DNA of 47,560 bases from Candidatus Zhuqueibacterota bacterium. Lineage in GTDB: Bacteria > BS750m-G25. This document shows, one piece after another, positions 1-47,560 of the stretch. Below the pieces are notes generated by a model that did no database searches, had not been told where the DNA came from, and saw only the letters and a program-made list of their open reading frames with translations. Location of the stretch: assembly GCA_016783505.1 (NCBI GenBank), contig JADHWK010000015.1:1-47560 (forward strand). Reading direction: 5' to 3'. Position numbers and translations under genes: made by a program. The first letter of the stretch is position 1. Each line of letters opens with the position of its first letter.

Positions 1-600
1 CTGAGCTTCTGGCATTGGTATGAAGTGACCATCTATGGGGTGGATGGTTTTTATGTGGAGATCACGGATGATGGGGGTGAAAATTGGACCACCTATGATT
101 TTATCGGCAGTGGAGGGGCTTTGGTTAATCCCCTGCTTCCTTTAGGGGGCGAATGGCTCCAGGCCCACTATGACATGTCATCTTATTCTGCAGGAACGGC
201 CATTCAGGTCCGATTCAGGTTTGTATCTGACAGTGAGGAAGTTGCCGAAGGACTGTATATTGATGATGTCCGGGTGGAAAGCTATTACAGTCACTTTGTC
301 CCGGTAGCAAAAACCGAAAAAGGCAAACCAACCCCCATGGATTTTTGTCTATCACAGAATTATCCCAACCCTTTTAATCCAAAAACTTATATACAATATA
401 ATTTGGCCAAACCAGGTAAGGTAACCCTGAAGGTTTACAATCTTCTCGGACAGGAGATTGAGACTCTGGTGAATGGATTTCAAGATGCGGGAAATTATCG
501 AATTCTACTGGATGCTTCCTCTTATTCTTCAGGAATCTATTTCTACCAGATAAAGGCAAATGGGTTTAGCTCGACCAGGAAAATGTGTTTTTTGAAATAG
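1..600 (+). CDS. Secreted protein with type IX-like C-terminal sorting domain (5' end missing)
   Basis: The reading frame is open from base 1, so the gene begins before the window and only its last 199 codons are visible. Residues 1-95 of the visible part resemble a MAM/jelly-roll-like region (phrases GGENWTTYDF and LYIDDVRVE), as seen at the ends of immune-inhibitor-A-type secreted peptidases. The last ~85 residues are a Por-secretion-type domain beginning SQNYPNPFNP and ending with GIYFYQIKANG and a basic tail. That domain normally directs export by a type IX-like system and is removed or anchors the protein at the surface. The catalytic or binding part is outside the window, so the function is unknown. 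The next gene follows within a few bases and has the same type of C-terminus. Confidence 0.85.
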   Translation: MSFWHWYEVTIYGVDGFYVEITDDGGENWTTYDFIGSGGALVNPLLPLGGEWLQAHYDMSSYSAGTAIQVRFRFVSDSEEVAEGLYIDDVRVESYYSHFVPVAKTEKGKPTPMDFCLSQNYPNPFNPKTYIQYNLAKPGKVTLKVYNLLGQEIETLVNGFQDAGNYRILLDASSYSSGIYFYQIKANGFSSTRKMCFLK

Positions 601-608
601 TATGTCTA

Positions 609-2312
609 ATGAGTCTATACATGTTAAGAAAATTTCTTAGAGAAATCGAAATAAAAAGGGTGTTTTTATTTTTCCCATTGATTGAAATTCTAACTTTCAC
701 TATGGTTTTTGCGAATATTATCCACGTCCCCGCTGATTCCTTAACTATTCAGGCGGGGATCAATGGAGTGGTGGATGGGGATACGGTGTTGGTAGCTCCT
801 GGGATTTATTATGAGAATATTAACTTTTTGGGCAAAGGGATTTTGTTAGCCAGTCATTACATTTTCGATAATGATACGACTACCATTGATTCTACGATTA
901 TTGATGGAAGCAACCCGGCTAACCCCGATAGTGCCAGTGTGGTCCTGTTTATATCCGGTGAGGATACAAACTCAGTCCTTAAAGGATTTACGATTATGAA
1001 TGGAGGGGGGATTATCGACACATTTTACTATAATGCAAAAGGAGGTGGAATTTATTGTTATAATTCGTCACCTGTGATCTCGCATAATATAATTAAAAAT
1101 AATGGCACTACTGATTTTTTACTGTTTGTTTATGGTGGCGGAATATATTGTTATAATTCTCAAGCTGTCATTAAAAACAATATTATAAGGGATAATGTTG
1201 CGGGTGGTGCTGGTGGAATTTGTGCTTCTATATCTTCACCCATCATATCCAATAATATTATCAGCAATAATACTGCTATTGGGAGTTGGTGGGGCTCAGG
1301 TCTTGGTGGAGGCATTATATTTTCTTATTCATCCCCAAAGATAGTCAACAATACAATAATAAATAATGAAGCCTCTGGTGAAGTTGGTGGATTAGGGGGG
1401 GGGATATATGGTTATAGGGCCTCAGCAGCATTGATAGCTTATAATATTATCACTAACAATAATAGTTACGGTCGGTTTTATGGTGCCGGTGGTGATGGGG
1501 GTGGCGTTTATATTTTAGTGGATTCGATGAGTGTATTTAGAAATAACGTAGTGACCAACAACTGGTCATCTGGACCGTGGAATGGTAGGGGCGGTGGAAT
1601 TTTTTGCCGAGGCCCGATAATTATATTAAATAATACTATTTGCAATAACACTGCTTATAATGGGGATTATCCAGGAGTGGGTGGTGGAATTTATTGTTCT
1701 AATTCGGAACCACTTATCGTTAATTGTATCTTATGGGCCAACACCGCTGAGGTTGATTCTCAGATTTATTGGAGCGATGGAGCCATTCAAGTAACCTTTA
1801 GCGACATTCAAGGGGTTTGGGAAGGCCAGGGCAATATCAATGTTGACCCCCTATTTGTAGGTGGTGATCCCTTTGATTATAATTTACAGGAAGGTTCACC
1901 CTGTGTGGATGCGGGAACGGATACTATCATCACGGCTTTAGGGGATACAATTATAATCAACGACTATTCCGGGAATAGCCCCGATATGGGAGCCTTAGAA
2001 TCTCCCTATATAGTTATGGTAAAAGATTTGATTATAGATCTGATTCCTTCCCACTACTTTCTTTCCCAGAATTACCCCAATCCATTTAATTCAACCACCT
2101 ACATAAATTATGGTTTGAGCAAGGCCAGTAAGGTAACTATTAAGCTTTACAATATCCTTGGACAGAAGATAGAAACCCTAATAGATGAATACAGGGCTGC
2201 TGGAACATATCGAATTTTATGGGATGCTTCGGCTTATCCATCCGGGGTATATTTTTGTCAAATACACGTAGATGGTTATAATTTGACCAAAAAAATGTGT
2301 CTTTTAAAGTAG
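609..2312 (+). CDS. Secreted right-handed parallel beta-helix protein with type IX-like sorting domain
   Basis: About 567 residues. The N-terminus is basic and then hydrophobic (RVFLFFPLIEILTFTMVFA), a signal peptide or signal anchor. Residues ~45-410 are a beta-helix of the pectate-lyase/NosD type: IQAGINGVVDGDTVLVAPG is the usual first coil, followed by many coils of the form GGGIYCYNSSPVI..N.I..N. Near residue 430 comes the CVDAGTD/PDMGALE motif typical of 'choice-of-anchor' proteins. The last ~80 residues (SQNYPNPFNSTTY to the end) are a Por-type sorting domain closely matching that of the preceding gene. The start is uncertain: ATG codons at 585, 609 and 621 all work, and 585 would overlap the upstream gene. 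It is probably a surface carbohydrate-binding or adhesive protein; no catalytic residues could be assigned. Confidence 0.85.
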   Translation: MSLYMLRKFLREIEIKRVFLFFPLIEILTFTMVFANIIHVPADSLTIQAGINGVVDGDTVLVAPGIYYENINFLGKGILLASHYIFDNDTTTIDSTIIDGSNPANPDSASVVLFISGEDTNSVLKGFTIMNGGGIIDTFYYNAKGGGIYCYNSSPVISHNIIKNNGTTDFLLFVYGGGIYCYNSQAVIKNNIIRDNVAGGAGGICASISSPIISNNIISNNTAIGSWWGSGLGGGIIFSYSSPKIVNNTIINNEASGEVGGLGGGIYGYRASAALIAYNIITNNNSYGRFYGAGGDGGGVYILVDSMSVFRNNVVTNNWSSGPWNGRGGGIFCRGPIIILNNTICNNTAYNGDYPGVGGGIYCSNSEPLIVNCILWANTAEVDSQIYWSDGAIQVTFSDIQGVWEGQGNINVDPLFVGGDPFDYNLQEGSPCVDAGTDTIITALGDTIIINDYSGNSPDMGALESPYIVMVKDLIIDLIPSHYFLSQNYPNPFNSTTYINYGLSKASKVTIKLYNILGQKIETLIDEYRAAGTYRILWDASAYPSGVYFCQIHVDGYNLTKKMCLLK

Positions 2313-2340
2313 CCTATCAACAATTAATTACTTGCGAATT

Positions 2341-2985
2341 ATGATAGATGAAATTATAGAAAAATTGAAGGTAACCCATATTCTTGATTTTGGCTGTGGT
2401 GATGGAAGTTTTGATTACAATAAATTCCCAAGTCTATCTATAACTGCAATAGATAAAAGAACTCCAGAAAAAGCTCGTGAATTCCCTGCGAACGTGAAAT
2501 TTATTAATATCTATGAAAATAATAACGAAACTTTGTTACCGTTAAATGATAATCACTTTGATTTGGTGGTAATGAATTGGGTTCTCGAGCATGTTACAAA
2601 TCCATCTTTCTTAATTACCGAAGCTGAAAGGGTTTTAAAGAACGGAGGCTATTTTTATGTTACTATTCCAGATTACAAATCTTTACAAGATAGGCTATTT
2701 CGCTTAGCTACTACAAATGTTGGAAGCAAGCTGGGACCGCATATTCAGAAATTTACATTTCAAAATTTTCTTGAGTTAATATATTCAACTACTAATTTTA
2801 AGCTAGAAAAATTTGTGGTGACTGAAGCAGGTTTTGCTTTCATGAAACATTCAATTCTTGAAGTATTTCATAAACCATGTATGGGTTTTATGAATTTTTT
2901 TAAGAAAATAGGAGTAAATCTTTTGGCAAATTCTGATTATATTTTTATCTTTAGGTTGTATCCGATAAATTATGTAAAGGAATAG
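2341..2985 (+). CDS. Class I SAM-dependent methyltransferase (Methyltransf_11 type)
   Basis: 214 residues from the ATG at 2341; an in-frame TTG at 2332 is a less likely start. Motif I for SAM binding is ILDFGCGDGSFD at residues ~17-28. Motif II (NHFDLVVMNWVLEHV) and the post-motif GGYFYVTIPD are clear and typical of the UbiE/Methyltransf_11 group. The substrate is unknown, but it heads a run of glycosyltransferases, so a sugar, lipid-linked glycan or polysaccharide end is the likely acceptor. The gene is strikingly AT-rich compared with genes after 4,300, as is the next one, suggesting that the pair was acquired from another genome. No Shine-Dalgarno sequence is obvious. Confidence 0.85.
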   Translation: MIDEIIEKLKVTHILDFGCGDGSFDYNKFPSLSITAIDKRTPEKAREFPANVKFINIYENNNETLLPLNDNHFDLVVMNWVLEHVTNPSFLITEAERVLKNGGYFYVTIPDYKSLQDRLFRLATTNVGSKLGPHIQKFTFQNFLELIYSTTNFKLEKFVVTEAGFAFMKHSILEVFHKPCMGFMNFFKKIGVNLLANSDYIFIFRLYPINYVKE

Positions 2986-2997
2986 GAATATTTACCT

Positions 2998-3894
2998 ATG
3001 TCCAATATTGAAAAAATGAGCTATGTAGTGATAACCCCAGCAAAGGATGAAGCTAACTATATTGAATATACAATTAAAAGTATGATCAGACAGACACTTT
3101 TGCCTAAAATTTGGGTTATAGTTGATGATGACTCACAGGATAATACTATGAAGATTGTTCAAAATTTTTCGTGTAATAATGATTGGATAAAAATAATTTC
3201 TAGGAAAAATAAAAGCGGTTATTTTCTTGGTAGAGGTGTTGTCGAAGCATTCAATTATGGCCTGGAATATGTAAATCAAAATAATATACACTATAATTTT
3301 TTGGTAAAGATGGATGCTGACTTATCTTTTAACCAAGAATTTTTTGAAACCATTATACAAAAATTTAATAATAACAATGAAATAGGAATAATCTCTGGGA
3401 TATTATATGAGGTTAATAAACTCGGAAAGAAAAAGTGGGAAATAAGCCCAGAATATCACACTAGTGGTGCATGTAAAGTATACAAATCAGAATGTTTTAA
3501 TGAAATAAATGGAATAACACCGGTAATTGGATGGGATGCATTGGATAATATAAAAGCCATTGACAAAGGTTGGCTTACTGTGGCTTATAGAGACATTCAT
3601 TTTCAACATCTAAGACCTAAAGGAGGAAAGTATAGTTTGGCAAAAGGTCGGTTTTATCACGGTGTTAGTGCGTATAAAATTGGTTCAGATATAGTATATT
3701 TTTTTTTAAGGTGTATTTTTAGTTTAACAAAGAAACCCAAAATAATTGGTTCTTTCTATTTATTCTCTGGTTATTTATACGCTTTAATAACAAATGAAAG
3801 ACAAATCGTAACCCAAAAACAAAAGAGATTATTTAGGAAACTACAATGGAATTCCATTTTAGATAGGCTAACATATAAAATTAACACAATGTAA
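2998..3894 (+). CDS. Glycosyltransferase family 2 (GT-A fold)
   Basis: 298 residues. The N-terminus (YVVITPAKDEANYIEYTIKS) is the nucleotide-sugar-binding opening of family 2. VIVDDDSQDNT and the DxD-like KMDADLSF (metal/UDP-sugar binding) follow at ~40 and ~103. The C-terminal ~80 residues contain a hydrophobic stretch (YFFLRCIFSLTKKPKIIGSFYLFSG), which may attach the enzyme to the inner membrane. It lies 12 bp after the methyltransferase gene and shares its very low GC content. Donor and acceptor sugars cannot be predicted. The family call is secure; a role in a surface polysaccharide rests on context. Confidence 0.9.
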   Translation: MSNIEKMSYVVITPAKDEANYIEYTIKSMIRQTLLPKIWVIVDDDSQDNTMKIVQNFSCNNDWIKIISRKNKSGYFLGRGVVEAFNYGLEYVNQNNIHYNFLVKMDADLSFNQEFFETIIQKFNNNNEIGIISGILYEVNKLGKKKWEISPEYHTSGACKVYKSECFNEINGITPVIGWDALDNIKAIDKGWLTVAYRDIHFQHLRPKGGKYSLAKGRFYHGVSAYKIGSDIVYFFLRCIFSLTKKPKIIGSFYLFSGYLYALITNERQIVTQKQKRLFRKLQWNSILDRLTYKINTM

Positions 3895-3994
3895 ATGGGA
3901 GATAAACATAAATATTGGTTAATTGCTCAGAGCCGTGAAAGAGTATTCTATGGGGGTTCTCAGTCTCATTTGGTTTTTAAAAGGTAGTGTTATT

Positions 3995-4984
3995 ATGGGA
4001 AAAAAGGAAAGCATCTTGTTTACTTCTACATTTAATACAACATTTATTAAATGCGATTACCAAATTTTGAAAAAACACTTTCATGTTCATCAAATAATAG
4101 ATTCAGGAATAACTGCAATAATAAGAATATTTTGGAGCATCTTTAAGGTCAAAGTTACCTTTACTTGGTTCGCTTCTGTTTATTCCGGGTTAATTGTCTT
4201 TTTAGCAAAATTGCTGAGGAAAAAATCTGTTATCATATTAGGTGGTGTTGATGTAGCTAAAGAGAGGGAGATCAATTACGGCATTTGGTTAAATCCCTGG
4301 AAGTCAAAACTGGTGCGCTTTGCTTATCGACATGCAGATAAAATACTCGTCGTTGATCCCTCCCTCAAAGAAAAAGCTGTTCGATTAGCCAAATACAACG
4401 GTAATAACATAGTTTATCTTCCTATGGGGTATAATTCAAATTTCTGGAGACCATCGGGCCCCAAAGAACCCATCGTTCTTACTGCAGCACTTTACGAAGA
4501 CCCTCAACGGGTGAAAGTAAAGGGAATTGACAAACTCATTGAGACGGCCAGGGTGCTTAAGGATGTCTCTTTTGTTGTTGTTGGGGTGAAGGAAACACTG
4601 ATACCAACCTTGCAAAAAATGTCTTCAAAAAATATTACCTTTATTCCACCAGTTCCCCGGGAACGTTTAGTTAGCTATTATCAGCGGGCAAAGGTTTATT
4701 GTCAGCCCAGCTACACTGAGGGGTTTCCCAATGCCCTCTGTGAGGCGATGCTGTGCGGTTGTATCCCGGTGGGGACGAAGGTGGCGGGCATCCCCACAGC
4801 AATCGGAGACTCCGGTCTAATGGTGCCTTATGGTGATATTTCCGCCCTTTCGTCAGCGCTCAAGAAAGCCCTGGCAATGGATGAGGGCTCAGGCCAGCTG
4901 GCAAGAAACCGCATCGCCAATTTATTTCCAATGGAACGCAGGGAGAAAGGCTTAATAGAAATTATCTCAGGAATTCGGAAGTGA
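3995..4984 (+). CDS. Glycosyltransferase family 4 (GT-B fold)
   Basis: 329 residues from the ATG at 3995, chosen because AAGGTAG lies about ten bases upstream. In-frame starts at 3923 (TTG) and 3950 (ATG) would extend the protein. The C-terminal half is a Glycos_transf_1 domain: LTAALYEDPQRVKVKGIDKL, a retaining-enzyme EX7E-type segment in YTEGFPNALCEAMLCGCIPV, then GIPTAIGDSGLMV. The first ~90 codons are AT-rich like the two preceding genes, while the C-terminal half has the higher GC of the downstream cluster. A recombination junction may therefore lie inside or near this gene. The stop overlaps the GTG start of the flippase gene by four bases, so the two are translationally coupled. Confidence 0.9.
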   Translation: MGKKESILFTSTFNTTFIKCDYQILKKHFHVHQIIDSGITAIIRIFWSIFKVKVTFTWFASVYSGLIVFLAKLLRKKSVIILGGVDVAKEREINYGIWLNPWKSKLVRFAYRHADKILVVDPSLKEKAVRLAKYNGNNIVYLPMGYNSNFWRPSGPKEPIVLTAALYEDPQRVKVKGIDKLIETARVLKDVSFVVVGVKETLIPTLQKMSSKNITFIPPVPRERLVSYYQRAKVYCQPSYTEGFPNALCEAMLCGCIPVGTKVAGIPTAIGDSGLMVPYGDISALSSALKKALAMDEGSGQLARNRIANLFPMERREKGLIEIISGIRK

Positions 4985-6384
4985 AGCTGACTTCAAAAAA
5001 TATCCTGGCTCTCTTTTTGGGAGACATCGGCAGCAGGTTGTTTGGATTCTTGGCAACAGCATACCTGGCACGAACATTGGGCGTCTCTAATTTTGGTGTG
5101 ATCAGCATCGGTCTGGCAATATTAGGTTATTCCATGCTTATCAATCGCAGTGGACTGCCTATTCTGGGCACCAGGGAGATTGTTTTAGCAAAGTCAGACA
5201 CCGGCGAATTTATTGGGGATATGTTCTCCCTTCGGCTCATTCTATCCGTTGTTGCCTGGATTTTGGTAGGTATGGTTGCCTTCATCTTTATCAAATCACC
5301 GGAAATTCTCCGGGTTGTTCTGGTTTATCAATTATATTTATTACCTTTTGCATTACTACCTGATTGGGTCTTTCAGGGACGCAACCAGATGGTCCCCATT
5401 GCCATGAGTCGGGTGCTAGGAATGGGGGCTTATTTTCTTTTTGTCTTTGCTTTTGTTAACTCTTCCTCAGATATCACTATCGCTGCGGTCGGATGGTGTT
5501 TCGGGGGTGTTTTCGCTACTATTTTCCTTTTATATAAATTCAAAAAAGAAGGGGGAAGATTGGCTTTTCACTGGTCACCCCGACGGTGGCTGACCCTGTG
5601 GACTAAATCTTTACCCCTGGGAGCGGCGGCTGTCATTGCTCAACTAACCCTTCAGTTCCCACCAATTTTTCTCGGGATAATGACCACTATCGCCGATGTG
5701 GGAATATACACCGCCGCCTATAAACTCGTTGTTTTATGGTTAATCATTGATAGAATTTTTTATTTTGTCTTCTTTCCGGCGGTTACCCGATGTTTTAAAG
5801 AGTCACCGGAACGCCTTGAAACCATGCTCAATCGGGTTCTAAAATATATTACTGTTACCGCTGTTTCTATGGGATTTTTTGGAATTTTATTAGCAGAACC
5901 CTTTATCAGGTTTATCTTTGGCCCTGATTATGTCAAAGCTATCCTACCGTTTCAGCTATTGATTGGCTATTTTATCCTGACCATGGTGAACAGTGTGTTT
6001 GCTTTTAGCCTTATCGGAATTGAACAGGAGAGGAGCTACACTTACGCCCGCCTTTTCGGTTCCGTGGTTTTTTTTATTTCTGCGCTGCCATTGACCACTT
6101 TATTCAGAGTTGCGGGTATCGCAGGGGCTTTGGTTTTATACGAAGGAGCGACCCTGATCCCGATGGCAGCTAAATTACATTCACAAATTCCATTGAAGTT
6201 GTGGCAGCAGTTTTTTAGACCCATAATAGCCGCGGCTGTTTTGTCTATACCATTTATCATCTGGAACCAGCTCTCCTTCCTATCTAAAGTATTTGCGGCT
6301 GTCTTCATCTATCTTCCCATCCTTGCCGTTTTATCGGGGTTTACAAAAGAAGATTATCGTTATTTACGGGAGAAATTCCTTTGA
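4981..6384 (+). CDS. Polysaccharide flippase (Wzx/MVF superfamily)
   Basis: 467 residues starting at GTG 4981, overlapping the upstream stop (GTGA). About 12-14 hydrophobic segments span the whole length. The N-terminus (NILALFLGDIGSRLFGFLATAYLARTLGVSNFG) is the classic opening of polysaccharide_synt/Wzx transporters. These proteins move undecaprenyl-linked oligosaccharide repeat units across the cytoplasmic membrane. Its place between two glycosyltransferase genes and a deacetylase-like gene fits a Wzx-type surface-polysaccharide locus, although no Wzy polymerase is recognisable in this window. The stop codon overlaps the TTG start of the next gene. Confidence 0.9.
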   Translation: MKLTSKNILALFLGDIGSRLFGFLATAYLARTLGVSNFGVISIGLAILGYSMLINRSGLPILGTREIVLAKSDTGEFIGDMFSLRLILSVVAWILVGMVAFIFIKSPEILRVVLVYQLYLLPFALLPDWVFQGRNQMVPIAMSRVLGMGAYFLFVFAFVNSSSDITIAAVGWCFGGVFATIFLLYKFKKEGGRLAFHWSPRRWLTLWTKSLPLGAAAVIAQLTLQFPPIFLGIMTTIADVGIYTAAYKLVVLWLIIDRIFYFVFFPAVTRCFKESPERLETMLNRVLKYITVTAVSMGFFGILLAEPFIRFIFGPDYVKAILPFQLLIGYFILTMVNSVFAFSLIGIEQERSYTYARLFGSVVFFISALPLTTLFRVAGIAGALVLYEGATLIPMAAKLHSQIPLKLWQQFFRPIIAAAVLSIPFIIWNQLSFLSKVFAAVFIYLPILAVLSGFTKEDYRYLREKFL

Positions 6385-7934
6385 ACCTTGTCATAGGACT
6401 TGCTTTCGATCAACCCGGCTGGCGGATGATTTTTAGACAGGAAGGGATTCCCTTCAAGATCGTCCATCTCACTCAGGAAGTTGAACCCGATCAAATTAGC
6501 GTTCTGGTGGTAAACACTGGCCTTGACCCGCTTCAAAAACAGCAGGTTCAGCGGTATTTAAATTACGGCGGGGCGGTGATAACCGATGCGGCCTTAGCCA
6601 GATTACTTTTTAATATTGAAGCAAAACGTTCTAAAATTCGCTACCTGATTCCAAATTCAGAATCCATTTTTACAGACATTGCCCTGTGCAATTTGGATGT
6701 TGTAGGTACCTTACCCGCAGCGGCCCAGCATCTTCTGACTTACCGAGGACATCGTGCCATCCAGGTGCAAGAGTTCGGAGATGGTTGCCTGCTAATCTTG
6801 CCTTTTGATGTCAATCAATTAATGTTTGACAAGAGGGTAAAAAGAAGGAATTTTTACTTCCAGAAATCAAGATTGCCTTCCGAACGTGTTTCCCGGGTTT
6901 CCAAGGGACAGGTGCGGAAGATTGTCCGACGGGCCCTGGAATATTTACACCATCGCCGCGGGCTGCCGTTTGTCTCTTTGTGGTATTTCCCCGACGGGAA
7001 ACCCACTATATTCGCATTTCGGGTGGATACAGATTTTGGAAGCCAAGAAGAAGTGAACGCCCTTTATCAGGTTTGTAAAGACAACGAAATCGGGGGTTGT
7101 TGGTATGTTGAAACAAAAAGTCAATCAGCATGGATCCATCGGTATCGGGAAATGGAGGGTCAGGAGATTGGACTTCATTGTTACCGTCACCGCACATTCC
7201 GGAATTATCAAAAAAATATGGAAAATATTCGGCGAGGAAAAGCCATCCTTGCTAATGCCGGGATCGAAGCACAGGGTTTTGTTTCGCCTTATGGCGAATG
7301 GAACGTTCATTTAGCCCAGGCGATTGAAGACCAGGGTTTCAAATATTCTTCGGAATTTGCTTTGGATTACGACAATTTGCCCTTTTTTCCTTATATAGGC
7401 AATCGGTATTCCAATGTATTACAAATTCCTATTCATCCGGTCAGCTTTGGGGGGCTTCGTCGTGCAGGTTTTAACGATGATGAGATGTTCGCCTATTTTC
7501 GGGCATTGATCACCCAGAAGAAGAATGACAACGAAGCCACATTTTTAATCCATCATCCCCACCATAAAAGGTTGGATTTGATAGACAGGATTTTTGAATT
7601 TGTCAAAGAAAATAAAATTTTTCATATGCGCCTGGGGGATTATGCCTCTTGGTGGATACAAAAGCTCAATGTGGACCTTAGCCTTGAATTCGAGGGGGAA
7701 ACCATCTTTTTATATTACAACAACCCTATGCCCTCCCTTTGGCTGCGAATTAGTCACCCCCAAAAGGGGGTTGTATTCTGCCCTTTAAAATCGAAAATAA
7801 TCTTGGGTCAACTTGATTGGGGGGCATTTTCCAAATATTCTGAGTCCCCCAAAGACGTCCTTCGCTTGAGAAAATTTAACTGGCGCATGCTTATCCATGA
7901 CATCGAATTTTTGTATGGAAGGTATAGGCGATGA
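6381..7934 (+). CDS. Polysaccharide deacetylase-like (NodB-fold) protein with N-terminal amidotransferase-like domain
   Basis: 517 residues, starting at TTG 6381 in a four-base overlap with the flippase gene. Residues 1-~130 look like a Rossmann-like/class I glutamine-amidotransferase-like fold (VLVVNTGLDPLQKQQVQRYL, GGAVITDAA), with no clear nucleophilic cysteine. Residues ~205-430 resemble the NodB carbohydrate esterase 4 fold. FRVDTDFG may supply the aspartates, GLHCYRHRTF an HxxxH metal site, FVSPYGEWN motif 3 and LIHHPHHKR the C-terminal histidine motif. The ~90 C-terminal residues are beta-rich. It probably de-N-acetylates or trims the glycan made by this cluster, but could be a non-catalytic relative. 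It overlaps the next glycosyltransferase gene by four bases (ATGA). Confidence 0.75.
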   Translation: MNLVIGLAFDQPGWRMIFRQEGIPFKIVHLTQEVEPDQISVLVVNTGLDPLQKQQVQRYLNYGGAVITDAALARLLFNIEAKRSKIRYLIPNSESIFTDIALCNLDVVGTLPAAAQHLLTYRGHRAIQVQEFGDGCLLILPFDVNQLMFDKRVKRRNFYFQKSRLPSERVSRVSKGQVRKIVRRALEYLHHRRGLPFVSLWYFPDGKPTIFAFRVDTDFGSQEEVNALYQVCKDNEIGGCWYVETKSQSAWIHRYREMEGQEIGLHCYRHRTFRNYQKNMENIRRGKAILANAGIEAQGFVSPYGEWNVHLAQAIEDQGFKYSSEFALDYDNLPFFPYIGNRYSNVLQIPIHPVSFGGLRRAGFNDDEMFAYFRALITQKKNDNEATFLIHHPHHKRLDLIDRIFEFVKENKIFHMRLGDYASWWIQKLNVDLSLEFEGETIFLYYNNPMPSLWLRISHPQKGVVFCPLKSKIILGQLDWGAFSKYSESPKDVLRLRKFNWRMLIHDIEFLYGRYRR

Positions 7935-8968
7935 AAATTTATTTTGCCTGTTATCAGCCCGTCATGCTCATCCGGGGCGGACCGAGGGTTAAAATCATTG
8001 AGACGAAGAAATCCCTGGAATCACTTGGGATCCAGGTAGAGTATTTCAATATGTGGGATAACCCACTTGATGTTTTGGAATGCGATCTCCTTCATCTATT
8101 TTCAGCAAATCTGGGAACTTACAGCTTAGCCCGAAATATAAAAAATTTGGGGGTCAAGTATGTAGTAAATCCGATATATTTCACCAAACACTCGGCCCGA
8201 GCTGTTCGGACGGTCTGTGCTGTTGAAAATCTTATAGGACGTTTTGCCAGTGGGATTTGGACAGATTATGGTTTTGTCCGTGCTATCTGTCGCTGGGCCG
8301 AAGCCGTCCTGCCAAACACCCAGGATGAAGGGGATCTCATATCTGACGGAATGGGTATCCCATCTCACAAAATTCACGTTGTTCATAATGGGGTCTCAGA
8401 GAGGTTTCTCCACGGCGATCCAGAGCTTTTCAAAAAAGAATATGGCGTGGAAAATTTTATCCTTAATGTAGGACATATTGGCCCCTATCGGAAAAATGTT
8501 CTTACCCTTATCCGGGTATTAAACCGCATTGACCATCCGGCGGTAATCATCGGTCGCATTACCCCTGGACCGGATGGCGAGCAGTGTCTTCAAGAGGCAA
8601 CGAAGAATAAAAACTTAATTATCATTGACGGGATAGACCACGAGTCCCCTCTCCTCGCATCCGCCTATGCAGCTTGTGATGTTTTTGCCCTGCCGTCAAC
8701 GTTTGAAACCCCGGGCAGGGCAGCAATGGAGGCGGCCTTAGCTGGTGCCAAGATTGTCATCACCTCATTTGGCGGAACAAAAGAATATTTCAAATCTTAT
8801 GCGGAATATGTAGACCCCTATTCGGAAGATTCCATTTATCGAGGGATTATTACAGCATTAAATAAGAGAAAAAATGATGCCCTCCGGAATCACATCAGGG
8901 AAAATTTCCTCTGGGGAAAAATCGCCCAGCGCACCGATGAAATTTATCGGATGATACTGAAAAGATAG
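7931..8968 (+). CDS. Glycosyltransferase family 4 (GT-B fold)
   Basis: 345 residues with an ATGA overlap to the upstream gene, which makes 4981-8968 one coupled transcription unit. The N-terminal donor-side domain has GPRVKIIETKKSLESLGIQV. The C-terminal Glycos_transf_1 domain has LNVGHIGPYRKN, then STFETPGRAAMEAALAGAKIV with the EX7E pair, and GGTKEYF. The last ~30 codons (HIRENFLWGKIAQRTDEIYR) are matched by a decayed copy at about 9838-10009, beyond the FkbM gene. The family assignment is firm; the sugar specificity is unknown. Confidence 0.9.
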   Translation: MKIYFACYQPVMLIRGGPRVKIIETKKSLESLGIQVEYFNMWDNPLDVLECDLLHLFSANLGTYSLARNIKNLGVKYVVNPIYFTKHSARAVRTVCAVENLIGRFASGIWTDYGFVRAICRWAEAVLPNTQDEGDLISDGMGIPSHKIHVVHNGVSERFLHGDPELFKKEYGVENFILNVGHIGPYRKNVLTLIRVLNRIDHPAVIIGRITPGPDGEQCLQEATKNKNLIIIDGIDHESPLLASAYAACDVFALPSTFETPGRAAMEAALAGAKIVITSFGGTKEYFKSYAEYVDPYSEDSIYRGIITALNKRKNDALRNHIRENFLWGKIAQRTDEIYRMILKR

Positions 8969-9060
8969 ACGTAACAGTTCGCCATGGAATATTAACGGAA
9001 TATTTTAAGTCAGACGTTTGGTCTAATATTTCTAGATATATGTAAAGAGAAGTGTAAGTA

Positions 9061-9828
9061 ATGATATTAAATGAATTGTTTGGATTTTTTCCTGAATGTT
9101 ACCTGAAGAATATAATTAGATGCTTATATCGTAACTATTTCAGGAAACACGATTTTAAAATATATTATAGAAAGAATTATTATCAGGTGGTTTTCGATGA
9201 TTTTACTCTTAAGTTTTATGATAATCCTTATGTTTCTATTTTAATTCCAGTTAAAGGTTATTTAAAAAAATATTCAATTCAAAGAGGAGATATCGTTATA
9301 GATGCAGGTGCTTACGTTGGAATATTTAATTTGATAGCATCTAAAATGGTTGGTGATGAGGGAAGAGTAATTGCTTTTGAACCTAATAGAGAAAACTATA
9401 AAAAATTATTAAATAACATAAAACTAAATGATGTAACTAACGTAACAGTATTAAAAAAAGGTTTATGGAGCAAAAATACAAAATTACAACTCAATAATGA
9501 ATATCCAGGAGTATCAACATTTCTTTTTGATAGAACTAAAAGTGAACATGTTGTTTTTGTACCAACTGTCCGTTTGGATGATGAAGTGAAAAAATTAGGA
9601 ATAAACACAATTAATTTTATCAAAATGGATATAGAGGGTGCAGAAATTGAAGCGATTAAAGGTTGTAAAAAAATTCTTAAGCATAACGATGTTAAATTAG
9701 CTATTGCGTCATATCATATAGTAAATGGACAGAAAAGTTGTTTTAAACTTGAAAAACTACTTTCAAAACTAGGGTATCAGACTGAAACATCATTCCCAGA
9801 ACATTTAACTACATATGCAAATAAATAA
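9061..9828 (+). CDS. FkbM-family SAM-dependent methyltransferase
   Basis: 255 residues. FkbM landmarks are present: VIDAGAYVGIFNLIASKMVG (SAM motif I, residues ~80-99), GRVIAFEPNRENYKKLL, and the diagnostic FIKMDIEGAEIEAIKG near residue 185. Family members O-methylate sugars or polyketide-like acceptors, and in glycan clusters they usually modify surface sugars. The gene is very AT-rich, unlike the glycosyltransferase gene before it, and it is separated from it by 92 bp. A degenerate copy of the upstream gene's 3' end follows it. Together these suggest a horizontally acquired cassette. Confidence 0.9.
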   Translation: MILNELFGFFPECYLKNIIRCLYRNYFRKHDFKIYYRKNYYQVVFDDFTLKFYDNPYVSILIPVKGYLKKYSIQRGDIVIDAGAYVGIFNLIASKMVGDEGRVIAFEPNRENYKKLLNNIKLNDVTNVTVLKKGLWSKNTKLQLNNEYPGVSTFLFDRTKSEHVVFVPTVRLDDEVKKLGINTINFIKMDIEGAEIEAIKGCKKILKHNDVKLAIASYHIVNGQKSCFKLEKLLSKLGYQTETSFPEHLTTYANK

Positions 9829-9837
9829 TCTGGTTCT

Positions 9838-10009
9838 CCCCGAATTTTATGCCCCGAATATTTCAGAACGATCTTGGGAGAGTATCGATATTGTATAGGA
9901 TTTAGAAAATAATTTACTTCGCAGTCACGTTAGAAAAAATTCCCCCTTCTAGGGAAATATCGCCCAGCGCATCGCTGAGATTTATCGAATAGTATTAAAG
10001 AAGAAATAA
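9838..10009 (+). pseudogene. 3'-end remnant of a family 4 glycosyltransferase
   Basis: Read in the frame ending at TAA 10007-10009, this stretch gives LLRSHVRKNSPF*GNIAQRI and then AEIYRIVLKKK*. This lines up with the C-terminus of the gene at 7931-8968 (ALRNHIRENFLWGKIAQRT, DEIYRMILKR*). An in-frame TAG at 9950 and another at about 9896 break it. Upstream codons from about 9838 (EFYAPNISERSWESIDIV) weakly match EYVDPYSEDSIYRGI of the same gene. No start or N-terminal domain remains. The match over the last ~30 codons is convincing; the left boundary is approximate. Confidence 0.75.
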
Positions 10010-10023
10010 TATCTACTGGCTAT

Positions 10024-10203
10024 ATGAAAAGGCTAAATATACTTATCGTTCAATACGTCTCAGAATTAAGCGGCCCTGGCAGGTTAACACTCAATTTGAT
10101 AAAATTTGAATTCATATCCCAGAATGCCAGAACAAAAATTGAGGAGAAATTCTCACTTAGTCTATTCGCAAAAAGAATTTATGAAAAACTTAATCAATTT
10201 TAG
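10024..10203 (+). pseudogene. Internally deleted glycosyltransferase remnant (59-codon open frame)
   Basis: An intact ATG-to-TAG frame of 59 codons. Its first ~25 residues (MKRLNILIVQYVSELSGPGR, then LTLNLI) look like the N-terminus of a family 4 glycosyltransferase. Its last ~28 (ARTKIEEKFSLSLFAKRIYE, then KLNQF) look like the C-terminal helix of one. The catalytic middle of some 300 residues is absent, so the simplest reading is a large in-frame internal deletion. It might still be translated but could not be active. It lies directly after another glycosyltransferase remnant and before the propeller gene. Confidence 0.6.
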
Positions 10204-10212
10204 AGAACTATC

Positions 10213-12504
10213 ATGAAACAAAAAGGGATTTTATCCAGTATCTTGCCAATCGTCTTTGCCCTTTCCATACACGCAGCGGTAAATGATTGGCAGACGTTTA
10301 CCTCGATGAACGATATTCGGGACGTTTCCATTAACGGAAATATGTTATGGTGTGCCACCAACGGGGGCGCCTTAAAATTCAACCTGATTGATAAGACTTT
10401 TGAAAAGATCACCAATACCGAGGGACTTACATCCAATAGTGTAAATGTTATCGCTGTTGACCCTGACGGGCGCGTGTGGATTGGTCTGTCAGACGGTATA
10501 ATTAATATTTTCGATAATGCTGAAAATTTCTGGCATACGGTCAAAGTATTGGAGCAATTTCCCATATATGATTTCTATTTCTCTGGTGATTGTATTTACG
10601 TTGCTATCTCTAAAGGTGTCGGTGTGTTGAAATATTCTGAAGAATCTCGCTCCTATGAGGTTAAGGATACTTATTTAAAATTGGGAGAATTTCAAAGTGA
10701 AATCCCAGCTAATTGTATTTTAATCGATTCTGATCACATTTTGGTGGGAACTGACCAGGGAGTTGCTAAAGGTGTTCTGGATCCTTTGATTAACCTCCAG
10801 GAGCCCGGCAATTGGTCAAATTACCACATTTACAACGACCCAGAAAAAGATAAAATAAGTGATATTATTCTCTGGGATACTACTTTATTTGCCGCTACCG
10901 AAAAAGATGGTATTGCCAAACTCCAGGATAATAACTGGGTAATAAGTAACCCTTGGTTAGATGTCACGGAATTGGCTGTTGATGATGGTACGTTATATGC
11001 AGCAACAGCAGACGGAGTTTATAGGCTCACCGATCTTTCCACCGACAGTTGGACCCTGTTGGACAGCGCCCTTTCTAAGGTGTCCTCTCTCGATTTTGAT
11101 GGGGAAGGCAGCCCTTGGGTTGGCCGGATGAACCAGAAATACAAAGTAGGGGGTATTTCGGGTTGGCTTAATCAACATTGGGAAAATTTTTTCCCCAATA
11201 CCCCAGCCGGGAACAGCATTACTGATTTAGCTATTGATCTGGATGGGAATTTGTGGTGCGCAGGTGCTGATGTAATCGGTAAGGGATTCTATGGATTTGA
11301 CGGAGAGCACTGGACTAATTATTCCTTACAGAATCAAACCAGTAGATATTTCGAAGAAATATCCATCGCTGTTATGGTTGATCGTAACAATGCAAAATGG
11401 TTCGGCAGTTGGGGGCGGGGAATCTGCGTCCTGGATAGTGATAGGAGCTTGAGCTTTTTTGACTCACACGATTCTACCGGAGCCCATCTGCAGGGTGATA
11501 AGGAAGAAGATGGTACCAATCCTGATTATGTAATTGTCACTGATGTGGTAGAAGACAAAGATGGGAACATATGGATTCTCAATCGTCTGGCCATTAACGA
11601 TTCGGTGATGGTGGTGATGACTCCTGATTCCAATTGGTTTTATTTCAGGGACTCCGCTCTAAATCCCGGTTCTCCTTTTTCCCATAGCTGTGTCACCCAG
11701 CTTGTCATTGACCAATACGGCCGAAAATGGATGGGAACGTATTACGTTGTAGACGGCGGTGCTGGTGTCAGGGTCTTTGATGACAACGGAACGCTCGCTG
11801 ACAAAGGGGACGATATTTGGTTTGGGTTCAAAACCGGGGATGGGTTGGAAACAGATGATGTAAAATCCTTAGCCATTGATCTCGATGGAACCATTTGGGT
11901 GGGTACAACTGAGGGGGTAAATTATATCCATAATAGTCCAAATTGGGAAGATATTCAAGTAGTTGGTTCGCTCTGGGGTCTGATTGACAATGTAATCAAC
12001 TGCATTGCCGTTGATGCCCGCAATAATAAATGGTTCGGGACAAACAACGGGATCAGTGTGCTGAAATCGGGAGAGGTATATCCCAGCATTTATTATACTA
12101 AAGATAACAGCCCCCTTGTAGGTAACCATATCAATGCTATTACTTTTAACCACCGCACCGGGGGGGCCTGGATAGGCACTGACCAGGGGCTTTCCAGATT
12201 GCAGACTCCCTACCTTGAGCTGGGCCGAACCCTGGGTAAGGTGGATGTATTTCCCAATCCTTTCATTGTAGACGGTAGCCGGCGGATGAAGTTCGAAACA
12301 ACTACTTTGGCTGAGGGGTTCTCGGTCAAGATCCTGACACCCAACGGACTATTGGTGAGAAGACTTAACCAGGATGAAGCACTGGCGGGATGGGATGGAA
12401 AGAACGAAAGGGAGCAACTGGTGGCCAGTGGAATCTATCTGGTTTTGGTTTATACCGCAGATGGTCAATCTGCGGTGGGTAAAATAGCCGTCATTAGACC
12501 GTAG
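10213..12504 (+). CDS. Secreted Reg_prop beta-propeller protein with FlgD-like/type IX C-terminal domain
   Basis: 763 residues. Residues 1-22 are a signal peptide (KQKGILSSILPIVFALSIHA). The body consists of repeated propeller blades of the two-component-regulator propeller type, each ending near a W-[IVF]-G-[TSL]-x-x-G core: VWIGLSDG, IWVGTTEG, KWFGTNNG, AWIGTDQG. Residues ~680-763 (VDVFPNPFIVDG, SVKILTPNGLLVRRL, GWDGKNEREQLVASGIYLV) form a FlgD-Ig-like C-terminal domain used for type IX-like sorting. In similar organisms such proteins follow exopolysaccharide clusters and act as extracellular or surface scaffolds. There is no kinase or output domain, so it is not itself a signalling kinase. 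Confidence 0.85.
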   Translation: MKQKGILSSILPIVFALSIHAAVNDWQTFTSMNDIRDVSINGNMLWCATNGGALKFNLIDKTFEKITNTEGLTSNSVNVIAVDPDGRVWIGLSDGIINIFDNAENFWHTVKVLEQFPIYDFYFSGDCIYVAISKGVGVLKYSEESRSYEVKDTYLKLGEFQSEIPANCILIDSDHILVGTDQGVAKGVLDPLINLQEPGNWSNYHIYNDPEKDKISDIILWDTTLFAATEKDGIAKLQDNNWVISNPWLDVTELAVDDGTLYAATADGVYRLTDLSTDSWTLLDSALSKVSSLDFDGEGSPWVGRMNQKYKVGGISGWLNQHWENFFPNTPAGNSITDLAIDLDGNLWCAGADVIGKGFYGFDGEHWTNYSLQNQTSRYFEEISIAVMVDRNNAKWFGSWGRGICVLDSDRSLSFFDSHDSTGAHLQGDKEEDGTNPDYVIVTDVVEDKDGNIWILNRLAINDSVMVVMTPDSNWFYFRDSALNPGSPFSHSCVTQLVIDQYGRKWMGTYYVVDGGAGVRVFDDNGTLADKGDDIWFGFKTGDGLETDDVKSLAIDLDGTIWVGTTEGVNYIHNSPNWEDIQVVGSLWGLIDNVINCIAVDARNNKWFGTNNGISVLKSGEVYPSIYYTKDNSPLVGNHINAITFNHRTGGAWIGTDQGLSRLQTPYLELGRTLGKVDVFPNPFIVDGSRRMKFETTTLAEGFSVKILTPNGLLVRRLNQDEALAGWDGKNEREQLVASGIYLVLVYTADGQSAVGKIAVIRP

Positions 12505-12592
12505 CTTTAATCAAAAAAGGTTCTTCCACCACGTTGGAACGATCTTGGGATTAGATAGATTTAATGTGAAGAATAACTAATTAATCATATCG

Positions 12593-12610
12593 CTCAGGTG
12601 CCCGACTGAT
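12593..12610. repeat. Dispersed GGCGCC-type intergenic repeat, degenerate copy
   Basis: The stretch CTCAGGTGCCCGACTGAT matches the family consensus TCGGTCAGGCGCCCGACTGA with several changes. It lies in the 228-bp spacer between the propeller gene and the methylmalonyl-CoA epimerase gene. Confidence 0.55.
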
Positions 12611-12692
12611 AAGGATGCAACTTTGATGCAAACACAACAGGTCCTATTTCGTTTTGTTCAGACCCGCCGAGGACGGGATGACTCCGGAGTTG

Positions 12693-12708
12693 CCCCGAAA
12701 CTTCGGGG
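12693..12708. repeat. Short perfect inverted repeat, CCCCGAA-AC-TTCGGGG
   Basis: Seven-base arms flank a two-base centre. The same design, with slightly different arms, recurs at 36199-36214 and 45666-45683. It lies about 25 bases before the epimerase start, in a position where it could act in transcription attenuation. No T-run follows, so it is not a standard terminator. Confidence 0.6.
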
Positions 12709-12732
12709 TGATCCTGTTTCATTAGGGAAAAA

Positions 12733-13146
12733 ATGTTATTGTCGCTGGATCATATTGGAATAGCCGTCAGTAACCTTAGAGAGGCGGAGGGATGTTATAC
12801 CCGGATCTTTGGGGTTCCAGCCAGTGGTCATAAGCGTGTGGATGGCCAGGGCGTCAGAATTGCCCTCTTTGAACTGGGTGGGATTAAAATTGAGCTTTTA
12901 GAGGCTACTGATGAGACATCCCCCATTGCCAAATTTATTTCCAAGCGTGGTGAGGGAATTCACCACATTGCCTGGGGTGTAAAGGATTTAGAAACTGTCT
13001 TAGAAAGACTCAAGAAAACGGGTGTTGTAGTTATTGATGAAAAACCGAAAGTGGGAGCTTCTGGGAGGAGAATTGCTTTTCTATCCCCGAAGTCTGCCCA
13101 TGGCATGCTTATTGAACTTGTGGAGATAGGAGGAACCAATGGTTAA
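12733..13146 (+). CDS. mce: Methylmalonyl-CoA epimerase (VOC family)
   Basis: 137 residues, the usual length. The enzyme interconverts the (R) and (S) forms of methylmalonyl-CoA in propionate metabolism. Two VOC modules are present. LDHIGIAVSNLREAE carries the first metal-ligand histidine, GEGIHHIAWGVKDLE the second, and GMLIELVEI the C-terminal glutamate ligand. The start at 12733 is preceded by AGGG about six bases upstream. The gene overlaps the next one by eight bases, which couples it to a Cys/Met-metabolism PLP enzyme. If that enzyme makes 2-oxobutyrate, the pair would feed the propionyl-CoA/methylmalonyl-CoA route. Confidence 0.9.
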   Translation: MLLSLDHIGIAVSNLREAEGCYTRIFGVPASGHKRVDGQGVRIALFELGGIKIELLEATDETSPIAKFISKRGEGIHHIAWGVKDLETVLERLKKTGVVVIDEKPKVGASGRRIAFLSPKSAHGMLIELVEIGGTNG

Positions 13147-14323
13147 GAAGAGTTGGGGATTTGCTACCCTCGCTGTTCACGGGTCTGGTGGTGGCGATCC
13201 CCAGACAGGGGCCCTTTCCCCACCCATTTACCAGTCGTCTACGTTTGCCTTTAAAAACGCTGATCACGGGGCCAGACTGTTTGCCGGGGAAGAAAAGGGC
13301 TTCATCTATACCCGCATATCCAACCCCACCCAGGAGGCGCTTGAGAGGGAGATGGCCTTTTTAGAAGGGGGGGAAGCCGCCCTAGCCTTTGCTTCGGGTA
13401 TGGCAGCCACCACCGGGGTAGTGCTGACCTTAGCTAGGTCCGGCGAGAATATAATTTCTATAAGGATGGTGTATGGTGGCACCCATGCCTTATTTATGGA
13501 TGTCTTATCCCGACTTGACATCGAGGTCAGGGAAGTAGACGGGGAAGAGTTGGTGGAATTTGAGGAAAAAATTGACGAAAAGACCCGAATGATCTTTATT
13601 GAAACCCCGGCCAATCCCACCCTGAAGATCGTGGACATCCGGGGATGTGCCAGGATAGCAAAAAAAGCTGGAATCCCCCTAGTGGTTGATAATACTTTCG
13701 CCACCCCCTATTATCAACGTCCCCTCAAATTGGGGACTGACATTGTTATCCACTCGGCCACAAAATATATTGGCGGGCACGGGGATACGGTGGCCGGTCT
13801 GGCGGTGGGCAGTCGGGAATTCATCGACCGCATGCGAAAGGAGACCCTCATTGATACCGGGGGAATCATCAGCCCCTTTAACGCCTGGCTCCTCTTAAGG
13901 GGACTAAAGACGCTGCCGGTGCGCATGGACAGGCATTCATCCAACGCCAAGCGGGTGGCTCAGTTTTTAAACTTTCACCCCAAGGTGAAGCAAGTATGGT
14001 ATCCTGGATTACGGACTCACCCACAGCATGAACTGGCCAAATCCCAGATGTCGGGATTCGGTGGCATGGTGGCCTTTGAGATAAACGGTGGACGCCGGGA
14101 GGGAAAAATTCTGATGGATTCAGTAAAGCTGTGCACGTTGGCCGTTTCCTTGGGGGACTGCGATACCTTGATCTCCCATCCACCGTCCATGACCCACTCG
14201 ACATATTCTGCCGAAGCACTGAAAGAGGCAGGCATACCCGAGGGTCTGATCAGGATATCAGTAGGAATTGAGGATGTCAAGGACATTATAGATGATCTAA
14301 AATATGCCTTGGCTAAAATTTAA
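13139..14323 (+). CDS. Cys/Met-metabolism PLP-dependent enzyme (trans-sulfuration family)
   Basis: 394 residues, the normal length. Family motifs include YQSSTFAF near the N-terminus, YTRISNPTQEALE (PLP-phosphate and substrate contacts from the partner subunit), MVYGGTHALF, ETPANPTLKI, VVDNTFATPYYQRPL with the PLP-nitrogen aspartate, and SATKYIGGHGD with the Schiff-base lysine. Members include cystathionine gamma-synthase, cystathionine/methionine gamma-lyase and O-acetylhomoserine sulfhydrylase. Methionine gamma-lyase carries a cysteine in the YGCT motif; here it is YGGT, so methionine gamma-lyase is not assured. AGGAGG lies just upstream of the ATG. Overlap with mce suggests a gamma-lyase supplying 2-oxobutyrate, but that is inference. 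Confidence 0.88.
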   Translation: MVKKSWGFATLAVHGSGGGDPQTGALSPPIYQSSTFAFKNADHGARLFAGEEKGFIYTRISNPTQEALEREMAFLEGGEAALAFASGMAATTGVVLTLARSGENIISIRMVYGGTHALFMDVLSRLDIEVREVDGEELVEFEEKIDEKTRMIFIETPANPTLKIVDIRGCARIAKKAGIPLVVDNTFATPYYQRPLKLGTDIVIHSATKYIGGHGDTVAGLAVGSREFIDRMRKETLIDTGGIISPFNAWLLLRGLKTLPVRMDRHSSNAKRVAQFLNFHPKVKQVWYPGLRTHPQHELAKSQMSGFGGMVAFEINGGRREGKILMDSVKLCTLAVSLGDCDTLISHPPSMTHSTYSAEALKEAGIPEGLIRISVGIEDVKDIIDDLKYALAKI

Positions 14324-14409
14324 CCCGCCCCCTATCAATTTTGAAATCTATAAGGGTTATTTTAACGTCACGGAATTTCTAAGAATTGATTTCCACACAA
14401 TTAGTTGTT

Positions 14410-14460
14410 AAGGCACCCAACTGACCGAATGTCTCAGAAATTCCCTCGAAGCTTCGGGAT
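14410..14460. repeat. Degenerate copies of two dispersed intergenic repeats
   Basis: AAGGCACCCAACTGACCGAAT (14410-14430) resembles the GGCGCC-centred repeat with base changes. CCTCGAAGCTTCGGGA just after it resembles the TCCCGAA/TTCGGGA inverted repeat. Both lie in the 205-bp spacer before the cyclic-nucleotide-binding gene. Confidence 0.4.
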
Positions 14461-14528
14461 TGATCAGCAGTTGTCCAGAAGAGGCTGAGTTCTAATATTT
14501 TTTCGGTTGTTTCAGTGAAGAGGAAAAC

Positions 14529-14987
14529 ATGGAAATCGTCGAAGTTTTGAAAAAAGCCGACCTTACCCAGGATCTGGCCCTGGAAGACCTAAAAAAAGTA
14601 GCTGCCATTTGCAGTCGCGTTAGTTATCCTAAAGACGGGGTCATTTTCGAAGAGGATAGCGTCGGCCACCAATTATATGTGGTCGAAAAGGGGCGGGTTC
14701 GCATTAAAATACGTCTGGGTGCCGACACCGATCGCCAGGAGGTCATTCACACCCTGCGATCTTATGAGACGTTCGGTGAGCTCTCTTTTATTGACGGCTC
14801 CCCGCGCTCAGCCACTATAGAGGCTGTAGACGATGTCTCCCTCTTGGTGATTGAGGATAAAGGCCTATATCAGATATTAGATAAAAACCCCTCAGTGGGT
14901 TATATTATCATGAAGAACTTGGTGGGTATTGAGGCCGCCAGGCTCCGGAACACCAATATGCTTTTTCGCAGTTCGATCATCTGGTAA
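14529..14987 (+). CDS. Cyclic-nucleotide-binding domain protein without a DNA-binding domain
   Basis: 152 residues. A single Crp/CAP-type effector domain spans residues ~5-125: VIFEEDSVGHQLYVVEKGRV, then the phosphate-binding cassette FGELSFIDGSPRSATIEA with the expected glutamate and arginine. A C-terminal helix follows (PSVGYIIMKNLVGIEAARLR). No helix-turn-helix is present, so it is not a Crp-type regulator by itself and may be a stand-alone nucleotide sensor acting through a partner. The stop is one base before the uvrC start, so the genes are co-translated, but a functional link with repair is not evident. Confidence 0.85.
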   Translation: MEIVEVLKKADLTQDLALEDLKKVAAICSRVSYPKDGVIFEEDSVGHQLYVVEKGRVRIKIRLGADTDRQEVIHTLRSYETFGELSFIDGSPRSATIEAVDDVSLLVIEDKGLYQILDKNPSVGYIIMKNLVGIEAARLRNTNMLFRSSIIW

Positions 14988-14988
14988 A

Positions 14989-16833
14989 ATGATAGAATCA
15001 TTGCAGCAAAAATTGCCCCATTTACCCCCCAAATGCGGGGTTTATCTTTTTAAGGATGCCCGGGGAGCGCCTATATATATCGGCAAGGCCCGGGAACTCA
15101 ACAAAAGGGTTCGCTCGTATTTCCAAAGACCTACGGGTATAGGTAATAAGTTGGGCGCCATGCTGAGGAATATCTCCGATGTTGAGGTCATCATGACCGA
15201 TTCGGAAGTGGAGGCCTTGATCCTGGAAGCCAATCTGGTCAAAGAATACCGACCCCGGTATAATGTAAACCTGAAGGACGATAAGAGTTTCCCCCAAATT
15301 AGGGTGACCCCGGAAAAATTCCCCCAGGTTTTTTTAACCCGGATGATTAGACAGGACGGATCCCGATATTTTGGCCCCTTTACCGATGTGAAGCAGACCA
15401 AGGCAGTGCTACGAAAGTTCAAGGCCATCCTGGGGATCCGGAACTGCCGATTCCGCATTACCGATGAGTCGATCGCCCAGGGTAAACATCAGCTCTGTTT
15501 AGATTATCATATTAATATCTGCGGTGGTCCCTGTCGGGGTAAAGTATCCGAAGCAGAGTACCGGAAAAATGTCAGTCGCCTGATCGATGTGTTGAATGGT
15601 AAAACGGCGGATTTACTCGATCATCTACACCGACGGATGGAAGAGCTTTCGTCCAGGAAAAAATTTGAAGAAGCAGCTTTAGTTCGGAATCAAATTCGTG
15701 TGGTGGAGGGGTTTGCTTTGGGGCAGAAGGTTGTTTCGGGGGAGAAAGTGGATCGCGATCTAATTGCCATTTGTCATAATGGCCGGGATGCCTGCGGCCT
15801 CGTATTTAAAATTCGTAACGGCCGCTTGGTGGGTCGGGCGCATTTCTATTTAGGTCAAGTGGTTGCTAAGTCGGAGGGGGAAATTCTCGAATCTTTTATT
15901 AAGCAGTACTATCATCGGGTGGATTTCATCCCCAAGGAAATTCTCTTGGGGGAATGGGTTGAAGATAGTGAGCCCATCCAAAGGTGGCTGATGGGAAAAC
16001 GTAAAGGTCGGGTTATCCTGACGGTACCCCGACGGGGACCCAAAGCAGCCCTGATGAGAATGGCCCAGAGAAATGCGGAACTCCTGCTGGAAGAACTGAA
16101 GCTTCAGCGGTTAAAGACCGCCTTCGTTCCCCCCATTCTGGAGGAATTGAAAAAGGATTTAAGACTTCATAAACTACCGCGTCACATCGAGGCCTTTGAC
16201 ATCTCCAACATTGGGGGGAAAGATGCAGTAGCTTCCATGGTCAGTTACCGGGACGGGCTGGCTCAGAAAAGCGAATATCGCCGGTTTAAAATCAGAACCC
16301 TCTCCAGACAAGATGATCCGACCATGATGGCGGAAGTCATCGGCAGACGATACAAACGTATTCTTGAAGAGGGAAAAGATCTTCCCGACCTGATCCTGGT
16401 GGATGGGGGGAGGGGACAACTTTCGTCGGCCCTCTTTGCCTTAGAACAGCTCGGCATAGAAAACCAGTTTATCATCGGCCTGGCCAAGAAACTGGAAGAG
16501 ATTTATCTACCGGGGCTGGCCGAACCCCATGGGATCCCCAAATCCTCGGCCAGTTTAAGACTTTTGCGACGCATCCGGGATGAATCCCACCGCTTCGCCC
16601 TGGATTATCATCGTAAATTGAGAAAAAAAAGAACCTTGGTCTCTGAGTTAGATCAAATCGAGGGGATTAGCGAAAAAAGAAAAAAAACCCTGCTGAAATA
16701 TTTTGGGTCAGTAGAGAAGGTCGCCAGGGCACCAGTAGGAGATCTATTACAGGTTGAGGGGATTGGTTCCCAATTAGTGAGAAAAATTTACGGACATTTC
16801 CACCCTCAAGAAGGTTTTAAAGAAGTGTTTTAA
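14989..16833 (+). CDS. uvrC: Excinuclease ABC subunit C
   Basis: 614 residues from the ATG at 14989. An earlier in-frame ATG at 14929 would lie inside the preceding gene and add a non-homologous leader. UvrC makes both incisions around lesions handed over by UvrAB. The N-terminal GIY-YIG nuclease is visible as CGVYLFKDARGAPIYIGKA with the helix KRVRSYF. A UVR/UvrB-binding segment (RRMEELSSRKKFEEAALVRN) lies near residue 210. The C-terminal RNase H-like nuclease has EAFDISNIGGKDAV and LILVDGGRGQL. Two helix-hairpin-helix motifs end the protein (DQIEGISEKRKKTLLKYFG, QVEGIGSQLVRKIY). All parts are present and the length is normal. Confidence 0.97.
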   Translation: MIESLQQKLPHLPPKCGVYLFKDARGAPIYIGKARELNKRVRSYFQRPTGIGNKLGAMLRNISDVEVIMTDSEVEALILEANLVKEYRPRYNVNLKDDKSFPQIRVTPEKFPQVFLTRMIRQDGSRYFGPFTDVKQTKAVLRKFKAILGIRNCRFRITDESIAQGKHQLCLDYHINICGGPCRGKVSEAEYRKNVSRLIDVLNGKTADLLDHLHRRMEELSSRKKFEEAALVRNQIRVVEGFALGQKVVSGEKVDRDLIAICHNGRDACGLVFKIRNGRLVGRAHFYLGQVVAKSEGEILESFIKQYYHRVDFIPKEILLGEWVEDSEPIQRWLMGKRKGRVILTVPRRGPKAALMRMAQRNAELLLEELKLQRLKTAFVPPILEELKKDLRLHKLPRHIEAFDISNIGGKDAVASMVSYRDGLAQKSEYRRFKIRTLSRQDDPTMMAEVIGRRYKRILEEGKDLPDLILVDGGRGQLSSALFALEQLGIENQFIIGLAKKLEEIYLPGLAEPHGIPKSSASLRLLRRIRDESHRFALDYHRKLRKKRTLVSELDQIEGISEKRKKTLLKYFGSVEKVARAPVGDLLQVEGIGSQLVRKIYGHFHPQEGFKEVF

Positions 16834-17086
16834 AATCTGTTATAAATGGATGGTTTATTGTAGAAATAATAGGGAATTTAACCACCTTTATCAAGTAGTA
16901 TTTGATAATCAGAGAACATATACTCGACGGATCTAGGAAACAACCGGATACAGATTTTTAACATTACCTGTAATGCTTCAAGGTGCAAACTTGAAGCAAC
17001 AGTATTATTCCGAAAAATTCGGGACCGATTAACTCCAATGGATTAAACTGAAAAAATGGGGGACACCCAGTTAGTTTAAAAAGAGC
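16834..17086. other. Intergenic spacer before the padR operon
   Basis: About 250 bases with no credible gene. It holds a 25-bp inverted repeat at 16974-16998 and an imperfect TTCCGAAAAATTCGGGA element at about 17009-17024. The latter is followed by GACCGATTAACTCCAAT, comparable to the tail of other TTCGGGA elements in this window. Confidence 0.6.
16974..16998. repeat. Perfect inverted repeat TGCTTCAAG-N7-CTTGAAGCA
   Basis: Nine-base arms around GTGCAAA. The same TTCAAG/CTTGAA core returns in two longer palindromes at 31045-31069 and 31077-31103, so this is a dispersed element and not a one-off hairpin. No poly-T follows. Confidence 0.7.
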
Positions 17087-17115
17087 TTGACAAAGGGGGA
17101 AATTTTTTTTATATT
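17087..17115 (+). promoter_or_regulatory. Sigma-70-type promoter of the padR operon
   Basis: TTGACA at 17087-17092, a 17-base spacer, then TATATT at 17110-17115. The -35 box is a perfect consensus match and the -10 box differs by one base. It ends one base before the operator and 45 bases before the padR start, so repressor binding would cover the transcription start. Confidence 0.8.
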
Positions 17116-17116
17116 T

Positions 17117-17135
17117 GTTATCGAAAGCCGATAAC
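17117..17135. promoter_or_regulatory. Probable PadR operator, GTTATCG-N5-CGATAAC
   Basis: A perfect 7-base inverted repeat with a 5-base spacer, directly downstream of the -10 box. A further half-site-like CGATAACCGATAA follows to 17147. PadR repressors usually bind such dyads in their own promoter, so autoregulation of 17160-20079 is expected. Confidence 0.75.
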
Positions 17136-17159
17136 GATAACCGATAATAAGAAATAGAT

Positions 17160-17471
17160 ATGATTAAAGATTTCTTTCTTGGATTTATCAGAATTCACAT
17201 CCTTTTTCATGCTTCTCAGGCCCCCGTTTATGGTGCCGAGCTGACTAGAGAGTTGGCCCGGCACGGTTACAATATAAGCCCGGGTACCCTCTATCCTGTT
17301 CTTCACTCTCTCGAAGAACAGGGCTTATTACGCACTTATGGGGAGGTAGTTGAGGGGAAGGTACGAAAATATTATGCGATTACCAGAAGGGGTCGGGAGG
17401 CCTTAACTGAGGCCCGAAAGAAGATCAAGGAATTGGTGGATGAAGTAATGGTAAATGAGAACGACAAATAA
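17160..17471 (+). CDS. PadR-family transcriptional regulator
   Basis: 103 residues, the size of the minimal PadR-s2 group. The winged helix is visible as PVYGAELTRELARHGYNISPGTLYP, then VLHSLEEQGLLRTYGEVVEGKVRKYYAIT and RRGREAL, which are recognition helix, wing and C-terminal helix motifs of the family. It probably represses its own operon through the dyad over the promoter. The genes that follow by 17 bp encode a membrane polyferredoxin and an MFS transporter. The inducing ligand is unknown. Confidence 0.92.
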   Translation: MIKDFFLGFIRIHILFHASQAPVYGAELTRELARHGYNISPGTLYPVLHSLEEQGLLRTYGEVVEGKVRKYYAITRRGREALTEARKKIKELVDEVMVNENDK

Positions 17472-17488
17472 GAGAAAGAAGGAGCTTA

Positions 17489-18880
17489 ATGAACATAGAT
17501 TTATTTCGTATCTCCTGGTTAAAGGCATTGTACAGAAGCCGGTGGTTTCCGCTTCTGCCGCAGATATTTACATTCATCTGTTTCATATTTTTAGTATACG
17601 GCGGATTGGGTGTAACTACAAATGATATGAATTTCGCCAAGACCTTACGAAACACAAATCTATCCAACCTGATCGTCTGGTCTTACTGGTGGCCGGTGAT
17701 TATCATTGTCGCTGTCCTTGCCGGGAGACACTGGTGCACAATATGTCCAATGGAGTTGGTCACAAGCCTTATGGGAAAAGTGGGGTTAAAACGCAAACCG
17801 GGACGTTTCTTAAAATCCGGTTGGGTTATGACACTGTTTTTCGGCACAATCTTGCTTCTCGGAATCCATACATTCGCAATACATCGCATTCCAGAACGGA
17901 TGGCTATCTACATGTTAACTTTGTTCGGTATTTCTATCTTCGCCGGATTGATCTGGGAGAAAAGGACCTTTTGCACCCATATCTGTCCAGTAGGGCATCT
18001 ACTGGGACTCTATTCACTTTTATCTTTTATTGAATGGCGGGTAAAGAGTCAAAAAACCTGTGTTGAATGTAAAACCAAGGATTGTGTCGCCAAGGGGCGA
18101 CACTATAATCTCACGGCAAGGTCCTGCACATCAAATCTTTACCCCGCCAAAATTAAGGATAATAGGAAATGCATTCTATGTGCACAATGTCTCACATTAT
18201 GCCCGAAGGATAACCTTACTCTTCGGCTGCGAAGACCGCTCTCAGATTTCTTCTCAGATTTGAAACTCTCAACTGCCGAGATTGGCTTCATTGTGATAAT
18301 CAGTGGATTTGTGGTTTACGAAATACTTTCTGAGGGGGATGTCAACAAAGCATTGCTTCTCGCTTTTCCTGTCACTATAACCAATTTGCTTGGAATTACT
18401 GGAATCTGGACTGGAACCATAAATGCTATCATTCTCTTTATAATATTTCCCTTCCTGTTCCTTGTCATTTTCAGCAGTCTACGAAAGACAATCAGCGGTG
18501 AAAAGTTCAAGGACTCTATGACAGCAATCGCTTTGGCTGTGCTGCCGGTGATGGGTGGTATGCACCTTTTAAAAGCACTACTTAAAACCATCTCTCGCAT
18601 TCCCTATTGGACTTACGCCTTTAACGACACCCAGGGAATCGAGACAGCCGAAGCGCTTATTGATGGCACACTTCACCTTGATGAAGCGATTCCGCAAACC
18701 ATCAATCCGTTTTTGACCGGAATAGCTGTATTACTACCCATTGTAGGATTTGGTTTATCCGCATGGGTTATTACGGGTCGTAAAAAGGAATCCCTTTCTA
18801 TGAGAGCGATTACCATGGCGGCTGCTCTTTTTTATTCCGGATTATTTGAAGTGAGCATAATTGTTTGGTGGTTGATATGA
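17489..18880 (+). CDS. Membrane-bound polyferredoxin (NosR/NapH-like 4Fe-4S protein)
   Basis: 463 residues with about ten hydrophobic segments, so an inner-membrane protein. The cysteine motifs are HWCTICPMEL (residue ~84) and TFCTHICPVGHLLG (~160), the loop motifs of NosR/NapH/CcoG-like proteins. They are followed by CVECKTKDCVAKG (~190) and CILCAQCLTLCPKDN (~228), which resemble a ferredoxin pair with one site spaced unusually. Relatives carry electrons across or along the membrane to periplasmic reductases. No reductase is encoded nearby. AAGGAG precedes the start, and the stop overlaps the MFS gene (ATGA). The electron partner is unknown. Confidence 0.85.
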   Translation: MNIDLFRISWLKALYRSRWFPLLPQIFTFICFIFLVYGGLGVTTNDMNFAKTLRNTNLSNLIVWSYWWPVIIIVAVLAGRHWCTICPMELVTSLMGKVGLKRKPGRFLKSGWVMTLFFGTILLLGIHTFAIHRIPERMAIYMLTLFGISIFAGLIWEKRTFCTHICPVGHLLGLYSLLSFIEWRVKSQKTCVECKTKDCVAKGRHYNLTARSCTSNLYPAKIKDNRKCILCAQCLTLCPKDNLTLRLRRPLSDFFSDLKLSTAEIGFIVIISGFVVYEILSEGDVNKALLLAFPVTITNLLGITGIWTGTINAIILFIIFPFLFLVIFSSLRKTISGEKFKDSMTAIALAVLPVMGGMHLLKALLKTISRIPYWTYAFNDTQGIETAEALIDGTLHLDEAIPQTINPFLTGIAVLLPIVGFGLSAWVITGRKKESLSMRAITMAAALFYSGLFEVSIIVWWLI

Positions 18881-20079
18881 ATTGTCCTTCCATCCCAGAC
18901 GGAACCGAGAACACAGCCGTAAAGGGAATAACGAAGAATGTGCTGGCCTTGGGCGTGGTGAGTTTGCTGACGGACGTAAGTTCGGAGATGTTTTATCCGC
19001 TTTTACCTATTTTTCTGACCACCATGCTCGGTGCCAGTGTTGGGTTTGTGGGGGTAGTGGAGGGGATAGCCGAAAGCACGTCGAGTCTTCTGAAACTATT
19101 CTCGGGCTGGTTCTCGGATCGCATGGGCAAACGCAAGCTTTTGGTGTTTGGCGGGTATACGTTGTCCTCCCTGACCCGGCCGGTGATCGCCGTGGCAGCG
19201 GCGGGATGGCACGTGCTGTTGGCCCGCTTTGTAGACCGAGTGGGCAAGGGGGTAAGAACCTCCCCCAGGGATGCCCTGATCGCCGATTCCACCCCCAAAG
19301 GATACCTGGGCAAGTCGTTCGGTTTTCACCGGGCTATGGATCACACCGGGGCGGTGATCGGACCCCTGCTGGCCTTCCTCATCCTCAAGTTATCGGTTGA
19401 AAATTACCGCCTGGTCTTCTGGCTGGCGGCGATTCCAGCCGTTATGAGTGTATTCACACTGATCCTTTTCGTGTCTGAACGTTCCCCCCGCCCCGGGAAT
19501 GTGGGTAAAGCGACACTTACCTTGAAACCCTTCAGCCGCACCTTCAAGGCCTTTTTGCTGGTGGTGGCTCTTTTCACCCTGGGAAATTCGAGCGATGCTT
19601 TTCTGATCTTGCGGGCACGCAGCCTGGGGGTACCGGTGGGACTGATTCCCATCCTATGGGTAATGCTCCATGTGGTGAAGACGGCCAGCTCGGTTCCCGG
19701 GGGAAGCTGGTCGGATAGGGTAGGGAGGAAGAGGGTTATCGTCACCGGCTGGGCGGTCTATGCCCTCATTTATTTGGGTCTTGCCATTGCCTCCAAGGCA
19801 ATCCATGTCTGGATATTATTTGCCTTATATGGTATTTATTTTGGGTTGACTGAAGGGACCGAGAAGGCACTGGTAGCCGACCTGGTCCCTGTAGAACTGA
19901 GGGGAACAGCATATGGGGTTTACCATTTTGCCGTGGGCGTAATGGCCCTCCCGGCAAGCGTCCTTATGGGGGTTTTATGGGACTGGATCGGACCGGCCGG
20001 GGCCTTTTGCTTCGGGGCCGGGCTGGCGCTTTTAGCCTCGGCGGCTTTTCTCGCCCTGGTCCGGATAATAAACCACTGA
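18877..20079 (+). CDS. Major facilitator superfamily transporter
   Basis: 400 residues from the ATG at 18877; an in-frame TTG at 18865 would overlap the upstream gene further. About twelve transmembrane segments are present. The loop 2-3 motif A reads GWFSDRMGKRKLLVFGGY, and a second copy between segments 8 and 9 reads GSWSDRVGRKRVIVTGW. This duplicated motif A is standard for MFS drug or metabolite exporters. Its four-base overlap with the polyferredoxin gene makes it the third gene of the padR operon, an arrangement often seen with efflux pumps. The substrate cannot be predicted. Confidence 0.9.
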   Translation: MNCPSIPDGTENTAVKGITKNVLALGVVSLLTDVSSEMFYPLLPIFLTTMLGASVGFVGVVEGIAESTSSLLKLFSGWFSDRMGKRKLLVFGGYTLSSLTRPVIAVAAAGWHVLLARFVDRVGKGVRTSPRDALIADSTPKGYLGKSFGFHRAMDHTGAVIGPLLAFLILKLSVENYRLVFWLAAIPAVMSVFTLILFVSERSPRPGNVGKATLTLKPFSRTFKAFLLVVALFTLGNSSDAFLILRARSLGVPVGLIPILWVMLHVVKTASSVPGGSWSDRVGRKRVIVTGWAVYALIYLGLAIASKAIHVWILFALYGIYFGLTEGTEKALVADLVPVELRGTAYGVYHFAVGVMALPASVLMGVLWDWIGPAGAFCFGAGLALLASAAFLALVRIINH

Positions 20080-20112
20080 GCGGATGTATGATATACCTTT
20101 TTCACAGAATGT

Positions 20113-20147
20113 AGGTTGGACTTTTCAGTCCGACTAAATTTTTTATA
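20113..20147 (+). terminator. Possible terminator of the padR operon
   Basis: A 7-bp stem with one G-T pair (GTTGGAC / GTCCGAC) around TTTTCA, followed after TAAA by ATTTTTTATAAATTTT. It lies 34 bases after the MFS stop codon. The stem is short, so the call is moderate. Confidence 0.5.
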
Positions 20148-20624
20148 AATTTTACCCAATATTTGGAATTTAACTCTTAAGCAGTACACGAATCAGTCGG
20201 GCGCCTGACCGACCTGACTAACCTGACTGAGCTGACCGAAAACCAATGAATTAGTTGCATATATTCCTTATTTTAGTACCTACGATTAAAATCGTGGGTT
20301 TTTAGTGTTATGTAGTTCGTCTTCGATGCGGCTGTAGAAGTTTTCCACCGATACGTTGAAGCGGAACAGGAGCTACAGGGATAGGGGTTGTGGGTGGCTT
20401 GTAAGCTTTTTTCGATGGATTAGATAATGAATAATTATGTATTTGAGCTATGACGATGTATTCACCCTTAGGGGAGGGGGCGGCGAATACATTTCTAAGG
20501 TCAAGAACAAATCGTCTTTGGCCTTTTTTGTTCTATGCTTAAGGATTAAAAAAAGGTTGATTATTATTAACATATATATTATCTTTACAGTAAACTGTCA
20601 CAAAACAAGAAAGGAAAAATATTT
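20148..20624. other. Long spacer upstream of purL with dispersed repeats and a possible promoter
   Basis: No convincing gene. It contains a clear copy of the GGCGCC repeat (20193-20212), followed by a tandem-like run of ACCTGACT/AACCTGACTGA units. A hairpin CCTACGATT-AA-AATCGTGGG lies at about 20278-20297. A weak inverted repeat AGAACAAA / TTTGTTCT lies near 20505-20532. A possible promoter before purL is TTGATT at about 20556 with TTATCT 16 bases later, and ACAGT-AA-ACTGT lies at 20587-20598. The promoter and last palindrome are weak suggestions. Confidence 0.4.
20193..20212. repeat. Dispersed GGCGCC-type intergenic repeat, strong copy
   Basis: TCAGTCGGGCGCCTGACCGA is the exact reverse complement of the copy at 39293-39312, apart from its own near-palindromic symmetry. 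It is followed by short GACCTGACTAACCTGACTGA-like repeats. Confidence 0.75.
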
Positions 20625-22853
20625 ATGACTGAACCTGAAGTGACCGATGAATTGGCCGAAGAACACGGCCTCACGGAAGAGGAATTCGAAAAAATCAAAA
20701 AGATCCTCGGTCGGATTCCTACCTATACTGAGTTAGGTATCTTCTCAGTAATGTGGTCTGAGCACGCCAGCTACAAAAGTTCGCTTCTGGAACTGAAGAA
20801 ACTGCCCCGGGAGGGGGGAAGCCTGCTGGTCTCCGCCGGGTCGGAGAATGCGGGGTTAGTGGACATCGGGGAGGGTCTGGCGGTGAGCTTCAAGATAGAG
20901 AGCCACAACCATCCCTCGGCGGTGGAACCCTATCAGGGTGCCGCTACCGGAGTGGGGGGCATCCTGCGGGACATATTCACCATGGGAGCCAGACCCATCG
21001 CCTGTCTGGATTCCCTTCGGTTCGGAGAGCTCACCAACGACCGGCAGAAGTATCTCTTTCGCCAGGTTGTCAAGGGAATCGGGGATTACGGCAACTGCTT
21101 CGGCGTTCCCACCGTGGCCGGGGAGGTCTATTTTGAGGATGTCTACGCCGGCAATCCCCTGGTGAACGCCATGGCCGTAGGGGTGGTCAAATATGAAAAT
21201 GTGGCCCGGGCAGCGGCTGAGGGTGAGGGCAACCCGGTATTGATCGTAGGGTCATCCACTGGACGGGACGGCATCCATGGGACCACATTCGCATCGGAAG
21301 AACTGAGCGAAAAATCAGAAGAACGTCGTCCCCAAGTTCAGGTAGGGGATCCATTTGCCGAAAAACTCCTTTTAGAAGCGACCTTAGAATTGGTGAAACA
21401 GGATTTTCTGATAGGAATTCAGGACATGGGAGCCGCCGGACTCACCTGCTCCACCACCGAGATGGCCGCCCGGGGAAACTGTGGAATGGAGATCGAATTG
21501 ACCAAGGTCCCCCTGAGGGAAGGGGAAATGACTCCCTACGAAATCATGCTCTCGGAATCCCAGGAAAGGATGTTGGTGGTAGTCAAAAAGGGATACGAAA
21601 GCATGGTGAAGGAAATCTTTAAGAAATGGGACCTGAACTCTGAGGTCATCGGTCATGTCACTGGCGATGGGCGGCTGCGGGTGCGAAATCACGGGGAGGT
21701 GGTGGCTGAAGTGCCGGTGAAGAACCTGGTTCTGGGCGGAACGCCTGTCTATCAGCGCCCCCGGCGTAAGCCTAAATATTTGGCCGAGTTGCGTAGTTTT
21801 AAACCGGCATCTTTGGCTGCTCCCAAAAACCTTAATAAGGTTTTGCTTACCCTGTTGGCATCACCGAGTTTGGCCAACAAGGCATGGGTTACCGAACAAT
21901 ACGATACCTCTGTGCGCACAAATACGGTTCAGGGACCGGGGGCGGATGCGGCTGTCATCCGTCTCAAGGGTACTGATAAGGCTCTGGTGATGAAAACCGA
22001 CGGCAATGGTAGGTATGTATATCTTAATCCCAGGCGTGGGGCCCAGATTGCGGTGGCCGAGGCAGCCCGCAACGTGGTATGTGCCGGTGGAAGGCCAGTG
22101 GCCGTAACCAACTGCCTGAATTTCGGCAACCCCCAGAACCCGGAGATCTTCTGGCAATTTCAGGAAGCGGTGGCCGGTATGGGGGAGGCCTGCCGAAAGC
22201 TGGGGACCCCGGTGGCCAGCGGAAACGTCAGTTTCTACAACGAGGACCCCAACGGGGCTATCTACCCGACACCGGTAATCGGCATGCTGGGTCTGATAGA
22301 AGACCTGAACCATACCACCACGCCGCGGTTTAAAGAAAAGGGGAACCTCATCGCCCTCATCGGGAAGAACGGCCCCCACATCGGGGGAAGCGAATACCTG
22401 AAAAAAATCTTCGGCTTGGTCAGCGGCGATTGCCCTGATCTGGATCTGGATTTTGAAAGCCGGGTACAACGGGTCTGCCTTAAGGCCATCCGGTTGGGGA
22501 TCATCGCTTCGGCTCACGATTGCTCTGAGGGGGGTCTGGGGATTGCCCTGGCCGAATGCTGCATTCTGGGGGGGGGAAAAGCCATCGGGGCCCGGATTAC
22601 CCTACCCAAAGATGCTTCTGATCTGCGGCCGGATTTTCTCCTATTCAGTGAAACCCAGTCCCGGATTATCCTCTCCCTCAACGAAATCAACTGGGTTATT
22701 CTGGAAAAGATGGGCAAAGAGGCCGATATCCCCATCACCGTTATCGGTAGGGTGGGGGGCGACCGATTGATCATTAATGATTGGATTGATTTAACCCTGG
22801 AAAAAATGGATGATACCTACCGTTCCGCTATTAGAAAAATCATGGAACCTTAA
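20625..22853 (+). CDS. purL: Phosphoribosylformylglycinamidine synthase subunit PurL (small form)
   Basis: 742 residues, the size of the PurL that works with separate PurQ and PurS. It makes FGAM from FGAR, ATP and ammonia in purine synthesis. The N-terminal linker ([21 protein letters not shown]) leads to [11 protein letters not shown] and [13 protein letters not shown]. The ATP-binding AIRS domains show [36 protein letters not shown] and the second half [26 protein letters not shown] precedes the ATG at a workable distance. PurQ and PurS are not in this window, and no other purine gene adjoins it. Confidence 0.97.
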
Positions 22854-22962
22854 CGAACCCAATATGCTCTCGCCGTATCTTGCCAGCCCAACTGATTTTA
22901 TGGACGGGCCATCCGCCGTAGTTTGACTAAAAAATTACAAAAATTTTATATAGTGGATGTTT

Positions 22963-24717
22963 ATGCAGAAGAGAATGTTTTTCATAGTATCTTTTATTAT
23001 CTTGTCCCCCTGGGCTGAATGGGGAATGGGTTATGCGGCCCGGGGTGTTGGGGAAGAACCACTACTTTTTTCATCCCAGGAACTGGACAAAGGTCAACAT
23101 CCCCTTGATCAAGATACGGTGAAGACCAAACGCCCCAAATTGGACGAGGAGACTATCTTCCTGAAGGTTTATGAGGAACTGGACCGAGAAGGAGAGGGGG
23201 TAAACCGGGATAGTTTATTCGAAAGTATCTATGAAGAGTTGAAGAAAAAAGAAGGCTTCGTATCCCCATCCGAGGAGGGGGATGAAGAGCCGTTGGAAAT
23301 ACCCCCCGAGCAGATTGTGGCCGCCGGTGAGCAAATAAAATGGGATGGTGACTTCGTAGTTGAGCGGAGACAGGTTGTAAGCGGCAACGTCCGGGTATCC
23401 GGCGGGGATGCCCTTATTAGGGGGATAGTGGACGGCGGCATCACCGTCTGGGCCGGGGATATTGAGATCGGCCCTGCCTCGGTGATTGAAGGAAAAGTCC
23501 ACGGGTTCGGGGGGAGGATTCTTCTGTCTCCGCAGTCCAGAATTCGTTCGCGAATCTGGACCCTGGACCTGGAAGGGTTTACAGTAACTGGAAATCCGAG
23601 GGGGGAAAAACTAAAACTTCAGCTATCCCGGGCCAGAGAACAAGTCATCAGTTACCAAACCCTAAACCGTTTTTCGTGGCGATACACCAAGGTAGAAGGA
23701 TTTTACTTTCAAATTATGAGGAAGTGGCTGTCCACCCCACCTTTAAATATAAATCTTTTGGCAGAGGTGGGTTATGGACTGGCAATGGGGGATTATCGCT
23801 ACAGATTTGGTGCCGAGTATGTGGGATTATTGAAGCAAAGATTAATCATAGGCTTTGCCCATTATCGTGCCACCCGGACTGAGGACGAATGGATGATTAC
23901 CACCGGCGAAAACTCACTGGGGGCACTTTTCCTCAAAGAAGATTATCGGGATTATTATTTGAGCAAAGGGAATGAATTATCGCTAACCTATTCATGGCCC
24001 TCTGGGCCGGTGACTCGCCTGGAATACCGAGAAGAAAATCACGAGGGTATGGAGACAAAGGCCGAGTGGGCCCTTGGGGGTTCGGATAGGGCCTTTCGAC
24101 CCAATTTCATGGATTTCCTGGTTGATTCCTGCGTCTGCAAGCAGATTTATTTCTCTCAGGGGTTTTCCTATCCCCGAAAACCCCTATGGTACCGGCCCCG
24201 CATTACCCTTTTTGTGGAAAATGAATATGCTGGAATGGGGGGGACTTTTGATTATGACCGCCTTGTCCTTGGCCTCCAGGCTCGCCTGCCATTCTTTAAG
24301 GATTTTGCCCTGACCGGGCGATTCCGGGGGGGAACGACCACTGGGGACTCCCTTCCAAACCAGAAGAGGTTTTACTTAGGTGGGCCTGGCAGTCTTCGGG
24401 GGCATGCTATAAAAGCCTTTTCGGGGGATCGAATGTTCCTGTCCAACCTTGAATTTTCCTATAATGAAACCAGGTATTTGAAGGGTTTGTTGACCTTTGT
24501 CCTTTTTCTCGACATCGGGGCGACTTGGTCGCCCGTCGATTCAGAAGACAGGAAACTGGCCAATACCTTTAGCAATCTTTATTCTGATGATATCAGTATG
24601 AACGTAGGGTTTGGACTCGGTCCCCGTCGGCTGTCCTGGCGGCTCAACATAGCCCAGGACCCAAAAGCCGATGAAATCTCACCGGTTGTTACATTCAGGT
24701 TAAAAAAGGGGTTTTAA
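22963..24717 (+). CDS. Outer-membrane beta-barrel with bactofilin-like N-terminal domain
   Basis: 584 residues from the ATG at 22963; the ATG at 22957 is also possible. A signal peptide (MFFIVSFIILSPWAEWGMG) is followed by a very acidic linker. Residues ~115-200 form a beta-helical region like bactofilins (VVSGNVRVSGGDALIRGIVD, GDIEIGPASVIEGKVHGFGG). From ~225 it is a barrel. FSWRYTKVEGFYFQ resembles the NRVEGL strand of Omp85-like proteins, and NQKRFYLGGPGSLRGH resembles the loop-6 RG motif. The C-terminal residue is Phe, as in BAM-recognised beta-signals. The paralog at 28520 shares DEW-x-I, ENSL, FLKED and GSLRG. TTGACT and TATATA lie just upstream, suggesting a very short leader. The role is unknown. 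Confidence 0.75.
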   Translation: MQKRMFFIVSFIILSPWAEWGMGYAARGVGEEPLLFSSQELDKGQHPLDQDTVKTKRPKLDEETIFLKVYEELDREGEGVNRDSLFESIYEELKKKEGFVSPSEEGDEEPLEIPPEQIVAAGEQIKWDGDFVVERRQVVSGNVRVSGGDALIRGIVDGGITVWAGDIEIGPASVIEGKVHGFGGRILLSPQSRIRSRIWTLDLEGFTVTGNPRGEKLKLQLSRAREQVISYQTLNRFSWRYTKVEGFYFQIMRKWLSTPPLNINLLAEVGYGLAMGDYRYRFGAEYVGLLKQRLIIGFAHYRATRTEDEWMITTGENSLGALFLKEDYRDYYLSKGNELSLTYSWPSGPVTRLEYREENHEGMETKAEWALGGSDRAFRPNFMDFLVDSCVCKQIYFSQGFSYPRKPLWYRPRITLFVENEYAGMGGTFDYDRLVLGLQARLPFFKDFALTGRFRGGTTTGDSLPNQKRFYLGGPGSLRGHAIKAFSGDRMFLSNLEFSYNETRYLKGLLTFVLFLDIGATWSPVDSEDRKLANTFSNLYSDDISMNVGFGLGPRRLSWRLNIAQDPKADEISPVVTFRLKKGF

Positions 24718-24741
24718 CCATAAACTATTTTTTGATCCTGG

Positions 24742-24772
24742 TGACAACCTAAGACCCCATAAATTGTCTAAT
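24742..24772 (+). promoter_or_regulatory. Candidate ECF-type promoter before the sigma-factor gene
   Basis: TGACAACC (24742-24749) and TTGTCTAAT (24764-24772) loosely resemble the AAC-containing -35 and GTCTA-type -10 boxes that many ECF sigma factors use to autoregulate. There is no second copy in the window to support it. Confidence 0.25.
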
Positions 24773-24791
24773 TCAACAAGAGGGCGACGTA

Positions 24792-25367
24792 ATGACGGAC
24801 CAGGAATATGAACTGATCCTTCAAGCCCAGGAGGGGAATCTAAGGGCTTTTGAAGAGCTAGTAAAAAAATACGAGGGTAGGGTGATGAATCTGGCCTTTT
24901 CCCTGTTAAACAATCGTCAGGATGCTGAGGATATCTACCAGGAGACCTTCATGCGGGTGTTTAAACACCTCAAGTCATTCCGCTTTGAGAGCGACTTTTA
25001 CACCTGGGTCTACCGCATCGTTGCCAATCTATGCTTTAACCTCAGGAAACAGAGAAAACGATATACCACTTACTCGCTGGATGAGGAGTACGAAGACGGC
25101 CGCGATCTGTGGAAATTGGCACAGGTCGAATCCCCTAAAACTCCTGAGGAGGAAAGTTTAGATAACGAGCTTCGCCGCCAGATTGATGAGGCCATTGACC
25201 AATTGCCATCCCAACAGCGGACGGTGTTTGTTCTAAAGCATTATCACCAGCGAAAAATCAAGGAAATAGCTGATCTGGTTGGTATTACCGAAGGCACGGT
25301 GAAGCGGTATCTTTTTCGGGCCACCAATCGGCTAAGGGGGCTGTTGGAGCCCTACGCAATCGCATAA
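24792..25367 (+). CDS. ECF-type RNA polymerase sigma factor (RpoE-like)
   Basis: 191 residues. Region 2 spans ~20-90: YEGRVMNLAFSLLNNRQDAE, DIYQETFMRVFKHLKSF, TWVYRIVANLCFNLRKQRKR. Region 4 spans ~130-185: DEAIDQLPSQQRTVFVLKHY, then the helix-turn-helix KEIADLVGITEGTVKRYLFRA. No region 1.1 or 3 is present, which defines the ECF class. The gene 29 bp downstream encodes a zinc-finger membrane anti-sigma factor, its expected partner. The following envelope genes are likely targets, but this is inferred from gene order alone. Confidence 0.95.
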   Translation: MTDQEYELILQAQEGNLRAFEELVKKYEGRVMNLAFSLLNNRQDAEDIYQETFMRVFKHLKSFRFESDFYTWVYRIVANLCFNLRKQRKRYTTYSLDEEYEDGRDLWKLAQVESPKTPEEESLDNELRRQIDEAIDQLPSQQRTVFVLKHYHQRKIKEIADLVGITEGTVKRYLFRATNRLRGLLEPYAIA

Positions 25368-25396
25368 TAAGTTTCTATTTGTTAGTGGGGATTACC

Positions 25397-26368
25397 ATGA
25401 AAGATTGTCAAAAATATCGCCGGCTTTTACCCCTGTTTTTATACGGTGAATTAACCGCGAATGAGAAGAGGGGGCTACAAAATCATCTTCAAGGATGTCT
25501 GAACTGTCAGACCGCCTTGGAAAAGGAGAGGAAATTTCAGGCAATTCTCTCCCGTCGTCCCGTTCTTCAAGCTACCGAAAAATTGCTGGCCCAATCACGG
25601 GGCCGGTTGGTGGCCCGCCTGCGGCTTAAAAGACGAATGGCATTTGCTGAAAAGGTGAGGGAGATTCTGGATAGTGCTGGGGATTGGCTTATCGGTGCCC
25701 TGTTTTTACCCCGCTTCCAGCTTGCCGGGGCGGTGGCGCTTCTACTAGTGGGCTTCGGTGTCGGTTGGGTTATCTTCACACCGGGTGAAGGGGAAAGGTT
25801 ACCCTTTACAGGACCATTGCAGCTCACCGGTTTGGATGGGGAGCACCTCTTCATCGAACAACTGTTGAGTCAACCTCCCGAAGAAGACCTGGATCTTCAC
25901 ATCAACGACCTGGGGGGGGGATTGGTCCAGGTTAATCTGGAGGCCAGGAGGAATTACGCCATCCAAGGGGAGGTAACCGACGAATCCATCCGGAGGCTGT
26001 TGAGCTATGCCCTGGTTAAGAATGAAAATCCTGGGGTAAGATTGCGGACCCTCAAAGCCCTTCAGATGCAAAAAGAGCAACAGGACGTCCGGAAAGTCCT
26101 CATTTATTCCCTCCTCAATGACAAAAACGACGGCGTCCGCCTGCGGGCCATCAAGGCTCTCAGAAACTTACCCCTTGATGGGGAACTGCAAAATGCCTTT
26201 ATCAAGGTTCTGTTGGAGGACAAAAACTCCAGCATCCGCATCCTGGCCATCGAAGCCCTGAATCAGGTTAAAACCGAGGACATCAGGCCGGTGTTCCGGG
26301 TTGCCGCCCAACAGGACGAAAACGACTACGTCAAACTGCTGGCCAGAAACGCACTGATCCAGGAATAA
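25397..26368 (+). CDS. Membrane anti-sigma factor with zf-HC2 domain and HEAT repeats
   Basis: 323 residues from the ATG at 25397, which has GTGGGG upstream; the in-frame TTG at 25379 is unlikely. The N-terminal zinc-binding anti-sigma domain has Cys4, and His30-x3-Cys34-x2-Cys37 in NHLQGCLNC. A single transmembrane helix lies at about 108-127 (QLAGAVALLLVGFGVGWVIF). The exported part begins with a beta-rich stretch. It then has about four HEAT repeats from ~200 on (NPGVRLRTLKALQM, NDGVRLRAIKALRNL, NSSIRILAIEALNQV, NDYVKLLARNALIQ). The HEAT array outside the membrane is a plausible sensor surface. It probably holds the adjacent sigma factor inactive until an envelope signal releases it. Confidence 0.88.
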   Translation: MKDCQKYRRLLPLFLYGELTANEKRGLQNHLQGCLNCQTALEKERKFQAILSRRPVLQATEKLLAQSRGRLVARLRLKRRMAFAEKVREILDSAGDWLIGALFLPRFQLAGAVALLLVGFGVGWVIFTPGEGERLPFTGPLQLTGLDGEHLFIEQLLSQPPEEDLDLHINDLGGGLVQVNLEARRNYAIQGEVTDESIRRLLSYALVKNENPGVRLRTLKALQMQKEQQDVRKVLIYSLLNDKNDGVRLRAIKALRNLPLDGELQNAFIKVLLEDKNSSIRILAIEALNQVKTEDIRPVFRVAAQQDENDYVKLLARNALIQE

Positions 26369-26392
26369 CCCTTCCAAACGATGGAGGAAAGA

Positions 26393-27649
26393 ATGACACG
26401 TTATGGTAAATTGATTGCCCTGGTCCTTATGGGCTTAATCCCCGGGCTGGGTCACCCCCAGGACACCCTATACTATGATGGGAGGTATTATGTAGGACAG
26501 GCGACCAGATCCTTCGCGGTCACCGAGGGAGGGAAGCTGGTGATGACCTCTATCGTCGCCGATATAAAGGTGGAGGCATGGTCCCAAAATCAGGTGCAAA
26601 TAATAGAGGTGAAGAGCATTGATGTCCCTACCAAAACTGAGGCCAGGACCGCCTGGCAGAAAACCGAGTCCTCCTTCCGTCAAGAGGGGAATCTCATTGA
26701 AGTTGAGGGTCGAGATTATAAAAGGAAATACATCAGGGGCTTCTATCGGGTTAAGGTTCCGGTGGTGTTCAGTTTTCACGTGGATACGGAGGGGGGGGAT
26801 ATTTCAGTGAATGGCCTTTCCGGTGAGGTGGTCTTAAATACTTCGGGGGGGGACATCGAGCTTAAGGGGCTTTCGGGGCGGGTCGAGGCCCGCACCTCCG
26901 GTGGTGACATGAATGCAGAGCAGATTAGGGGAAAACTAACCCTGAAGACATCCGGGGGTGATCTGGTTATGAAGGAATTGGAAGGAATAATCACCGCCAG
27001 GACTTCAGGGGGAGATGTGGAGTTGATCCATCTAAAGGGCGATGCTGAGCTCAAAACCTCTGGGGGGGACATTTATCTCGGGGACATAGAGGGGGAATCG
27101 GTCACTGCCCATACATCTGGGGGTGACATTGAGGTGCAGGGGGTGAAATCAAACCTAAAGGTAACCACTTTTGCTGGGGATGTTGATATTGAAAATACTG
27201 AGGGAGAGGTTATAGCTACTACTTCGGGCGGTGATGTGGAAATTATAGATGTGGTGGGGGGGGTGAAGACGAGCACTTCCGGGGGGGATATAAAATGCAA
27301 CCGCATCTCCGGATTTGTGGAAGCTAAAACCTCAGGGGGTGATATTGTGGTCAAGAAACTGCTAAATACTAACATCCAGGATCATCATCTGGATCTGGAG
27401 ACATCAGGGGGAAACATAGAACTCTATTTGCCCCCCAACATCAAAGCTGACGTAGAGGCCAAGATAACCATACGTCCATACGCCATTCGGGAATACCATA
27501 TTACCTCCGATTTTCCGTTGGAAATCGAAAAGATAAAGGAGGGAGGTTACCTTCACATCACCGGGAAGGGAAAAATCAACGGTGGGGGGCATCCGGTGAA
27601 TTTAAAGACCACCAGAGGGAATATTTATATCAAAGAATTGGAGGATTAA
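26393..27649 (+). CDS. DUF4097 beta-solenoid protein with TSGGD repeats
   Basis: 418 residues. The ATG at 26393 is preferred over 26381 because GGAGGA sits just before it. A signal peptide (YGKLIALVLMGLIPGLGHPQ) precedes a short N-terminal domain. Residues ~125-350 hold about thirteen coils of 18-20 residues, most ending in TSGGD-[IVLM]. Nine are exact, one reads TSGGN, and one is disturbed (TTFAGDVDIE). Near the C-terminus KINGGG precedes a last strand, as in the two other DUF4097 proteins here. The family forms stacked beta-sheets and is thought to be exported. No catalytic site is seen. The next gene starts three bases later, so they are coupled. Confidence 0.85.
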   Translation: MTRYGKLIALVLMGLIPGLGHPQDTLYYDGRYYVGQATRSFAVTEGGKLVMTSIVADIKVEAWSQNQVQIIEVKSIDVPTKTEARTAWQKTESSFRQEGNLIEVEGRDYKRKYIRGFYRVKVPVVFSFHVDTEGGDISVNGLSGEVVLNTSGGDIELKGLSGRVEARTSGGDMNAEQIRGKLTLKTSGGDLVMKELEGIITARTSGGDVELIHLKGDAELKTSGGDIYLGDIEGESVTAHTSGGDIEVQGVKSNLKVTTFAGDVDIENTEGEVIATTSGGDVEIIDVVGGVKTSTSGGDIKCNRISGFVEAKTSGGDIVVKKLLNTNIQDHHLDLETSGGNIELYLPPNIKADVEAKITIRPYAIREYHITSDFPLEIEKIKEGGYLHITGKGKINGGGHPVNLKTTRGNIYIKELED

Positions 27650-27652
27650 CAG

Positions 27653-28474
27653 ATGTCTATAAAGAGAATATACCAAACCCAATTCGTTATTATCCTGATC
27701 TTATCGTTATTACCCTTGAATGCCGTCAGTTTGGCCGCAGAACGCACCGAATTGGTAGGAAAAGACTATCCCTTCAATCCCGATGGGGAAATCATTCTCA
27801 GAAATACCAACGGCTCCGTATCGGTTCAGTCCTGGGATGAGGCAAGGGTCAAGATTGAAGCGCAGAAGAACGTCCGTGGATTAAGCCCCCACCGGGCTGA
27901 GGAATATTTACAGGAGGTGAAGATTGATATCGAAGGCGATGAAAACTCCTTGACAATTGATACCTACTGTCCGGGGATATCAAAACCCTGGAACTTTTTC
28001 AGGTTCCTATTTGGGGGATACCCCAGGGTAAAAGTGGAATACCAGATCTGGGTTCCCCGCGAATGTGATCTGGAGTTGAAAACGGTGAACGGAGGAATAG
28101 ATGTCTCCAGTGTTACCGGAGACCTGAGCATAAATACCACCAATGGGGGAATTGATACCCGGGATTGTCGGGGTTCCCTCCGGGCTCGAACCACCAACGG
28201 GGGAATCCGGGTCGAATTAACTGAGTTTGGGCACGATGATGCGATGGACTGTTCAACCACAAATGGGGGCATCAAGGCCTATCTCCCGGAAGACCTTCGG
28301 GCAGATGTTTACGCCCGGACTACTAACGGGTCAATAGAGACCGATTTTCCCATTGAGATTCAGGGACGCTTTACCGGAAAACGGGTAGAGGGGAAGATCA
28401 ATGGGGGTGGAGGATCGGTCGAACTCACCACCACCAATGGGAGTATAAAAATTCTAACCCTTTCCGTTCCTTAA
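27653..28474 (+). CDS. DUF4097 beta-solenoid protein with TTNGG repeats
   Basis: 273 residues. GGAGG inside the upstream gene's last codons serves as the ribosome-binding site. The signal peptide is IYQTQFVIILILSLLPLNAV. About seven coils share T-[TV]-N-G-[GS]-[IV] (NTNGSVSV, TVNGGIDV, TTNGGIDT, TTNGGIRV, TTNGGIKA, TTNGSIET, TTNGSIKI). The penultimate KINGGG motif is the same as in its two relatives. It differs from the preceding gene in having asparagine where that has serine or aspartate at the turn, and in being shorter. Function unknown; probably a periplasmic or surface solenoid. Confidence 0.85.
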   Translation: MSIKRIYQTQFVIILILSLLPLNAVSLAAERTELVGKDYPFNPDGEIILRNTNGSVSVQSWDEARVKIEAQKNVRGLSPHRAEEYLQEVKIDIEGDENSLTIDTYCPGISKPWNFFRFLFGGYPRVKVEYQIWVPRECDLELKTVNGGIDVSSVTGDLSINTTNGGIDTRDCRGSLRARTTNGGIRVELTEFGHDDAMDCSTTNGGIKAYLPEDLRADVYARTTNGSIETDFPIEIQGRFTGKRVEGKINGGGGSVELTTTNGSIKILTLSVP

Positions 28475-28519
28475 GAACTGGGTGATAATCCTCACTTATT
28501 GAATCAATCGGAGAAAAAG

Positions 28520-30034
28520 ATGAAAGCTAAGATTTCTTTTATGACTATTATTTTATTAATGGGGTTCTCATCCTGGGGTTGGACTCTGACCACAGAGAAG
28601 GGGGGAACAACCACAGCCCTCGATACCTTAATATCTCCCCCTGAGCAGGAGATTAAAATATTCGGGGAATACCGGGTTGAGAAGGGGGAAGTGGTCAACG
28701 ATAACGTGAGCGTAATTGGCGGGGATGTTTACATCGCCGGGACAACAAAAGGCAATATTTCGGTCTACGGCGGGGATGTAGAGATCGCCTCCATCGCCCG
28801 GGTGGAGGGAAATATCCGATGCCTTGGTGGAAAAATTAATCGAGCTGAAGAGGCTGAGGTCATGGGCCGATTGGTGGAAGCCAATCTGGGGGGGATTACT
28901 ATAAAGCCCAGGAAAAAAGAGGGAACCAAAATCAAAAAGCCAAAGATAAAATTCCCTGAAGAGAAATATGGACTGGAAATCGGGGATCTGAGCACCATTC
29001 GATTTAACCGGGTAGAGGGTCTTTACCTGCAAGGTGGGGATAAGTGGAAATCACCCCCGCCTGTGAACGTCCTCTTTTACGGCTATGGCGGATATGGTTT
29101 TTCCATGGAAGAATGGCGGTATTTGCTTGGGTTGGAGAGGTATTGGTTTCAGAGAAGCCAGTTAAAAGCCGGAATCAGCGTTTACCGGGAGACAGCCACC
29201 CCTGATGAATGGATAATACCCGCTGACGAGAATAGCCTGGCTGCCTTTTTCTTGAAAGAGGACTTTCACGATTTCTACCGGCGGGAGGGGGTCTCGGTCT
29301 CCCTGTCCCAGCGGCTGTTTGGAAGGCTAAAGCTGGGGGCTCAATATCGTCAGGACGAACATGATTCTTTGAGGAAGAATACCAACTGGAGCTTGTTCGG
29401 GGGTCATAAGGTTTTCCGGGAAAATTTTTCCACCGTTGGTGACTCCATCACCGAAGGAACCATGAAAAGCCTATTTTTCTTAGGAAGGCTTGGGATAGCT
29501 GGTGAAGGTAATTGGAGGCTGTTGATATATGGCGAGTATGAATTTGCTAAAAAGAGTATGGGCGGGGACTTTAATTTTGATCGGATCTTGCTTGATCTTC
29601 GTCTCCATCAGCCAGTCTCCGTCGGTGAGATGATCAGCCTGCGGTTGCGAGCCGGGTCGGCCAGCGGCATCTTACCCAATCAGAAGGCTTTTTACTTGGG
29701 ATACATCGGAAGCCTGCGGGGGTATGAATACAAAGAATTCTGGGGAGACCGCATGGTGCTGGGCAACCTGGAATACCGCATCGGGATGGATTTTACCCCC
29801 GGGGACATTAACCTCATTCTGTTTGGGGATTCCGGCTTGGCCTGGAATGCAGGGCCGGATGAACGTAATGATTGGACCAAATCCTTTGACCGTTTGAAGT
29901 GGAACCGCCTGAAGTCGGACTTGGGAATTGCTGTTTGTGATGAAGATGATGAACATAGGTTGAATATCGCCAAGAGGCTCGACCGAGGAGAAGACGCCTG
30001 GGTAATTTCCTTTCGGATTAACCGTATGTTCTAA
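28520..30034 (+). CDS. Outer-membrane beta-barrel with bactofilin-like N-terminal domain, paralog of the gene at 22963
   Basis: 504 residues from the ATG at 28520, which has GGAG seven bases upstream; the in-frame TTG at 28499 is not favoured. Signal peptide: ISFMTIILLMGFSSWGWT. Residues ~45-130 are bactofilin-like (VEKGEVVNDNVSVIGGDVYI, GNISVYGGDVEIASIARVEG, NIRCLGGKI). FNRVEGLYLQGG then opens the barrel. It shares DEW-x-I, ENSLAAFFLKED, LPNQKAFYLG and GSLRGYEYKEFWGDRM with its paralog, and ends in Phe. It lacks the long acidic linker of the first copy. Both paralogs lie in the same module, one on each side of the sigma/anti-sigma pair. Confidence 0.78.
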   Translation: MKAKISFMTIILLMGFSSWGWTLTTEKGGTTTALDTLISPPEQEIKIFGEYRVEKGEVVNDNVSVIGGDVYIAGTTKGNISVYGGDVEIASIARVEGNIRCLGGKINRAEEAEVMGRLVEANLGGITIKPRKKEGTKIKKPKIKFPEEKYGLEIGDLSTIRFNRVEGLYLQGGDKWKSPPPVNVLFYGYGGYGFSMEEWRYLLGLERYWFQRSQLKAGISVYRETATPDEWIIPADENSLAAFFLKEDFHDFYRREGVSVSLSQRLFGRLKLGAQYRQDEHDSLRKNTNWSLFGGHKVFRENFSTVGDSITEGTMKSLFFLGRLGIAGEGNWRLLIYGEYEFAKKSMGGDFNFDRILLDLRLHQPVSVGEMISLRLRAGSASGILPNQKAFYLGYIGSLRGYEYKEFWGDRMVLGNLEYRIGMDFTPGDINLILFGDSGLAWNAGPDERNDWTKSFDRLKWNRLKSDLGIAVCDEDDEHRLNIAKRLDRGEDAWVISFRINRMF

Positions 30035-30035
30035 C

Positions 30036-30134
30036 ACAGAGGACGAAGAGTTTATCTCAGAGAACCCAGAGGAAAGATTGGATGGGTTCTGCGTATTCTG
30101 TCGGCTTTCTGAGTTTGACTACAGAGGACGAAGA
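30036..30134. repeat. Direct repeat ACAGAGGACGAAGA, two copies 85 bases apart
   Basis: Exact copies lie at 30036-30049 and 30121-30134, in the 133-base gap between the second barrel gene and the toast-rack gene. The intervening bases contain no gene. They may be remains of a small duplication. Confidence 0.6.
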
Positions 30135-30167
30135 AATCCACAGAAAACCCTGAAATTCGAGGTAAAG

Positions 30168-31028
30168 ATGAAAAAATTATTGATAGGATTAACCATAGTC
30201 GCCCTGGGGATGGGCCTGACCTTAGCCAAGCTTCCTCCGGAAGAGTTAAGGAAGACCATCAAGAAGACCACCGAGAAATTCCTGGACGCCAGCATTGAAT
30301 TCGCCTTGGGGGAATTGACGGTGGAAAGCGGCAGTGCCCGCAACGTCTTTGAAGCGAATTTAAGATATAATCCAGATGAAATGCAGCCCGAGATCGAATA
30401 TGAAATCCGGGAAGACGAGGGAAGGTTAAAGATTCGTTTGAAGTCGAAGGAGGATTATTCCCATAAGACCTGGAAAAGTACATATCAGGAGAACCGTTGG
30501 GAGCTGCTATTATCCGATGATCTGCCCATCTCGCTGAAAATTGATATGGGTCTGGGAAAAGGCAACCTGGACCTCACTGATCTGAGGATTGTCGAACTGC
30601 AACTGTCCACCGGAATGAGCGAGGTGACCCTGGAGTTTAATGAACCCAACCAAGAAGAAATCTCCCGCCTAAAGATTGTGTCAGGGCTGGGAAAGTTCCG
30701 GGCCAAAAATCTCATCAATGCAAATTTCAGGAGACTGAAGTTCGAGAACGGACTGGGGGCTTCCACCCTGGATTTTCGGGGTGAGTTAGAGGGTCAATTT
30801 AAGGCAGAGGTTTCCGTAGGCTTAGGTTCGCTGACCATCCTGGTTCCCAAGCGCTTCGGGGTTCGAATTGAGGCGGAAAGGTCCTTTCTGTCCACTCTCA
30901 ACCTGGATAATTTTGTCCAAAAAGGTGAGGATATTTACCATTCAAGAAACTATGATAAGACCGAAAGCCGGATTGAACTGGATGTGAACATCGGATTGGG
31001 CAGTGTGAACGTGGAGTGGGTTGATTAA
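30168..31028 (+). CDS. Toast-rack/LiaF-like secreted or membrane-associated protein
   Basis: 286 residues from the ATG at 30168, with GAGG upstream; the open frame extends to 30078 but lacks a good start there. A hydrophobic N-terminus (MKKLLIGLTIVALGMGLTLA) is a signal peptide. After ~30 residues repeated glycine-centred strands appear (MGLGKGNLDL, TGMSEVTLEF, SGLGKFRAKN, NGLGASTLDF, VGLGSLTILV, IGLGSVNVEW), each ~20 residues apart. This matches the toast-rack/LiaF-like beta-fold related to DUF4097. A 3' fragment of a second copy lies at 32174-32299, past the next gene. Function unknown; LiaF relatives sense cell-envelope stress. Confidence 0.75.
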   Translation: MKKLLIGLTIVALGMGLTLAKLPPEELRKTIKKTTEKFLDASIEFALGELTVESGSARNVFEANLRYNPDEMQPEIEYEIREDEGRLKIRLKSKEDYSHKTWKSTYQENRWELLLSDDLPISLKIDMGLGKGNLDLTDLRIVELQLSTGMSEVTLEFNEPNQEEISRLKIVSGLGKFRAKNLINANFRRLKFENGLGASTLDFRGELEGQFKAEVSVGLGSLTILVPKRFGVRIEAERSFLSTLNLDNFVQKGEDIYHSRNYDKTESRIELDVNIGLGSVNVEWVD

Positions 31029-31044
31029 ACTATCTCAACCCCGT

Positions 31045-31069
31045 TGCTTCAAGGTTGCACCTTGAAGCA
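31045..31069. repeat. Inverted repeat TGCTTCAAGGT-TGC-ACCTTGAAGCA
   Basis: Eleven-base perfect arms around TGC. It is followed only eight bases later by a second palindrome with the same TTCAAGGT core. The two lie between the toast-rack and DUF4097 genes and may influence read-through or message stability. Confidence 0.75.
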
Positions 31070-31076
31070 TTTCGAA

Positions 31077-31103
31077 TTCTTTCAAGGTTTAACCTTGAAA
31101 GAA
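31077..31103. repeat. Perfect 27-bp palindrome with TTCAAGGTT arms
   Basis: Thirteen-base arms (TTCTTTCAAGGTT and AACCTTGAAAGAA) meet at a single central T. It shares the core TTCAAGGT/ACCTTGAA with the neighbouring 31045-31069 element and partly with 16974-16998. Confidence 0.75.
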
Positions 31104-31138
31104 CAGGTTCTCATCTTAAAGGAAGAAAGGAGGAGATC

Positions 31139-32146
31139 ATGAAATCCGTATCCCGCAACTATCAATGGGCAAGCATAGCTATTGCTGCCCTCCTGCTTAT
31201 CGCCTCACCGAGCGCCCGTGGTGAAATCGAAGACCGTATCAAAAAGTCATTTGAGGTTGGTTCCGGTGGGCAGCTTACCCTAACGACTGATCTTGGATTA
31301 ATCGAGGTGCAGGCGGTAGACGGCAATACCCTCGAAGTGGAGGTAATCCGGAAGGTTTATGCACGAAATCGCAAAAAGGCTGATGAAATACTGGAAGATT
31401 TTGAAATTGAATTCAGTCAGAGCGGCAAAGATGTGGATATCCGTGCAGAGTATAAAGGGGAAAAACGTCGTTTCTGGGATTTTGATCAAGTTCGGCTGCG
31501 AGTTCGTTATCTGATTTCCGTGCCCCGAGAATATAACGTTGATCTGAAAACAGCAGGCGGAAGTATTTCGGTGGATGATCTTGAGGGCGAGGTGCGTAGT
31601 AAGACTTCCGGCGGTAGTTTGCATTTCGGCCGCATTCAGGGGCCAGTCTGGGGGAAGACCTCGGGCGGTAGTATAGAGCTTGATGGCTGTAGGGGTAAGG
31701 CAGAAGTGAAAACCTCAGGCGGTAGCATCAGTATCGGCGAGGTGGACGGTGACGTCCTCGCTCACACCTCCGGGGGTTCGATTCGCATCAAAAGGGCCAA
31801 GGGGAGTGTTGATGCCAAGACTTCCGGGGGCAGCATCACGGTGGAAGAGGTGATGGGCTCGATTAATGCGACCACCTCGGGTGGCACGGTGAAGGCTCAC
31901 ATCTCTCGCCAGCCGCAGGGCGACTGTCGTCTGGCGACCTCCGGTGGAAGTGTTGTCGTTTATATGACGGAAGATATCGCAGTAGACGTGGACGCAAAAA
32001 CCAGTGGTGGTCGTGTGGTAACTGAATTACCCGTAACTGTACAGGGTGAACTGAGCAAGACCTCCCTGCAAGCAAAGATTAATGGCGGCGGACCGGCGCT
32101 GGTTTTACGCACATCCGGGGGTAATATTCACCTGCGCAAAATGTGA
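31139..32146 (+). CDS. DUF4097 beta-solenoid protein with TSGGS repeats
   Basis: 335 residues from the ATG at 31139, which follows a very strong AAAGGAGGAG; the open frame back to 31055 runs through palindromes and is not coding. Signal peptide: WASIAIAALLLIASPSARG. About ten coils share TSGGS or a close variant (TAGGS, TSGGT, TSGGR, TSGGN), spaced 18-20 residues, with a KINGGG motif before the last strand. The repeat turn carries serine, where the gene at 26393 has aspartate and 27653 has TTNGG. It is flanked by the toast-rack gene and by a decayed copy of that gene's 3' end, so it was probably inserted. Likely exported; function unknown. Confidence 0.85.
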   Translation: MKSVSRNYQWASIAIAALLLIASPSARGEIEDRIKKSFEVGSGGQLTLTTDLGLIEVQAVDGNTLEVEVIRKVYARNRKKADEILEDFEIEFSQSGKDVDIRAEYKGEKRRFWDFDQVRLRVRYLISVPREYNVDLKTAGGSISVDDLEGEVRSKTSGGSLHFGRIQGPVWGKTSGGSIELDGCRGKAEVKTSGGSISIGEVDGDVLAHTSGGSIRIKRAKGSVDAKTSGGSITVEEVMGSINATTSGGTVKAHISRQPQGDCRLATSGGSVVVYMTEDIAVDVDAKTSGGRVVTELPVTVQGELSKTSLQAKINGGGPALVLRTSGGNIHLRKM

Positions 32147-32173
32147 CAATGTTCCTGATAGCGATGCTGAAGC

Positions 32174-32299
32174 ATAGATGATTTTATAAGTAGGGATGAG
32201 GACGTATACTGCTCACTTAACTATGATAAATCCGAAAGCCGGATCAAACTGAGGCTGAACACCTGACCGGGCAGTGTGAACGTGAAGTGGGTTGATTAA
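32174..32299 (+). pseudogene. 3'-end remnant of a toast-rack/LiaF-like gene
   Basis: Aligned without gaps, this stretch matches the end of the gene at 30168-31028. NYDKSESRIKL and PGSVNVKWVD* mirror NYDKTESRIEL and LGSVNVEWVD*. An in-frame TGA at about 32258 interrupts the frame, and no N-terminal part remains. By hand count about 69 of the last 82 bases agree. The shared sequence ends just after the stop codon. It overlaps the untranslated leader of the next gene. Confidence 0.8.
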
Positions 32300-32360
32300 A
32301 CCCGTTTTTTTTTGGAAATTTAACTTCGAAAAGCATAAGTGTAAAAAAGAAAAACTAATA

Positions 32361-34988
32361 ATGAAAAAAAGATTTATACCTTTGTTTATTTTTATATTTG
32401 CGAATCTTTGGGCGAATCAAACCCTGGCAGAAAAAAAGGTCTATGTGGCAACGAGGGTTAATCCTTATCCGCCGATTATAGACGGTCATCTGGATGACCC
32501 CGCGTGGGCAGCTGTTGACTGGAAAGGCGAATTTATTCAGAGAGAGCCTTATGAGGGAAAAGAGCCTTCTCAGGAAACGGCCTTTAAAATATTATACGAT
32601 GACAAAAATGTCTATGTCGGGATTCGAGCGTATGACACCGAACCGGCGAAAATAGACCAGCGGATGTCCAGACGGGACGATTTGGATGGAGATATTGTTG
32701 GTATTCAATTCGACAGCTATTTCGACCATCGGACGGCATTTACATTTATCGTCAATACCGGCGGTGTCAAATGCGACGGCGTCTTTACCAACGATGGAGA
32801 AAATGAAGACTTTTCGCCGGATCCAGTATGGTATGTGAAGACAGCGACCGACGATCAGGGCTGGACAGCGGAGATGCAGATCCCTCTGAGTCAATTACGC
32901 TTTGGAAACCAGAAGGATCAAATCTGGGGGCTGCAGGTGGCAAGATATCTGTTTCGCAAAGAGGAACTCTCCCTCTGGCAGTTCATTGCCAAAGACGCTC
33001 CGGGCTGGGTGCATCTGTTCGGTGAACTGCATGGGTTAAGAGGAATAAAAACACCGCGGCGTATCGAGTTACTTCCTTATTCAGTGGGAAGATTACAAAC
33101 TTTTCAGAAAGAGGAAGATAATCCCTTTGCCACCGGTCGTCTAAATAGTCTAGCAGGCGGGTTGGATGGGAAAATCGGTGTCACCAGCGACTTGACCCTG
33201 GACTTCACCATCAACCCCGATTTTGGTCAGGTGGAAGCCGACCCTTCTGAGGTGAATCTTACCACTTTCGAAACTTTTTTTGAAGAGAAAAGACCGTTTT
33301 TTATTGAAGGGAAAAATATCCTGGATTTCCGGTTGCTGATGGGGGATAGCCCGTTCTCCAATGACATGTTGTTCTATTCCCGCCGCATTGGGCGTTTCCC
33401 TCAATATGAACCTGATGTGGATGATGATGAATATGTGAAGATGCCAACAAACACCTCAATTATAAGCGCTCTAAAACTAACCGGTAAAACCCATAATTGT
33501 CTGTCTATAGGCATAATGGAAGCGGTTACTGCCGAAGAAAAGGCAGAAATAGATTTTCAAAGACAGCGTCACCGAGAGGTGGTGGAACCGATGACCAATT
33601 ATTTTCTGGGACGATTACAAAAAGATTATAATAAAGGAAGTACCATCTTAGGTGGCATGTTCACAGTCACTAATCGGAATATCTCTGATCCTCAGCTTAA
33701 TTTTTTAAACCGCTCTGCTTACACCGGTGGGATTGATTTTAGCCATCGGTGGAAAGATAGGACTTATTTACTGGACATTAAAACGGCCTTTAGTCATGTT
33801 CGCGGCGACAAAGAGGCAATACTGGAAACACAAACTGCATCATCCCGGTATTTCCAGCGCCCGGATGCAAATTATGTTACCTTGGACTCCAGCCGCATTC
33901 ATCTTTCTGGACATGGGGGCACATTTGTGTTTGGAAAGATTAGTCATGGTCACTGGCAATATATTTTATGTAGTACATGGCGTTCTCCGGGGCTGGAATT
34001 GAACGATCTGGGTTATCTGCGAATGGCTGATATAATCATGCAATTTGTTTGGGTCGGTTACCGTATCTGGAATCCCATTAGTGTCTTCCGTAGAATTAAC
34101 ATAAACTTCAACCAATGGAATGGTTGGAATTTCGGGCGTGAAGGGTTATTCGCTGGCGGGAATATCAATGTTGATGCACAATTTCTTAATTACTGGGGAT
34201 TTGGAACCGGGATCAACCGAGAGGGGCCATCCCTTTCTACCAATGCGCAGCGTGGCGGGCCCGCAATGAGATTCCCCGGAGGATGGAATAACTGGTTTAA
34301 TATTTATTCTGATGAGCGTAAATCTTTACAACTCAATTTAATGGGGTCAAATTCTTGGAATAACGATGGGATTTCACGGTCCCAACAGTTCAGACCAGGA
34401 ATTACATGGCGTCCCAGCAATGCGCTACAGCTATCGTTCAATCCCTCTTACAGTATTAACAGGGATAATCTGCAATACGTTGATACAATTGAAAAAGAGG
34501 ACTATAATCGCTACATTTTTGCCCGATTAGATCAAAAAACATTGGGAATCGTTTTCCGTTTAAATTATAGCCTGACACCTGATCTCTCCATTCAGTATTA
34601 TGGACAACCTTTCGTCTCTTCCGGTGAATATTCCCAATTTAAGAAAATTACCCGTCCTAGGGCGGATGGTTATGATGATCGTTTTCATATATTTACTGAC
34701 AGCGAAATTAGTCCATATGAAGAAAGCTATGGAATTGATGAGGATCAGGACGGATTTGACGATTATTACATAGATAAGCCGGATTTTAATTTCCGGGAAT
34801 TTCGTTCAAATTTGGTGATCCGCTGGGAATACACCCCTGGTTCCACCATATTTTTTGTCTGGTCTCAAGGACGGACCGTGGAAGAGTCCATCGGGGATTT
34901 CTCCTTTAGAAATGATATACAGGACTTATTTGATATCTATCCCCATAACGTTTTCTTGATAAAGCTAAACCATTGGTTTTCGTTATAA
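32361..34988 (+). CDS. Outer-membrane DUF5916 protein with CBM9-like N-terminal domain
   Basis: 875 residues from the ATG at 32361; the open frame extends to 32292 but its extra leader is not signal-like. Signal peptide: FIPLFIFIFANLWANQTLA. Residues ~30-220 are a carbohydrate-binding family 9-like domain (PPIIDGHLDDPAWAAVDW, DDKNVYVGIRAYD, FQFDSY-like VGIQFDSYFDHRT, WTAEMQIPLSQLRFG). The rest is the DUF5916 region predicted to form a barrel (DFTINPDFGQVEADPSEVNL, TTFETFFEEKRPFFIEG, YSRRIGRFP). The final residues (VFLIKLNHWFSL) look like an outer-membrane strand. It is a common Bacteroidota/FCB envelope protein without established function. A substrate-binding role is inferred from the CBM9-like domain. 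Confidence 0.85.
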   Translation: MKKRFIPLFIFIFANLWANQTLAEKKVYVATRVNPYPPIIDGHLDDPAWAAVDWKGEFIQREPYEGKEPSQETAFKILYDDKNVYVGIRAYDTEPAKIDQRMSRRDDLDGDIVGIQFDSYFDHRTAFTFIVNTGGVKCDGVFTNDGENEDFSPDPVWYVKTATDDQGWTAEMQIPLSQLRFGNQKDQIWGLQVARYLFRKEELSLWQFIAKDAPGWVHLFGELHGLRGIKTPRRIELLPYSVGRLQTFQKEEDNPFATGRLNSLAGGLDGKIGVTSDLTLDFTINPDFGQVEADPSEVNLTTFETFFEEKRPFFIEGKNILDFRLLMGDSPFSNDMLFYSRRIGRFPQYEPDVDDDEYVKMPTNTSIISALKLTGKTHNCLSIGIMEAVTAEEKAEIDFQRQRHREVVEPMTNYFLGRLQKDYNKGSTILGGMFTVTNRNISDPQLNFLNRSAYTGGIDFSHRWKDRTYLLDIKTAFSHVRGDKEAILETQTASSRYFQRPDANYVTLDSSRIHLSGHGGTFVFGKISHGHWQYILCSTWRSPGLELNDLGYLRMADIIMQFVWVGYRIWNPISVFRRININFNQWNGWNFGREGLFAGGNINVDAQFLNYWGFGTGINREGPSLSTNAQRGGPAMRFPGGWNNWFNIYSDERKSLQLNLMGSNSWNNDGISRSQQFRPGITWRPSNALQLSFNPSYSINRDNLQYVDTIEKEDYNRYIFARLDQKTLGIVFRLNYSLTPDLSIQYYGQPFVSSGEYSQFKKITRPRADGYDDRFHIFTDSEISPYEESYGIDEDQDGFDDYYIDKPDFNFREFRSNLVIRWEYTPGSTIFFVWSQGRTVEESIGDFSFRNDIQDLFDIYPHNVFLIKLNHWFSL

Positions 34989-35056
34989 GCTGTCAAACAA
35001 CACGATTAGCCTAAATTTTGCTTTTTTCATTTAGCAGAAAAAAAATCTTTCAAATA

Positions 35057-35087
35057 AAAGCTGAAGTTATAACTTCGGCTTTTTTTA
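35057..35087 (+). terminator. Rho-independent terminator after the DUF5916 gene
   Basis: AAGCTGAAGTT-AT-AACTTCGGCTT, an 11-bp stem with one G-T pair, is followed directly by a T-run (TTTTT). It lies about 70 bases after the stop and closes the envelope module. Confidence 0.85.
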
Positions 35088-35115
35088 GTCTTCAAGATAA
35101 AAATGCATTTTATCC

Positions 35116-35144
35116 TTGACAATTGGGAAAAAAATTGTTATAAT
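35116..35144 (+). promoter_or_regulatory. Consensus sigma-70 promoter
   Basis: TTGACA, exactly 17 bases, TATAAT: a perfect match to the housekeeping consensus. It lies about 68 bases before the ATG of the small secreted protein. Confidence 0.85.
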
Positions 35145-35211
35145 TAATTAAAAATATGACCAAGTGATTTCTACTATATTGAATATCCCATAATTATTAA
35201 AAATTGGGCTG

Positions 35212-35781
35212 ATGAAGCTTTCGTACAGTTTTTTTATTTCAACTTTTTTACTTCTGGCAACAATGGGTATGACACCGAAATGGTCATTAGGTCAGGAGGA
35301 TATTCGCTACTATCGAGGATGGGATTACGTGAACAGAAAGCCCCAATTTGAGATCAGAAGGGGGAAGCCTACCGGGGTTTTTTATCGGATAATATTTGAC
35401 GATAAGGGGAATATGGTTCAATGGGAGCGGAAGGACCAATGGATCGGACTTAATGCCAAACAAAATTATCGTTACGATGAATATGGAAATCTGATCCGAA
35501 CGATCTGGTATCGGCAGGACGGATCCCCCATCTGGGTGGAATTCTACACTCCCGAAGGCCTGCGGGTTCAGAAAGACTGGTATCACAGCGATGGTTCTCT
35601 GCTTACGTTCTGGAAATACCATTACGATAGCAAAAACCGGGAAATAAAACGGGAAATTTACGACTCGGACTCCCAACTATCAGCGTATTATCAGTTTGAA
35701 TATAATGGAGCCTCAAGAAAAAAGACGATAAAAAAATACAATCGCAGAGGGATACTATTGCAGGTGCAAACCGAGCCTTAG
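35212..35781 (+). CDS. Small secreted protein with YD/MORN-like repeats
   Basis: 189 residues. A signal peptide (KLSYSFFISTFLLLATMGM) precedes a body of ~20-residue units built around tyrosine/aspartate strands: FYRIIFDDKGNMVQWE, YRYDEYGNLIRTIWY, EFYTPEGLRVQKDWY, YHYDSKNREIKREIYD, FEYNGASRKKTIKKY. Such units occur in YD (RHS-like) and MORN-like proteins such as YwqK. No toxin or enzymatic domain follows. The strong promoter implies steady expression. Its role is unknown; it may bind an extracellular polymer or a partner protein. Confidence 0.7.
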   Translation: MKLSYSFFISTFLLLATMGMTPKWSLGQEDIRYYRGWDYVNRKPQFEIRRGKPTGVFYRIIFDDKGNMVQWERKDQWIGLNAKQNYRYDEYGNLIRTIWYRQDGSPIWVEFYTPEGLRVQKDWYHSDGSLLTFWKYHYDSKNREIKREIYDSDSQLSAYYQFEYNGASRKKTIKKYNRRGILLQVQTEP

Positions 35782-35923
35782 TTCCCATTTTCAGAACATA
35801 CAAGGTAAAACTGAAGCTCTATTCATTGTAAATAAGGATGGATTTGAGAAAACACAACGACAGAAGTTACTTTCGGTAGGGCAATAAAAACCTCTTGACT
35901 TTTATACTATTTGGTATTAAATT

Positions 35924-36085
35924 TGGGTTGAGATGATTTGTTAAGGATTTTTAAGGTTTCTGAGATGTAACCATGAACGGTCAAGCCACATTCTTTGGGG
36001 GTTACCCAAGGCCAGGATAGTGTATCAAAGTGTCATAAATAGATCAGCGAGCATGTCCATTGTCATTTGTGACATGCTTTTTTTT
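35924..36085 (+). ncRNA. Candidate structured non-coding RNA
   Basis: A possible promoter TTGACT (35895-35900) with TAAATT 17 bases on is followed by ~160 bases without a reading frame, ending in a strong terminator. The interior contains the hairpin CTTTGGG-GGTTA-CCCAAGG. No motif of SRP RNA, tmRNA or RNase P RNA was recognised. Its existence as a transcript is inferred only. Confidence 0.3.
36051..36085 (+). terminator. Rho-independent terminator
   Basis: GCATGTC ... GACATGC stem followed by eight or more Ts. It lies five bases before the tRNA-like sequence at 36091, so it ends transcription from the region upstream. Confidence 0.8.
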
Positions 36086-36090
36086 CATCA

Positions 36091-36152
36091 GGGCGGTTAG
36101 CTCAGTTGGTTAGAGTATCCCGATTGCCATCGGGAGGGTCGCTGGTTCGAAT
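36091..36152 (+). pseudogene. Truncated tRNA (Gly-GCC-like, or decayed tRNA-Val copy)
   Basis: The first 27 bases are identical to the intact tRNA-Val at 36439, including the acceptor 5' strand GGGCGGT and the D arm. The GGGTCGCTGGTTC segment is also identical. The anticodon region TCCCG-ATTGCCAT-CGGGA has an eight-base loop (a GCC anticodon if read normally). The 3' side of the T stem and acceptor stem is missing, so the tRNA cannot fold. It is most simply a broken duplicate of a tRNA gene. Confidence 0.75.
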
Positions 36153-36438
36153 GTCTTTAAGATGGGTTAAGCAATTAAGTTGAAAATCCGAAACACGATC
36201 CCGAAACTTCGGGACGAAATTCGGAACAAATATAAATGACCAAAATTCAAAGTCCAAAAAAATATGATCTAGAAGATTGGACTCTTTCGTTCGCTAAAAA
36301 GGCGAGAGCCTTCGTAACGTTTTGAATATTTGATATTTGAATTTTTGACTTTGTTTCGGATTTTCCGCCAGAGGCGCCTGACCTATTTCTTACCCCTAAT
36401 GATTACCATTGAAAACCGGGAAGAGGGAGAAATATTAA
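36153..36438. other. Spacer between tRNA pseudogene and tRNA-Val, rich in repeats
   Basis: No gene. A nested inverted repeat lies at 36187-36224: outer TCCGAA/TTCGGA around inner TCCCGAA-AC-TTCGGGA (36199-36214). A hairpin AAGGC-GAGA-GCCTT sits at about 36299-36312. An AT-rich composite repeat (36316-36360) similar to 39249-39292 follows, and a GGCGCC-type element (CAGAGGCGCCTGACCT) lies at 36369-36384. Confidence 0.65.
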
Positions 36439-36515
36439 GGGCGGTTAGCTCAGTTGGTTAGAGTACTTGCTTGACATGCAAGGGGTCGCTGGTTCAAATC
36501 CAGTACCGCCCACCA
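36439..36515 (+). tRNA. tRNA-Val (GAC)
   Basis: It folds as a full cloverleaf: acceptor GGGCGGT/ACCGCCC, D stem GCTC/GAGT with a terminal wobble, anticodon stem CTTGC/GCAAG with loop TTGACAT (anticodon GAC), and T stem GCTGG/CCAGT. CCA is encoded at 36513-36515. It lies 18 bases before thrS and is probably co-transcribed with it. Confidence 0.95.
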
Positions 36516-36533
36516 AATAGGGGTTTAAAGGTA

Positions 36534-38465
36534 ATGAAGGAAAGAAGGGGAACGAAAGAAACAGTCAACATCTCTTTTCCCGATGATTCAAAAAAAGCCT
36601 ATCCCCGGGGGGTTACCCCCCGTCAGATTGCTGCTGAGGTTTATTCAGATCGGGATAAGGAGTTTATCGCCGCCCTGGCTAATGGAAATCCCACCGACCT
36701 GACCGCCCCTATCGCAGAGGATGCTTCCATCCGCTTCCTGATGGTGAATGATCCAGAAGGAAAGAGAATTTTCTGGCATAGCGCCGCCCACATCATGGCC
36801 CAAGCGGTCAAGCACCTCTATCCCCAGGCCAAATTGGGCATCGGGCCGCCGACCAAGAACGGTTTCTATTACGATTTCAGGATGGACTCTGCCTTAAGCA
36901 CCGAGGATCTGGCCAGGATCGAGGCCCACATGCGGGCACTGGTGGAGGCGGATTTACCTTTTGAAAGAACCAAATCCGATAAAAAGAAAGCAATCTCCCT
37001 GTTTCGGGCCCGGGGTGAGCCCTTTAAAGTGCAATTAATCCAGGGCATGGACGGGGAGGTCCATATTTACCGTCAGGGCGAATTTGCCGATCTCTGCCGG
37101 GGACCCCATGTTCCTTCCACGGGCTGGGTTAAATTTTTCAAATTACTCAGCTTGGCCGGGGCTTATTGGAAGGGCATCGAGACCAACCCGGTGATGCAGC
37201 GGATCTACGGGACCGCTTACGCCACTGGGGAAGAGTTACAAGCCCATCTGGATCGGCTTGAGGAAGCTAAGCTGCGGGATCATAGAAAACTGGGAAAGGA
37301 GCTTGACCTCTTCAGCTTTCATCCAGAGGGACCGGGGTTTCCCTTCTGGCACCCCAAAGGAATGGTTATCTACAACGAGGCCGTTCGCTATTGGCGGGAT
37401 GTCCACCATCGTTCCGGTTATGGGGAAGTGCAAACCCCGATGATCCTGAACAACGATCTCTGGCGGCGGAGTGGTCATTGGGACAATTATAAGCAGAACA
37501 TGTACTTCACCAGGATTGACCGACAGCCATATGCGGTAAAACCCATGAATTGTCCCGGTGGGCTTCTGATCTACAAGGACACCCCCCATTCCTACAAAGA
37601 GTTCCCGATCAGGATGGCCGAGCTGGGGTTGGTCCACAGGCACGAGAAGTCAGGGGTGCTTCATGGTCTTTTCCGGGTGCGGCAGTTCACTCAGGATGAC
37701 GCCCACATCTTTTGCCTGCCGGACCAGGTTGAAGAAGAAATTATCGGGGTAATTGATCTTGTTTATGAGATCTATGGGGCCTTCGGTTTTAAGGATGTTC
37801 TGGTTGAGCTTTCCACCAAACCCCAAAAGTCTATCGGGTCCGCCGAGGATTGGAAAAGGGCGGAATCAACGCTCAAATCCGCCCTGGAAAAGAGGGAATT
37901 GGCCTTTGAGTTAAATGAGGGTGAAGGGGCTTTCTACGGTCCCAAGATTGATTTCCACATTCAGGATTTTTTAGGACGGTTCTGGCAGTGCGGTACCATC
38001 CAACTGGACTTTTCCATGCCCCAGCATTTTGAGTTAGAATACGTGGGAGCCGACGGAAAGAAGCATCAGCCGATGATGATCCACCGGGCCATTCTGGGTT
38101 CAATTGAACGGTTCATTGGAATCCTCATCGAACATTATGGGGGGGATTTACCACTCTGGCTTTCACCGGTACAAGCTCGTATTATCCCCATCACCGATAG
38201 TCAGCACTCTTATGCCCATTCCCTTAAACTCAAATTGGACGAACAGGGAATGCGGGTCGAAGTGGATGACCGGAGCGAGAAGATGGGGTATAAGATCCGG
38301 GATGCGGAGTTGGGAAAGGTGCCTTACATGCTAGTAGTGGGCAAAGATGAAGCGCAAAAAGGGACGGTATCCGTCCGAAAGCGCAAGATAGGCGATCTCG
38401 GTACGATGACCCCGGATCAGTTATTGGCTCGGCTTCATGAGGAGATCGAAAAAAGAAAAATTTAA
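36534..38465 (+). CDS. thrS: Threonyl-tRNA synthetase
   Basis: 643 residues from the ATG at 36534; the open frame extends back into the tRNA but that part is not coding. It charges tRNA-Thr and edits serine. Order of domains: TGS (VNISFPDDSKKAYP, residues ~8-70), editing tRNA_SAD (HSAAHIMAQAV with HxxxH, GPHVPSTG), class II catalytic core (MNCPGGLLIYK, VRQFTQDDAHIFC, and motif 3 MMIHRAILGSIERFIG), and C-terminal anticodon-binding domain (ARIIPITDSQHSYAHSL). All domains and motifs are present at normal length. It begins the translation gene run that includes infC and pheST. Confidence 0.97.
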   Translation: MKERRGTKETVNISFPDDSKKAYPRGVTPRQIAAEVYSDRDKEFIAALANGNPTDLTAPIAEDASIRFLMVNDPEGKRIFWHSAAHIMAQAVKHLYPQAKLGIGPPTKNGFYYDFRMDSALSTEDLARIEAHMRALVEADLPFERTKSDKKKAISLFRARGEPFKVQLIQGMDGEVHIYRQGEFADLCRGPHVPSTGWVKFFKLLSLAGAYWKGIETNPVMQRIYGTAYATGEELQAHLDRLEEAKLRDHRKLGKELDLFSFHPEGPGFPFWHPKGMVIYNEAVRYWRDVHHRSGYGEVQTPMILNNDLWRRSGHWDNYKQNMYFTRIDRQPYAVKPMNCPGGLLIYKDTPHSYKEFPIRMAELGLVHRHEKSGVLHGLFRVRQFTQDDAHIFCLPDQVEEEIIGVIDLVYEIYGAFGFKDVLVELSTKPQKSIGSAEDWKRAESTLKSALEKRELAFELNEGEGAFYGPKIDFHIQDFLGRFWQCGTIQLDFSMPQHFELEYVGADGKKHQPMMIHRAILGSIERFIGILIEHYGGDLPLWLSPVQARIIPITDSQHSYAHSLKLKLDEQGMRVEVDDRSEKMGYKIRDAELGKVPYMLVVGKDEAQKGTVSVRKRKIGDLGTMTPDQLLARLHEEIEKRKI

Positions 38466-38475
38466 TAAAGCCACA

Positions 38476-38495
38476 TCAGTCGGACGCCTGACCGA
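38476..38495. repeat. Dispersed GGCGCC-type intergenic repeat (GGACGCC variant)
   Basis: TCAGTCGGACGCCTGACCGA differs by one base from the copy at 20193. It is followed by an AT-rich stretch with repeated ATTTCAAA, which reads as the reverse orientation of the composite repeat at 39249-39312. Confidence 0.75.
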
Positions 38496-38620
38496 TCGAA
38501 TTGTTCAAATTTCAAAGATTGCCTAAATTTCAAAATCTCAAAGAATGCCTTATCTTTAATAATTTTGACAAATTACAAGCTTTATAGCTGATCTACTGAA
38601 TATATCAATACAGGAGGAAA

Positions 38621-39160
38621 GTGGGCTTTAAACACAAAAAGGAAAAGGCGAAAAAGCGATTTTATCGAAATAATGAACAGATCAGGGTGCCCAACGTGCG
38701 TGTAATTGACGAAGACGGCACCCAGGTAGGCATTCTCTCCACCCTGGAGGCCCTGAGTTTGGCCCGGGAAAAGGACCTGGATCTGGTAGAGATCTCCCCC
38801 TTATCCAACCCCCCTGTTTGCAAAATTATGGATTTCGACAAGTTTCGGTACCAGCTCGTCAAGCGGGAGAAGCAGGCTAAGAAAAAGCAACACGTGGTTC
38901 ACGTCAAAGAAATACGTCTAAGCCCCAACATTGAGGCCCATGATTTTGAATTTAAGGTCAAACAGGCCCGCAAGTTTATTGGAGAGGGGAACAAGGTCAA
39001 GTTAAACATGCGGTTTCGGGGTCGTCTCATTACCCATACCGAACTGGGGGTAGAGGTTCTGGACCGGTTTTCTGAGGCGGTTTCGGATATTGCCGAAGTA
39101 GACGGTAAACCTTCTATGGAGGGAAGAAGAAATATGGTGATGGTTCTGGTAAAAAAATAG
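38621..39160 (+). CDS. infC: Translation initiation factor IF-3
   Basis: 179 residues, starting at GTG 38621. AGGAGG lies only three bases upstream, closer than usual; no other good start is available, and infC often uses a rare start codon for autoregulation. Domain N has RVPNVRVIDEDGTQVGILST and EISPLSNPPVCKIMDFDKF. Domain C has KEIRLSPNIEAHDFEFKVKQ and MRFRGRLITHTELG. IF-3 binds the 30S subunit, checks the initiator tRNA and blocks 50S joining. The order infC-rpmI-rplT-pheS-pheT is the classic arrangement. Confidence 0.97.
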   Translation: MGFKHKKEKAKKRFYRNNEQIRVPNVRVIDEDGTQVGILSTLEALSLAREKDLDLVEISPLSNPPVCKIMDFDKFRYQLVKREKQAKKKQHVVHVKEIRLSPNIEAHDFEFKVKQARKFIGEGNKVKLNMRFRGRLITHTELGVEVLDRFSEAVSDIAEVDGKPSMEGRRNMVMVLVKK

Positions 39161-39248
39161 GTCCTCCAGAATTTTATTAATTACAAAACTATTGTATTTT
39201 TCAATATATTTGGATGAAGCTTCGGCTCTATGTTGCGTAAAAGCGTAT

Positions 39249-39312
39249 AACGTTTTGAGCATTTGACATTTGGATTAAGGATTTGTTTCGGATCGGTCAG
39301 GCGCCCGACTGA
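39249..39312. repeat. Composite AT-rich plus GGCGCC intergenic repeat
   Basis: AACGTTTTGAGCATTTGACA with the following AT-rich bases to ATTTGTTTCGGA (39249-39292) leads into TCGGTCAGGCGCCCGACTGA (39293-39312). The same order occurs at 36316-36384 and, on the other strand, near 38476-38530. Confidence 0.7.
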
Positions 39313-39380
39313 TTTTGATATTCGGATTTCTGATTTTTAAGATATTAGATGCCAACACAGGAAAGGAGAACGTGGACTAA

Positions 39381-39581
39381 ATGCCAAAGATGAAATCCAA
39401 CCGGGGGGCGGTGAAGCGGTTTTCCCGAACAGGGTCGGGAAAAATCAAGCGGAATAAGGCCTTTGCCAGCCACATTCTGACAAAAAAAACCAGGAAGAGA
39501 AAAAGGGGGTTGCGTCAAGCCACCCTGGTGGCTCCCGCTGATAAGGCCAGGGTAAAAAGCTTGATCGGAAGTGGTCCTTAG
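39381..39581 (+). CDS. rpmI: 50S ribosomal protein L35
   Basis: 66 residues, highly basic. It has the L35 opening [20 protein letters not shown], the block [20 protein letters not shown], and a C-terminal end near SLIGSGP. AAGGAG lies upstream of the ATG, about a dozen bases away. It lies in the standard infC-rpmI-rplT order. Confidence 0.97.
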
Positions 39582-39616
39582 TTTGGTGAATCTGAAGAAG
39601 TTTAAGGGAGACGAAT

Positions 39617-39958
39617 ATGCCCAGAGCAATCAGTAAAGTTGCTTCCCACCGAAGGAGGAAAAAGATAATAAAAGCCGCAAAGGGCTATCGGGGCGGGCGG
39701 AAATTATTGCGGTCTGCCAAAGAGACCCTGCACCGGGCCTGGGTCTACCAGTATCGGGATCGGCGCACCAAGCGGCGTCAACTAAGGCGTCTCTGGATTA
39801 CTCGAATTAACGCCGCCGTCAGAAATCACGGCATGTCCTATTCCACCTTTGTAGCGGGACTTAAAGAAAAAAATATCGCCCTGGATCGTAAGATTTTAGC
39901 TGACCTGGCCGTCAGGGATCCAGCCGCCTTTGAAAAAGTGGTACAGTCCGTAAAGTAG
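39617..39958 (+). CDS. rplT: 50S ribosomal protein L20
   Basis: 113 residues. [20 protein letters not shown] is the basic N-terminal extension that threads 23S r[23 protein letters not shown] and [20 protein letters not shown] are the conserved core. L20 also autoregulates the infC-rpmI-rplT message in several bacteria. GGGAG precedes the start. pheS begins three bases after its stop. Confidence 0.97.
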
Positions 39959-39961
39959 GTC

Positions 39962-40969
39962 ATGGAAAAGAAAATCCAGAACTTCAAAGATTCCTTCAAT
40001 AAAGAAATTGTAGATTTTTCCTCTTGGAACACCCTTGAAGGAATACGCATTCGCTATCTTGGTCGTAAAGGTAGAATAGCGGATCTCTTTAAGCAGCTTT
40101 CCGCCTTACCGCCTGAGAAACGCCGTGCTCCGGGAAAAAGCTTAAATGAGTTAAAGGATTACATTCAGAGTCGTATCTCACAGGAATCCAACCGATTTGC
40201 GGTAAAGAAAGAAAAGAAATTGCCCCTGGATACTTCTTTATCCGGGATCCGCCAGCATACCGGCAAAATTCATCCTTTGACAAAAATTGAAGATGAGATC
40301 AAAGACATCTTTAAAAGAATGGGGTTTGCCGTGGCTACTGGGCCCGAGGTAGAAACGGAGTATTACAACTTTGATGCTCTGAATTTCCCCAAGGATCATC
40401 CGGCCCGGGACATGCAGGACACCTATTATATATCTGACGGGGTGTTGCTCAGGACTCATACTTCGCCGGTGCAAATTCGGGTAATGGAATCCCAGTCGCC
40501 CCCGGTCCGGGTCATCATACCGGGGCGGGTTTATCGGAATGAAGCGATAAGCGCTCGAAGCTATTGTCTATTTCACCAGGTTGAGGGTCTGTATGTGGAT
40601 AAGGGGGTAACCTTTGGCAATCTCAAGGGGACACTGGAAGCCTTTGCCCAGGCCCTTTTTGGTGAGGGAGTCCGGTTACGCTTTCGACCCAGCTACTTTC
40701 CTTTTACAGAGCCCAGTGCGGAAGTGGATATTTCCTGCATATTATGCCAGGGCCGGGGGTGCCGGGTCTGTAAACGGACGGGTTGGCTGGAAATTTTGGG
40801 GGCCGGTATGGTGGACCCAGCCGTATTTTTGGCCGTCGGCTACGATCCCGAAGCCATCTCCGGTTTCGCTTTTGGCCTTGGGGTCGACCGGATCGCCATG
40901 CTTAAACTCGGTATTGATGACATCAGATTATTCTTTGGAAACGATCTCCGGTTTCTGGAACAGTTCTAA
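39962..40969 (+). CDS. pheS: Phenylalanyl-tRNA synthetase alpha subunit
   Basis: 335 residues, typical for PheS. After an N-terminal helical region that contacts tRNA, the class II core shows MGFAVATGPEVETEYYNFDA, LNFPKDHPARDMQDTYYI, LLRTHTSPVQIRVM (motif 2 region), FRPSYFPFTEPSAEVDISC and AFGLGVDRIAMLKLGIDDIR (motif 3). An extra CxxCxGxGCxxCxxTGW-like stretch near 260 is seen in many PheS proteins. Together with PheT it forms the heterotetramer that attaches Phe. pheT starts two bases after its stop. Confidence 0.97.
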   Translation: MEKKIQNFKDSFNKEIVDFSSWNTLEGIRIRYLGRKGRIADLFKQLSALPPEKRRAPGKSLNELKDYIQSRISQESNRFAVKKEKKLPLDTSLSGIRQHTGKIHPLTKIEDEIKDIFKRMGFAVATGPEVETEYYNFDALNFPKDHPARDMQDTYYISDGVLLRTHTSPVQIRVMESQSPPVRVIIPGRVYRNEAISARSYCLFHQVEGLYVDKGVTFGNLKGTLEAFAQALFGEGVRLRFRPSYFPFTEPSAEVDISCILCQGRGCRVCKRTGWLEILGAGMVDPAVFLAVGYDPEAISGFAFGLGVDRIAMLKLGIDDIRLFFGNDLRFLEQF

Positions 40970-40971
40970 CC

Positions 40972-43017
40972 ATGCGCGTTTCTTTCAATTGGCTAAAACA
41001 ATACGTCCGTTTTGAATTCGCACCCCAGGATTTGGCTCATCGCCTCACCATGCTCGGTCTCGAGGTGACCGGTGTTCAAGCGGTGGGGGATGATTTCGTC
41101 TTTGAAATTGACCTTACCCCCAATCGCCCCGATGCTATGAGTCACCTGGGAATCTCCCGGGAGATCGGGGCCTTGACAGGGCAGAGGGTGAAAAGGCCTG
41201 AAATAATCCCGGTGGGAATGTCAGGTGAAACAGCTCCGTTGATTACCATTCACATCGAGGACGAGGAGGATTGTCCCAGATATGCCGCTCGGCTGATCAA
41301 GGGGGTCACCATAGGCCCTTCACCCCAGTGGATGCAGGATAGGTTGCTGGCGGTGGGAATGCGTCCCATCAATAACGCGGTTGATGCCACCAATTACGTA
41401 ATGCTGGAGACGGGTCAACCCCTACATCCTTTTGATTATAACAGGATTGCCGGGAGCAAGATTGTGGTCCGACGGGCCCATCCCGGGGAGGTATTTGTTA
41501 CCTTGGACGGACAGGCGAGGAATCTGGACTCAGAGACCTTGCTCATCTGTGATAACCAAAAGCCCATCGCCATCGCCGGGGTAATGGGGGGATTAGATTC
41601 TGAAGTATCGGCCGAGACAAAGGATGTGCTGATCGAAAGTGCCTTTTTCAACCCTAAAAATATCCATCGGACCTCGAAAAACTTAGCATTATCCACCGAA
41701 GCGTCACAGCGGTTTGAACGGGGGACCGATCCTAATGGGGTGATCTATGCCCTAAATCGGGCTGCTGAATTGATGGAGGAGTTGGCTGGGGGGGAGGTTG
41801 TCCAGGGCACAATTGACAAATACCCCAAAAGGATTGAGCCCATCAGGGTTAATCTCAGGGCGGCCAGGGTGAACCAACTGTTAGGGTCCTATTTATCAGA
41901 AGGGGAGATCGGCGAAATCCTGCAAAATCTTGAATTTAAGATTGAAAAGAGTAACAATCTAGTAGTGGAAATCCCCACCTTCCGGCCGGACATTCTACGG
42001 GAAGTTGACCTCATTGAGGAGGTGGCCCGCATTTATGGCTACGATCGGATTGAATCCGAACGAACCTCCCAAATTGTGTTGTTTCATAAACCAGACCACC
42101 GGGAGCGGCTTTCTTGGCTAGTACGGGAGGTATTAACCGGGTTAGGACTTTTTGAAGTGGTGACCAACTCATTGACAGATGAGGAAGCCCGGGGGATGGT
42201 CTCAGACTTTAGCCCAGCGGTCACCATTAAAAATCCCCAGAGCCGTCTGATGAGCCATCTCCGCACCAGCCTCGTCCCGGGTCTGTTGCGGGTGATCGCC
42301 CGGAACCAGCATCGCCAGCAGGAGGACATCCGCATCTTTGAGTTAGGTAGGGTTTTTCATCCATCCGAAAATTCTTCCCCCCTCCCCCAGGAACCCACCC
42401 ATCTATCCGGAGCGCTAACGGGTCTAAGCAGTCCCCGGAGCTGGGTCGGAAAATCGGGGATAATTAGCTTTTTTCACCTAAAAGGACTGCTGGAGGAGTT
42501 TTTTTTCAAAATTTTACTTGACAATTACCATTTTTTTTCTTATGATATAAGTGAGCTGGATGACCGGGCCTTGGGGATTAAAACCGACTCTCGGCTGCTG
42601 GGTTACTTCGGTCATGTTCAGCGGCGTGTTTTAGACCGGTTTGACATTGAAGGGGACGTTCTCCTTTTCAATCTATATTTCGACGAAATTCTGGGGTTGA
42701 TAAAATGGGATCGAGTTTACAGACCCGTGCCCCAATATCCATTTGTTCCCCGGGATTTGTCCTTAGTGGTCGCAGAAAAAGTCTCCGCTGAGGATTTGAC
42801 AGGGCTGATTAAAGAGAAGGGGGGAGCTTACCTTAGATCGGTTCAGATTGTGGACCTCTATCGGGGCGAACAAATTCCCCGGAACAAGAAGGGCCTTACC
42901 TTTTCGCTTAAGTTTCAATCGCAGGACGGCACCCTGGACGACCAAGTCGTCAACCAAATTATTGAGGACATCTTGACGGACTGTAGGACGAGTTTCAATG
43001 CACAATTACGTGAATAA
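40972..43017 (+). CDS. pheT: Phenylalanyl-tRNA synthetase beta subunit, short form lacking the OB-fold domain
   Basis: 681 residues, about 110 shorter than most bacterial PheT. FNWLKQYV and MLGLEVTGVQAV at the N-terminus run straight into FEIDLTPNRPDAMSHLGISR at residue ~44. Thus the EMAP/OB-fold tRNA-binding insert, normally between these two, is absent. Later domains are present: B3/B4 (DAVNAT-like NNAVDATNYVMLETGQPLHP, and IAIAGVMGGLDSEVS), B5 (SEGEIGEILQNLEF, VEIPTFRPDILREVDLIEEV), the core-like region (GLFEVVTNSL, EDIRIFELGRVF), and a C-terminal FDX-ACB anticodon-binding domain (FVPRDLSLVV, QIPRNKKGLTFSLKFQS). It should still function with PheS. B3/B4 edits mischarged Tyr. Confidence 0.96.
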   Translation: MRVSFNWLKQYVRFEFAPQDLAHRLTMLGLEVTGVQAVGDDFVFEIDLTPNRPDAMSHLGISREIGALTGQRVKRPEIIPVGMSGETAPLITIHIEDEEDCPRYAARLIKGVTIGPSPQWMQDRLLAVGMRPINNAVDATNYVMLETGQPLHPFDYNRIAGSKIVVRRAHPGEVFVTLDGQARNLDSETLLICDNQKPIAIAGVMGGLDSEVSAETKDVLIESAFFNPKNIHRTSKNLALSTEASQRFERGTDPNGVIYALNRAAELMEELAGGEVVQGTIDKYPKRIEPIRVNLRAARVNQLLGSYLSEGEIGEILQNLEFKIEKSNNLVVEIPTFRPDILREVDLIEEVARIYGYDRIESERTSQIVLFHKPDHRERLSWLVREVLTGLGLFEVVTNSLTDEEARGMVSDFSPAVTIKNPQSRLMSHLRTSLVPGLLRVIARNQHRQQEDIRIFELGRVFHPSENSSPLPQEPTHLSGALTGLSSPRSWVGKSGIISFFHLKGLLEEFFFKILLDNYHFFSYDISELDDRALGIKTDSRLLGYFGHVQRRVLDRFDIEGDVLLFNLYFDEILGLIKWDRVYRPVPQYPFVPRDLSLVVAEKVSAEDLTGLIKEKGGAYLRSVQIVDLYRGEQIPRNKKGLTFSLKFQSQDGTLDDQVVNQIIEDILTDCRTSFNAQLRE

Positions 43018-43067
43018 AAATAGGGTCAAATTGGAGAAATGTCGAAAATCAAGAGAAAGGTCACAGA

Positions 43068-43325
43068 ATGCAACTGGAAAATTTTGAACTTTTAGAGGGG
43101 CGAATAACGAAGCTTCTGGAGACTCTTCAAAATCTGCGTTCGGAGAACGAGGAGATCAAAAACCAGTGTCAGGATCTTAGGGTAAGGCTTGAAGAAAAGG
43201 AGAGACATATTCAACAATTAACCGAGGAAAATGAAAAATTGAGAGCTGGGACAGAAATTAGCAATAAGGAGCGGGAGATCAAGGAAAGGGTAGAAAGTCT
43301 GCTGTCAAAATTGGAGGAAATCTAA
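43068..43325 (+). CDS. Small coiled-coil protein (ZapB-like position)
   Basis: 85 residues, almost entirely predicted coiled coil (LLEGRITKLLETLQNLRSEN, then EEIKNQCQDLRVRLEEKERH). It has no other domain. Such a gene between pheT and zapA is common and is often annotated as a ZapB-like cell-division coiled coil. The sequence alone supports only a coiled coil; the division role is from context. It lies 75 bases before the zapA start. Confidence 0.7.
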   Translation: MQLENFELLEGRITKLLETLQNLRSENEEIKNQCQDLRVRLEEKERHIQQLTEENEKLRAGTEISNKEREIKERVESLLSKLEEI

Positions 43326-43399
43326 AAGAAAAATCTTCGAGGCTAGGGTTCCTTTTGGTGACAAAAAAACAGTTAATACCAAACCTATGGTATTGTTTC

Positions 43400-43690
43400 A
43401 TGGATAATAAAACAACCTTAAAGGTTAACATCTTCGGAACTGAATATCCCATCAAGAGTAATACTGATACCGAATACATCAAACAAGTGGCCGATTTCGT
43501 AGACCGGAAGATGAGGGAAATAGACAAAAATATTTCCGTCAAATCCAGTCTAAAAGTGGCCATTCTGGCGGCCTTAAATATTGCTGATGAACTGTTCCAG
43601 GAGAGGAAGGAAAGAGAAAGACTTGTTGCGGATTTAGAAGATCGAGCCCGGGAGATTTCGGACTCTTTGGCTCAGGTTCTGGAAGAGTAA
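43400..43690 (+). CDS. zapA: Cell division protein ZapA
   Basis: 96 residues from the ATG at 43400; a TTG at 43355 would add a leader unlike the family. KTTLKVNIFGTEYPIKSNTD, then TEYIKQVADFVDRKMREI, is the ZapA core, followed by the long C-terminal coiled coil (AALNIADELFQERKERERLV). ZapA bundles FtsZ filaments. The neighbouring coiled-coil gene and the downstream 6S-like RNA match the zapA neighbourhood of many bacteria. Confidence 0.9.
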   Translation: MDNKTTLKVNIFGTEYPIKSNTDTEYIKQVADFVDRKMREIDKNISVKSSLKVAILAALNIADELFQERKERERLVADLEDRAREISDSLAQVLEE

Positions 43691-43691
43691 A

Positions 43692-43900
43692 AGAATCCCC
43701 GCAGCCTGGTTGTGGTAGCCCAAAAAGGAACCAACACTTCAAAAATGGGAGAATCTCTCTAGACGGTAATTGCAGGCCTCAACTCGTCCTCCGGGACGAT
43801 CCTCCCCTAATATAGGGGGCAGGGGAAGCAAGAACCGATTTAGGTGGCTCCCACCGTATATACTACGGTTCTTTTTTGACCACAACCCTGCGGGGATTCA
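43692..43900 (+). ncRNA. ssrS: 6S RNA (candidate)
   Basis: About 207 bases directly after zapA. The ends pair: AATCCCCGCAG (43694-43704) with CTGCGGGGATT (43888-43898), and after a three-base CCT bulge GGTTGTGG (43708-43715) with CCACAACC (43880-43887). That is 19 pairs. Next to this, AAAAAGGAACC (about 43722-43732) can pair with GGTTCTTTTTT, and the middle has a large open region and an apical hairpin. Long closing stem, bubble and apical stem are the 6S design, and zapA-6S linkage is a known arrangement. It has no protein frame. 6S binds sigma-70 RNA polymerase and represses transcription in stationary phase. Confidence 0.75.
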
Positions 43901-43954
43901 TTATGAGAAGGGATGAATTATGTTACGACAGACAACTTCAGAAAGGGGGATGAA

Positions 43955-45514
43955 ATGAGCGCTTTAATTATTATCGGTGTGGTTTTGGCCGGTGTAGCAA
44001 TCTTTCTGATCGGATGGGTAGCTTCTAATAAAATTGGACAGGGCAAAATTGCCAGTGCAAAACAACTTGCTGCCAAAATTATAGAGGATACCAAAAAGGA
44101 ATCCGAGACTCTAAAAAAAGAAAGGATCCTGGAGGCCCGGGACGAGGTTCATCGGATTAAACAAAAGGTAGAAGAAGAGGTAAGACAAAAGACGGAGGTC
44201 CTGAAACAGGAGGAAAAAAGGTTAAAGCAAAGGGATGAGAACATCCACCGTCGGATGGACCTTTTAGAGAAAAAAGAGAGATCCCTATTAGACAATGAAA
44301 GGGATCTTGAGCAAAGGGAGAAAATCCTGGTGGCCAAGGAGGAAAATCTGACTGATCTGCTCGAAAAAGAGAATAAGATGTTGGAGCGGATTGCTCACAT
44401 AACCGCCGATGAGGCAGTCAATCAACTAAAGGTTAACCTTCTGGATCAGGCCAAAGCCGAGGTGGCCGTGGAAGTAAAAGAGATCAAGGATCGAGCCCGA
44501 CAACTGGCTGATAAGGAAGCCAAGGAGATTGTGGTTTCTGCAATTCAGCGCACCGCTGCTGATCACTCCGTAGAGACGACCGTCTCTGTAGTCAACCTTC
44601 CCAATAACGAGATCAAAGGCCGCATTATTGGCAGGGAGGGACGGAACATTCGCTCGTTTGAGATGGCTACCGGTATTGAACTCATCGTTGACGATACCCC
44701 TGAGGCGGTCATCCTGTCAGGCTTTGATCCTTACCGACGGGAGATCGCTAAGGTTGCCCTGGAAAAACTGATTTTGAATGGTAGAATCCACCCCGGCCGT
44801 ATTGAAGAGGTGGTGGAAAAGACCAAAAAGGAGATGGAAGAAAGCCTGGTTGACGTCGGAGAACAGGCCATGCTGGAAACCGGGGTTCACGGCCTCCACC
44901 AGGAACTGGTCAAACTACTGGGTAAGCTAAAATATCGCACCTCTTATGGTCAAAACGTGCTCCAACACTCCATTGAGGTCGCTTATTTGGCGGGGCTAAT
45001 AGCGGCTGAGCTTCAATTAGACGCTAGGTTGGCCAAGCGTGCGGGTCTTCTCCACGACATCGGCAAGGCCATTGACAAATATACCGAGGGCACCCACACC
45101 CAGATCGGGGTGGATATGTCCCGTAAGTATGGGGAGAACAAAATCATCCAGAACGCCATCGCCGCCCATCACGAGGATGTGGAGCCGACCTCCCTGGTCT
45201 CCATTCTGGTTCAGGCTGCCGATGCCATCTCCGGATCCCGACCTGGGGCCAGAAGAGAAACGGTAGAGGGATATGTAAAGAGACTGGAAAAACTCGAGCA
45301 GTTGGCTGAGTCCTTCAGTGGGGTTTCCAAAACCTACGCCATCCAGGCTGGTCGTGAGATTCGGGTGATGGTGGAGAACGAAGAGGTGGATGACGCCCAG
45401 GCTGAGCAGCTGGCCCATGACATCGCCACCAAAATCAAAGAGGAAATGGAATACCCGGGTCAAATAAGGGTCACCGTAATCCGTGAGTTCCGGGCCATTG
45501 ACTACGCCAAATAA
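43955..45514 (+). CDS. rny: Ribonuclease Y
   Basis: 519 residues from the ATG at 43955, preceded by GGGGG; a start at 43913 would overlap the 6S RNA edge. It begins with one transmembrane helix ([20 protein letters not shown]), then ~150 residues of coiled coil. A KH domain ([20 protein letters not shown]) and the HD domain with [20 protein letters not shown] (metal-binding HD) follow. The end reads [18 protein letters not shown]. RNase Y is a membrane-anchored endoribonuclease that starts mRNA decay. The zapA-6S-rny-folD order is common outside Proteobacteria. Confidence 0.97.
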
Positions 45515-45522
45515 AAACTTAG

Positions 45523-45562
45523 CCCCTTTGGAGCGCCTGGCCAATCCCAATGTCCAAAGGGG
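45523..45562 (+). terminator. Stem-loop after rny, possible terminator
   Basis: CCCCTTTGG and CCAAAGGGG form a perfect nine-base stem with a 22-base loop, starting nine bases after the rny stop. The loop contains a degenerate GGCGCC-like element (GAGCGCCTGGCC). It is followed by AATTTCTG and not by a strong T-run, so termination efficiency is doubtful. Confidence 0.5.
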
Positions 45563-45631
45563 AATTTCTGTGACGTCCGGTCACTCGGGCGGGCCTGTGG
45601 TACAATCCTGAAATTGATGATTTCCCCTTTG

Positions 45632-45651
45632 CGTGATAATAAATTATCACG
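45632..45651. repeat. Perfect palindrome CGTGATAAT-AA-ATTATCACG
   Basis: Nine-base arms with a two-base centre. It could serve as a transcription-factor operator, but no regulator is adjacent. Confidence 0.65.
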
Positions 45652-45665
45652 TTAGCTCTAAGAAA

Positions 45666-45683
45666 GTCCCGAATCTTCGGGAC
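45666..45683. repeat. Perfect palindrome GTCCCGAA-TC-TTCGGGAC
   Basis: Eight-base arms. Same family as 12693-12708 and 36199-36214. Confidence 0.7.
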
Positions 45684-45722
45684 TGATTAAAGTATATTTC
45701 AACATACTTATTTGGTTTGGCT

Positions 45723-45758
45723 TAGGAATTTATTCCTATCAGTCAGGCGGGCCTGTTG
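45723..45758. repeat. Palindrome TAGGAAT-TT-ATTCCTA joined to a GGCGGGCC-type repeat
   Basis: The palindrome (45723-45738) runs directly into TCAGTCAGGCGGGCCTGTTG (45739-45758), a variant of the GGCGCC family. Confidence 0.65.
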
Positions 45759-45872
45759 CAGAACTTCAATTCAAGCTTCTATTCTCCTAGGGAGGTTTAG
45801 GAATCAAGTTTTTGAAAAAGTTGGTCATAAACCTCTAAATAGGTAACCTCAATAAAAACAATTTTCGGAGTT

Positions 45873-45886
45873 ACCCGTTTACGGGT
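45873..45886. repeat. Perfect palindrome ACCCGT-TT-ACGGGT
   Basis: Six-base arms with a two-base centre. Short enough to occur by chance alone, but it belongs to a cluster of similarly built elements. Confidence 0.45.
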
Positions 45887-45970
45887 TTATCTCACAACCA
45901 CCCGGCTAGGGAGAATCCGCAGCGTCGGACTTGAGTCTATTTTTGTAATGTCTGTCAGTTGTGCCACAGA

Positions 45971-45988
45971 GCCGGGCGCCCGACCGAT
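45971..45988. repeat. Dispersed GGCGCC-type intergenic repeat
   Basis: GCCGGGCGCCCGACCGAT, a copy of the family core, about 54 bases before folD. Confidence 0.65.
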
Positions 45989-46041
45989 TGCGTTTTACGC
46001 AATCTACTAATTTTGATTATAAATAATCCAGGTTAAGAAAA

Positions 46042-46926
46042 ATGATTGCTGAAATCATTGACGGGAAAAAAATTGCTGGGGGGATAAAGAAGGAAGTGAA
46101 CGCTGGGGTATCCCGCTTGAAAGAGAGGGGTATCTCGCCAAAGCTTGTGGCCATTTTAGTAGGCGAGCATCCCGCCTCAGCCACTTACGTCAGAATGAAG
46201 AAAAAGGCCTGTGCCGAGGTGGGAATTCAATCGGAAGTCATCCAATTGCCTGTGGAGACGCCCCAAAATGAATTGAAGAATACTATTCAAAGATTGAACG
46301 CGGATAAGACTGTCCACGGCATCTTGGTTCAATTACCTTTGCCGTCGCCCATAAATACAGGGGAAATACTTCAGTTTGTTTCCCCGGAAAAGGACGTTGA
46401 CGGCTTTCATCCCCTTAATGTGGGTAAAATGATACTGGATGGGGATGGATTTCTACCCTGTACAGCAGCAGGCATCCGGGAACTTCTACTGCGCAGCGGC
46501 CATGCCCCTGATGGAAAACATGTCGTCGTCCTGGGACGCAGCCAGATCGTAGGCCGCCCTTTAGCCCATCTGCTGTCCCAGAAGAAAAAGGGGGCTAACG
46601 CCACCGTTACCCTGTGTCATTCCCAGACCCATTCCATTTCTTTCTTTACTCGGCAAGCGGATATTTTGGTCGCCGCGATGGGAAAACCGGAGTTTATCAC
46701 CGGGGAAATGGTTAAAAAAGGGGCGGTAGTCATTGATGTCGGGGTTAATCGGGTGGCTGATTCCAGCCGGGAGAAGGGTTATCGCTTAGTTGGGGATGTT
46801 CACTTTCCCTCGGTGACAAAGGTAGCCGGGTCTATCACCCCTGTCCCCGGCGGCGTGGGACCCATGACGATCGTCATGCTGCTGAAGAATACCCTCAGGG
46901 CGGCAGAATTATCTGCTGCTGTTTAA
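46042..46926 (+). CDS. folD: Bifunctional methylenetetrahydrofolate dehydrogenase/cyclohydrolase
   Basis: 294 residues, the normal length. It converts 5,10-methylene-THF to 10-formyl-THF, using NADP and then water, for purine and fMet synthesis. N-terminal signature: AILVGEHPASATYVRMKKKA, with the catalytic lysine in the YxxxK context (YVRMK). The middle block is HGILVQLPLPSPIN, and DGFHPLNVGKM comes next. The Rossmann domain is seen as VVVLGRSQIVGRPLAHLLSQ, with VIDVGVNRV and the ending PVPGGVGPMTIVML. Both activities look intact. Purine-pathway purL lies in the same window but in another operon. Confidence 0.97.
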   Translation: MIAEIIDGKKIAGGIKKEVNAGVSRLKERGISPKLVAILVGEHPASATYVRMKKKACAEVGIQSEVIQLPVETPQNELKNTIQRLNADKTVHGILVQLPLPSPINTGEILQFVSPEKDVDGFHPLNVGKMILDGDGFLPCTAAGIRELLLRSGHAPDGKHVVVLGRSQIVGRPLAHLLSQKKKGANATVTLCHSQTHSISFFTRQADILVAAMGKPEFITGEMVKKGAVVIDVGVNRVADSSREKGYRLVGDVHFPSVTKVAGSITPVPGGVGPMTIVMLLKNTLRAAELSAAV

Positions 46927-46960
46927 CCTTTAATAACGTTAGCTTCGGGGCTGTGAAATC

Positions 46961-47560
46961 ATGTCCGATGCAGCTAAATCCATAGCTTTTCTTCTCGCAT
47001 CTGGATTTACCCTCTGGCTCTTTCTCGGCCTTCTTCCCCAGATCCTTCTGGTTTTAAGAAAGCAAAGGGAGGAGAAGGAGGAAAGGGAACGACAATTCTG
47101 GCGTCGTTACCGGGAAAAAGAGATCATCAAGAAGGTCCTACAAGAAGAGAAGATAAGGGAGGAAAAGACTCTCAGGCGGCCTGGCCCGCCCCCCGAAACC
47201 CCAACACCCCTAAAAATCATACCATCAATACCTGAAAAGAAGGTTGAAGAGCCTGCTGGGGACCAGATCAGACAAAAAATCCCAGGACGCCGTCGTATTC
47301 TGGTAGTGGACGATGAGAGTGAGATGCTTGAGCTCATGAAAGACATGCTTGAAATAGAGGACTTTGACATTCAAACGGCCGCCAATGGGCAAGAAGCCCT
47401 GGATGTCTTTGGCCAATTTGAGCCGGAGCTTGTTGTGACGGACATCCGCATGGTGGGGCTTGACGGGTTTGACTTTGTGGCCCAGGCCCGAAGGATGAAA
47501 CCGGATATTATGGTCATCTACGTAAGCGCCTGGTTCACGGACATTGAGATCTGCAAAAAA
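46961..47560 (+). CDS. Membrane-anchored response-regulator receiver protein (3' end missing)
   Basis: The frame is open from ATG 46961 to the last base, giving 200 residues. A transmembrane helix lies at about 8-32 (AFLLASGFTLWLFLGLLPQ). A charged, coiled-coil-like linker of ~60 residues and a proline-rich stretch (RRPGPPPETPTP) come next. From ~113 there is a CheY-like receiver: RILVVDDESEM with the acidic pocket, VVTDIRMVGLDGFDF with the phosphorylated aspartate, and VIYVSAW with the conserved Ser. The conserved lysine lies beyond the window. The output domain, if any, is not visible. It follows folD by 34 bases. Confidence 0.8.
   Translation, partial: MSDAAKSIAFLLASGFTLWLFLGLLPQILLVLRKQREEKEERERQFWRRYREKEIIKKVLQEEKIREEKTLRRPGPPPETPTPLKIIPSIPEKKVEEPAGDQIRQKIPGRRRILVVDDESEMLELMKDMLEIEDFDIQTAANGQEALDVFGQFEPELVVTDIRMVGLDGFDFVAQARRMKPDIMVIYVSAWFTDIEICKK

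Follow-up and report, generated by a model that had tools for sequence, protein, structure and literature searches.

Does the run of nine genes between positions 22963 and 34988 of this contig, from a Candidatus Zhuqueibacterota bacterium, form one envelope-sensing or assembly system, as a preliminary description proposed, or does it hold a smaller unit with its own control? The window analyzed here is one entire contig of 47,560 nucleotides, from a genome of 2.5 Mb that is 60% complete; the genomes compared with it include none closely related to it. The open reading frame list and Pfam recover all nine genes, each on the + strand and with the domains described. Our preferred reading, to which we give a probability of roughly 70%, is that the locus is an envelope-stress operon, autoregulated by its own ECF sigma factor, that contains toastrack proteins and a bactofilin-Omp85 barrel. 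This reading draws on sequence and prediction: the operon arrangement, a conserved promoter, a regulon in relatives, domain folds and synteny.

The ECF sigma factor (24792–25367) consists of sigma-2 and sigma-4 regions only (Pfam sigma-70 r2, 1e-17; r4_2, 1.9e-17). It is followed by an anti-sigma factor (25379–26368), assigned by Pfam, hydrophobicity and motif, in which a zf-HC2 domain is joined to HEAT_2 repeats at the C terminus (residues ∼198–326). One hydrophobic transmembrane helix, at residues ∼104–126, lies between the sigma-binding and sensor parts. The zinc domain is thus predicted to be cytoplasmic and the HEAT repeats periplasmic. The ZAS motif Hx3Cx2C (HxxxCxxC) is present as HLQGCLNC at residue 36; it was not detected in the anti-sigma factors of relatives, two of which (L064 and L066) have HEAT repeats confirmed by Pfam.

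About 20 nt upstream of the sigma start codon, on the + strand, lies the sequence TGACAAC-N17-GTCTAA (24742–24771), the top score among 95,060 window positions. The same 13 specified bases, with the same spacing, stand upstream of the sigma gene in G080, a genome of another phylum, and the perfect sequence occurs once in each of these two genomes against an expectation of ∼0.05 each. All 10 informative loci of the G080 phylum carry TGACAAC-N17/18-GTCNA before sigma; in the G193 lineage no such promoter was seen upstream of sigma. An AAC-type −35 element combined with a GTC-type −10 element is the form of ECF promoters such as those of E. coli RpoE. By the form and position of its elements, the site in the window qualifies as a predicted ECF-type, autoregulated promoter. 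The window scan found no outstanding ECF-like site before barrel A, the LiaF-like toastrack, the third DUF4097 gene or the DUF5916 gene, and scans of the window for sigma-70 and terminator consensus sequences performed overall no better than on shuffled sequence. At 35116–35144, 5′ of a DUF2963-like gene at 35212, the sequence matches the sigma-70 promoter consensus perfectly (TTGACA-17-TATAAT with TG). Elsewhere in the contig, the regions 585–2312 and 10213–12504 carry type IX secretion features, namely a beta-helix protein with a Por_Secre_tail and a propeller resembling PorZ; sorting domains of this type are what one would expect of a member of the FCB group.

Downstream of the anti-sigma gene are two DUF4097 toastrack solenoids, predicted to be exported. 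Solenoid 1 (26381–27649; DUF4097, 1.2e-21) is nearest to the DUF4097 protein of L066, which occupies the equivalent operon position; solenoid 2 (27653–28474; 4.9e-12) precedes barrel B (28499–30034; likely start codon at 28520). A LiaF-like toastrack with a signal peptide (30168–31028; Toast_rack_N, 8.8e-15; LiaF-like_C, 9.1e-6) and a third exported DUF4097 solenoid (31139–32146; 1.3e-9) follow the barrel. The signal peptides ascribed to the solenoids are borne out, in that the DUF4097 and toastrack proteins have signal-like N termini and no later transmembrane segment. All DUF4097 matches found in the 60% complete genome lie inside this cluster.

The core operon, as predicted, is 24742–30034, a conserved and autoregulated unit of sigma, HEAT-repeat anti-sigma, two DUF4097 proteins and barrel B. 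It probably extends to 32146 through the LiaF-like toastrack and the third DUF4097 gene, because the adjacency of such genes to barrels is conserved elsewhere, although gaps of 134 nt (30034–30168) and 110 nt (31028–31139) could hide internal promoters that would leave these last two toastracks outside the sigma operon. The first of these gaps contains ACAGAGGACGAAGA repeated twice (30034–30140), and the second contains two adjacent short inverted repeats, TTCAAGGT..ACCTTGAA and CTTTCAAGGT..ACCTTGAAAG.

At either edge the unit is narrower than had been proposed. Barrel A (22957–24717) lies 5′ of the sigma promoter and outside it. At the other end, a + strand hairpin with a T-run (32284–32308; −8.4 kcal/mol, z −1.2 by shuffling) may mark the operon end, though weakly on statistics alone, and the CBM9-DUF5916 gene (32364–34988; DUF5916, 9e-76) starts ∼218 nt past its predecessor. 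The conserved unit therefore spans at most 24742–32146 and not 22963–34988. The terminator that the preliminary description placed at 35057 does correspond to a real-looking intrinsic terminator 3′ of the DUF5916 gene (35056–35083, + strand; −13.9 kcal/mol, z −5.7, strong), but as the single close of a nine-gene series it has to share that role with the weaker hairpin that sits before DUF5916. A DUF5916 gene was found near none of the homologous barrels in 105 loci, and on this synteny we rejected it as a member of the module. It is probably a separate unit and possibly a co-regulated neighbor, as the DUF5916 gene of one relative has an ECF promoter. The idea of one nine-gene system is thus not supported: barrel A and DUF5916 have no such promoter in the window, and the latter is cut off by a terminator-like hairpin as well as by its absence from homologous neighborhoods.

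Both barrels belong, by profile and model, to the Omp85 family (barrel A, 3.9e-11; barrel B, 4.1e-11) and are 33% identical. Like the Omp85/TpsB superfamily, they have a 16-strand-type C-terminal barrel, an L6 RG motif and a C-terminal aromatic residue: barrel A carries SLRGH at residue 480 and ends in F, the other version of the motif in the window is SLRGY, and 23 of 43 homologs match a strict L6 pattern. The AlphaFold2 model of barrel B, built from 43 homologs, has a mean pLDDT of 86.1 and comprises a confident N-terminal beta-solenoid (residues 50–128), a disordered linker (130–159) and then the barrel. Residues 163–511 match Sam50, TamA and BamA at Z 20–23, and BamA by Foldseek at 6.9e-14. 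At least four further Omp85 matches lie on other contigs of the genome, so that barrels A and B are additional members of the family.

What distinguishes these proteins from BamA, TamA and TpsB is the N-terminal domain, a bactofilin fold in place of POTRA. Pfam finds no POTRA match in either barrel, and in barrel B the bactofilin-fold domain and the disordered linker fill that space. The domain spans residues 48–131 of barrel B (28640–28891, by model and by structure and profile comparison) and 84 residues of barrel A (23323–23574, by ungapped alignment with the other N-terminal domains); its length is 84 residues in 42 of 43 homologs from many phyla, which align without gaps. Modeled alone, the barrel B domain reaches pLDDT 95, and its top structural matches are the three solved bactofilin entries, 6rib (Z 10.6; rmsd 1.9 over 74 aligned residues), 6ria (10.3) and 2n3d (9.1). 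By Foldseek alone, no PDB match to the domain was significant; it was a second alignment program that put bactofilins first. The top two PDB sequence matches are likewise bactofilins (E 0.0017 and 0.015), Pfam Bactofilin is matched by 35 of 42 homolog domains (best, 1.8e-7), and true bactofilins, compared profile against profile, are matched at E 3.5e-6 with a probability of 87.6. The window barrels score 16–25 bits (24.5 for the barrel B domain) against the PF04519 gathering score of 27.9 bits, and we therefore class the domain as a bactofilin-like fold rather than a bactofilin. The bactofilin-like N termini first described for both barrels are thus below cut-off on single proteins and confirmed by profile and structure comparison. 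With an ice-binding beta-helix in the next row at Z 8.6, close below the bactofilins, the similarity of fold is firm and common descent from bactofilins is likely but unproven. A signal-like hydrophobic segment at the N terminus argues for export of barrel B, unlike cytoplasmic bactofilins. This architecture recurs across FCB phyla. Several loci of KSB1 and its relatives (L076, L078, L083, L084, L088, L093 and L096) encode barrels of 716–804 aa with apparently at least two copies of the bactofilin-like domain before the barrel, and in L054 (5222–5593), L061 (1396–1773) and L107 a stand-alone bactofilin gene lies directly 5′ of a bactofilin-Omp85 barrel.

An Omp85 fold adjoining signal-peptide beta-solenoids recalls TpsB and TpsA, and barrel A has a weak Pfam match to ShlB (3.6e-6). 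The locus could on these grounds be a secretion unit, in which the barrel is a two-partner-secretion-like exporter, the toastracks are its surface-displayed substrates and the sigma pair merely controls them. We consider this unlikely: TpsB needs POTRA domains to bind its substrate, Pfam detects neither POTRA nor a TPS-type secretion domain in any of the nine proteins, and the N-terminal bactofilin domain is without counterpart in TpsB.

The envelope-stress operon reading draws further on comparison between lineages. A scan of genome contigs with the single barrel B protein found nothing; a profile from a tighter barrel alignment yielded 79 loci in named genomes, mostly of KSB1, Calditrichota, Zixibacteria, Ignavibacteria/Bacteroidota, Eisenbacteria and Krumholzibacteriota. 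In 35 of these 79 FCB loci the barrel adjoins a toastrack or DUF4097 gene. Such genes stand at +1 in 33% and at +2 in 27% of loci, and upstream in ∼0–1% (Fisher ∼1e-26, a value that overstates the case since loci of the same phylum are not independent, although the position effect is plain). In five loci of Calditrichota and related lineages (L055, L056, L057, L091 and L143) an exported protein of ∼580–594 aa is encoded between barrel and DUF4097; it has internal repeats in L091 and, in the two that were scanned, no Pfam family above cut-off.

A sigma/anti-sigma pair lies beside the barrel in three lineages: the window, the G193/G050 group, where the order is sigma, anti-sigma, barrel, toastrack, and the G080 phylum. 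In the last, 11 of 13 genomes have the barrel, and every locus with enough DNA (10/10) has the order sigma, HEAT anti-sigma, DUF4097, barrel, several with a second DUF4097 gene after the barrel. The neighborhood proposed from the window alone is accordingly found in another phylum, and co-occurrence in related genomes reaches to the third lineage and to the barrel-toastrack loci that have no sigma gene. Chance clustering of unrelated envelope genes, an account that would suit barrel A and DUF5916, which are indeed not conserved members, is contradicted for the core by an order, adjacency and promoter conserved between phyla, and we hold it to be extremely improbable.

None of the 79 named barrel loci has a complete adjacent sigma/anti-sigma pair. 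Judged by this distribution, the pair appears as an add-on to the barrel-toastrack combination in three lineages, and because most barrel-toastrack relatives have no such pair adjacent, barrel and toastrack function does not need it. The barrel and toastracks might then be an FCB module for outer-membrane assembly or lipid handling, which a few lineages independently supplemented with the sigma pair, stress control being secondary. Many Bacteroidota barrels do have housekeeping genes as neighbors, PdxJ and YbbR among them; in L101, L112 and L119–L122 (Bacteroidota/Ignavibacteria) the barrel is flanked by PdxJ and a YbbR-like gene, and toastracks are absent. We regard a housekeeping role of this kind as possible, though on the improbable side. 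It is compatible with stress control in the window, and the regulon that the promoter defines in one phylum is clearly envelope-oriented.

In 11 genomes of the G080 phylum the promoter pattern occurs 52 times; 39 occurrences are intergenic and 32 have a gene start within 150 nt, mostly 20–50 nt away. When the pattern is scrambled at equal composition, the same genomes give 27 matches, none of them between genes (0/27; Fisher 1.6e-11, or 9e-9 once the sigma operons are taken out). Recurrent targets, identified by Pfam on one representative per target type, are the sigma operon, PspC (three genomes), S49-peptidase-type (SppA-like) proteins (three) and an ABC ATPase (exporter) gene with a 1,100–1,200-aa partner encoded directly downstream (four genomes). 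At least five DUF5128 propeller lipoproteins, two DUF2884-like proteins (27.4 bits against a cut-off of 30.6) and the single DUF5916 protein complete the set. In L248, L249 and L255, the predicted operon of a putatively ECF-controlled ABC ATPase gene continues with a gene for a membrane protein of 1,136–1,184 aa. By content, the motif targets of this phylum make up a predicted envelope-stress regulon, comparable to the SigW and PSP/Lia regulons. In the window's own genome, a search for TGACAAC-N16-18-GTC found no intergenic match before a gene other than the sigma site, so the wider regulon is supported for the G080 phylum only. The envelope-stress control first suggested for the locus nonetheless gains support from the shared ECF promoter and from this envelope-gene-rich regulon in relatives.

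These observations are consistent with a model in which the membrane-spanning anti-sigma factor would use its cytoplasmic zinc domain to keep sigma at the inner membrane, with the HEAT repeats exposed to the periplasm. Envelope damage would free sigma, probably through altered binding between the HEAT repeats and the exported DUF4097/LiaF-like beta-solenoids; in the simplest form of the model, the HEAT repeats would read the state of a toastrack/barrel layer and release sigma when that layer is disturbed. Freed sigma would then transcribe its own operon from TGACAAC-N17-GTCTAA, raising the amounts of sigma and anti-sigma and supplying periplasmic toastracks together with an Omp85-fold barrel that has a periplasmic bactofilin-fold solenoid. 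The most likely task of the barrel is to assemble the toastrack layer at the outer membrane or to anchor it there. The evidence supports the regulatory logic of this model; the stimulus, the contact between HEAT repeats and toastracks, the activity of the barrel and the physical role of barrel and toastracks, including the proposed part of the solenoids as ligands or scaffolds, are what we infer. Extended to the FCB group, it suggests, as a speculative and rather doubtful proposal, that bactofilin-type polymerizing solenoids, each fused to an Omp85-fold barrel, lie on the periplasmic side of the outer membrane and, together with exported toastracks, form a cytoskeleton-like scaffold anchored to that membrane, which some lineages build and repair under the control of a dedicated ECF sigma/HEAT anti-sigma switch.

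The system resembles SigW- and RpoE-type switches in its ECF sigma beside a one-TM anti-sigma factor, its autoregulated AAC/GTC-type promoter and, in relatives, its SppA-like and exporter targets; it differs in the HEAT-repeat sensor and in an operon that encodes toastracks and an Omp85 barrel. With the Lia/PSP systems (LiaF, LiaG, LiaX; PMC11237479) it shares the coupling of Toastrack (DUF4097/DUF2154) proteins to a transcription switch for envelope stress, and PspC and DUF2884 among the regulon targets of its relatives. The switch, however, is the ECF sigma/HEAT anti-sigma pair, with no LiaRS two-component system detected in the operon by Pfam, and the toastracks are predicted to be exported without a membrane anchor, with an Omp85 barrel as partner. 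The Toastrack survey argues for an intracellular Toastrack location and notes that some Toastrack genes occur in operonic linkage with a sigma factor (Ravi et al., 2024; PMC11237479); the words "Omp85" and "bactofilin" are absent from it. Relative to the bactofilins BacA (2n3d) and Thermus bactofilin (6ria/6rib), which provide the best structural and profile matches to its beta-solenoid, the domain in the window is short (84 aa), predicted to be exported and fused to an outer-membrane barrel. "Bactofilin" is likewise absent from the Omp85 survey, which describes 10 Omp85/TpsB architectures (Heinz and Lithgow, 2014; PMC4104836), and a literature search found no paper pairing "Omp85" with "bactofilin", which is weak evidence of absence, as most subscription papers lay outside the search. 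On this weak literature basis, the locus would be an ECF-controlled envelope-stress system of known type with a new Omp85 domain architecture.

The locus joins Toastrack/LiaF envelope-stress proteins, an ECF sigma switch and an Omp85 barrel, which are usually treated apart. Its bactofilin-Omp85 layout falls outside the described Omp85 layouts that we checked and suggests that here a bactofilin fold operates in the periplasm. PspC, the S49 peptidase, the ABC exporter, DUF2884, DUF5916 and DUF5128 form a gene set with a predicted shared function, and the conserved promoter and regulon offer, for uncultured phyla, a testable counterpart of the SigW, Lia and PSP responses. The recurrence of the gene set and its control site in an unrelated bacterial group points to a mode of envelope sensing and repair that we have not found described.
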